Positions 1-36,744 of a stretch of 36,744 nt of DNA are shown piece by piece (within the stretch, counting starts at the first letter, position 1; the number at the start of each line of letters is the position of its first letter). A program made the translations under genes and the position numbers. The notes below the pieces were generated by a model. The model ran no database searches and was not told the origin of the DNA. It saw only the letters and a program-made list of their open reading frames with translations. The DNA comes from a virus: positions 1 through 36,744 of the IMG/VR virus record IMGVR_UViG_3300017971_000528; one strand, given 5' to 3'.

Positions 1-258
1 ACGGTTAACCGTCAAAAAGCGCGGGATATCGACGCCGTTAAAGATGATTTGACCGCTTTAGCGCGGGCTTTCGAATCGAAGGCTTGGATCTATACGGCGG
101 AATTCACCATTGAAAAGTTGAAAGAGGCGGGCGCGGTAACAATTCGATCCGGGAACGTCGGTTTTGACGCGATCTTTTCGATTATTCTTTCCGGGGAAGG
201 TGTTATCCTGGATACTGTCGCTGAATTCGATACAAGTATCGCGGTTCTTTCTTCATAA
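1..258 (+). CDS. Tail protein, C-terminal fragment (probable tail sheath)
   Basis: The reading frame is open from the first base of the window, so only the last 85 or so residues are present. An internal TTG at 49 is not a credible start because codons continue upstream and no ribosome site precedes it. The fragment is a mixed helix/strand segment ending in ...DTSIAVLSS. I do not recognise a motif. It sits directly before the tail tube gene, where contractile-tail phages normally carry the sheath gene, so sheath C-terminus is the best guess from position alone. Confidence 0.6.
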   Translation, partial: TVNRQKARDIDAVKDDLTALARAFESKAWIYTAEFTIEKLKEAGAVTIRSGNVGFDAIFSIILSGEGVILDTVAEFDTSIAVLSS

Positions 259-291
259 ATCTTTAACCGTTTTTTATAGGGGGTTTTTATC

Positions 292-672
292 ATGGTTGAC
301 GTTTCCGGGACACCAAAAAAATTAATCCTTAACGGGATTACGTTTGATTTTGCGGCGGATACGAATATTACTGAAATCGGGTCGACTCATGAAAACGAAG
401 TTGTTCCGACTTCAGGCCGAAATTTTCTAAAGCAAACCAAACGGGCGGAGAATCGGGAAGGCGTAACCGTTATCGCGAACGGCGCGGAACGGGAAATCCT
501 AAAGGAATTGGCGGAAAGTCAAGCGGCGTTTTCAATGTCTTATGAAACGGCCGCGGGCGACGTTTTTCGAACGGTTGGTTGGATTGAATTCGAATCCAGG
601 GAAACCGAAGAAAACCGCGCGACTATTCAATTGCTTCCGCGCGATCCCTGGAATAGCTTTCTAGCATCATAA
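292..672 (+). CDS. Phage tail tube protein
   Basis: This 126-residue protein has the size and strand-rich composition of Mu/P2-type tail tube subunits, which stack as hexameric rings to form the inner DNA conduit of the contractile tail. It opens with a short polar stretch followed by LILNGITFDF and alternating strands, ending ...LLPRDPWNSFLAS. A GGGGG-containing ribosome site lies 8-12 nt before the ATG. It is followed by the tail assembly chaperone and tape measure genes, the canonical order after a tube gene. The call rests on size, order and general resemblance rather than a catalytic motif. Confidence 0.72.
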   Translation: MVDVSGTPKKLILNGITFDFAADTNITEIGSTHENEVVPTSGRNFLKQTKRAENREGVTVIANGAEREILKELAESQAAFSMSYETAAGDVFRTVGWIEFESRETEENRATIQLLPRDPWNSFLAS

Positions 673-699
673 ACCTTTTAATTTTGCAGGGGGTGTATT

Positions 700-1122
700 T
701 TGACCGAAGGTAATTCAAAATTAAGTCGCGAATCGGCCGAAGAACAATTCAATTTGTTCATGGATTATTACGACATTGATCCCGAAGATTGGGCCGATTC
801 TTTGCAAGTCCCTTTTCAAACCGCTAAAAATCGATTGATTCGCGCTATTACGAAAGGGAATCTTTCTATTGAAGCGGGCGATCCGATTCGGATTGTTCAA
901 ATCTTGATCAAGCCGAAAGGGGATACGACTGAATTGGTTTATTCGGAAATGTCGGGCCGGGCGAAGGTTGCCATGAAAGGGAAGGACGAAACCGATACCT
1001 TCGGCAAGATATATGCGCTTGTTGGATCCTTAACCGGGTTGGGGGAAACAGCTATAACCCGATTAACCGGCGCAGATATGTCAATCGCGGAATCGATAGG
1101 GTTACTTTTTTTACAAATATAG
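700..1122 (+). CDS. Tail assembly chaperone, short (gpG-like) product
   Basis: A 140-residue acidic, helical protein located between the tail tube and tape measure genes, the invariant place of the tail assembly chaperone, which coats the tape measure protein during tail polymerisation. The start is TTG at 700, preceded by AGGGGG at good spacing; the next in-frame ATG is 20 codons in and would lose conserved-looking sequence. The frame closes at TAG 1120-1122, immediately after a slippery T-TTT-TTA heptamer. Ribosomes that slip back one base make the longer product listed separately. Confidence 0.8.
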   Translation: MTEGNSKLSRESAEEQFNLFMDYYDIDPEDWADSLQVPFQTAKNRLIRAITKGNLSIEAGDPIRIVQILIKPKGDTTELVYSEMSGRAKVAMKGKDETDTFGKIYALVGSLTGLGETAITRLTGADMSIAESIGLLFLQI

Positions 1123-1277
1123 CCGCGGTTGAACAAATGATTGGTAATTTGTTTTACCGCGGCGTCCAGCCGTCCGAAATAAAAGCCATGGGTTACACTG
1201 AGATGAAATACTGGAATGATTGGCATTTATTAATGGACGAAGCTGAACGAAAAGCGATGGAAAAGAAAGGTAAATAA
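700..1277 (+). CDS. Tail assembly chaperone, -1 frameshift (gpGT-like) product
   Basis: A shift from the 700 frame into the -1 frame at the heptamer 1107-1113 gives continuous coding from ACA at 1113 to TAA at 1275-1277, adding 54 codons for a total of about 192 residues. The extension reads TNIAAVEQMIGNLF and onward, ending MDEAERKAMEKKGK. Its TAA overlaps the ATG of the tape measure gene (TAATG), consistent with translational coupling. The shifted tail has no good start of its own and would otherwise be an unexplained 150 bp gap. In lambda and many other tailed phages the equivalent G/GT ratio is set by -1 slippage and is needed for tail assembly. Confidence 0.85.
1107..1163 (+). promoter_or_regulatory. 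Programmed -1 ribosomal frameshift element
   Basis: Slippery heptamer T-TTT-TTA at 1107-1113 (zero-frame codons TTT TTA), spacer of 8 nt (1114-1121), then a stem-loop. The lower stem GCCGCGGT (1122-1129) pairs with ACCGCGGC (1156-1163). The upper stem AACAAAT (1132-1138) pairs with ATTTGTT (1147-1153), with one G-U pair and one T-T mismatch between them, and the loop is 1139-1146. Heptamer, spacer length and stem all match the standard -1 frameshift design. Confidence 0.88.
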
Positions 1278-2674
1278 TGCCGAACTTCGCGATCGCTACA
1301 ATCTTTAGCGCTAAAGATCGCGTTACCCAAAAATTCGTTAAAATGGGAAACGCCGCCGATAAGTTCGGCGATAAATCTTCGCGGGCTTTCAGGAAGGCGT
1401 CGCGATCTGGCCGCGGGTTTGGTGATGTAATGAAAGGTGTTTTGGCCGCGGGCGTCGTTCAAAAGGGGTTCTTTTATCTTTCTCAGGGAATGAAGTCTTT
1501 CGTTTCTGAAGCGGCCAAAGTTGAAAACGCGATAACCGATTTCGGGACGTTAACGGGATCTGTCGATAATGCGCGTAAGATCGTTAATGATTTAAACGCA
1601 ACGGCCGCCGCGACGCCTTTCGAATTTGGAACTTTGTCGCAAGCAACGAAAACGCTTTTAGGGTTCGAAGCGGCGACGCAAAAAGATTTGATACCGACTT
1701 TACGGATGTTGGGCGACACCGCGGGCGGAAATGCGGAACGATTTCAAGGAATCATTCTAGCGTTTTCACAAATTAAAGCCGCGGGCAAGGCTAACATGAT
1801 TGACGTTAACCAGCTTATCAACAACGGGGTTCCGATCCTGGGCGCTTTAGCAAAACAATGGGGCGTAACCGTTGGCGAAGCGCGGGAAATGATATCGACC
1901 GGAAAAGCGACCGGGAAAGAAATTACAAAAGCGTTTCGTAATATGACGGCGGAAGGCGGGAAATTTTATAAGGGAATGGAAAACGCTTCGCTAACCTTGA
2001 CCGGCCGGACGTCGACGTTAACCGATAATTTGAAGCAAACGGCCGCGACTATTGGCGGCCTTATGCTTCCCGTACTAAAAAAGATCGTTGATCGGGGAAT
2101 TGAAATCGCCGTCGCGGTTCGCGGTTGGGTCGATGCGAATCAAGACTTGATTAAAGGGAAGGCGATCGGATACTTCAATCAAATGAAAGATATCTTTAAC
2201 GCGCTTCAACCATACTTTCCGGCGATCCTTACGTTCATGGGTTCGTATTTAGCGATTACAAAGGCGCTAACGATCGCGCAAGCCGCTTATAATGCTGTCA
2301 TGCTATTAAATCCGGTTGGGCTTATCGTCGCCGGGATCGCGCTTTTGATTACGGGCGCGGTTATGCTTATCAAACATTGGGATCCTGTCAAGAAATGGTT
2401 TCTTGATTTCTTCGATAAGATAAAAGCGGGGATAGACAAGATAAGTATTCGCGGAATTGCGGGGAAGGTGGGCCGGTTCTTTGGGATAGGCGGCGACGAA
2501 ACGCCGTCGGTCGCGCCGCGGGTTCCGCCGAATCAAACCGAAGTTGAAGCGCGCCGTCAAATAAACTTCCAAGGTCAATTAAATATTGCGGGCGCGCCGC
2601 CGGGGTCAACCGTTGAAGGGAAGACGACCGGCGCGCCGCCGTTGCAAATGGAATTACTAGGGGCGAATCCGTGA
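1277..2674 (+). CDS. Tape measure protein
   Basis: A 465-residue protein following the chaperone pair; the tape measure protein sets tail length and is injected with the DNA. The N-terminal part is basic (KFVKMGNAADKFGDKSSRAFRKASRSG). The central region is Ala/Thr-rich and amphipathic, typical of the TP901-type tape measure core. A hydrophobic block near residues 315-365 (ILTFMGSYLAITKALTIAQA, then NPVGLIVAGIALLITGAVML) gives two or three membrane-insertion segments. The C-terminus is Pro/Gly-rich and flexible. It is short for the family, predicting a short tail. The ATG overlaps the stop of the frameshifted chaperone. Confidence 0.9.
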   Translation: MPNFAIATIFSAKDRVTQKFVKMGNAADKFGDKSSRAFRKASRSGRGFGDVMKGVLAAGVVQKGFFYLSQGMKSFVSEAAKVENAITDFGTLTGSVDNARKIVNDLNATAAATPFEFGTLSQATKTLLGFEAATQKDLIPTLRMLGDTAGGNAERFQGIILAFSQIKAAGKANMIDVNQLINNGVPILGALAKQWGVTVGEAREMISTGKATGKEITKAFRNMTAEGGKFYKGMENASLTLTGRTSTLTDNLKQTAATIGGLMLPVLKKIVDRGIEIAVAVRGWVDANQDLIKGKAIGYFNQMKDIFNALQPYFPAILTFMGSYLAITKALTIAQAAYNAVMLLNPVGLIVAGIALLITGAVMLIKHWDPVKKWFLDFFDKIKAGIDKISIRGIAGKVGRFFGIGGDETPSVAPRVPPNQTEVEARRQINFQGQLNIAGAPPGSTVEGKTTGAPPLQMELLGANP

Positions 2675-3933
2675 CATGGAAAACGAGACTGAAAACCGAA
2701 ATTCTGTTAGATTCACCGGACGGCGATTCTTTTTCCGCGCTTTGGATTGGAAATCCGCGAAGTTTTGAAAAGCGCCTGGGTTTTTTCGATTATCCCAAAG
2801 TCGATGGAACGCGAATTCAAGATTTAGGATCCGGCGCGATAACGTATCCCTTGACAATTTATTTTGAAGGCGACGATAACGACATTGAAGCGAATCGGTT
2901 TTTAAATTCGTGTAAACAGGTTGGCCTATGGTCGATCGATCATCCGGTTCGGGGGAAACTCGAACTTCAATTAGTAGCTGTTACCGAAAATATAGCGCCT
3001 ATCGAATCCGGTAACGTTACCACTATTGAAACGGAATGGATCGAACCGATCAAGGATCAAATAGAAAAATCCCTTGAACAAAAAAAGGCGACCATAGCCG
3101 CGGGCGTCGATGACGTTAACGAAACGGCGACAAGTCAATTAACTAACCTTGTTGAGCAAGCCAAGGCGACACAAGTTTATACGTTTGCCGTATCCGCTCA
3201 AAAAGTGGTAACAACGGTAAAAGAACGGTTAGAGAATCTTTACGAAAAAAGCGCCGCGATCAAATCGCAGATTGATCAAGTTCAACGAAGTATAACAAAT
3301 ACTTTAAATCAAACGGTTATCGATGTCGCGGGCCTTGCCGGGGAAATTCAAACGTTGGTTCAATTGCCGACGCAAATATCCGATGATATTTCCGCCCGGC
3401 TTTCTTTTTATGGCGATATGGTTGACGATCTTTTGGGCCTTTCGCCGGAAGGCATAACCGCGGAAGATAAGAACGCCGCCGCCATTCAGGAAGCGGCGTT
3501 GGTTGCGTCGATTGGCGCTATGGCGCAAATATCCGCATCAGGAACGCTTCGGACGCGAACACAAGCCATTGACACCGTTATTAAGATTGACGGCTTATTT
3601 AGTGATATAGTGACCGAATTAGACACTATTCAAAGCACATTTGTTGCGAACTATATCGATAATCAATTTTTTTCCCAATCGTCAAGTTATTCGGATTCGT
3701 CGCTTTTGGTCGCCCGGATTCTTGATTATTTACTCGAAGCCTCTTACGATTTAGCCGTCGAAAAGAAAATTCTTTTGAAACGACCGCGCGCGCCGATTGA
3801 AATCACTATTTCGGAATATGGCGAATTAGGGCCGGATGACGCCTTTTTCGATTTGTTTATCGCGTCAAATAACTTAAAAGGTTCTGACATTTTGCTACTT
3901 CCGGCCGGGCGCGAGGTCGTAATCTATGTCTAA
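2671..3933 (+). CDS. Mu gpN-like baseplate/DNA circularisation N-terminal domain protein
   Basis: A 420-residue protein whose first 130 residues fit the DNA_circ_N family (Mu gpN, actually a baseplate/tail protein): an opening WKTRL, then LGFFDYPKVDGTRIQDLG and a strand ending in TIYFEGDDND. The middle is helical with long coiled stretches (about residues 130-230), and the C-terminal 80 residues return to strands. The start is GTG at 2671, overlapping the tape measure stop by 4 nt, with AGGGG upstream. The order tape measure, gpN, gpP, gp45 is the Mu order, and the product should sit in the baseplate hub where the tube meets the tip. Confidence 0.82.
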   Translation: MTWKTRLKTEILLDSPDGDSFSALWIGNPRSFEKRLGFFDYPKVDGTRIQDLGSGAITYPLTIYFEGDDNDIEANRFLNSCKQVGLWSIDHPVRGKLELQLVAVTENIAPIESGNVTTIETEWIEPIKDQIEKSLEQKKATIAAGVDDVNETATSQLTNLVEQAKATQVYTFAVSAQKVVTTVKERLENLYEKSAAIKSQIDQVQRSITNTLNQTVIDVAGLAGEIQTLVQLPTQISDDISARLSFYGDMVDDLLGLSPEGITAEDKNAAAIQEAALVASIGAMAQISASGTLRTRTQAIDTVIKIDGLFSDIVTELDTIQSTFVANYIDNQFFSQSSSYSDSSLLVARILDYLLEASYDLAVEKKILLKRPRAPIEITISEYGELGPDDAFFDLFIASNNLKGSDILLLPAGREVVIYV

Positions 3934-5173
3934 ACCCATTCCAGGCCGCCAATATACCGTTAAAACGGGCGACACCTTATCGGGTATATCATCACAAGCG
4001 TATGGGGATTCGTCGCTTTATTCGCGTATTTCTGGCGCGAATCCGGGGATAATCGATCCCGATTCCCTTGTCGCCGGTCAAATTATCAATATTCCGCCCT
4101 TACCCGAACGGAAAGCCATTAAAACAGCCCAATCCGACGGCGCTTTGACAAATCGGCCGGTCGATCAATTGACGCTCAAAATCAACGATATTGAAATCCC
4201 GGTTTTGTCGGCGAACGTCCTTCGAACGATGGACACCGTTTCCGACGGTTGGACCGCTGAAATTCCATGGGTTCCGGGCGAAGATCCCGCGATTGACCGG
4301 GCGCTTTCGCCGTTTTCTTATCCGACGGCCGCCGTCTATTTGGGAAACGAATTGATCATAAACGGGGTTCTTTATACGATTGAACCGTCGCTTTCCGTAT
4401 CCGGTCAAACCATGGGGCTAGAAGGGTACAGTTTTACCGCGGATATTATCGATTCGATGGTTCTTCCGCCGTATGAAGTTAATAACGTTACGCTCGAAAA
4501 CCGGGCGAAGGATTTAATTCAAGCAATCGGGATCGACGTCGTTTTCGAAACGGATTCCGGCGGGCCTTTTGACCGGATAACAGCGAAACCGACCGACACC
4601 ATTTATAAACATTTGGTTTCTTTGGCGACGCAACGGGGCTTTTTAATGTCGTCGACGGCGGCCGGGGATCTTCTTTTTCTGAAGGCCGCGATCGGCGGGA
4701 ATAGCGTCGGAACTTTGGCGGAAAAAGAAATTCAGGTTTCCGAATGGTCGGCGCGTTATGACGGCCGGAAGCGGTTCAATACATACCGGGCCACGCAATC
4801 GTCGCCAAAGACGCCGGGAACGACGGCGATCGTAACCGATGACCGGGTTCCGCGTTCCCGGTTTATGACAATTCGCGTTAATGATTTGGTAACGGGCGCG
4901 GTCAAACGGGCGGCCGAATGGCGGCGTTCTAAGCAATTAGCCGCGGCCATGACGTTTACTATACCTGTAACGGGTTGGTATGCTCCTAACGGCCGTTTAT
5001 GGACGCCTAACACATTGGTTTCGGTCATTTCTGAAACCATGTTCATACCGGATGGATTCACATTTTTAATTAAGTCGGTCGAATATACTTACGGGGAAAC
5101 TTACGGCGCGGTTCTTTCTCTTGTTCCGCCGGAAGTTTACACCGGGGAGGCATTAGAAGAACCATGGCTTTAA
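3926..5173 (+). CDS. Mu gpP-like baseplate hub protein with N-terminal LysM domain
   Basis: A 415-residue protein. Residues about 8-55 form a LysM module (YTVKTGDTLSGISSQAYGDS ... INIPP), a peptidoglycan-binding fold common in tail hub proteins. The rest fits the gpP/gp44 hub family, relatives of T4 gp27 that form the trimeric platform below the tube, with a typical late segment MTFTIPVTGWYAPNGRLWTP and final strand block. It overlaps the previous gene by 8 nt and the next by 10 nt, so it is translated within the baseplate operon. The LysM unit may position the tail tip on cell-wall glycan. Confidence 0.83.
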   Translation: MSKPIPGRQYTVKTGDTLSGISSQAYGDSSLYSRISGANPGIIDPDSLVAGQIINIPPLPERKAIKTAQSDGALTNRPVDQLTLKINDIEIPVLSANVLRTMDTVSDGWTAEIPWVPGEDPAIDRALSPFSYPTAAVYLGNELIINGVLYTIEPSLSVSGQTMGLEGYSFTADIIDSMVLPPYEVNNVTLENRAKDLIQAIGIDVVFETDSGGPFDRITAKPTDTIYKHLVSLATQRGFLMSSTAAGDLLFLKAAIGGNSVGTLAEKEIQVSEWSARYDGRKRFNTYRATQSSPKTPGTTAIVTDDRVPRSRFMTIRVNDLVTGAVKRAAEWRRSKQLAAAMTFTIPVTGWYAPNGRLWTPNTLVSVISETMFIPDGFTFLIKSVEYTYGETYGAVLSLVPPEVYTGEALEEPWL

Positions 5174-5667
5174 TCGGAAAAGTAACGGGATCCAGGATCG
5201 CAAAAAATAAGGATGGGGCCGGGAACGTTCGCCTTTTGCAAGTTGAAATAACGACGCCGGAAGATATTCAAACCGTTGAACTTATATCTGGCGGCGGCGA
5301 AGAATATAATCCGCCGAATGATTCCCTTGTTTTGATAACGCAAGTTTCCGACGCCTGGAAATTGGGGATCGGGATAAACGACGGGATCGCGCCTTCCATG
5401 GACGAAGGCGAACGGAAAATATATTCAATTGCGGCGGCGGCGATTTCCGCCTATATTAATTTACTAAATGATGGGATTATCGAAATAAACGGAAACAGCG
5501 ACTTCGCGGTTCGATATAATGCCTTGAAAACGGCGTTCGATCAATTGAAAAGTGACTACAACGCGCATAAACATCCGACCGCGGCGACCGGGCCGCCGTC
5601 AATCCCGGATACCATTTCAACCGCGGATATGTCGCCGTCAAAAGTCGATGAGGTAAAATTACCATGA
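5164..5667 (+). CDS. Mu gp45-like baseplate spike / membrane-puncturing protein
   Basis: A 167-residue protein beginning with an OB-like strand region (MALIGKVTGSRI ... RLLQVEITTPEDIQTVEL), as in Mu gp45 and P2 gpV spikes that pierce the outer membrane as trimers. A beta-prism-like stretch with IIEINGNSDFAV follows. A C-terminal HKH at residues 135-137 resembles the HxH motif that coordinates iron in some spike tips, but whether it lies at the apex here is not clear from sequence. It overlaps the hub gene and the following gene, and precedes the fibre block. Confidence 0.8.
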   Translation: MALIGKVTGSRIAKNKDGAGNVRLLQVEITTPEDIQTVELISGGGEEYNPPNDSLVLITQVSDAWKLGIGINDGIAPSMDEGERKIYSIAAAAISAYINLLNDGIIEINGNSDFAVRYNALKTAFDQLKSDYNAHKHPTAATGPPSIPDTISTADMSPSKVDEVKLP

Positions 5668-6140
5668 TAGAAAATAAAATATATTCGTTTGGATCATTCA
5701 AACATAAATCTTTTACCGGTAAACAATCGGTCGATTTCAGCGACACCATTATAAAGGGTTCTTGTTTCGAACAAGCTAATCCAATGACGCCGGTTTTTCC
5801 GGCCGGGATCAAGAATCTTATTTTCGAAGGATGCAATTTAAATAATTGCTTGATTCCGCCGGGTGCTAAACTTGTTAACTGTTGTAATTACCATTGGGCA
5901 ATCCAAAACGATCTTGAACAATGGATTATAGACGCAAAGACCGGGGAACCGGTCGAACCTATGAAGAAAACGCGTTTCAAGAAATTGGGCCTTTCAACGG
6001 ATCCGAAAGATATCCCGAAGGAAAAAATGAAAGAATCGTTAACGGTTGAAACTATGAAAAAGATAAAATTCGAACTTGCTAACCTTCAGGCGGATCCCGA
6101 TGAAATGATCCGTATTTTAAAAGAGAAAGGCCGCCTATAA
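5664..6140 (+). CDS. Hypothetical fibre-cassette protein, family A (158 aa)
   Basis: I cannot assign a function. The N-terminal half is Cys- and Asn-rich with short repeats (LIFEGCNLNNCLIPPGAKLV) reminiscent of pentapeptide or beta-solenoid rungs. The C-terminal half is basic and helical. It is clearly related to the 125-residue protein at 9819: both share the pattern L-x-F-x-x-CNL-x-N-x-L-x-PPG preceded by a C-x-F-x-Q-x-x-P element. Both stand at the head of a beta-helix plus TPD-repeat gene set. The ATG overlaps the spike stop by 4 nt. It is probably an adaptor or chaperone of the fibre cassette; that is inference. Confidence 0.6.
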   Translation: MIENKIYSFGSFKHKSFTGKQSVDFSDTIIKGSCFEQANPMTPVFPAGIKNLIFEGCNLNNCLIPPGAKLVNCCNYHWAIQNDLEQWIIDAKTGEPVEPMKKTRFKKLGLSTDPKDIPKEKMKESLTVETMKKIKFELANLQADPDEMIRILKEKGRL

Positions 6141-6337
6141 TGCCCGATGCAACGGAACGATTAAAAAAGTCAATGCCCGGCGATCAATTAGCCGTCGCGA
6201 AAGGCGCTATCGAATTAACCGCAAAAATGGTTAAGCGTATAAAATATCTTGAGCGGGAAAACGCGGAGTTAGCGAACGAAGTCGCGCGGCTAAAACGGCA
6301 AGTTACCAGCTTAATTTCTAATGAGGATTCACTTTAA
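6140..6337 (+). CDS. Small coiled-coil protein (65 aa)
   Basis: A 65-residue protein whose second half (MVKRIKYLERENAELANEVA, then RLKRQVTSL) is a regular heptad coiled coil of about 30 residues. It starts at the stop of the preceding gene (TAATG) and ends at the start of the first beta-helix gene, so it belongs to the fibre operon. It could be a trimerising or assembly factor. No family recognised. Confidence 0.6.
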   Translation: MPDATERLKKSMPGDQLAVAKGAIELTAKMVKRIKYLERENAELANEVARLKRQVTSLISNEDSL

Positions 6338-7350
6338 TGGCTTTATCGTATCATTACGTTACATCAACCGGCGCGGGGTCTAAGAATGGCGGATCGTGGG
6401 CGAACGCTTTTGACTTTGCCGCGTTTATGTCTGATTTCGCTACTTGTACGGCGGGCGATATTTATTTTTTTAAGCCGGGAACCTATACATTAACCGCGGA
6501 TATAGCGTCGGTTTATGATGGAACGTTATCCGATCCGATCGCCATAATTGGCGTTAAATCCGGGACAACGGCGCAAGGAAATAACATTAATTCGGATGAT
6601 TGGGCGACGGGATCCGATAGACCTTTTTTCAACGGCGGCGCGTCTTATCATATAAACGTCGGGGATGATTACATTTTAAAAAATATTCGTTCTGAAAGTG
6701 AACAAAGCGGCGTAATAACTATCGAAAGACACGGTATTATTGATAACTGTTACGCGAAATGCGACGACGCCGGGGGAACTTCCAGGTATGCTATTTTAAC
6801 GGAAAATGTGGGATGTCGAATTATTAATACTGAAGTTGAAAGCCCGAATAATCGCGGCGTTGCTTTATCCGCGGGATGCCTTATTCATCTTTGTTATGTG
6901 CATAATGTTTTTGATTACGGCGTCCTTATGGCGGTTAGTAGTTTCGCAACGTTTACTATTTGCGATGATGTCGGAACGGGTTTTTATGGTGGGGCGGTTT
7001 CGGACGCGATTCAAGTAATTAATTGTGTTTGCTACGATTGCACCAATGGTATTTATTCTGTCGCCGGAATATCGTGGTCGATTATAGGGAACATTTTTCA
7101 TACTTGCGTAACGGGGATTAATTGGACCGCGGCGTCCAATAATAATTTTATGTGGCGGAATCTTATGTATAATAATACGACCGATTGGAATAACGTTCCC
7201 GCGTCGGGCGATACTGAAGATATATTTTGCGATTGGCTTGTTTTAACGTCGGATCCTGATTTCGTTGACGCGCCCAACGGGGATTTTACGCTTGATACGG
7301 GATCGCCCGCGTTGAATGCTTCAATGAAAATGGTTTTAGGAGTTGGCTAA
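6337..7350 (+). CDS. Right-handed beta-helix protein 1 (probable tailspike/fibre)
   Basis: A 337-residue protein with the beta-helix signature: an opening YHYVTSTGAGSKNGGSWANA, a GTYTLTADI strand, an AIIGVKSGTTA turn, many Asn/Cys-rich rungs (IIDNCYAKCDD, IQVINCVCYDC) and the frequent closing DPDFVDAPNGDFTLDTGSPA. Such folds bind or cleave surface polysaccharide as trimeric tailspikes, but no catalytic acids can be picked out. It shares most of its length with the next gene and its N-terminus with the one at 10200. There is no obvious particle-attachment domain. GAGGA lies upstream of the ATG inside the preceding gene. Confidence 0.75.
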   Translation: MALSYHYVTSTGAGSKNGGSWANAFDFAAFMSDFATCTAGDIYFFKPGTYTLTADIASVYDGTLSDPIAIIGVKSGTTAQGNNINSDDWATGSDRPFFNGGASYHINVGDDYILKNIRSESEQSGVITIERHGIIDNCYAKCDDAGGTSRYAILTENVGCRIINTEVESPNNRGVALSAGCLIHLCYVHNVFDYGVLMAVSSFATFTICDDVGTGFYGGAVSDAIQVINCVCYDCTNGIYSVAGISWSIIGNIFHTCVTGINWTAASNNNFMWRNLMYNNTTDWNNVPASGDTEDIFCDWLVLTSDPDFVDAPNGDFTLDTGSPALNASMKMVLGVG

Positions 7351-8372
7351 TGGCGCTTTCATATTATCACGTTACCGTATCCGGGGCCGGATCTAAAACG
7401 GGGGCTGATTGGGCGAATGCTTACGGTTTAGCGGAATATTATTCGCATACCATAGCGGCGGGCGACGTTTTTTATTTTAAAAGTGGAACGTATACGTTAA
7501 CGGCGGATTTGGGAACAACGACCGATGGAACATTGACGGATCCAATCGCCGTTATAGGTGTTAAGTCGGGAACGACGGCGACCGGAAACGCGGTTGATTA
7601 TGATGATTTTGCGACCGGCGACGACCGGCCTTATTTCAACGGCGGCGCGTCGTATGATGTTAACTTTGATAATTACGCAATTCTTCGGAATATCCGGGCG
7701 GAAAGTGAACAAGATAACGTTATTCGGGCGGATCAGCATAGTATTATAGAAAATTGTTACGCGTTGAATGATTATTCCGCGGATTCGGCGTCGAAAGTTG
7801 CTATTTACGGCGGCGGAAGTGGCAATCGGATTATTAATTGTGAAGTCGAAAGCTATAACACCGGAATTGATATGGCGTCGGGGCTTATCGCTTTTTGTTA
7901 TGTAAAGCAATTAGGGACGCGAACGACGGCGACCGCTGTTATTCTTGATCTTAGGACGTTAGTTTTTGGGTGTATTGTTGACGGATACGCGAAAGGGGTT
8001 TTTACAACCGGCCGATCAATTCATATTCTTCAATGTGTATTTGCAGAGATTTTAAATAATCCGGCGATTTCGGGTTCCGGGACAACAACGGGCGGTTGGT
8101 CGGTTATTAACACCATTATATATAGTTGTGGTCAAGGTTTGTATTGGGGATCAAACAATAACAATATTTATCAAAATAATAATACTTTTTACGATAACAC
8201 TTTTGATTTTAATAACGTTCCGAAAGAAGGGGATACTGAAGATTTATTTTGCGATTTTAATCTTTCATCGGCCGATCCGAAATTCCGGGCCGCAAGTTCG
8301 GAAGATTTTCGAATATTTAACGGATCGCCTTCCATGGATACCGGAAAAACGCTTGAATTAGGGATTGGATAA
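7350..8372 (+). CDS. Right-handed beta-helix protein 2 (paralogue)
   Basis: A 340-residue tandem paralogue of the preceding protein. Both share the SGAGSK-x-G start, the TYTLTAD strand, IGVKSGTTA-x-GN, RPYFNGGASY, the NNVP-x-x-GDTED-x-FCD segment and the LG-x-G end. The middle rungs differ strongly, as expected if the sugar-contacting face is diversifying. AGGAG sits just before its ATG, which overlaps the preceding stop. Two adjacent copies suggest alternative receptor specificities or a hetero-oligomeric spike; the sequence does not decide. Confidence 0.75.
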   Translation: MALSYYHVTVSGAGSKTGADWANAYGLAEYYSHTIAAGDVFYFKSGTYTLTADLGTTTDGTLTDPIAVIGVKSGTTATGNAVDYDDFATGDDRPYFNGGASYDVNFDNYAILRNIRAESEQDNVIRADQHSIIENCYALNDYSADSASKVAIYGGGSGNRIINCEVESYNTGIDMASGLIAFCYVKQLGTRTTATAVILDLRTLVFGCIVDGYAKGVFTTGRSIHILQCVFAEILNNPAISGSGTTTGGWSVINTIIYSCGQGLYWGSNNNNIYQNNNTFYDNTFDFNNVPKEGDTEDLFCDFNLSSADPKFRAASSEDFRIFNGSPSMDTGKTLELGIG

Positions 8373-9208
8373 TGGCGACAAGTTATCATAACCGTGGCGC
8401 GTGGCAAACCTTTGATATTGGCGCGTGGCAATCGGAAAATGATGAATCCATAACTATAAATTTGGTTGCTAATGTTTCCGGGGTTTCGGTAACGCCGGAC
8501 GACGTTGAAATATATTCGTCAACGCATAGAAACTTAATTGCTAATATCGTCGGGGCTTCGATAACGCCGGATGACATACTTCTTTCTTTAACCCTTGGTT
8601 TGATCGCCAATATCAATGGGGCGAGTTTAACGCCGGACGACGTTGACGCCTTAATATATTTTGATTTGATCGCCAATATCGCCGCGATAAGTTCGACACC
8701 GGACGACGTTCAATTATTCAATTCCGAACTTCGGCAATTGATCGCCAATATCGCCGCGGTAAGTTCGACGCCGGATACAGTAACCGCGGGTTTAATTTTT
8801 GGATTAATCGCCGATATCAACGGGGTTTCGGTAACGCCGGACGACGTTTCGGCGTCATTTCTTCGGGAATTGATCGCCAATATCGCCGCGGTAAGTTCGA
8901 CGCCGGATAATGTTTTCATTTTAAATTCGCGTATTATTGAATTGATCGCCAATATCGCCGCGGTAAGTTCAACGTCGGATATCGTTGTCTCTTTTCTTGA
9001 TATCGAACTTCGAACGAATATTCGGGGCTATTCGGCGACACCGGACGACGTTTCTTTTCTCTTTACGCGGGAATTAATAGCTGATATAAACGCCGTAAGT
9101 GTGACGTCGGATATAATTGTTTCGTTTATGCTTGAATTGGGTTTGATTGTTTGGCCGGAAATAACAAGTTTAACCGCTATCACAAAAGTTGAAAAGGTGG
9201 AAATATGA
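8372..9208 (+). CDS. TPD-repeat fibre protein 1 (10 repeats)
   Basis: A 278-residue protein built almost wholly of a repeat of about 22 residues with core L-I-A-[ND]-I-x-[AG]-[VIA]-S-[SV]-T-P-D-[DT]-V and a variable spacer of 6-10 residues. I count ten copies between residues about 31 and 255. A short N-terminal segment (NRGAWQTFDIGAWQSE) may attach it to a partner. Alternating small and hydrophobic residues predict beta strands, and the conserved TPDD turn is acidic. Similar low-complexity repeats occur in tail fibre shafts, but I do not know this exact repeat. It is paralogous to the 11208 gene. Confidence 0.7.
   Translation: MATSYHNRGAWQTFDIGAWQSENDESITINLVANVSGVSVTPDDVEIYSSTHRNLIANIVGASITPDDILLSLTLGLIANINGASLTPDDVDALIYFDLIANIAAISSTPDDVQLFNSELRQLIANIAAVSSTPDTVTAGLIFGLIADINGVSVTPDDVSASFLRELIANIAAVSSTPDNVFILNSRIIELIANIAAVSSTSDIVVSFLDIELRTNIRGYSATPDDVSFLFTRELIADINAVSVTSDIIVSFMLELGLIVWPEITSLTAITKVEKVEI
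8462..9125 (+). repeat. Tandem coding repeat array 1
   Basis: DNA-level tandem repeat encoding the TPD units. Several units are nearly identical in nucleotides (for example around 8723, 8867 and 8940, containing ATCGCCAATATCGCCGCGG), while others have diverged. The same unit recurs in array 2 at 11320-12045, so unequal recombination between units and between arrays is plausible. Confidence 0.85.
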
Positions 9209-9567
9209 AAAGTTCAATGGCCGGTATTTTGCTTTTATTGTTGTCGCCGGATCCCGTCGCCGCCCTTAGTTTAGTTGAAGCGGATTCCCTATTCAATATA
9301 TCTTGGCTTGATTCCGCCGGAAATCCTGAAGGCTATGAAGTTTATACCGCGGAAAATCCGGCGGGGCCGTGGGTATTAGCCGCGACCGTTAATCGAAATA
9401 CCCATGAATATATTTTACAGGATTTGCAAGGCGTCTATTTTAGGGTTCGGGCTTTTAAAACAATTGAAGACGAAAAGGTTTATAGTATTTATTCGGATCC
9501 TTCCGATCGCATCGTTGGTTTCGCGCCATTAGGCAAACCCGGAACAATAACCATACATATACCGTAA
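9205..9567 (+). CDS. Fibronectin type III-like protein with hydrophobic N-terminus
   Basis: A 120-residue protein. The first 21 residues (MKSSMAGILLLLLSPDPVAA) look like a short signal peptide or membrane anchor. The remainder fits one Fn3 domain: FNISWLDSAGNPEGYEVYTA, then GPWVLAATV and YFRVRAFKTIEDEKVYS. Fn3 domains in phage virions aid cell-surface carbohydrate binding. A signal-like N-terminus is unusual for a virion part and may instead mark an exported product. The start overlaps the preceding stop (ATGA). Confidence 0.65.
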   Translation: MKSSMAGILLLLLSPDPVAALSLVEADSLFNISWLDSAGNPEGYEVYTAENPAGPWVLAATVNRNTHEYILQDLQGVYFRVRAFKTIEDEKVYSIYSDPSDRIVGFAPLGKPGTITIHIP

Positions 9568-9577
9568 AGGAAATATT

Positions 9578-9832
9578 ATGGCCGTTCATGATTTAACCGG
9601 CGGGAAGGTTGCCGTCAACGCGTCGATAAAACCGTCGCTTCAATTGCTACAAGAACATTTAGAGCGACGAAAGCCGCTATGGGCAAAGTTGACGGAAGAA
9701 CAAAAAATAAAATTGATTCGTTCTAAACGGGATCCGGTTCTTGATATCGCGTGGACGATATTACAATATCTTTGCGACGAAGACTTGTTCAATGTTGACT
9801 TGAGAAAGGAAAAGATCAATGGCGATATTTAA
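9578..9832 (+). CDS. Hypothetical fibre-cassette protein (84 aa)
   Basis: An 84-residue, mostly helical, charged protein (LQLLQEHLERRKPLWAKLTE, then EEQKIKLIRSKRDPVLDIAW). No known family recognised. AAAGGAAATATT precedes the ATG. It overlaps the start of the related-family gene at 9819 by 14 nt and takes the place in the second fibre cassette where the coiled-coil protein stands in the first, though the two are not obviously homologous. Confidence 0.55.
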   Translation: MAVHDLTGGKVAVNASIKPSLQLLQEHLERRKPLWAKLTEEQKIKLIRSKRDPVLDIAWTILQYLCDEDLFNVDLRKEKINGDI

Positions 9833-10196
9833 GCGGAAGAACTTCAGTCGGGATATTATCGCGGCGCTGGGTTGGCCGATCGATCCGAAACCGGGCGACG
9901 TTTTCGAAGATTGTAATTTCTCTCAATTGACGCCGGGTTTTAAAATCCCGGATACGTTCACCGGGTTGACTTTTCGCCGTTGCAATTTGGTCAATGTTCT
10001 TCCGCCCGGCGACGCCATTATTCAAGAAAGCCTTGTCGTTCAAATATCCCGATGCACTAATTTACGACCGGATCTTATTGATAAGGGCTTGACGCCTTGC
10101 GAAGAAAATTGCGAACACGTTGTTGACGTCGATGAAATCCAGGTCGACGACGGGGATCCTATTTTCATTTACCAATATGAAGATAAGAGGGTTTAA
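9819..10196 (+). CDS. Hypothetical fibre-cassette protein, family A (125 aa)
   Basis: Second member of the family seen at 5664. It has FEDCNFSQLTPGFKIP followed by GLTFRRCNLVNVLPPGDAII, matching the same Cys-Asn-Leu and Pro-Pro-Gly pattern, then an acidic tail with DVDEIQVDDGDP instead of the basic helical tail of the first copy. It ends 3 nt before a beta-helix gene. Its position in both cassettes points to a role linked to the beta-helix proteins; function is unknown. Confidence 0.6.
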   Translation: MAIFKRKNFSRDIIAALGWPIDPKPGDVFEDCNFSQLTPGFKIPDTFTGLTFRRCNLVNVLPPGDAIIQESLVVQISRCTNLRPDLIDKGLTPCEENCEHVVDVDEIQVDDGDPIFIYQYEDKRV

Positions 10197-10199
10197 ACC

Positions 10200-11207
10200 A
10201 TGGCGACATATTATGTTGATCCCGCGGCGACCGGAACCGGATCCGGCGCGGATTGGACGAACGCATTTACAACGCTGGCGGCGGCGATCGCGAAGCCCGT
10301 TGCGGCGGGTGACACCGTTTACGCGCGTGGAACGGAAACGCTTTCTTCGGGAATTATCATAAATGTCGGCGGCGATACCACAAGCGGATTTATAAAATTC
10401 ATCGGTTGTAATGCTTCCGGGAACGTGGACGGAACGACATATAAAATTGACGGAAATTCCGCCGTTACCGACGGGCTTATTCTTCAAACAAACGCGAAAT
10501 ATACATGGTGGGAAAATATCGAAGTTTATAACTGTAATGCCCACGGCGTTAATCCGGGAACGCTTGCTTCGTGGAATGTTTGGTATAATTTTATTTCTCG
10601 AAATAATGGAAATTCAGGATGGAATACCGGCGGAACTTATAACTTTTGGTTTTATTGCCGGGGAACCAATAACGCCGGGGGTTATGGTTGGAACAATCCG
10701 CCCGCTAATAATTTCTGGATTGGTTGCGTTGCGGCGAATAACGCGGATACCGGATATTTAGTTGTTGGCGCGGGCGGCGTTTTTATTGAAAGCATAGCGG
10801 CGGATAATGGCGCTACTAGCCTTGATCAAGGATTTCGGGCGGATGCGCGCGGGCTTATTTTCGGATGCGTTGCCGATAATGAATATACGGGCGTTACCGT
10901 AAATGACTTGCTTTATTTCGTTATGCGTACCAGGATGACAAATTGCACTGAAGGATTGACTTTTAATTCTTCCGGGGATGTCGGGGTTTATGGTTTCAAC
11001 CTTTTCCATAACAATACAAGCGATGTCGTTGACAACGGGGCCGGAACGCAAATTATGCGGAATTACGCGACCGCGGATTCAAACAAATACGATCCCGATT
11101 CGGACGACGGATATAATAACGCGTCAAATGAAGATTTCAATTTAAAACGAAATAGAACTTACAACGGCGACGGATCGGACACCATTGGTTTAGGAATAGG
11201 AACTTAA
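10200..11207 (+). CDS. Right-handed beta-helix protein 3
   Basis: A 335-residue member of the same beta-helix group, more distant from copies 1 and 2. It opens with ATYYVDPAATGTGSGADWTN, shares the SGADWTNAF-like start and the LGIG end, and has Asn/Cys-rich rungs (WENIEVYNCNAHG, FWFYCRGTNNAGG). It should form a trimeric spike contacting host surface sugars. It is followed with no gap by the second TPD-repeat gene, mirroring the order of the first cassette. Confidence 0.75.
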   Translation: MATYYVDPAATGTGSGADWTNAFTTLAAAIAKPVAAGDTVYARGTETLSSGIIINVGGDTTSGFIKFIGCNASGNVDGTTYKIDGNSAVTDGLILQTNAKYTWWENIEVYNCNAHGVNPGTLASWNVWYNFISRNNGNSGWNTGGTYNFWFYCRGTNNAGGYGWNNPPANNFWIGCVAANNADTGYLVVGAGGVFIESIAADNGATSLDQGFRADARGLIFGCVADNEYTGVTVNDLLYFVMRTRMTNCTEGLTFNSSGDVGVYGFNLFHNNTSDVVDNGAGTQIMRNYATADSNKYDPDSDDGYNNASNEDFNLKRNRTYNGDGSDTIGLGIGT

Positions 11208-12131
11208 ATGGCGGAAACCGTAATTAACATAACCGCGGGAATTCCGAACGTCGGCGCGACCGGCGAAACGCTTGTTCATTTATTCGCTGGGGTTTCTCCA
11301 ATCCTGGGACTTGAACGGGAATTGACCGCTAATGTCGCCGCCGCAAGTTCGACGCCGGACGACGTTGACATTAATAATCTTTGGGCCTTAGTCGCCAATA
11401 TTTCCGCCGCAAGTTCGACGCCGGACGATGTTGAAGCAACATCGATTCGGGCCTTGATTGCTGATATCGCCGGAATAAGTTCGACACCGGATACCGTTGA
11501 AGCGTTGATTTATTTGGATCTAATCGCCAATATTGCCGCGGTAAGTTCGACGCCGGACGACGTTGAGGCAACGACGGCGACCGTTTATAACTTGATCGCC
11601 GATATCGCCGGAATAAGTTCGACACCGGACGATATAACCATTTCACAAATAATGGATATCGCCGCGAATATAGTTGCGATAAGTTTAACGCCGGATACAG
11701 TCGAAGCTGATTTAATAATGGCCTTGGCCGCCAATATCGACGCGATAAGTTCAACGCCGGACGACGTATCAACAACTTTCCTTCGGGCCTTGGCCGCTAA
11801 TATCGCCGCGATAAGTTCAACGCCGGATGCGGCCGCGTTTCTTGTTCGGCCAATTATCGCCAATATCGCCGCGGTAAGTTCGACGCCGGATATTGTTGAA
11901 ACGTCAATTATTCGCGCCTTATTCCCGGATATCGCCGCGATAAGTTCGACACCGGACGACGTTTCGACGTCCTTCCTTCGATATTTGATAGCTGATATCG
12001 CCGCGATAAGTTCGACGCCGGATGATATAGAAATTACTTTACTTGAATTAGGAAACGTGTTAAGACCAAAAATAACCAGTATTACAACGCGTTACCGGAT
12101 TGAATCCCGGTCAATGACAAAAAGGAGTTAA
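11208..12131 (+). CDS. TPD-repeat fibre protein 2 (11 repeats)
   Basis: A 307-residue paralogue of the 8372 product with a different N-terminus (MAETVINITAGIPNVGATGE). It has eleven copies of the same unit, such as LIADIAGISSTPDDI and LAANIDAISSTPDDV, from residue about 38 to 285. The short basic C-terminus (RYRIESRSMTKRS) recalls the end of the first protein (LIVWPEITSLTAITKVEKVEI-like: both have a PxITS element). It starts one base after the beta-helix stop. Probably a fibre shaft or spacer. Confidence 0.7.
   Translation: MAETVINITAGIPNVGATGETLVHLFAGVSPILGLERELTANVAAASSTPDDVDINNLWALVANISAASSTPDDVEATSIRALIADIAGISSTPDTVEALIYLDLIANIAAVSSTPDDVEATTATVYNLIADIAGISSTPDDITISQIMDIAANIVAISLTPDTVEADLIMALAANIDAISSTPDDVSTTFLRALAANIAAISSTPDAAAFLVRPIIANIAAVSSTPDIVETSIIRALFPDIAAISSTPDDVSTSFLRYLIADIAAISSTPDDIEITLLELGNVLRPKITSITTRYRIESRSMTKRS
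11320..12045 (+). repeat. Tandem coding repeat array 2
   Basis: Second array of the TPD-encoding unit. Units share long nucleotide identity with array 1 (ATCGCCAATATCGCCGCGG, AAGTTCGACGCCGGACGA), more than needed to conserve protein, which suggests recent duplication or gene conversion between the two genes. Confidence 0.85.
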
Positions 12132-12134
12132 ATT

Positions 12135-12971
12135 ATGGGGTCTTTAAGCAATTACGCCGAAAATGAATTTATGGATCATCTTTTCAATGGGGTTGCGACG
12201 TCAATTACGACGGTTTATGTTGCCTTGTCGACCGCGGATCCGTTGGATGACGCGACGGGATTAACGGAACCAGTCGGCAACGGATACGCGCGCGCGACAA
12301 TTACTTTCGGGGCCGCCGCGACTCGCCGGGTGACTCAAAACGCCGAAGTCGTCTTTCCGCAAGCTACGGGCGCGTGGGGAACAATAACCCATTGGGCGTT
12401 AATGGATGCCTTGACGGGCGGGAATATGCTTGCCCACGGCGCGCTTGATTCGTCCATTTCTCCGGTTTCCGGGAATACGCCGCGAATCGCTTCCGCCGAA
12501 ATATATGTTCAAATCAACGCTTCGACCGGCGGCGCGGGCTTTACTGATTATGCGGTTCATTCAATGTTGGATCTCATGTTTCGGAATCAAACCTTTTCAA
12601 CTCCCGATACTTACATCGCAATTGCTACCGCGACGCTTTCCGATTCCGACGAAGATACCCCGGCCGATATTACAGAGGAAAATGGAACCGATTACGCGCG
12701 AAAAAGGGTTTACGCCAATACCGGCGGAACGCCTGATTGGTCGGCAACGTCGGGCGGCGCGATATCCAATACCGACATAATCTTAATGATCGATTCGGGC
12801 GATTGGACGGTTGACGATTGGGACACAATGACTTCCTGCGCGATCGTAACGGCCATTTCCGGGGCCGCTAAAATTCTGGCCTATGATAACAATAACATTG
12901 TTGATCAACGGCCGCGATTCGGGGATATCGTTCGTTTCAATATCGGGGATTTTGATATCTCGCTTTCATAA
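12135..12971 (+). CDS. Two-domain phage tail fibre protein (Gp80-like repeats)
   Basis: A 278-residue protein of two related domains. The first (about 1-130) has YVALSTADPLDDATGLTEP, then GNGYARATITF and THWALMDALTGGNML. The second (about 140-278) repeats the plan: DTYIAIATATLSDSDEDTPA, TDYARKRV, TMTSCAIVTAISGAAKILAY. This single-domain fold is widespread as a small tail fibre/virion protein in phages; the tandem version is less usual. AAAGGAG precedes the ATG at 12135. It closes the adsorption block. Confidence 0.65.
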   Translation: MGSLSNYAENEFMDHLFNGVATSITTVYVALSTADPLDDATGLTEPVGNGYARATITFGAAATRRVTQNAEVVFPQATGAWGTITHWALMDALTGGNMLAHGALDSSISPVSGNTPRIASAEIYVQINASTGGAGFTDYAVHSMLDLMFRNQTFSTPDTYIAIATATLSDSDEDTPADITEENGTDYARKRVYANTGGTPDWSATSGGAISNTDIILMIDSGDWTVDDWDTMTSCAIVTAISGAAKILAYDNNNIVDQRPRFGDIVRFNIGDFDISLS

Positions 12972-12982
12972 GGAATTCCGCC

Positions 12983-13318
12983 ATGGTTAAAGAAGATATT
13001 TATCTTAATGCCGGAAATACGATTCTTTGGATTCTTAAATCTAAGAATCCCGACGGGCAAGGATTCCTTCCGACTAATTTAGCCGCCGTTACCCGGATGA
13101 CGCTTCGATTTTCCGCGACATTGACTATTGATTCCAATACGTCGCCGGGCGCTTTCGATTGGCTAACCGCGAATTTTATCGGGGAATTGATTCTTGACTT
13201 AGGCGGCGAATCCATAGCGCCGGGGAATTATTCAAACGTTTGGTTAACGCTTTACGATCCGACTAATCCGAATGGGATTGTTTGGGACCGTGAAATCTTT
13301 TTCAGGGTTTACTCATAA
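12983..13318 (+). CDS. Hypothetical virion-associated protein (111 aa)
   Basis: A 111-residue strand-rich protein (NTILWILKSKNPDGQG ... MTLRFSATLTID ... FIGELILDLGG). It resembles a small immunoglobulin-like or adaptor fold of baseplate-associated proteins, but I recognise no family. It lies between a fibre protein and the gp46-like gene and overlaps the latter (TAATG), so a role joining fibres to the baseplate is reasonable but unproven. Confidence 0.55.
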   Translation: MVKEDIYLNAGNTILWILKSKNPDGQGFLPTNLAAVTRMTLRFSATLTIDSNTSPGAFDWLTANFIGELILDLGGESIAPGNYSNVWLTLYDPTNPNGIVWDREIFFRVYS

Positions 13319-13755
13319 TGGCTTATTCACTTGAAGGGGATCCACGGTTAATCTTAACCGAAAACGGATCCAAATTAAATTTTATTGGTGGTCAACCGAC
13401 CATGGATCAGGGATTGGAAAATATGGTTTTGATATCCTTGTTCACTTCGCCCGGTTGGCCGGGGAACGCCTTGTTTGATAATCCCGATGAAAAAATTGGA
13501 TCTGATTTCGAGCAAAGCGCTTTAGCCGCGATTAACCTTGATACCTTGAACCGGATTCGGAACGCGGCCGAACGGGCCTTGACGGATCCTATCTTCGGCG
13601 ACGTTACCGTCGAAGTAACGAATCCGGTTAGCCATAGAATCGACGTCAAGATTTTGATCAAGCCGCCGGGTTCCGACGTCTTTCAATTGTTGATTCAAAA
13701 AAATGGTTTGAATTGGGTCGCGCAAATAGAAAATCCCGCTTCCAGAAGGATATAA
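13318..13755 (+). CDS. Mu gp46-like baseplate wedge protein
   Basis: A 145-residue protein matching the GP46 family, related to T4 gp25. It has GGQPTMDQGLENMVLISLFT near the start, a SPGWPGNALFDNPDEKIGSD loop, RNAAERALTDPIFGDV and an IDVKILIKPPG strand. In contractile tails this protein links baseplate wedge and sheath and helps trigger sheath polymerisation. It overlaps the previous gene and is followed 4 nt later by the gp47-like gene, as in Mu. Confidence 0.85.
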   Translation: MAYSLEGDPRLILTENGSKLNFIGGQPTMDQGLENMVLISLFTSPGWPGNALFDNPDEKIGSDFEQSALAAINLDTLNRIRNAAERALTDPIFGDVTVEVTNPVSHRIDVKILIKPPGSDVFQLLIQKNGLNWVAQIENPASRRI

Positions 13756-13759
13756 GATT

Positions 13760-14938
13760 ATGGCGCTTAATATCTTAACAACGGCCGAAATTTATTCCCG
13801 GTATATAGCAAATTTTGAAAGTAAACTTGGTCAAACCGTTCCCTTACAGACTAAAGCATTTTTAAAAGTTTTAGCCGCGAACGAAGCCTTGAATCATACC
13901 GAACTTTATAAATATGGGGCTGAACGAATTATTCAAAACCTAGCGATAACCGCGACCGGAATCGACTTACAACGAATCGGCGAAGAATACGAAACCACTA
14001 TAAAAGCCGCCGAAGCGGCGGTTCTTACCATAACCTTGAACGCAACGACCGGAACCATTATCCCGGTTACGGTTTCTTTTGTTGGGGATTCAAACGGGGT
14101 CCGATATTTTCCCGACGCGCAAGCCGTAGCGGCCGCGGGCGTTGCCACTATATCAGTAACCGCGGAAGAAGTCGGCGCAATTGGTAATTTAAATGTTTCC
14201 GATACATTAACCATTTCGACTCAAATCGCGGGCGCGGAAAACGTCGCTACCGTATCAAGTCTTGATAACACCGGGACGGACGAAGAATCTGAAGAAGCAT
14301 ATCGGGCGCGGGTTCTTTTTGCGATCCGGTCGACCGCGGGCGGCGGAAACGCGACGGATTATAAGACATGGGCCGAAGGCGTCGCGGGAGTATTCCGCGC
14401 CTATCCTTATGGCGGTTTGCCGTATGACGACGCCGGAACGGAATATCCGGGCGATCGGGTTGTTTATGTTCAGTGTACTTCCGACATCCAGGTCGACGGA
14501 ATCGCGCCCGCGTCGCTGTTAACCGAAGTTCGTAACGCAATTAACGAAGATCCCGACACGCAAAAAGCGCGCGCGCCGTTGGGGCATATCGACGCAACGT
14601 TAGAAGTTTATGCAATACGACGAACCGATATAAATATCGATATCGATGGATTGATTGTTGACGCAACGTTGGAAGCGGCCGCAAAAGCCGCAATTTCGAC
14701 GGCGCTTTCGACCTATCTTCGTGATGAAGTTCGATGCTATGTTAACGGCGTTGATTTGGTTCAAGAAAAAAATGACACCATAACCCGTTTTACTTTAGCG
14801 AATATAATTCAAGATGTCATGACGACATACGGCGGAAGCGCGGAAGATATCGATTTCGATATTGGCGCGGCGTCGCTTGATCAATATGTTTTAGGTGAAG
14901 GCGAATTGGCCGACCTTGGAACGATAACATACACCTAA
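13760..14938 (+). CDS. Baseplate J / Mu gp47-like wedge protein
   Basis: A 392-residue protein of the baseplate J family, T4 gp6 relatives that form the wedge dimer ring of the baseplate. Typical elements are the AAVLTITLNATTGTIIP strand region, the GAIGNLNVSDTLTI turn, DEESEEAYRARVLFAIRSTA, NATDYKTWAEGVAGVFRAYPYG and a C-terminal domain ending LAEL-like (GEGELADLGTITYT). Length is usual. AGAAGGATAT precedes the ATG. It sits between gp46-like and gp48-like genes, the expected order. Confidence 0.9.
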   Translation: MALNILTTAEIYSRYIANFESKLGQTVPLQTKAFLKVLAANEALNHTELYKYGAERIIQNLAITATGIDLQRIGEEYETTIKAAEAAVLTITLNATTGTIIPVTVSFVGDSNGVRYFPDAQAVAAAGVATISVTAEEVGAIGNLNVSDTLTISTQIAGAENVATVSSLDNTGTDEESEEAYRARVLFAIRSTAGGGNATDYKTWAEGVAGVFRAYPYGGLPYDDAGTEYPGDRVVYVQCTSDIQVDGIAPASLLTEVRNAINEDPDTQKARAPLGHIDATLEVYAIRRTDINIDIDGLIVDATLEAAAKAAISTALSTYLRDEVRCYVNGVDLVQEKNDTITRFTLANIIQDVMTTYGGSAEDIDFDIGAASLDQYVLGEGELADLGTITYT

Positions 14939-14951
14939 AAGGGATTAGTCA

Positions 14952-15668
14952 ATGGCAGATTCATTATCCCGCGCAATTCTTCGCGCGCTTCAACCGCCGG
15001 GTTCTCTATGGACCGCGGAAGACGGGGAAGACCTTGATCTTTTATATGATGGTATTGCGGCCAATAATGAAGAAATTCGCGCCTTCCTTGAAGATTTAGC
15101 GTTTATCCGTTCCCCGGAATTTACGACGGTTCTGTCAGACCTTGAAAAAGAATTCGGGTTACTTCCTGATTCTGCGCTTACTGAAGCGGAAAGCCGCGTT
15201 CGGTTGGCCGCCGCAAAGACCGCGAACAAAGGCGATGGAACCGCGGATTTCCTAGAATCAGCGCTTCAGGCAAGCGGTTTTAATGTTCAAGTTCATGTAA
15301 ATAATCCGCCGGTTAATCCGGCCGGTTTTCTGGCCGTTCAAGCGGTCGCTCAATTCAACGTTGTAACCGGGGCCGTTACTATGTTCGGCGAACCGAATTC
15401 CCTTTTCGGCGGCCTGGGCGGAACAGTTATAATTAACGGCCGGACGGATGATAACGAATCGCCGTTACCGGGGACGGGCGATTCGGAATATTGGGGCTTG
15501 ATTTTTTTCGTCGGCGGCGCGGCGACGCGGGATCCTGTAACCGACGAATTAACCGCGATCGCGCCCGCGACCATTAAGGCGTCAAGACAAGATGAACTTA
15601 TAAATTTAATAGTTAAGTATAAGCCGCTTCATACATGGGCGGGGCTTATCGCAACGTATACAGTTTAA
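14952..15668 (+). CDS. Mu gp48-like tail protein (YmfQ/DUF2313)
   Basis: A 238-residue protein. The N-terminal LRALQPPGSLWTAEDGEDLD and RSPEFTTVLSDLEKEFGLLP are characteristic of Mu gp48/YmfQ proteins. The middle RLAAAKTANKGDGTADFLES also fits, and the C-terminal LINLIVKYKPLHTWAGLIAT is the typical end. It joins the baseplate periphery to the fibre. AAAAGGGATT lies before the ATG. Confidence 0.85.
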   Translation: MADSLSRAILRALQPPGSLWTAEDGEDLDLLYDGIAANNEEIRAFLEDLAFIRSPEFTTVLSDLEKEFGLLPDSALTEAESRVRLAAAKTANKGDGTADFLESALQASGFNVQVHVNNPPVNPAGFLAVQAVAQFNVVTGAVTMFGEPNSLFGGLGGTVIINGRTDDNESPLPGTGDSEYWGLIFFVGGAATRDPVTDELTAIAPATIKASRQDELINLIVKYKPLHTWAGLIATYTV

Positions 15669-15683
15669 TAAAAGGGGTTGACC

Positions 15684-16682
15684 ATGGCGATTGATATAGC
15701 GACCGAATACGCTAACGCGGTTACGTCTAGCGCAAATTATCCGGGCGGATCTTTTAAGAACGAAGTAACGCCGGGTGTATCCGGCGACGGAACGCCGGTT
15801 GAAAAGGAATGGGCTAACGATTGGTTAGGTTTTCTTTTAAAACTTCAAAACGATGCGAACATAACTTCGTCCGGCGCGGCCGATACCCGGTTAGCGTCCG
15901 ATCGTTTCGATGGATTAATGGCGCTTTGTGGATATAATCCGTCAATGGAAGATTCCGGTTCCGCGAATACTTATCAAGTTTCGCCGTTCAAATCCGGGCA
16001 GGTTATCGACGAATATTACGACGGCCAATTAGTCGAATTCATGGCGACGAATGATAATTCCGGCGCGTCAACGCTTCGGGTCGGATCTTTGGCCGCTAAA
16101 GATTTGATTTATGAAACGGGCCGCGCTTTAGTCGGCGGCGAAATTCGGGCGAATCAACGGGTAACAGCGCGATACGATGCCGGGCTTGACGACTTTATTC
16201 TTATGAATCCGAATCCGAATCTTTTTGACGGAACGCCGGTTCTTGTTTCCGGCGTTGCGACTGAAGGCGATTTATGCACAATTGCCTTACCGCGTGACGT
16301 TCATTTAATATATAAGGGATTTCGAGTTGTCGCGCTTGCAAATAAGATCGATAACGGCGGCGGCGGAACGCAAATAATAAGATTTTACGTCGGAACGTCG
16401 TCCTTCAGTTTCGGGAATTTTGAATCGGCGGTTAACGATAATGAATATCAAATCGTGGCTGAATTCCTTTTCGATCAGTCTTCCCCATACACCGGGCATT
16501 CAAGCATATTGAGTTATTCAACGTGGTTGCCAACGGGTTATCCGGCCGCTACGGATTACCGCGCGCCGGTCGCTTTTTCTCATGACTTCACCGCGGCCGG
16601 GGCAACGGTTAAATTTACCGGCCAAAGTTCTAACGCGACAAACAGTATCGGAATGACATGGATGCGGCTTAACCTTTTTTAA
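15684..16682 (+). CDS. Tail fibre protein
   Basis: A 332-residue protein directly after the gp48-like gene, the usual place of the tail fibre. I use ATG 15684: AAGGGG at 15672-15677 is 6 nt upstream of it, whereas the TTG at 15678 abuts the ribosome site and is too close. The N-terminal half has FKNEVTPGVSGDGTPVEKEW and DNSGASTLRVGSLAAK, typical of fibre base domains. The C-terminal 120 residues are strand-rich (IIRFYVGTSSFSFG ... NSIGMTWMRLNLF), like a receptor-binding head. Confidence 0.72.
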   Translation: MAIDIATEYANAVTSSANYPGGSFKNEVTPGVSGDGTPVEKEWANDWLGFLLKLQNDANITSSGAADTRLASDRFDGLMALCGYNPSMEDSGSANTYQVSPFKSGQVIDEYYDGQLVEFMATNDNSGASTLRVGSLAAKDLIYETGRALVGGEIRANQRVTARYDAGLDDFILMNPNPNLFDGTPVLVSGVATEGDLCTIALPRDVHLIYKGFRVVALANKIDNGGGGTQIIRFYVGTSSFSFGNFESAVNDNEYQIVAEFLFDQSSPYTGHSSILSYSTWLPTGYPAATDYRAPVAFSHDFTAAGATVKFTGQSSNATNSIGMTWMRLNLF

Positions 16683-16697
16683 AAAGGAATTGAATCG

Positions 16698-16982
16698 ATG
16701 AATAATTCTGTAAAACTTCCAAAATTGGTTGTTAAGATCGCGATTTCGTTTATGGGTTTAGTTTTCGTTTCATGGGTTGGCTGGGTTTCGACCGGCATTC
16801 TTGAAGCGGGTAAGGAAGGCGTAAAAATTGAAACGATACAAAAAGACGTCGAATATATAAGGAAGCGAATTGACGATTTTTTAATGAATTACAATCGACC
16901 GGCCGCTGAAATTGCCGGGCCGCCGCCGCCGATTAAAGTTCATCCAACGGCAACGGAACAGGAAGGATCGGGCAAGCGTTAA
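16698..16982 (+). CDS. Small membrane protein with coiled coil (holin or spanin candidate)
   Basis: A 94-residue protein. Residues about 10-32 form one membrane segment (VVKIAISFMGLVFVSWVGWV). Next come a short helical coil (IETIQKDVEYIRKRIDDFL) and a Pro-rich tail (AGPPPPIKVHP). AAAGGA precedes the ATG. It ends the tail operon. Single-membrane topology with an exposed helix suits a holin-like or inner-membrane spanin role, but the endolysin is far away at 32988, so this is a guess. Its last 50 nt overlap a convergent gene. Confidence 0.6.
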   Translation: MNNSVKLPKLVVKIAISFMGLVFVSWVGWVSTGILEAGKEGVKIETIQKDVEYIRKRIDDFLMNYNRPAAEIAGPPPPIKVHPTATEQEGSGKR

Positions 16983-17199
16983 TATTTTCATACCCCATAT
17001 GTCGCGCAACATCTTCCGGCCGGGCCTTTCGAACAATGCAAAACGAGCGCGAACACTCGCAATTAATTTCTATTAAATCATTATCGTAAATAAAGTCGCG
17101 TCGGTAATTTAGATCGATCGTTACCAAAACTCCAAGGCTAACAAACCAGAACATTATATGAGATATCGTTTTTAATATTCCTGCCGTCGTTATTTTCAT
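16933..17199 (-). CDS. Small membrane protein, Cys-rich tail (88 aa)
   Basis: An 88-residue protein with a signal anchor (IMFWFVSLGVLVTIDL, residues about 15-31) and a Cys-containing tail (INCECSRSFC ... INACP). GAAAGG lies 7 nt before the ATG at 17199, which argues for real translation. It follows the DNA polymerase gene by 64 nt on the same strand. It overlaps the end of the plus-strand gene at 16698 tail-to-tail by 50 nt, so its C-terminal Pro/Leu-rich residues may be only partly meaningful. No family recognised. Confidence 0.55.
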   Translation of the reverse strand: MKITTAGILKTISHIMFWFVSLGVLVTIDLNYRRDFIYDNDLIEINCECSRSFCIVRKARPEDVARHMGYENINACPILPVPLPLDEL

Positions 17200-17263
17200 C
17201 GGGTCGCCTTTCGTTGTATTATTTTCAGTTATTCGTTATAGCATGAAACAACGAACGCGACAA

Positions 17264-19273
17264 TTACTTTCTAAACCTTTCGCCGATCCATCCGTCGGCC
17301 TTAATCGGCATCCCGGCCGCCCACGATGGAACAATAGACATTATCGAAATCATTTCTTCAAGCCGATCGTCGCCTTTATCGACTTCAACCATTATTTCAT
17401 CGTGTACGGTTAGAATTATCTTGAATCCGGCGCGATCAAGATTCAACATAGCTATTACCAATAGGTCGCGACAAAGCGCCTGGATAACGTTTTCGACAAG
17501 TTTTCCGCCATGGGTCGGAACGCGATGCGGGCCGCCGCCGTCGGTCTTAATATACGTTATCGATTTCTTATATTCTCCCCATGGGGTTAATACTTCCCGA
17601 ATATCCGGCCGGAAGTAATGAAGAACGCGCCCGGATGGTAATTTGCATTTAAGAAAGCCGCTGTTTACCGTATATTTAAACGCGCGATATGAAGTTATCG
17701 TTCCGGGGTTCTTTAACGCTTTCATGGCGGCCGACTCCAAGGCGCGCCAAAATTTAGTCGTTTCCGGCCGAATTTCGCGCCATGGGGCAACGATCCCATG
17801 ATATATTTCTTCGTCGGTTCCCGTTCCGCCGAATTGACGAACGGCCGCGATCGATCCGCCGTAACCACAAGCAAGTTCCGCGATCTTTCCCGGCGATTGG
17901 CGCTCCTTATCCGTTATCGAATCATAGGGTTTATTCAGGATCATCGCCGCCGCGACTTTATACATATCGGAACCGCTTCGATACGCGTTTAAAACCCATT
18001 CTTCACCGGCCGCCCACGCTAAACCGACGCCTTCTATCGACGAATAATCCGCGTTAAGGAATTGTTTTCCCGTCGCGGCTTTAACACTTCCGCGGATACA
18101 CTTGGACGCCATGAAGAACGGGTCGTCGTATTCTTCTTTTAACCGTTCATCTTGACCGGTAATAATATATTCCATGACTTTATGATAATCATCTTCGCCG
18201 TATGAGTCCCGCGGTAAGTTTTGAAACTGGATTCCGCGCCCGGCGAACCGGCCGGTCGCCGCGCCATGGTATAAAGTCGCGCCGCGAACGCGGTTATCCG
18301 CCGATGCTCGATTAACCATTCCTTTGAACTTTGCCGTTGACGATTTAGCAAGTTCGGCCTTGATTTTTAGGACTTCGGAAACAATAGTCGGAAGGTTATC
18401 CCGTTCAAGTAATTCTGTTACGGCGTCGTTTGATACGCTTTGAATATTTAACCCGGTTTTTTCGTTGATCCAATCCTTCAAGGCGACATACGACCGCGGG
18501 CCGGAAACTTTTCCGTCGGTCAATACGGCGAAGCGGCCTTGTTGTTCCGCTTCGCGTTTCTCAAGGATCGACGTCAAGATTTTAACGGATTCCATATCAA
18601 TCGGGATCCCGGCCAAATTGATTTTTTGATCTAATAACCAAACGGCGCGTTCGTTGGCCGGAAGTTTCGGCAACGTATGGAAAAGAAGGCGTTCGGTTTC
18701 GACATCTTTCCCGCAATAATTAAAAAGGATTTCAAGTTCGTGCCGGGCTTCGTGCCAATATATTTTCGACATCCATTCGGGATCGTTGGCTTTCTCGCGC
18801 TTCCAAGCCTGTCGGGGTTTACATAATTTCATCATTACCCGATGACCTTCTTTATCTTTTTGGACGGCAAGGTTTAAAATGCTTGAAGCGCTGTCCAGGT
18901 TCAAAGGTAATGCATGATAGGCGCATTGGGCCATAGTATCGTAAACCTTCGCCATGGGTAAAACCGGCCAACCTAAAATATCCCGGAACTTTTTATTCCA
19001 TCCGACATATTCAAACATCGAATTATGCGCGATTATCCGGTCGGCCGCCTGGATTAAATGGATCACTTCCGCCGGGGATCCGATTTCATATATTAGGTTT
19101 TCCGGGTTGACTAATTTTAAAAACTTATCCGGGATTAGAAGTTTCGCGGGGTTATTGTCTATCGCGTAACCCAAACACATAATTTCCGTTAATGGGTCGC
19201 TGAAATAGACAAATAACCCGCGATCCTTCAAATCGACCGGGCTTCGAGTTTCGAAGTCGATCGTCAAATCCAT
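17264..19273 (-). CDS. Family A DNA polymerase with 3'-5' exonuclease
   Basis: A 669-residue replicative polymerase. The exonuclease domain has TIDFETRS with D6 and E8, then IIAHNSMFEY (N84) and YCGKD (D190). The polymerase domain has motif A NADYSSIE (D409), motif B PGKIAELACGYG (K463, Y471) and motif C VHDE (H624, D625, E626), so all catalytic residues are present. There is no 5' nuclease domain, as usual for phage enzymes. The residue equivalent to E. coli Phe762 is Leu467. AAGGGG precedes the ATG. It is the second-last gene of the minus-strand operon, behind its SSB-like partner. Confidence 0.95.
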   Translation of the reverse strand: MDLTIDFETRSPVDLKDRGLFVYFSDPLTEIMCLGYAIDNNPAKLLIPDKFLKLVNPENLIYEIGSPAEVIHLIQAADRIIAHNSMFEYVGWNKKFRDILGWPVLPMAKVYDTMAQCAYHALPLNLDSASSILNLAVQKDKEGHRVMMKLCKPRQAWKREKANDPEWMSKIYWHEARHELEILFNYCGKDVETERLLFHTLPKLPANERAVWLLDQKINLAGIPIDMESVKILTSILEKREAEQQGRFAVLTDGKVSGPRSYVALKDWINEKTGLNIQSVSNDAVTELLERDNLPTIVSEVLKIKAELAKSSTAKFKGMVNRASADNRVRGATLYHGAATGRFAGRGIQFQNLPRDSYGEDDYHKVMEYIITGQDERLKEEYDDPFFMASKCIRGSVKAATGKQFLNADYSSIEGVGLAWAAGEEWVLNAYRSGSDMYKVAAAMILNKPYDSITDKERQSPGKIAELACGYGGSIAAVRQFGGTGTDEEIYHGIVAPWREIRPETTKFWRALESAAMKALKNPGTITSYRAFKYTVNSGFLKCKLPSGRVLHYFRPDIREVLTPWGEYKKSITYIKTDGGGPHRVPTHGGKLVENVIQALCRDLLVIAMLNLDRAGFKIILTVHDEIMVEVDKGDDRLEEMISIMSIVPSWAAGMPIKADGWIGERFRK

Positions 19274-19282
19274 AATTTCCCC

Positions 19283-20176
19283 TTAAAACGGCGCGTCGTC
19301 GTTAATAGAGGGGTTCTGAACCGGGGCCGACGTTGGATAGGGGTTCGCCTGTTGACCGGCCGGAATCGCCGGATTTGAAGCGGGAACCGGGTTAAATCCG
19401 GGATTCCCGGCCGGGTTTGTCGCCGGAATTGTCGGGTTCGGGGTCATTTGGGTCGGAAGCGGGGCCGATTGACCGGCAAATCCTTGATTTTGGGCCGCCG
19501 GGGGCTGAAATCCTGGATTCTGGCCGGGTATCTGGCTGGGCGCTTGTCCTTGCATGGTTGCCGGATTGGGCGCGTAATTAGCCGGATTTTGAGCGCCGGA
19601 CGGGCCGCCGAACATTTCTTCAGCCGACTGTTTCTTTCGACCAGCAAAAGGTTCGTCGTCGCGGGCGAACCGGGCCGCGTTAATCTGGAAAGAAATTCCC
19701 TTGCCGGAATTGTTGTCATATGGCCACGGATGGATATTTGCTTGGATCCAGCATCCCGGATAAATCTTCGCTGGGTTCAAAATCGCCTGATTGTTTTCGT
19801 CGAAAACGTCGGGTTTATCCCGGTTTGACGTCGATATAATCCAGTGACCAGCATATTCCGGGTTTTTCTCAACAACCGGGATGCGATCCTTTTGACCGGC
19901 GGAAACGTCGGCGTCTTTTATGGGGGAAAATTCATTCCCGACGATCGGGTTCCGGGGCCGGTTTGCCGGATCCGGCCATTTGTCAATTATCAATTGGTTA
20001 ACGATTTGGTAAAGCGAATTCAGATATTCACGGGCGGCCGGATCTGCTTTATTGAAAAGCAGGATGACCGAATATTTCGGTTCTTCGTCGCTTCCTTTGC
20101 TAAAGGTTTTCGGTTTAAAAAGATTCGGATACGAAATCCGAACGGGCGGCGTTGTTGTTGCGATTGCATCAGCCAT
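19283..20176 (-). CDS. DUF2815 ssDNA-binding protein with SSB-like C-terminal tip
   Basis: A 297-residue protein. Residues 1-175 fit DUF2815, an OB-fold ssDNA-binding family of phages: RISYPNLFKPKTF, PKYSVILLFNK, PAKIYPGCWIQANIHPWPYD. The tail of about 115 residues is Pro/Asn/Gln/Ala-rich and disordered, and ends NDDAPF, very like the DDDIPF tip by which bacterial SSB recruits partner enzymes. SAEEMFG at residues 184-190 recurs in the DUF2800 nuclease and the primase. It lies between the nuclease and polymerase genes, matching a replisome role. Confidence 0.88.
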   Translation of the reverse strand: MADAIATTTPPVRISYPNLFKPKTFSKGSDEEPKYSVILLFNKADPAAREYLNSLYQIVNQLIIDKWPDPANRPRNPIVGNEFSPIKDADVSAGQKDRIPVVEKNPEYAGHWIISTSNRDKPDVFDENNQAILNPAKIYPGCWIQANIHPWPYDNNSGKGISFQINAARFARDDEPFAGRKKQSAEEMFGGPSGAQNPANYAPNPATMQGQAPSQIPGQNPGFQPPAAQNQGFAGQSAPLPTQMTPNPTIPATNPAGNPGFNPVPASNPAIPAGQQANPYPTSAPVQNPSINDDAPF

Positions 20177-20399
20177 TTTTTTTACCTTCCTTTTCGTGTC
20201 TAAAGTGGTTACATTTGGTTAGTCCGTCGGAAAGACCTTTCTTCCGAACGGTATGACAATACATTAATTTACTTTCGCCGGTTAACAAGTTGACTTCATA
20301 GTTCATTCCGCATTTCCATTTTTTAACGCGGGTAAAGAATCCGCGCTTACAGTGCGCGCATTGAAAACAATAAACGTCATGAATCGCGGGAATAACCAT
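20169..20399 (-). CDS. Small zinc-binding protein (76 aa)
   Basis: A 76-residue Cys/His-rich protein: VYCFQCAHCKRGFF, then VKKWKCGMNYEV and CHTVRKKGLSDGLTKCNHFR. Seven Cys and several His could bind one or two zinc ions. AAAGGA lies before the ATG, and its end overlaps the DUF2815 gene by 8 nt. The position between nuclease and ssDNA-binding protein suggests a replication or recombination accessory; no family recognised. Confidence 0.7.
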   Translation of the reverse strand: MVIPAIHDVYCFQCAHCKRGFFTRVKKWKCGMNYEVNLLTGESKLMYCHTVRKKGLSDGLTKCNHFRHEKEGKKNG

Positions 20400-20402
20400 T
20401 GG

Positions 20403-21584
20403 TTAGGATCCTTTCGCCGGGCCGAACAATTCTTCGGCGGATTTGTTTTGCGCGGGCCGCTTGTCTTCAACCGGGACCAATTTCCGACCGTGAAAAATAT
20501 TGATATGAGGCGATAAGAATTTAACGGCGGTTTTTCCGTCGATTCCCGATCGCTTTAATACTTCAAGAATCTTTGCGGGGCTTTTCAATTCCGGGTCGGT
20601 TAATATACTATCGGCAAGATTCATTTGTGAAAGGACTTCCTCTATTGATTTCGGATCCTTCCAAGACTTTGTTCCGCGTCCTTGAACCATTTTAAAACCG
20701 TCAAGACGATTTCCAGCTTTGAACCGATCCAGCGCGACTTTATAAATTTCTGCCGATAGGTTTCGGATAACCGCTTCGATTCGCATTAGTTCGCCTAGCG
20801 ATTCGTTATCCAGGATGGATGGTTTCGGATGGATACCGGGTTCGACGGGGATCCCGCGCCGGTTGGTTGTTATTCTTAGTAATTGAAAAATCATTTTTAA
20901 AATCTCCGGGCAAATTATAAGCGCTTGACAATATTCACAATGCGGGCCGGGCGTCGCCTTCGGATTCCGGCCGCGGATTTCTTTTAACGCGGGATTTACG
21001 ACGTCGTTTTTCCATTCGATTAGTTCATTTACGGGAATCAATTTTCGGCGAACGTATCCTTCAGGATGCGACGCGCGCGGTTGTATTATTCCCAAATCAA
21101 CTTCTTTAGCTTCAAATGGATTAGTTTCGCCAATAAAGCCTAACGCATAAAATTTAACTTGTGCCGAATCCGGTTCGATAATCTTCCGACCGTATTTTAA
21201 ATCATTGATAAAAATAATCCGCTTCGGGATTATAACCGCGTGGTCGGCTGTTCCCGATACGCCGGAAAACAAGCGAAGTCGCCTTTCGATAAATATCAAA
21301 GGGTTTGGAAACAAGCGTTCAATTCGTTTCGCTTCGTCAACATATAGCTGAACGAAAGACGCCATTTCGGACGATACTTCGAAAGGGGTTCCTTCCACAT
21401 AACCGCGGCGGCCTTGGTATTCAATACATTTCTGGTTACGTTTAATACATTGTTCGCCTAAGTTATGCGCGAAGGTTCCTTCCTTCGCTTCCGGGCCGGA
21501 AACCGATGGACCCATAAAAGATGATCGCAACGGCGACGCGTGGCATTTTAAAAACCTTGGACTTCCCGAAGCGGATAATTCCAT
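20403..21584 (-). CDS. DUF2800 RecB/Cas4-like PD-(D/E)XK nuclease
   Basis: A 393-residue protein of the DUF2800 family. An opening ELSASGSPRFLKCHAS is followed by the nuclease core: GTADHAVI (D114), FINDLKYG (D128, K130) and QVKFYAL (Q142, Y146), the RecB-type arrangement. Cys residues in PHCEYCQALIICPE suggest the iron-sulphur or zinc site common in Cas4-like enzymes. The C-terminal tail ends NKSAEELFGPAKGS, sharing a motif with two other replication proteins. It probably processes DNA ends during replication or recombination next to the SNF2 helicase. Confidence 0.85.
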   Translation of the reverse strand: MELSASGSPRFLKCHASPLRSSFMGPSVSGPEAKEGTFAHNLGEQCIKRNQKCIEYQGRRGYVEGTPFEVSSEMASFVQLYVDEAKRIERLFPNPLIFIERRLRLFSGVSGTADHAVIIPKRIIFINDLKYGRKIIEPDSAQVKFYALGFIGETNPFEAKEVDLGIIQPRASHPEGYVRRKLIPVNELIEWKNDVVNPALKEIRGRNPKATPGPHCEYCQALIICPEILKMIFQLLRITTNRRGIPVEPGIHPKPSILDNESLGELMRIEAVIRNLSAEIYKVALDRFKAGNRLDGFKMVQGRGTKSWKDPKSIEEVLSQMNLADSILTDPELKSPAKILEVLKRSGIDGKTAVKFLSPHINIFHGRKLVPVEDKRPAQNKSAEELFGPAKGS

Positions 21585-21602
21585 ATTACTATTTATCCTT
21601 TC

Positions 21603-22505
21603 TTAGTCTTTGTAATTTTCCAAAGCGATAATAAAATCATGATATTTTTCCTGAGGGATCGCGGCGATCATATTCGCGCCGGTCGATTCAATCATGATTT
21701 TCTGTAACAACGCCAACGTTCCTTTTTCGCCGCCGTCCTTCTGGCCGCGGCCGGAATAGAACTTCCCGGCGGCCGCGTCGACTTCGCTTCGAGTATGGGG
21801 GATAAAGGTCGGGTAATTGACGCCGTTAACCGTTACTTTGTCCGTTAATCCAAACGGGTTCGGCGCGTCTACGGTTCCGGTTTCCGGGGATTGGGGAATC
21901 GGTTCGCCGGTCAACGGGTTGATTCCCGCGTTTATCTGGTCGACGGCCGCGGGGCCGGTCGCGCCCGTCGGGCCGGTTGCTTGCCCGGCGAAGGGGTTCG
22001 CGGGATCCGGCGCTTCCGTCGGGCCGCCGGTAACGACGGCGGTTCCGGCCGTTTCCGGGCTTGTTCCGGCGGCCGCGGCGGCGTCAAATTTCTGAAGCGC
22101 TTTCACATATGTTGATTTTCGAGTTCCGCTTTTTTGAGGAATGCCGCGTTGACTTGCTAGTTCCTTCAATTGTCCAAGTTCCATGGTTTCATAATTGGGA
22201 AATTCAGGACCGGGAACGGCCGGGCCGGTTGCTGGCGGAACGATTGACGGATCCGGCGGAACCATTCCGGGCGCGCCTTCCGGCGGCGTTGCGGCCGATC
22301 GGTTATCAACGATTTCGTTCATAGCATGTTCGAAGATATGTTCCGCCGTTACGCCGACTGATTTCTGATATGCTTCCGACATTTTTTCTTGTGAAACGAC
22401 AAAGCGTTCAAGGGAAGACACTAAGCGTTCTAACAGGTCGATTAAAGCCATTCGATTTCCTTTCTTTAGTAACAAGATTAGTAATTTAACGATACGTTTT
22501 AACAT
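21603..22505 (-). CDS. SAP/LEM-like helix protein with low-complexity linkers
   Basis: A 300-residue protein. Residues 103-140 (METMEL-like start, then LGQLKELASQRGIPQKSGTR and KSTYVKALQKF) look like a SAP or LEM helix-extended DNA-binding element. On both sides are Pro/Gly/Ala-rich disordered linkers. The C-terminal 80 residues are folded-looking and end IIALENYKD. Two in-frame starts both have good ribosome sites: ATG 22505 (giving a basic hydrophobic MLKRIVKLLILLLKKGNR leader) and ATG 22451. A DNA-binding replication accessory is likely. Confidence 0.7.
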   Translation of the reverse strand: MLKRIVKLLILLLKKGNRMALIDLLERLVSSLERFVVSQEKMSEAYQKSVGVTAEHIFEHAMNEIVDNRSAATPPEGAPGMVPPDPSIVPPATGPAVPGPEFPNYETMELGQLKELASQRGIPQKSGTRKSTYVKALQKFDAAAAAGTSPETAGTAVVTGGPTEAPDPANPFAGQATGPTGATGPAAVDQINAGINPLTGEPIPQSPETGTVDAPNPFGLTDKVTVNGVNYPTFIPHTRSEVDAAAGKFYSGRGQKDGGEKGTLALLQKIMIESTGANMIAAIPQEKYHDFIIALENYKD

Positions 22506-22547
22506 AGCTTTCCTTTCGTTTTACAGGGTTTTCTTTTTTGCTCCTTT

Positions 22548-24116
22548 CTAGCGATCAAGGATCAAATCCGCGTCGCTTTGTTTATTGGTTGCGGTTGATA
22601 ATATTTGCGCGTCAAGGGATCCGTCGACAACAAGATAATGAACCAATACGGGGTTCGTTTGTCCATATCGGAAAACGCGGGCGATAACTTGTTCATTATC
22701 TTTGGGTGTCCAAGATGGTTCGACAAGAACGACATTGTTCGCCGCTTGCATATTAAAGCCTTCGCCGCCCGCTTGCGACTGACAAATCAAAAGCCGGGCG
22801 TAAGGGCTTTCTTGGAATCTATCGACGTATTCTTGACGCCGGGATACCGGAACGGATCCATGAATCACCATTGGTTGATAGACGCGAAGCCGCTTTTCGA
22901 GTTCCGCGATAACGTCGCGATGATAACAAAAGGCGGGTATTTTTTCGACGCCGGATTCAAGCATATTTTGTATATATTGCGCGCAAACCGGCGCTTTAGC
23001 GATTCCCATTTGGCGGCGGATTTGGGGTAACGCGGAAACGCCTTCCGCGGTTAAACGGCCGCGGATAATATCCGCCGCACTAAATCGACTTTCTTGTTCT
23101 AATACCTTGGATAGTTTTTGTCCATACGGCGGAAAGACGGCCATTTTAAAGCGTATAGGTGGCATATCTTGAAGAACGTCGGTTAACTTCCGGCGAATCA
23201 TGAAACGACTTCCGCGTAAACGTGAATGAAATTCTTTTGTCCGTTTTGCTCCTTTTATTACGAAGTCGTATCCGTCGTCGAAAAGGATACAAAATCGCTT
23301 GATAAATTCCCAATACGAACGGCCGTCGATTATTTCCGGCGCGCATCGATTTATAATGGGATACAATTCCGACGGTTTCCCATTTGGAAGCGGGGTTCCC
23401 GAAAGAAAGATCGTCGGCGCTTCGTTAACAAGACCTTCCCAATTTTCGTCGGGGGATCCTAAAACAATCCGCGTTCTTTTCGTTTCGGCGGTTTTCAAAT
23501 AATGGGATTCGTCAACGATGATTAAATCAGGTTTTAAGCCGTCAAGTTTATGGGACAATTCATAACTTGAAACATGAGTTTCGAATGTATTTACGGACGC
23601 CGTTCCTGAATTGATAACGTTAACGCCGGGGCTAAAAAGATGCCATTTGTTAATCTCTCTTAACCAATTATAGCGCAAGAACGCCGGGCAAATGACAAGC
23701 AGTTTTTTAAAGCCTAAGTTATTCGCGACGCCGATCGCCTGAATTGTTTTCCCTAAACCCATTTCGTCGAAACAACAAACGGCCGGGCGCGTCGTTAAAA
23801 GCGCCCGGCTTAATTGTTGGATACCTATTTCTTGAAACGGAAGATAGTTCCGCCCTGCCGGGCCGGGGATCCGTTCATTCAATAGCATGGTATTATTTAA
23901 GTTCGACTTCATGGCGTTTATTCTAACAAGGTCAACCGCGCGCCGGGCGTTGTCGTCCATCGGTTCATCGGCCAATAACGCCGCGACAAAGGGACTTCCC
24001 GTCGTCCATGCATTAATGGTATCGTTCCATTCGAAACCGGCTTTTTCGGGCCGTTCCCTTTCTTCAAACGGGCCGTTCCAAACGAATTTAGATAAGGGGT
24101 AATCGAATCTAATCAT
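22548..24116 (-). CDS. SNF2-family helicase (SMARCAL1-like)
   Basis: A 522-residue superfamily 2 ATPase. It has an N-terminal HARP-like piece (EKAGFEWNDTINAWTTGSPF), Walker A DEMGLGKT (117-124), the DESH box (202-205), SGTPLPN motif III, and C-terminal helicase motifs CQSQAGGEGFNM and QVIARVFRYGQ. Such compact SNF2 proteins in phages act as DNA translocases or annealing helicases at forks and in recombination. The ATG at 24116 overlaps the HTH gene upstream by 4 nt. All core motifs are intact. Confidence 0.93.
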   Translation of the reverse strand: MIRFDYPLSKFVWNGPFEERERPEKAGFEWNDTINAWTTGSPFVAALLADEPMDDNARRAVDLVRINAMKSNLNNTMLLNERIPGPAGRNYLPFQEIGIQQLSRALLTTRPAVCCFDEMGLGKTIQAIGVANNLGFKKLLVICPAFLRYNWLREINKWHLFSPGVNVINSGTASVNTFETHVSSYELSHKLDGLKPDLIIVDESHYLKTAETKRTRIVLGSPDENWEGLVNEAPTIFLSGTPLPNGKPSELYPIINRCAPEIIDGRSYWEFIKRFCILFDDGYDFVIKGAKRTKEFHSRLRGSRFMIRRKLTDVLQDMPPIRFKMAVFPPYGQKLSKVLEQESRFSAADIIRGRLTAEGVSALPQIRRQMGIAKAPVCAQYIQNMLESGVEKIPAFCYHRDVIAELEKRLRVYQPMVIHGSVPVSRRQEYVDRFQESPYARLLICQSQAGGEGFNMQAANNVVLVEPSWTPKDNEQVIARVFRYGQTNPVLVHYLVVDGSLDAQILSTATNKQSDADLILDR

Positions 24117-24367
24117 AGCGATCTTAAATCCTTTAACGCCTTGACTTGTTTTTCCAAGCGTTCAACTTTCTTCGTGAAAGTCTCTAAAATATGGTCGCGT
24201 TCATTCATAACGATAATCAGCTTTTCAACGGGTAACGGGATGGAAATAATATCGCGTTCGATTTCGCTTATCCTTTGTTGATATCGCAAGCCTAAAATGT
24301 CGGCCGCTTCCGTTTGGGTCAAACCTCTATTTAATCGCCATTCTCTGAAGTTGTCGCCGGTTGCCAT
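24113..24367 (-). CDS. HTH (Cro/CI-type) protein with coiled-coil tail
   Basis: An 84-residue protein. Residues 6-45 (FREWRLNRGLTQTEAADILG ... ISEIERD) are a helix-turn-helix of the Cro/CI type. Residues 55-80 (HILETFTKKVERLEKQVKAL) are a coiled coil likely to dimerise. It overlaps the SNF2 gene start. It probably regulates phage transcription, although its position inside the replication operon also allows a replication-linked role. Confidence 0.8.
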   Translation of the reverse strand: MATGDNFREWRLNRGLTQTEAADILGLRYQQRISEIERDIISIPLPVEKLIIVMNERDHILETFTKKVERLEKQVKALKDLRSL

Positions 24368-24369
24368 GA

Positions 24370-24741
24370 TTACCCGATCGTATCGAAATCAAAGGGTTCG
24401 GCTTCCGGCCGGGCGTTGTTCTTTTCCTGAACGTGAAGGCCGGTCGCGATGCCGATAATAGCGTCGGATTCATGAGGAAGAATGTCGTCAAGGTCGCCGG
24501 TTTTCTTCAAGGCGATTAATTCTTCCAGGTCGGCAACGGTTGCGTATTTAAGGAACTTGAAAACGTTCCTTGAAATTTCCCGCTTCCGGGGGTTGGAAGG
24601 TTCTTCGTTGAAAACGCTTATAATTTGGACAACGAGCGATGCGGCTTTTAATGCGTTTTCCATAATTTTGACCGGCTTTTCGGACGAAAAGAATTCCGCG
24701 ATCTTTTCGGCGATTTCGGTTAACTTTTCCATAAATCCCAT
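24370..24741 (-). CDS. Hypothetical helical protein (123 aa)
   Basis: A 123-residue, acidic, helical protein (MEKLTEIAEKIAEFF, AASLVVQIISVFNEEP, ATVADLEELIALKKTGDL). No known family. GAAAGGAAG precedes the ATG at 24741; a second in-frame ATG three codons later is possible. It is packed 2 nt from the HTH gene, so it is co-transcribed. Confidence 0.65.
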   Translation of the reverse strand: MGFMEKLTEIAEKIAEFFSSEKPVKIMENALKAASLVVQIISVFNEEPSNPRKREISRNVFKFLKYATVADLEELIALKKTGDLDDILPHESDAIIGIATGLHVQEKNNARPEAEPFDFDTIG

Positions 24742-24756
24742 AGTAATAGCTTCCTT

Positions 24757-25122
24757 TCAATTTGATAGTTGAATGTTTAAATGTTCGGCTAGTTCATAAA
24801 TTGTTTGTTGATCGGTCTTTCGAAGAAAGTCTTCGATCCGGCGGCGGATCTTCACAACCGGCGCGACAAAGGTTACGACGTCGGGAAGGATTCCGCAATC
24901 CGGGCAAATCTTAACGGCGCTCAATTTGGGCCAGCGCCTTTCCTTTCCACATTGGCCGCAAACGGTTAAAGGTTTCAATTCTTCCTGATATGCCATAGCG
25001 ACTTCCGCGCCGTCGTCTATCCGGCCGGGCGCAAATCGTTTCAAGAAAACGCGTCCGTCGTGAACGTCGGCCTTTTGCGGAATGAAACATCCAAGTTCGT
25101 TTGACCATTTTGTTTTATTCAT
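24757..25122 (-). CDS. Zinc-ribbon protein (121 aa)
   Basis: A 121-residue protein with a clear four-Cys zinc ribbon in the middle: VCGQCGKERRW and ICPDCGILP, about residues 55-80. The end is helical and charged (KIRRRIEDFLRKTDQQTIYE). It overlaps the upstream HTH gene by 8 nt. Zinc ribbons of this type serve in nucleic-acid binding; the exact role is unknown. Confidence 0.7.
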   Translation of the reverse strand: MNKTKWSNELGCFIPQKADVHDGRVFLKRFAPGRIDDGAEVAMAYQEELKPLTVCGQCGKERRWPKLSAVKICPDCGILPDVVTFVAPVVKIRRRIEDFLRKTDQQTIYELAEHLNIQLSN

Positions 25123-25339
25123 TTTCTTGTTCCTTTAATTCTAATCGATAATGTAATTCGATAATTAAATTTATGTATCGCGGTAACGAGCGGCCTTGTT
25201 CAAGTTCATAAATTCGTTTCGGGCGGTTTCCGGTCCCTAAATATTCGGCCATTTCCTTGTAATTAAAACCCCATAAAGACCTAAGCATTTTTAAATGATA
25301 TCCTTTCCATTTACCGGGCTGAACGTCAACGCGATTCAT
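25115..25339 (-). CDS. Small HTH protein (74 aa)
   Basis: A 74-residue protein with an XRE-like helix-turn-helix: LKMLRSLWGFNYKEMAEYLG, then RPKRIYELEQGRSLPRYINL. Its ATG overlaps the stop of the 26-residue membrane protein (ATGA), implying coupled translation. Likely a minor regulator or DNA-binding accessory. Confidence 0.75.
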   Translation of the reverse strand: MNRVDVQPGKWKGYHLKMLRSLWGFNYKEMAEYLGTGNRPKRIYELEQGRSLPRYINLIIELHYRLELKEQENE

Positions 25340-25416
25340 TTCTCATTTCTCCAAGTAAACAGCGCGATAATAAAAACAATGATTAGCGCGATTATGATGT
25401 CGGGTATATGTTCCAT
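25336..25416 (-). CDS. 26-residue single-pass membrane microprotein
   Basis: An ORF of 26 codons reading MEHIPDIIIALIIVFIIALF then TWRNEK. It is one membrane segment with acidic N- and basic C-terminal ends. It starts directly after the TAA of the gene at 25417 and its TGA overlaps the next ATG, so it exactly fills the space between two genes. That tight coupling is the main reason for believing it. No function known. Confidence 0.6.
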   Translation of the reverse strand: MEHIPDIIIALIIVFIIALFTWRNEK

Positions 25417-25623
25417 TTACCAATCCGCCAGGCCGTTTTCGTTAATTATATCGTCGTCGCTTAATTTCAAATGATCCGCCATAAAACAAACCATTTGAAT
25501 AATCGCGTCTTCCAGTTTATCAATTCGTTCCCGAATCTGTTCTAAATCGCCTTCGCGGGCTTCGGCGTTTTCATTGAATCGGCGTTTTAAAAGATAGGTT
25601 ATTTCGCCTTGCCTATTATCCAT
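25417..25623 (-). CDS. Hypothetical coiled-coil protein (68 aa)
   Basis: A 68-residue acidic helical protein; EGDLEQIRERIDKLEDAIIQ forms a heptad coil. It overlaps the end of the lipoprotein-like gene by 8 nt and ends immediately before the 26-residue ORF. No family recognised. Confidence 0.6.
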   Translation of the reverse strand: MDNRQGEITYLLKRRFNENAEAREGDLEQIRERIDKLEDAIIQMVCFMADHLKLSDDDIINENGLADW

Positions 25624-25867
25624 TTTCTTCGATCCTTTCTTCGTCCGGTATACAACCGAAAATAAAGGTTCCGTCGTCCATCATAAAAACTAAAGTGCAT
25701 TCGACGTCGCCGCAACAATTGGGCCGGGCCGGGTTACAGGTAAACCATTCTTCCGAACAAACGGAATATTCTTCGATCAAGCCTTCGATCGCCGTCGGGT
25801 CGATTTCAAAATCCATCAGACCACAAGCGGGGAAGAACAAGAGAATAAGAAAGATTAATTTTTTCAA
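25616..25867 (-). CDS. Cys-rich lipoprotein-like protein (83 aa)
   Basis: An 83-residue protein with an N-terminal export signal MKKLIFLILLFFPACGL whose FPAC resembles a lipobox with Cys15 as the lipidated residue. The mature part is acidic with six further Cys (SVCSEEWFTC, NCCGDVEC, FGCIPD), suggesting disulphides in the periplasm. It could be an outer-membrane-linked superinfection factor or outer spanin, but no lysis gene is near. It overlaps both neighbours slightly. Confidence 0.62.
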   Translation of the reverse strand: MKKLIFLILLFFPACGLMDFEIDPTAIEGLIEEYSVCSEEWFTCNPARPNCCGDVECTLVFMMDDGTFIFGCIPDEERIEENG

Positions 25868-26067
25868 TCTAATTCGCTTTCGAGTTTATGTTTAATGTTT
25901 TCATATTCTGTCGAAGTATCGCCCAAAGCAAGCGCGGCCGCGTCGATAAAGACGCCATAAATCCGGGCGATCGCCGCGTCGATGGATTCGTTCATGGTTA
26001 CGTCGGTTTTCGGATCTTCGGCGACGATTAACATTTCGAGCATTATCATTTTTATTTTTTCATTCAT
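25864..26067 (-). CDS. Hypothetical protein (67 aa)
   Basis: A 67-residue acidic helical protein (IKMIMLEMLIVAEDPKTDVT, ESIDAAIARIYGVFIDAAAL). AAGGAAAT precedes the ATG. It is the first gene after the terminator at 26140-26178, so its expression depends on readthrough or on an undetected start site. Function unknown. Confidence 0.55.
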   Translation of the reverse strand: MNEKIKMIMLEMLIVAEDPKTDVTMNESIDAAIARIYGVFIDAAALALGDTSTEYENIKHKLESELD

Positions 26068-26090
26068 TTTTGATTTCCTTTTTAAGAAGC

Positions 26091-26111
26091 GGCGCGGGTA
26101 TTAGCCGCGCC
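26091..26111 (-). other. GC-rich hairpin before 26067 gene
   Basis: GGCGCGG (26091-26097) pairs with CCGCGCC (26105-26111) around a 7-nt loop. On the minus strand it lies downstream of the terminator and just before a ribosome site, without a T-run. It may protect a processed 5' end or act as a second weak stop. Confidence 0.5.
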
Positions 26112-26139
26112 GGTTAAAGGGTTAAGAGTGAAACAGGAG

Positions 26140-26178
26140 AAAAAAAACCCTAAAAGGCGCGGGCCGATAACCCGCGCC
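26140..26178 (-). terminator. Rho-independent terminator after DUF932 gene
   Basis: A perfect 8-bp stem, GGCGCGGG (26156-26163) with CCCGCGCC (26171-26178) and a 7-nt loop, begins 8 nt after the DUF932 stop. In the minus-strand transcript it is followed by UUUU, AGGG, then eight U. It should end or attenuate transcription from the promoter at 27104-27132. Confidence 0.82.
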
Positions 26179-26186
26179 GAATAGGT

Positions 26187-27041
26187 TTAATTATGGCCGC
26201 CGCCGTTCTTTACAAGGTCGGCCATATGTTCGGTCATAGACCAAAGCGCCTTGTTCAATTTGATATCTTTCTGGATTGATTTAATGGCGCGGGTTTTGGT
26301 CCGTCGAACTTTCGGGCGGCCGGTTCGGGGATCTTCCGTTCGGGTTACGCCGCGAAGGCCGCCTTTCGTCAAGTTTTCCTGGATTTTGTTATAGGTCGTC
26401 CAAAGGTCCGTTCCATTGTCGTAAGAACGCCGGGTCGTTAACAATTGCTTCGGCGCGATCGGCGCGACTTCCGGGTAAACGTAATCAAGGGCGGCGCGGG
26501 CGAAAATTCCTTGTTCATCGGGCGTAAGATCGATCGTATGGAATTCTTTCATTTTCCCGGAAATCAGGGAAGCGTTATCCGAAATCATTTTAACGGCGTC
26601 TTTGATTTGATCGCCGATTTCGCCGACGTGCCGAACCTTGAAAGATCCAAGGTCGCCGGTATTCGCGACCAATCCGTTCGAGCAAACAAGCCGGAAAATG
26701 GCGGCCATGAATTCGAAGGCGCTTGCGCGGTTATGGGAATTGGTTCCCATGAGTTCGATTCGCGCGCCGTTAAGCCGATATTCATCATTCGCCCAGCGAA
26801 CGACATGACGGGTTAAGCCGCGGTTCGATTCATCGTTCGCCCGCGATTCGCGCGCGTATACCGGCCGCCAACCGTATTCGGCCAATTGAAGCGAAATTTC
26901 TTCCGTCGAAATAAAAGCGTATCGATCGGAAACGTCGCCTTTCGGCGCGGTCGCATAGAAGGAAGGGCAAAAGCGGCGGATCGCGTCGGGGTGAAGTTCG
27001 TTGATTTGGTTTCTGTTTCTTGCGTCGGTTGTGATCATCAT
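26187..27041 (-). CDS. DUF932 phage/plasmid-like protein
   Basis: A 284-residue protein of the DUF932 family found widely in phages and plasmids; molecular function is not established. Recognisable elements are DRYAFISTEEISLQLAEYGW, ATRHVVRWANDEYRL-like (LTRHVVRWANDEY), RIELMGTNSHNRASAFEFMA, FRLVCSNGLV and LTPDEQGIFARAALDYVYP. I start at ATG 27041 because AGAAAGG sits upstream of it and because the longer frame to 27095 would begin at the predicted transcription start. It has its own promoter (27104-27132) and terminator, so it is a separately controlled and probably strongly expressed unit. Confidence 0.85.
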   Translation of the reverse strand: MMITTDARNRNQINELHPDAIRRFCPSFYATAPKGDVSDRYAFISTEEISLQLAEYGWRPVYARESRANDESNRGLTRHVVRWANDEYRLNGARIELMGTNSHNRASAFEFMAAIFRLVCSNGLVANTGDLGSFKVRHVGEIGDQIKDAVKMISDNASLISGKMKEFHTIDLTPDEQGIFARAALDYVYPEVAPIAPKQLLTTRRSYDNGTDLWTTYNKIQENLTKGGLRGVTRTEDPRTGRPKVRRTKTRAIKSIQKDIKLNKALWSMTEHMADLVKNGGGHN

Positions 27042-27180
27042 TTTGTGTTTCCTTTCTGCCTTTCGGCGTTGGTTTGAATTGTTTGTTCCGTCCAACTAAA
27101 TACAGAATACACAAATCTGTTTAACCTGTCAAGTGTTTTTTCGGATTTTTTTTAAAAAAACTTTAATTTTTTTTTCGGGC
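27042..27180 (-). promoter_or_regulatory. Promoter P1 and leader of the DUF932 gene
   Basis: On the minus strand: TTGACA (27127-27132), 17-nt spacer, TATTCT (27104-27109), a near-consensus sigma70 promoter. Upstream (27133-27175) are long A/T tracts like an UP element. The leader carries a small GCC-GAAA-GGC hairpin (27058-27067) just before the ribosome site. The whole block is duplicated at 29204-29345. Confidence 0.85.
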
Positions 27181-27726
27181 CTAGATCGCGCCCAACAAAC
27201 CATTGGCTTTTAAATAAAGATACGCATCGGTTGCGGGGTTATCTCTGGACCATTGAAGATAACATTCGCCTTCGTATCGGGCGATTACGGCGTCGGTAAA
27301 ACTTTTGTAACATCCTAACCAAACCCAACGTTTTTTAATGCCGATCGCCGCATAATAATTTAATGCGCGCTTATCCCAATAAACGCCGGTAACGCCGCTT
27401 GTATTATTATGGTTTGGTTTTCGACGACGCTTCGTTCGAAAATATTCATGGCATATCAAATTGTCAATTCGGTTATCGAAGCAATTCCCGTTTTTATGAT
27501 GAACATGGTATTTGGGGTAATTTCCCCACATATAAAGCCAAGCTAACCGGGCCGCGGGCGCGCGTTTATTGTTGATACTTAGAACAAGCGCGCGGTTATG
27601 CTTGGTTCCGGCTTCGTCGCCTTTTTTCGCGCCGCCTATTCGATTTTTACGCCAAAAAAATTTCCCGGTCGACGGATCATATCGCGTTAATTCCATTAAT
27701 TCTTGTCTCGTTATTTCTTTCGGCAT
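27181..27726 (-). CDS. HNH endonuclease with AP2-like domain 1
   Basis: A 181-residue homing-type endonuclease. The HNH part has ARLAWLYMWGNYPKYHVHHK then NGNCFDNRIDNLI (HH...N...H pattern). The AP2-like DNA-binding part is SGVTGVYWDKRALNYYAAIG ... KRWVWLGCYKSFTDAVIARY. It has the same plan as the gene at 36103. AGAAAGG precedes the ATG. Free-standing, it probably entered the operon between the 48-residue gene and promoter P1. Confidence 0.9.
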   Translation of the reverse strand: MPKEITRQELMELTRYDPSTGKFFWRKNRIGGAKKGDEAGTKHNRALVLSINNKRAPAARLAWLYMWGNYPKYHVHHKNGNCFDNRIDNLICHEYFRTKRRRKPNHNNTSGVTGVYWDKRALNYYAAIGIKKRWVWLGCYKSFTDAVIARYEGECYLQWSRDNPATDAYLYLKANGLLGAI

Positions 27727-27740
27727 TTTTTAATTCCTTT

Positions 27741-27887
27741 CTAATATAATTTGTTTAAAACTTTCTTTGTTGTATCTTCGACCTTCCGATCCAATTTTTC
27801 AACATACGGAATCATGATAACCGCGCCAATGGAAAACGCGGTCATCAAGCAAACAAGAATAAATATAGCTAAAACGAAATAAAACAT
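27741..27887 (-). CDS. 48-residue membrane protein
   Basis: An ORF of 48 codons: MFYFVLAIFILVCLMTAFSI then GAVIMIPYVEKLDRKVEDTT and KKVLNKLY. The first 27 residues form one membrane segment and the rest a charged helix. AGAAAGGAAAGGG is upstream of the ATG at 27887, and its TAG is followed at once by the ribosome site of the HNH gene. The fit between two genes and the strong ribosome site support it; no function known. Confidence 0.65.
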   Translation of the reverse strand: MFYFVLAIFILVCLMTAFSIGAVIMIPYVEKLDRKVEDTTKKVLNKLY

Positions 27888-27903
27888 GATCCCTTTCCTT
27901 TCT

Positions 27904-27944
27904 GGCCGCCCGCGCCTTGCAAGATATAGGCCATACGGGCGGCC
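27904..27944 (-). other. Long-loop hairpin downstream of DUF2786 gene
   Basis: GGCCGCCCG (27904-27912) is perfectly complementary to CGGGCGGCC (27936-27944), enclosing one copy of a 26-nt repeat. No T-run follows on the minus strand, so it is not a classical terminator. It lies between the DUF2786 stop and the 48-residue gene. Confidence 0.6.
27908..27933 (+). repeat. 26-nt inverted repeat, left copy
   Basis: The 26 bases at 27908-27933 (starting GCCCGCGCCTTGCAAG) are identical to the reverse complement of 29373-29398. The palindrome CTTGCAAG is at its centre. The two copies bracket about 1.44 kb with three genes. Confidence 0.9.
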
Positions 27945-27948
27945 GGGT

Positions 27949-28452
27949 TTAGGATTTTAAGCGCCGTTCTTTTGACGCGGGCGCGTTGTTAAGATTTTCG
28001 GCCATATTGATAATTCGATTCAGATAATCCCAATCAATATCGTCGTCGACCGACGAAATTGTTCCCGATGATAACTTATGCTTTTGAACGAAGGCGACCA
28101 TTAGATCATCTAAATCCTTTTTGAAGGCCGCCCGGTATCGGGGAAACATTTCCTTGATTTGTTCGTATTCCTTTTTCGTAAGTTTAAAAAAAATAGTTTT
28201 GTTCGTCCGTTTATAACTTATTTGATTGTTGCCCGTTACCTTTGCATAGATTTGAAAAAGGATCCGTCGTTCATATGCCAGCTTGTAAACGAATTCGTAA
28301 TAAACCCGATCGTCGGAAAGGTCTTCCAGTTTCAAATTATGACGGGTTAACAAATCGTTCAGCATTCGGGCGGCGACTTCCTTTTCGCCGTCGGATCCGC
28401 GCTTCGCTAATTCCTGGATTTTTATTAACCGTTTTCGTATTACTTCGTTCAT
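27949..28452 (-). CDS. DUF2786 protein
   Basis: A 167-residue protein whose N-terminus (IRKRLIKIQELAKRGSDGEK, then EVAARMLNDLLTRHNLKLED) fits DUF2786, a family of phage and prophage proteins of unknown function with a helical N-terminal domain. The middle (YYEFVYKLAYERRILFQIYA ... FFKLTKKEYEQIKEMFPRY) also fits. The C-terminus is acidic then basic. AAAGGAATT precedes the ATG. Confidence 0.75.
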   Translation of the reverse strand: MNEVIRKRLIKIQELAKRGSDGEKEVAARMLNDLLTRHNLKLEDLSDDRVYYEFVYKLAYERRILFQIYAKVTGNNQISYKRTNKTIFFKLTKKEYEQIKEMFPRYRAAFKKDLDDLMVAFVQKHKLSSGTISSVDDDIDWDYLNRIINMAENLNNAPASKERRLKS

Positions 28453-28456
28453 GTTA

Positions 28457-28900
28457 TCAATTCCTTTCGTCCGACCGGGGAAGCGTTAATTTCCATTCAT
28501 GTAAACCCGCGGGCTTTTCGCAAGCCGGACAAGTTCTAACGGTTGAAGGGAGCGCGGGAAAAACGACCGGCGTTTCTTCGGAAAGGTCGGCGAACATTTC
28601 AACTTCGCCGATGTCGTCGAAATGAAAAAGCAATCCGCAAGCCGTACAATGAAACATCGGATTGATTTTTATTTTGATCGGTTCTTTCGGTTTTTTATCC
28701 GCGAAGAACTTATCAACGGCCGCGCGGATATCTTTATCCGGTACGTTCAAGTAATGCCGAAGATGTGAACAAATCGCGGGCGCTAAAAAATCCTTTTTGC
28801 CGATGTTTTCAACGTCTTGAACCAAATATTCGATTTCCGCTTCAATTAGTCTTTCTCGTTCGCGGGCGACATCTTTTCCGATTTTCAATTTTTCTTCCAT
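28457..28900 (-). CDS. Zinc-ribbon protein (147 aa)
   Basis: A 147-residue protein. The N-terminal half is helical (ERERLIEAEIEYLVQDVENI). The C-terminal half has FHCTACGLLFHF and RTCPACEKPAGLHEWKL, four Cys forming a zinc ribbon with a long acidic insert. GGGAG precedes the ATG. It is placed between the DUF2786 gene and the 28949 gene. Possibly a nucleic-acid-binding early protein; unassigned. Confidence 0.68.
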   Translation of the reverse strand: MEEKLKIGKDVARERERLIEAEIEYLVQDVENIGKKDFLAPAICSHLRHYLNVPDKDIRAAVDKFFADKKPKEPIKIKINPMFHCTACGLLFHFDDIGEVEMFADLSEETPVVFPALPSTVRTCPACEKPAGLHEWKLTLPRSDERN

Positions 28901-28917
28901 GGTTAGTTTCTCCCATG

Positions 28918-28937
28918 GCGCGCCCGAAGGCGCGCCT
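28918..28937 (-). other. Hairpin with UUCG loop before 28900 gene
   Basis: On the minus strand GGCGCGCC-UUCG-GGCGCGCC forms a perfect 8-bp stem closed by a C(UUCG)G loop, one of the most stable RNA tetraloops. It lies between two genes with no T-run, so mRNA protection or cleavage control is likelier than termination. Confidence 0.7.
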
Positions 28938-28948
28938 TTGAAGGTTGG

Positions 28949-29203
28949 TTAATCGCGATTAAGGAAAGGATCGATTTCTTTCAAGACGTTCGAAATCATG
29001 TTGGCCGGGAATTGCCATTTGAAGTTATGGGCGTCGGTCAAGGTGACTTCCGCGGTTTCGGCGTAATACTGAACCGTTACGACGGGGGCTATCATGGCGG
29101 CGACGTCCTTCAACGCGGTCGCGTCGATCGTCTTAAAAAACTTGACGACATCTTTCCGCCGGGTGATAAGTGCTAGGGGTTTGCTTCCGGTTTTCTTTTC
29201 CAT
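28949..29203 (-). CDS. Hypothetical early protein (84 aa)
   Basis: An 84-residue protein (MEKKTGSKPLALITRRKDVV then KFFKTIDATALKDVAAMIAP). I start at ATG 29203, which has AAAGGAG 7 nt upstream; the longer frame to 29278 would run through the -10 box of promoter P2. Mixed helix and strand, no family recognised. Being the first gene of P2 with a strong promoter and ribosome site, it should be abundant early in infection. Confidence 0.65.
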   Translation of the reverse strand: MEKKTGSKPLALITRRKDVVKFFKTIDATALKDVAAMIAPVVTVQYYAETAEVTLTDAHNFKWQFPANMISNVLKEIDPFLNRD

Positions 29204-29345
29204 TTCTTTGCTCCTTTCTTTGGCCTTTTCGGCCGTTGATTTGAACTGCTTTCCTAACCTGTTAAATACATAATACACAAATCTGTTTAACCTGTCAAGT
29301 GTTTTATCGGATTTTTTTAAAAAAAACTTTAGCTTTTTTCCGACT
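29204..29345 (-). promoter_or_regulatory. Promoter P2 and leader of the 28949 gene
   Basis: On the minus strand: TTGACA (29293-29298), 17-nt spacer, TATTAT (29270-29275), almost a consensus sigma70 promoter. ACAGGTTA occurs twice, once overlapping the -35 and once just after the -10, as a candidate operator. A/T tracts lie upstream. The leader has GGCC-GAAAA-GGCC (29222-29234) before the ribosome site. The block is closely similar to P1. Confidence 0.87.
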
Positions 29346-29372
29346 TTTTTTTAATTTTTTTTTACCTATTTT

Positions 29373-29398
29373 TGGCCTATATCTTGCAAGGCGCGGGC
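29373..29398 (-). repeat. 26-nt inverted repeat, right copy
   Basis: Exact reverse complement of 27908-27933. It lies 3 nt after the stop of the 29402 gene on the minus strand. The flanks differ except for GGC on the outer side, so the identity ends sharply. Confidence 0.9.
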
Positions 29399-29401
29399 CG
29401 C

Positions 29402-29617
29402 CTATTTGAACCGCTTTAACGGGAACGAAACGCTTTCAACATACCATTTTTGTATATCGAAGGACGCATCGAACGACGCCTTCGCGGGCGGATAGGCGTC
29501 TTCGATAACATATAACGGGATCCAGCGTTCCGCGTCGGTTCGTGTATTCTTTAGTTTTACGCTTCGTTTTGTCTTCATAAGGATTCTTCCCCAAATTCTA
29601 ACAGTATCATCGGCCAT
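29402..29617 (-). CDS. Small conserved-type protein (71 aa)
   Basis: A 71-residue basic protein (VRIWGRILMKTKRSVKLKNT, AERWIPLYVIEDAY, DIQKWYVESV). The plan TK-x-x-x-x-L ... W-I-P-x-x-V-I-E followed by a late W recalls a family of small phage/archaeal proteins of unknown function. AAAGGAG lies 5 nt before the ATG. It is the first gene of the minus-strand early operon, divergent from the Cro-like gene. Confidence 0.62.
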   Translation of the reverse strand: MADDTVRIWGRILMKTKRSVKLKNTRTDAERWIPLYVIEDAYPPAKASFDASFDIQKWYVESVSFPLKRFK

Positions 29618-29819
29618 TCAGGCTCCTTTCTTTAGAATTAAATGCGAACAGTTGTAAACCTTTTGTAAAGTTTTGTCAAGTTCTTTTTCGCCGGGGTCCA
29701 GGAAAAACCGCGGAACGCCTATAAACATTGGCTAAAATCTTTTTTTTAAAATCCGCTTGACATCTATCCGTATTTTCATGTAAACATGACGGATATAAAA
29801 AACGAAAGGAGTTAACCCG
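29618..29819. promoter_or_regulatory. Divergent early control region
   Basis: 202 bp without genes. Minus-strand promoter: TTGACA (29674-29679), 17-nt spacer, TACAAC (29651-29656). Plus-strand promoter: TTGACA (29757-29762) with a weak TAAACA -10 (29781-29786, 18-nt spacer). An inverted repeat TATCCGT (29765-29771) / ACGGATA (29789-29795) encloses the plus promoter core, and a smaller CATGT-AA-ACATG dyad sits inside it. These are likely operators for the HTH protein encoded just downstream. Confidence 0.65.
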
Positions 29820-30035
29820 ATGTTAAACGAGAAATGGAAACGCGGCGAAAAGTCAGAACTTGCGCGCCGCGCCGGTTACAGCCGGGCTTTTATTGGACAA
29901 GTCCTATCTAAGAAGCGCAACGCTTCTTTACCTTCCGCGTTAAAACTCGAAGCCGCCGCCCGATCAATGGGAATTTATATTTCCCGTTATGCCTTCATGG
30001 AAGCAACAATTACCGATAACGATTACTTCGGTTAA
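29820..30035 (+). CDS. Cro-like HTH regulator (71 aa)
   Basis: A 71-residue protein with a helix-turn-helix: KSELARRAGYSRAFIGQVLS, then KKRNASLPSALKLEAAARSM. Size and position suit a Cro-type repressor controlling the divergent promoters immediately upstream, which carry dyads over the core elements. AAAGGAG lies 8 nt before the ATG. No partner CI repressor or integrase is visible in the window. Confidence 0.8.
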   Translation: MLNEKWKRGEKSELARRAGYSRAFIGQVLSKKRNASLPSALKLEAAARSMGIYISRYAFMEATITDNDYFG

Positions 30036-30045
30036 CAGGTGATAA

Positions 30046-32130
30046 ATGGAAACGAATCCCGCGTTGAAAATGGCGCTTCATTATGCGTCAAAAGGTTGGT
30101 ATGTTTTCCCGGTCGGCTTGAATAAAAAGCCTTTCGCCGGGTTTGATTGGGGAAAAGATAAATTAGCGACAATTGATCCTGATAAAATTCACGAATACGC
30201 CGCAAAGTATCCCGGTTGCAATTGGGCGCTTGATTGCGGCCGAAGTAACAAGTTCGTTCTTGACGTCGATATGAAGCATGGGAACAACGGATTCGCGGAA
30301 TTAGCCAAATATACAAAATCCGCGGATACCAATTACAAGGTTAGAACGCCAAATGGCGACGGGTATCATTATCATTATGAAGGATTAGGCTTAACGAAAG
30401 CCGATGAACTTCCCGGCCTGGATTCGCGTTCCCTTGGCGGATACGTCTTGATTCCCGGATCAATCGCAAAAGACGAAGTAACCGGCGAATGGAAGCGATA
30501 CGAACTTGTCGAAGATGGTCCGTTGGGCGCTATACCTGAATGGATGCCGAAAGTCTTCACCGAACGAAAAGAAGTTCAACAGCTTCCGACGCCTGAAGGC
30601 TTTACTTTCGACGAACCGCATAACGTTACTAGAGTAACGGAATGGTTAAAAAATCAACCGCCGATTCAAAAAGGATCCAGGAATAACAGCCTTTTCAATA
30701 TGGCTTGCCAAATGAAGGATTTCGGGCTTTCAGAGGGCAAAACGTTGGAACTTCTATCCCTTTGGAATCTCGAACGCGTTTATCCGCCGGTCAAGGATCG
30801 GGAACTTCAGATAATTTGCAATTCCGGCGCGAAGTCAAAACATAGCGCGCCCGGATCCAAAACGCCGGAAGCGATGTTCGGCGCGCCCGCGATAATCGTT
30901 CCGCCGCCGAAAGTTGATTTTACCAATATGACGGAAGACGAACTTGACCGGCTTTACGGCTGGGGGAAGGCGGGATCGATCGCGGCCGGGTTGAAATGTA
31001 TTAATCAAAAAGATTTCTCCACCATTCCCCAACGTGAATTCTTACTTCAGAATCGTTTCGCGCCGGGTTTTGTTACGGCGACGATCGCGCCCGGCGGCGT
31101 CGGAAAATCTTCCTTTTCAATTCTCGAAGCGTTGGCCGTTGCGACCGGGCGAAACTTAACCTTTAATGAAGTTATCGAAACGGGACCGGTTATACTTTTT
31201 AATATGGAAGATCCTGAAGTTGAAATTGAACGCCGGTTAGCCGCGGCTTTTATTTATCATGGTATTGATAAAACGAAATGTCATAACATTTATCATTTTT
31301 CCGCGCGTAACCGGGAAAAAATATTTTGTGGGGATCTAACCGGACAAACGGCGACGATCAACGATCAAACCGTTAACGAAACAATTTACATATTAAAGAA
31401 ATTAAAAGCGCGGCTGTTAATAATCGATCCTTTTATCGGATCCCATAATTTAAATGAAAATGACAATATGCATATTTACGCCGTCGCCGAAGTTTTCCGG
31501 TATATCGCCGAAGAAACTTACGCCGCGGTTTCGTTGGTTCATCACGCGCGGAAAAAGTCATCCGATTCGGGCCGGGGGGAACTTGATTCAGCGCGTGGCG
31601 CGTCGGCGCTGGGCGCGGCTTGCCGGATTGCTCATACTCTGGATTATATGTCGGAAAAGGAAGCGGGGCCGGATAAATATAATATTCCGGGCGGCGCGGA
31701 TCGCCGTCGTTGGCATATCAGTTTAAACAGCGCAAAGATGAATTTAGGCGAAGAATCTTCGTCGAATCAATGGTATGGAAAAGGGTCGGTCAAATTGCAA
31801 GAATCCCATACTCAAACCGTCCAGGCATTCTTTAAAGAAACGCTTTCCGAAGTTGAAACCCGGCCGCCGGAAAACGAACTTCTTTGTCAAATTCATAACG
31901 CGATCGATGACGATAAAGAATATTCTTTTACCGAATTAAAGCGTATGGCGACCGAAAATAACTTCGTTGATAAAAGTTCCGGGATGATCCTAAAATATCT
32001 AAATAAGATATTTGAAAAAGATTTTATCCTAGAAAATAAACAATATCATGTATTAGCTAAACCGGCTAAAACGAATCCTAAGAATTTCACAACCTACATA
32101 TTAAGAACGAAAATAAACGATAATGTTTAA
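30046..32130 (+). CDS. Bifunctional primase-polymerase / RepA-like helicase
   Basis: A 694-residue replication initiator. The N-terminal Prim-Pol domain has KGWYVFPVGLNKKPF, the metal-binding DVD (73-75), GDGYHYHYEG (His108, His110) and LDSRSLGGYVLIPGS. A middle helical part and linker (TPEAMFGAP, 273-281) lead to a RecA-like ATPase of RepA/AAA_25 type: Walker A APGGVGKSS (348-356), Walker B LLIIDPF, and VSLVHHARK. It would prime and unwind DNA at the origin. The gene is followed directly by an iteron region, the pattern of self-contained replicons. AGGTG precedes the ATG. Confidence 0.92.
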   Translation: METNPALKMALHYASKGWYVFPVGLNKKPFAGFDWGKDKLATIDPDKIHEYAAKYPGCNWALDCGRSNKFVLDVDMKHGNNGFAELAKYTKSADTNYKVRTPNGDGYHYHYEGLGLTKADELPGLDSRSLGGYVLIPGSIAKDEVTGEWKRYELVEDGPLGAIPEWMPKVFTERKEVQQLPTPEGFTFDEPHNVTRVTEWLKNQPPIQKGSRNNSLFNMACQMKDFGLSEGKTLELLSLWNLERVYPPVKDRELQIICNSGAKSKHSAPGSKTPEAMFGAPAIIVPPPKVDFTNMTEDELDRLYGWGKAGSIAAGLKCINQKDFSTIPQREFLLQNRFAPGFVTATIAPGGVGKSSFSILEALAVATGRNLTFNEVIETGPVILFNMEDPEVEIERRLAAAFIYHGIDKTKCHNIYHFSARNREKIFCGDLTGQTATINDQTVNETIYILKKLKARLLIIDPFIGSHNLNENDNMHIYAVAEVFRYIAEETYAAVSLVHHARKKSSDSGRGELDSARGASALGAACRIAHTLDYMSEKEAGPDKYNIPGGADRRRWHISLNSAKMNLGEESSSNQWYGKGSVKLQESHTQTVQAFFKETLSEVETRPPENELLCQIHNAIDDDKEYSFTELKRMATENNFVDKSSGMILKYLNKIFEKDFILENKQYHVLAKPAKTNPKNFTTYILRTKINDNV

Positions 32131-32440
32131 AGGTCAATGAAAAGGTTAAAGGTTAATTTTATTGACCTTAACGGGCGGCGTTAAGGTAAGGTCAAAGGTC
32201 AATATTCATTGACCTTTAAATTGACCTTTAATAAGTGCTTGATTTTAAAGGGAAAACAAAGGTCAAAGGTCAATAAGGTCAATATCGCCATTGACCTTTA
32301 ATAAGTGCCTAATTTTAAACGAAATTTTTTTAAAGGTCAAAGGTCAATGGGGGTATATATAAATATATGGGAAAGGCGTTGACCTTTCCCAATATTTATA
32401 AACCATTTTAACGGGCGCTAAAGAAAAGCGCCCGTTAAGA
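32129..32440. other. Probable replication origin (iteron region)
   Basis: This 323-bp stretch before the next gene (32131-32453) holds 13 AGGTCA hexamers. Eight are on plus (from 32131, 32189, 32196, 32260, 32267, 32276, 32334, 32341) and five on minus (from 32163, 32210, 32222, 32292, 32380). Three occur as tandem pairs 7 bp apart. A longer unit starting ATTGACCTTTAATAAGTGC repeats at 32220 and 32290. Next come an AT-rich block (32354-32368) and a dyad with arms 32358-32376 and 32383-32400, then a 12-bp hairpin (32408-32438). Position after the primase-helicase gene supports an origin. Confidence 0.78.
32408..32438. other. 12-bp perfect hairpin at the origin edge
   Basis: TTAACGGGCGCT (32408-32419) pairs with AGCGCCCGTTAA (32427-32438) around a 7-nt A-rich loop. 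No T-run follows on either strand. It stands between the iterons and the ribosome site of the 32454 gene. It may be an origin hairpin, a transcript boundary or a weak terminator. Confidence 0.6.
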
Positions 32441-32453
32441 AGAAAGGAAACCA

Positions 32454-32828
32454 ATGGTTGAACTAGCGAAAAATAAGAAGCGGCCGAACTACACTTCGAA
32501 AACGCTTCAGCATTTCCGGGGAATGGGTTTCCCGGTTGATAAAGTCGAACAATGGATCCCGCGCGCAAAAAAGCGCCGGGATCTTTTCGGAATAATCGAC
32601 ATTATCGTGTTAACGCCTTCAGGGGTTTTGGGGATACAGTCGACCGGGCCGTCGGGATATTCAAGTCATCTAAAAGAAATGACCGGGAATAAATCTTCGG
32701 CTTGCGTCGATTGGTTGTTAACGCCGGGAACGAAACTTCAGCTTTGGGCCTGGAGAAAAGTCAAGGAAGGCCGCCGGGAAATATGGCGGCCAAAGGTTAA
32801 ATATTTTTCAATGGACGACTTTATCTAA
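32454..32828 (+). CDS. PD-(D/E)XK-like nuclease-fold protein (124 aa)
   Basis: A 124-residue basic protein. The core DLFGIIDIIVLTPSGVLGIQ followed by STGPSGYSSHLKEM resembles a small phage family with a restriction-endonuclease-like fold, where Asp in GIIDI and the IQST strand stand for the D...(E/Q)xK active site. The Lys is replaced by Thr here, so catalysis is uncertain. The end (WLLTPGTKLQLWAWRKV) also fits. AAGAAAGGAAA is upstream. It could resolve or nick replication intermediates; moderate confidence. Confidence 0.6.
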   Translation: MVELAKNKKRPNYTSKTLQHFRGMGFPVDKVEQWIPRAKKRRDLFGIIDIIVLTPSGVLGIQSTGPSGYSSHLKEMTGNKSSACVDWLLTPGTKLQLWAWRKVKEGRREIWRPKVKYFSMDDFI

Positions 32829-32841
32829 GAAAGGGGGACGA

Positions 32842-32976
32842 ATGAAAAGAATGGATCGGCGCGAACCGTTGACAACGGAACAAGAGATTCGACGCGTTAA
32901 TGTTGTCGCGGTAATTTTTTGGTATTGTGTGGTCGTCGCTTTTTTGGGCGGCGTTTTTTGTATCTTCATTCGATAA
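32842..32976 (+). CDS. 44-residue membrane protein (holin candidate)
   Basis: An ORF of 44 codons: MKRMDRREPLTTEQEIRRVN then VVAVIFWYCVVVAFLGGVFC and IFIR. It has a basic cytoplasmic N-terminus and one membrane segment. AAAGGGGG lies before the ATG, and its TAA is 11 nt upstream of the endolysin start. Position next to the endolysin and the topology suit a small holin or pinholin. The evidence is positional only. Confidence 0.62.
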   Translation: MKRMDRREPLTTEQEIRRVNVVAVIFWYCVVVAFLGGVFCIFIR

Positions 32977-32987
32977 GAAAGGATTTT

Positions 32988-33587
32988 ATGAACATGACTG
33001 ATTTTAAAAAAGCGTATGGGCGAACGGAATTGGCGGAAGGCGGATATTCGATCCATCCGTCCGACCGCGGCGGCGAAACTTACAAGGGGATCGCTCGAAA
33101 GTTTCATCCGAAATGGGAAGGCTGGATCGTTATTGATATGGCAAAGAAAATGCCGGGGTTCCCGGATTCGCTTCGGGCTAATGCTTCGATGGAAAAATCG
33201 GTTCAGGAATTTTACAAAGATAATTATTGGGAAAAGGTTTCCGGCGATTTTCTGTATAGGCAAGATATCGCGAACGCGGTTTTTGATTCGGCGGTTAATA
33301 TGGGTGTCGCGTGGGCTGGGCGGTTGCTTCAAAGAACGCTTAACATTTTAAACAACAACGGGCGTTATTATCCCGATATAAAAGTCGACGGAAAAATCGG
33401 GCCGATTACAGTCGCGGCGATTAAAAGATATTATTTGACGTCGCGCGACGATAAAGAAGCGGATCGGATTTTCATTTTCTGGTATAATGCTTATCGGGTC
33501 GCCCGGTATATCGCGATCGCGGAAAAGGATCGGTCGCAGGAAATTTTTATCCGCGGTTGGGGAAACCGGGTTCAAATAAAACTTTAA
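32988..33587 (+). CDS. Endolysin, glycoside hydrolase family 108
   Basis: A 199-residue lysozyme-like enzyme. ELAEGGYSIHPSDRGGETYK with the catalytic Glu17 of EGGY is the GH108 signature, followed by GIARKFHPKWEGW and DIANAVFDSAVNMG. The C-terminal KVDGKIGPITVAAIKRY is the peptidoglycan-binding element usual in this family. I start at ATG 32988 because AGAAAGGA lies 5 nt upstream; the longer frame to 32919 would overlap the membrane gene. It cleaves cell-wall glycan at the end of infection, presumably released by the adjacent holin candidate. Confidence 0.93.
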   Translation: MNMTDFKKAYGRTELAEGGYSIHPSDRGGETYKGIARKFHPKWEGWIVIDMAKKMPGFPDSLRANASMEKSVQEFYKDNYWEKVSGDFLYRQDIANAVFDSAVNMGVAWAGRLLQRTLNILNNNGRYYPDIKVDGKIGPITVAAIKRYYLTSRDDKEADRIFIFWYNAYRVARYIAIAEKDRSQEIFIRGWGNRVQIKL

Positions 33588-33608
33588 AAGGGGAAAGGAT
33601 TTTAGATT

Positions 33609-33986
33609 ATGGAACGTGGGAAACGACTTGATCGCGGGGAATGTCTTTTCAATGATGCAAAGCGGGTTATAAATGGCGAACGTCAAGATCAGTATGGAAA
33701 CCCGGAAGACGCCTTCCCGGATATCGCCGCCCGATGGAATCAGTATCTTCGGCAACGGTTAAAAATAAATGCCGACTTGGACGCGGCCGACGTAACGTTC
33801 ATGCTTGCCGATTTCAAAATGGCGCGCGAATGTCATCAACGGAAACGCGACAATCTTGTCGACGCGGTTGGTTATTTGGGAATAACCGACGATTTGCTTC
33901 CGCCGGAACCGAAGTCGCCGCGTTCCGAACGAAAGGTTCCGCGAACACCGCCGAAACCGTCGGGCGTTGTTGTCGATATCGATTAG
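33609..33986 (+). CDS. DUF6378 protein
   Basis: A 125-residue protein. The segment GERQDQYGNPEDAFPDIAAR ... DVTFMLADFKMARE ... KRDNLVDAVGYLG matches a family common in phages (DUF6378), with acidic helices recalling the MazG/dUTPase all-alpha fold. The C-terminal 30 residues are Pro/Lys-rich and disordered. Its place before thymidylate synthase suggests a nucleotide-pool role, which is inference. Confidence 0.78.
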   Translation: MERGKRLDRGECLFNDAKRVINGERQDQYGNPEDAFPDIAARWNQYLRQRLKINADLDAADVTFMLADFKMARECHQRKRDNLVDAVGYLGITDDLLPPEPKSPRSERKVPRTPPKPSGVVVDID

Positions 33987-34026
33987 GTCTTTTTTAGAAT
34001 AAGACTTTTTAAAGGGGGTTTAAAAA

Positions 34027-34749
34027 GTGAAAGAAACATTGATTAAAGCGATGACAATTCCTGAAGCATGGTTTCGTGCTATTTATGCTTGCGTCCATAC
34101 TGGCCATGAATATCTAGTTGATAAAGGCGAATTTGAAGGTCAACTTCGCCGGGAACTTGATATGGCGATTATTAATATTTACCAACCGGGCATTCGGCCG
34201 CTTGCTTGCCAATCCGGGGATATCGTTCCAACGTCGGAAAAGGCGATTCAGAAATATTTTCATGATTACCTTATGAATCCCGATTTTGAAGATGAAAAAG
34301 AAGCGGCCGCCAACGAATATAAATATGCGACTTGGATCGCGCCGCGTTGGCAAAAATGTTGCGATCTTTTAGCCAACGGCGACGGCGGTTGTAATCAGGC
34401 GACTATTTCAATCGGCGAATCGCCGGGCCTTGATTTTGCGAAGCCGCCTTGTTTACGTTTGATTGATATGCGGGTTAGATATGGGAAACTTCACTTCGTT
34501 GTTTATTTTCGTTCATGGGATTTGATCGCCGGATTGCCGCAAAATTTGGGCGGCCTTCAAATGTTGAAAGAAACTTGTTTAGATTATCTTAATTCAACAA
34601 TTTGGATACAAAACAAACCGCTTTTAGAAGACGGGCATATCATAGCGGTTTCAAAAGGCTTGCATATTTACGAGCATTTTTTTAAGATTGCCGAAGATTA
34701 CGCCGGGTCGAAAACGGATTTAAAATCGATCGGTATTCATACGTTTTAG
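34027..34749 (+). CDS. Thymidylate synthase family protein (methanogen-like type)
   Basis: A 240-residue protein. Catalytic Cys142 in KPPCLRLIDMRV, the phosphate/active-site block YFRSWDL (R162, S163, D165), GLPQN (N173) and LHIY (H213, Y215) align with E. coli ThyA C146, R166, S167, D169 and N177 at a constant offset of four. The pattern PPCLRLIDMR ... FRSWDL resembles archaeal thymidylate synthases rather than E. coli ThyA. Asn173 indicates dUMP rather than dCMP as substrate. A dUMP hydroxymethylase remains possible. GTG start with AAAGGGGG upstream. Confidence 0.87.
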   Translation: MKETLIKAMTIPEAWFRAIYACVHTGHEYLVDKGEFEGQLRRELDMAIINIYQPGIRPLACQSGDIVPTSEKAIQKYFHDYLMNPDFEDEKEAAANEYKYATWIAPRWQKCCDLLANGDGGCNQATISIGESPGLDFAKPPCLRLIDMRVRYGKLHFVVYFRSWDLIAGLPQNLGGLQMLKETCLDYLNSTIWIQNKPLLEDGHIIAVSKGLHIYEHFFKIAEDYAGSKTDLKSIGIHTF

Positions 34750-34756
34750 GGGTTCT

Positions 34757-35077
34757 ATGATAGCGACGACCGATACGGAACGTTGCCCGAATTGCGGTTA
34801 TGTGACTACCGGAACATGGGTTCTTGTCGATTCGTCTTCGCCGACGGCGATTTCGCAATTTGAAAATTTTTCCCGCGTTTCGGTTTGTTATATTAGCGAT
34901 ACCGATATCGACGATTTATTAAACGACGAACCGGTTCCCGAAGGACCGTATTTCGATAAAAAATTTGTTCGTCGGGATCGGGTTTTTCAGTCTCAAGTTT
35001 TAGACGGCTTTTATTTCAGGCCGAAACGTAAAATGAAAGCAAAAGGCATTTTTAAGAAAGGTCGTTGCCATGGCTGA
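34757..35077 (+). CDS. Hypothetical protein with N-terminal CxxC (106 aa)
   Basis: A 106-residue protein with one CPNCGY pair near the start, a single further Cys and a Cys-His at the end (GRCHG). It has a strand-rich middle and a basic tail (RRDRVFQSQ, FYFRPKRKMKAK). A complete zinc site is not obvious. It overlaps the next gene by 8 nt. No family recognised. Confidence 0.6.
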   Translation: MIATTDTERCPNCGYVTTGTWVLVDSSSPTAISQFENFSRVSVCYISDTDIDDLLNDEPVPEGPYFDKKFVRRDRVFQSQVLDGFYFRPKRKMKAKGIFKKGRCHG

Positions 35078-35798
35078 AGCGATGTTCGAGTTAACAACAA
35101 AAGATTTAAAGAAATTGAAGCGATTTTATAAAAACGCGCCTAAACAATTTCGGTATGCTTCGGCTAATGTTCTTAATTCCGAAGCGTTCGGTTCGCGCCT
35201 AAACTCCCTTGCGATAATTAAATCTAAAATGACGGTTCGCCGGGAAGGCTTTATTAAACGACAAATGAATGTCGTCAAGGCGAACGGCCGGGAACCGGTT
35301 CGAAGTCAACGCGCAATTATGGGATCTCTCGAAAAGCGCGGTTTTTCCGGCTGGGTTGAACAAGAAACCGGCCAACGAACCGAACGCGCCCGAATTGCGA
35401 CTTTAGAAGGCCGCCGCGGCGACGAAATGAAAGCGGTTATCCCATCGGCGCGGTTTATGCCGGGGAAAGATTTTCTGACGGTTCCCGATGATATCAACGT
35501 TCGAAACGCGACCGACGAACAGCATCGAACAATCGTCGCCTTGAGTATTCTTCGCCGGAAGCGATACCGAAAACCATTTATCATAAAAAGCCGCGGCGGA
35601 TCCCGGTTATCGCTTTATAAGCGTAAAGGTCAAAAACTTAGGAAATTGCAAACCTATGATAAGTATCAAAATCGATTACAACCGGCGCGGGTCAAATGGT
35701 TATCCGGCGGCGTCGATCGATACTTCAGGGAAACGGATCTTCGGAAGCTATGGGCGAATGCTGTTCAACAACAATTAAAATTTAGGAAAGGGAAATAA
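35070..35798 (+). CDS. gpZ-like minor tail / head-tail completion protein
   Basis: A 242-residue very basic protein: LTTKDLKKLKRFYKNAPKQF, then RYASANVLNSEAFGSR, and a C-terminus ending LRKLWANAVQQQLKFRKGK. This layout resembles lambda gpZ-type minor tail proteins, which are basic, begin with a helical module containing an Ala/Asn turn, and end in a helix. It lies far from the tail module and may mark the start of the head/packaging side of a circular map. The assignment is tentative. Confidence 0.5.
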   Translation: MAEAMFELTTKDLKKLKRFYKNAPKQFRYASANVLNSEAFGSRLNSLAIIKSKMTVRREGFIKRQMNVVKANGREPVRSQRAIMGSLEKRGFSGWVEQETGQRTERARIATLEGRRGDEMKAVIPSARFMPGKDFLTVPDDINVRNATDEQHRTIVALSILRRKRYRKPFIIKSRGGSRLSLYKRKGQKLRKLQTYDKYQNRLQPARVKWLSGGVDRYFRETDLRKLWANAVQQQLKFRKGK

Positions 35799-36109
35799 TG
35801 ATTCGAAAAAAGGACCGGATAGTCTTCGACGATGCTATCGAAGCGGCCGCTAATCTTACAAAGCGGTTAAGTAAAATTTCTAGTTATGGTTGGTCGGGTA
35901 AAAACGCCGGTTTTGACGACTCCCTGATTATGATTCCAATATTGACGGATGATATTGACAAAATAGCGCTATCAGTGGAACGCCTTCGGGGGATTATCAA
36001 GGAAGTGCGAAAAAGGCGGCCGGATTGGATCAAAAAAGGCGATTCTAACGCCGTTCTTATGCCGGGCGTTCCATATGTCGTGAAAACAAAGAAAGGCGGA
36101 ATATGCTAA
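35798..36109 (+). CDS. Hypothetical helical protein (103 aa)
   Basis: A 103-residue protein, mostly helical (DDAIEAAANLTKRLSKISSY, DDIDKIALSVERLRGIIKEV), with a basic C-terminus ending KKGGIC. The start overlaps the preceding stop (TAATG) and its last codons overlap the HNH gene. Unknown function; probably translated together with the gpZ-like gene. Confidence 0.58.
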   Translation: MIRKKDRIVFDDAIEAAANLTKRLSKISSYGWSGKNAGFDDSLIMIPILTDDIDKIALSVERLRGIIKEVRKRRPDWIKKGDSNAVLMPGVPYVVKTKKGGIC

Positions 36110-36723
36110 CAGCGTTGATCTTAGAGGATAGCAAATTATTGTCGTTTATTATGGACAAAGAAAGCCGTCTTTCGTGGGCGCGGCTTATTAGCCTTTTATC
36201 ATATAACCCATACACCGGCCAATTTACCTGGATAAAAGGCCGGGGCCATATGGCGGCCGGGTCAATGGCCGGGTCGGTCAACGCGCAAGGGTATATAACG
36301 ATAAGTATCAATGGTGATAGTTTTCTAGCGCATCGTTTAGCGTGGTATTATGTTCATCGACAATGGCCGATTAAAGGCAAGCAGATTGATCATAAAAACC
36401 GGGTTCGATGCGATAACCGGATTGCTAATCTTCACGTTGTTTCTGCTACTCAAAACTCACATAATCGCGGCGCGACTTCGCGTTCTAGTTCCGGTATCAT
36501 GGGTGTATGTTGGGAAAAAGATCGGGGAAATTGGCGCGCTCACATATGCATTAGGGGTCGCGATCATAACTTAGGAAACTATGACAATCTATATCAGGCT
36601 GTTTGGGCAAGGCATAAGGCAGAGATTAAAGCCGGATATAATGAAGTATCGCTTCGCAATAGCGATGCGTTCCGTTGGTTGGTTTCTTATAACGAAAGGT
36701 ACTGTATCGCTAACGGCGTTTAA
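36103..36723 (+). CDS. HNH endonuclease with AP2-like domain 2
   Basis: A 206-residue homing-type endonuclease: YNPYTGQFTWIKGRG, AHRLAWYYVHRQWPIKGKQI then DHKNRVRCDNRIANL (HNH core), and an AP2-like part SGIMGVCWEKDRGNWRAHIC ... GNYDNLYQAVWARHKAEI. It is a paralogue of the gene at 27181. AAAGGCGG lies before the ATG at 36103. Free-standing and probably mobile. Confidence 0.9.
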   Translation: MLTALILEDSKLLSFIMDKESRLSWARLISLLSYNPYTGQFTWIKGRGHMAAGSMAGSVNAQGYITISINGDSFLAHRLAWYYVHRQWPIKGKQIDHKNRVRCDNRIANLHVVSATQNSHNRGATSRSSSGIMGVCWEKDRGNWRAHICIRGRDHNLGNYDNLYQAVWARHKAEIKAGYNEVSLRNSDAFRWLVSYNERYCIANGV

Positions 36724-36744
36724 ATCGGGCCTAATTGTCGAAGC

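Follow-up and report, generated by a model that had tools for sequence, protein, structure and literature searches.

A heptamer shared by the SSB, nuclease and primase-helicase of a phage replication module is a probable docking motif, with a groove of the SSB as candidate socket

The window analysed here, a viral stretch of 36,744 nucleotides (IMG/VR record IMGVR_UViG_3300017971_000528), encodes three proteins of a replication module that each carry a copy of one heptamer. By comparison of protein sequences among relatives, the motif is shown to recur in the single-stranded DNA-binding protein (SSB), the nuclease and the primase-helicase, and its copies to co-vary within a phage. The heptamer is probably a shared docking motif of the replication and recombination module, by which the nuclease and the primase-helicase would dock in a groove of the SSB. 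The features on which the argument draws are the following.

17264..19273, minus strand: family A DNA polymerase (PF00476), the adjoining gene in the conserved module; not favoured as receptor
19283..20176, minus strand: DUF2815/Enc34-type (T7 gp2.5-like) SSB, 297 aa (PF10991; phrog_112, gp2.5-like); motif carrier and proposed receptor
19607..19627, minus strand: motif copy 1, SAEEMFG, SSB residues 184-190, immediately C-terminal of the OB fold
20159..20161, minus strand: alanine at SSB residue 6, within the N-terminal strand; candidate socket residue
20403..21584, minus strand: DUF2800 PD-(D/E)XK nuclease (RecB/Cas4-like exonuclease), 393 aa (PF10926; PDDEXK_1; phrog_69, exonuclease)
20421..20441, minus strand: motif copy 2, SAEELFG, nuclease residues 382-388, in the C-terminal tail
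30046..32130, plus strand: primase-helicase, 694 aa, with Prim-Pol, PriCT_1 and AAA_25 domains by profile matches
30862..30882, plus strand: motif copy 3, TPEAMFG, primase-helicase residues 273-279, within the linker that joins PriCT_1 (205-263) to AAA_25 (323-505)

The SSB of the window matches PF10991 (Enc34_ssDNA-bd, DUF2815) at E=1.9e-30 over residues 8-190, the match ending on the last residue of the motif, and the nuclease matches PF10926 at E=7.2e-52 and contains a PD-(D/E)XK domain (PDDEXK_1, 3.8e-05); the 76-aa protein of the window has neither a Pfam nor a PHROG match. Scanned in all six frames, the window has the pattern [ST].[ED].[MLI]FG in three places only, all of them heptamers of the list. 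The original prediction had placed SAEEMFG, SAEELFG and TPEAMFG in flexible linkers or tails, and it is borne out: all three were confirmed in the window sequence at the predicted residues and coordinates, copy 1 following the OB fold of the SSB, copy 2 lying in the nuclease tail and copy 3 in a linker of the primase-helicase.

The window proteome (54 proteins, 11634 aa) was scored by BLOSUM62 against the SSB heptamer and compared with 300 shuffled proteomes. The nuclease copy scores 32, and the top score of all 300 shuffled proteomes is 28. The primase copy scores 21, which is not significant against a mean best score of 19.7 in the shuffled proteomes (P = 0.06 within the primase); judged from the window alone, this copy could be a product of chance and is the least secure of the three. 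An apparently unrelated heptamer, SAEEQFN at residue 12 of the protein at 700-1119, scores higher than the primase copy (24).

The sample of relatives consisted of 230 sequences, namely the window plus 229 loci from IMG/VR, GTDB genomes and named phages (numbered with the prefix L). L001, a piece of the window, was dropped from all scans of the widened sample; L002 and L215, which belong to the window's own phage, were dropped from the co-variation, column-comparison and VapE-linker tests, and nuclease genes without a stop inside their locus from the co-variation, pattern-frequency and -1 class tests. With our own HMMs the SSB was found in 229 of the 230 sequences, the nuclease in 223, the polymerase in 224 and a VapE-type primase-helicase in 139; the counts for SNF2 and VRR-NUC were 161 and 157, in which absence from a locus is not established because many loci are contig ends. 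As a single query, the window SSB retrieved only another contig of the same phage, and the window polymerase that phage's other contig and one relative at 30% identity.

In the window and six diverse phages, the aromatic of the SSB motif is invariant and matching peptides lie near the C-terminus of the nuclease. Across the sample the motif was read as the first F or W past the aligned core, with the picks in L146 and L108 moved to the next aromatic. Behind the OB fold, an aromatic motif is present in 228 of 229 SSBs, the exception (L156) being a truncated SSB; of the 228, 227 have F as the aromatic and that of Salmonella phage Chi has W; Enc34 has Y. Before the two picks were corrected, A stood at -4 in 190/228 and D/E at -1 in 199/228. 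The motif would read roughly [ST]-[AVP]-[ED]-x-(D/E or A/M/L/V)-aromatic.

A strict pattern (A..[DE]F or [ST][AVP][EDQ].[MLA][FW]), counted in dereplicated loci, occurs in 48/59 SSBs, 42/58 nuclease tails and 23/33 VapE linkers, versus 13/871 C-terminal tails of other genes; the motif is neither missing in homologues nor as common elsewhere, the two outcomes that the original prediction had named as speaking against it. Among further controls, the strict pattern was found in 0/55 polymerase, 0/37 SNF2 and 1/37 VRR C-tails and in 11/871 random 65-residue pieces from other genes. A broad pattern was present in 57/59 SSBs, 51/58 nucleases and 29/33 VapE proteins, with 7/55 polymerases, 1/37 SNF2, 4/37 VRR, 142/871 other C-tails and 202/871 random pieces as controls. 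Two motif-like peptides were considered and left uncounted: ASxMFG of the polymerase (L003, residue 424; also L006), which lies deep inside that protein, and the N-terminal DFLFG of Vibrio-group polymerases.

Examples of copies taken from one phage are ITAAEAFK (SSB), ITAAEAFK (nuclease) and TTAAEAFK (VapE linker) in L182, PDAASDFG in two genes of L185, SVDEAFAGV and TVDEAFGGV in L213, SAEQAFG and SPEQAFG in Paenibacillus phage Pd_22F, DAWDEDED and GAWDDED in Salmonella phage Chi, and ASVEEFDDL (SSB) with ATVDEFDDL (VapE) in APSE-8. For the co-variation of SSB and nuclease, the best ungapped BLOSUM62 match of the SSB motif to the last 60 nuclease residues was determined in the 220 loci with both proteins, row and column means were removed, and 10,000 permutations were run after dereplication at 50, 60 and 70% SSB identity (n=18, 44 and 77), the dereplicated lineages being taken as independent. 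The within-phage match gave z = 6.6, 10.0 and 10.9, respectively (p = 0.0001 each, the minimum possible); the test is conservative for tails that end at the aromatic (L003), because such tails cannot score. At the same three levels z was 0.8, -0.7 and 1.0 for shuffled nuclease tails, -1.2, -0.1 and -0.2 for polymerase tails, and -2.5, -1.2 and -0.5 for an internal nuclease segment. SNF2 C-tails were mildly positive at n=12 (z = 2.4), with 1.2 and 0.5 at n=29 and 48. The class of the -1 residue agreed between SSB and nuclease in 50/56 representatives (Fisher p = 9e-5), in a table from which L222 and L216 were dropped (no pickable nuclease site) and in which sites mis-picked by the neutral picker (for example L195, L208 and L226, whose motif is visible) were left as they fell. 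For SSB and VapE linker, the match was z = 4.8 (p = 0.0001; 39 representatives of 128 full-length VapE), with controls of 1.2 (shuffled), -0.9 and 0.9 (two other segments) and 1.3 (C-tail).

The linker copy of the primase-helicase is shown, at the level of sequence, for the VapE type, in which A-x-x-[DE]-F stands near residues 330-367, and for the Prim-Pol type at least in Roseobacter phage RDJL3 (L005). The RDJL3 Prim-Pol aligns with that of the window across window residues 4-283 and has TPEHDFGD in place of the window's TPEAMFG; each of the two fits the class of its own SSB. The copy in the window primase becomes credible because the motif is present in the VapE linkers of relatives, where it co-varies with the SSB of the phage concerned, and because the RDJL3 linker has TPEHDFGD against AAEEDFGD in the RDJL3 SSB. 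The best motif matches in the Prim-Pol proteins of L226, L220 and L217 were not significant; the Chi primase showed no W-type copy, and the primase candidate of Vibrio phage MZH0603 has no M-type copy and has KADFKDI near residue 417. L219, too, has a Prim match.

The best-supported receptor is probably the SSB itself. The family profile matches the solved structures 4JG2, 4KLK, 5ODJ and 5ODK. According to the accessible text of the Enc34 paper (PMC5686142), the Enc34 ORF6 protein binds ssDNA, and in its crystal 11 C-terminal residues of 199 are untraced and the traceable end enters a groove of a neighbouring molecule, formed by the concave face of the neighbour's seven-stranded beta-sheet; the legend of its Fig. 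7 assigns the contact to the neighbour's N-terminal strands. Similar contacts of the C-terminus are reported there for 4JG2, 4KLK and T7 gp2.5, and the authors call for further evidence and describe a monomer or possibly a transient dimer in solution (PMC5686142). With Enc34 numbering anchored by the paper's Trp150, Asn154 and Arg112, the alignment of Chi with 5ODJ places the motif aromatic (Tyr) at Enc34 residue 187, and the trace ends at 188; therefore the groove-inserted end of Enc34 is deduced, from this alignment and the paper's residue counts, to include the motif. The crystal contact may reflect packing.

The K/R content of alignment columns in six proteins was compared between phages with an acidic and those with a non-acidic residue before the aromatic, a comparison that preceded the Enc34 paper in our analysis. 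The largest listed difference was at SSB residue 6, which is K/R in 42/51 acidic representatives and in 0/8 others; across all loci it is K/R in 189/201 with an acidic motif versus 0/25 with a non-acidic one (six of the 25 being gaps). In an AlphaFold2 model the equivalent of residue 6 lies in the first N-terminal strand. This link is confounded by descent, because in L183, L158 and L184, the acidic-motif phages closest to the alanine clade, the position is R, Q and Q. The sample contains only about seven non-acidic lineages.

Two AlphaFold2 runs were made on natural read-through translations from different phages (L060, L190) and are judged by pLDDT only. In the model of a nuclease tail with an SSB core that lacks its own motif, the motif-containing blocks reach 78 and 67, a moderate order, with a helix (39-44) over the motif and a linker (47-56) below 50; conserved nuclease residues upstream are fairly ordered too (blocks 84, 86 and 73). 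Both runs are supporting rather than decisive, because the phages differ and the conserved nuclease residues may order by themselves. A fold search with the nuclease-tail model returned the expected SSB structures, including 1JE5 (T7-type fold), and bears on the SSB fold, not on the docked tail.

A different receptor was weighed in the family A DNA polymerase, on which the motif copies would dock as tails in the manner of T7. The polymerase is present in 224/230 sequences, its own C-tail lacks the strict pattern (0/55), as would be expected of a receptor, and, in the accessible parts of the sources, T7 gp4 tails bind basic patches on gp5 (PMC12593628) and the tail of T7 gp2.5 has been implicated in contacts with polymerase and primase-helicase (PMC5686142). 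One column of the polymerase (V416 in the window) has R in 46/47 acidic representatives and V in 4/8 others, yet it is still R in 3/8 non-acidic lineages (one gapped) and tracks the motif class worse than SSB residue 6 does. Moreover, in the AlphaFold2 run of an SSB motif tail with a relative's polymerase, the polymerase is well folded, and the motif block stays at pLDDT 28, with residues 1-53 below 50; the Enc34 crystal, in the text available, places the segment on another SSB (PMC5686142). The polymerase is a less likely receptor, disfavoured by this prediction and by the column comparison. Of the original prediction, which had proposed a docking motif for a common replisome partner, the docking motif is supported by its constant place in each family, its near-invariant aromatic, the co-variation of non-homologous proteins and its rarity elsewhere; the polymerase as that partner is disfavoured by the AlphaFold2 model of the relative, and the SSB itself is probably the partner rather than any of the three that it had suggested (polymerase, SNF2 helicase and 76-aa protein).

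Less likely still, the common receptor would be the SNF2 helicase, VRR-NUC, the 76-aa protein or a host factor, the SSB-SSB contacts in crystals then being incidental. SNF2 and VRR-NUC are widespread in the sample (161/230 and 157/230), the motif classes also differ at one VRR column and at some VapE columns, and the SNF2 tails were weakly positive at the smallest n (z 2.4 at n=12); none of the present results, however, links a pocket of SNF2, VRR-NUC or the 76-aa protein to the motif.

That alike heptamers arose by chance or composition in disordered, charged segments is highly improbable. The window primase copy falls within the shuffled expectation (P = 0.06), but the within-phage match is order-specific (shuffled tails are null) in two protein pairs and the strict pattern is rare in tails of other genes (13/871); for the families, chance is ruled out by the z scores of co-variation and the pattern frequencies, the window primase copy alone excepted. 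Most improbable of all is that recombination or duplication carried tail segments from gene to gene, with no common socket needed: L182 has near-identical peptides in three genes and L185 in two, but in 21 copies from nine phages, picked by eye for likeness and compared over the motif rather than flanking DNA, identical residues have different codons in 45/91 (shared in 46/91 versus 41.3 expected), about what codon usage predicts, and codon use thus argues against copying of DNA.

With the SSB groove as the preferred socket, the nuclease and primase-helicase copies would both bind the site that receives the tail of the next SSB. Such sockets would be open at the free end of the SSB coat, or wherever the tail of an adjacent SSB has come loose. 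There both partners, nuclease and priming helicase, would be recruited by mimicry of the plug that joins one SSB subunit to the next, whereby resection and priming would be brought to SSB-coated DNA. Competition between SSB-SSB and SSB-partner docking would, we infer, be the regulatory step. The window has a hydrophobic version (M/L at -1 with A at residue 6), and in its lineage plug and socket may have shifted jointly to this from the more widespread acidic version (D/E at -1 with K/R at residue 6).

A wider proposal, which could as readily prove right as wrong, is that of an inverted SSB interactome: the core groove would be a universal socket, and the next SSB, the nuclease and the primase-helicase would each carry a phage-specific, co-evolving plug in acidic, alanine, methionine or tryptophan version, amounting to a private docking code. 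If true, such a code could keep the replication proteins of co-resident phages apart. If it is private to each phage, it would also show which replication proteins cooperate, and recombineering would require an SSB and a nuclease with matched plugs. Docking in the SSB groove offers a mechanism for the cohesion of a widespread module of SSB, nuclease and primase-helicase, and the crystal contacts reported in 2017 gain a possible functional meaning.

In the bacterial SSB-Ct hub, the motif is on the tail of the SSB alone and the pockets are on the partner enzymes. The present arrangement resembles it in SSB-centred recruitment through a short motif with an aromatic; its polarity, however, would be inverted, as the partners bear the tail-like motif (found here on the nuclease and the primase-helicase as well) and the socket is proposed to lie on the body of the SSB. 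Lambda exonuclease and Red beta form a two-component recombinase, and a nuclease tethered to an annealing or ssDNA-binding protein is common to both cases, but the folds are others and the tether here would be a short motif that is also present in the primase-helicase.

The gene module, the SSB fold with its crystal contacts and the T7 tail coupling are already known. The duf2800-gp2.5-polA neighbourhood is described, in the accessible text of PMC8093625, in Firmicutes phages, and most phages of Gram-negative bacteria are said there to have it too (data not shown); the same gene neighbourhood is found here, whereas that text deals with gene context only and leaves the motif unmentioned. The DUF2815 crystals (Enc34 ORF6 5ODJ, 4JG2 and 4KLK; PMC5686142) involve the same SSB segment, but in the accessible part of that paper no sequence motif, copies in other proteins or co-variation are mentioned, and within the accessible text of the open-access literature no description was found of an SSB-nuclease-primase-helicase motif that co-evolves within phages. 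For T7, coupling by tails is described in the available part of PMC12593628, and the C-terminal phenylalanine of gp2.5 appears in a reference title within the part of PMC9917605 that was available.

The replisome tails of T7 are alike in that SSB and primase-helicase bear similar acidic coupling segments and the SSB has the same T7-type fold (1JE5); a segment common to SSB and primase-helicase was found here for the family, the window primase taken alone being not significant. Unlike in T7, the motif is here also internal (behind the OB fold and in a linker) in addition to its place near a C-terminus, the nuclease carries it too, and the best candidate for its receptor is the groove of the SSB and not the polymerase.

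A longer IMG/VR contig (48,443 bases; L002 and L215 in the sample) encodes the SSB and the polymerase of the window at 100% protein identity, and is apparently the window phage again, in a second record. Within the window, a further heptamer, SAEEQFN (residue 12 of the protein encoded at 700-1119, plus strand), outscores the primase copy, TPEAMFG, against the SSB motif, SAEEMFG; its likeness to the latter is probably due to chance. One small gene lies between those of the DUF2800 nuclease and the SSB:

20172-20399, minus strand, 76-aa cysteine-containing protein

Searches of this protein against Pfam and PHROG returned no match.

Among the SSB ORFs, 37 of 229 are closed by a P-x-T-G-x-P tip (for example, INPITGQPM), which replaces the acidic -DDDFL type and, judged from sequence, may represent a second short motif common to several proteins. 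The end of the window SSB is of neither type. INPLTGEPI was observed at residue 195, inside an uncharacterised 300-aa neighbour of the window SSB (21606-22505, minus strand), and a motif of the P-x-T-G-x-P type is also present in an 885-aa protein of locus L219.

The window SSB terminates in SINDDAPF (19286-19309, minus strand), and some nuclease tails are closed by DAIPFN, DAIPQF, DALPFN, EVAPF or SLPFN (L013, L014, L020, L021 and L205). Such ends, which by their sequence could possibly serve in binding host SSB partners, resemble the C-terminal tip of bacterial SSB, DDDIPF.
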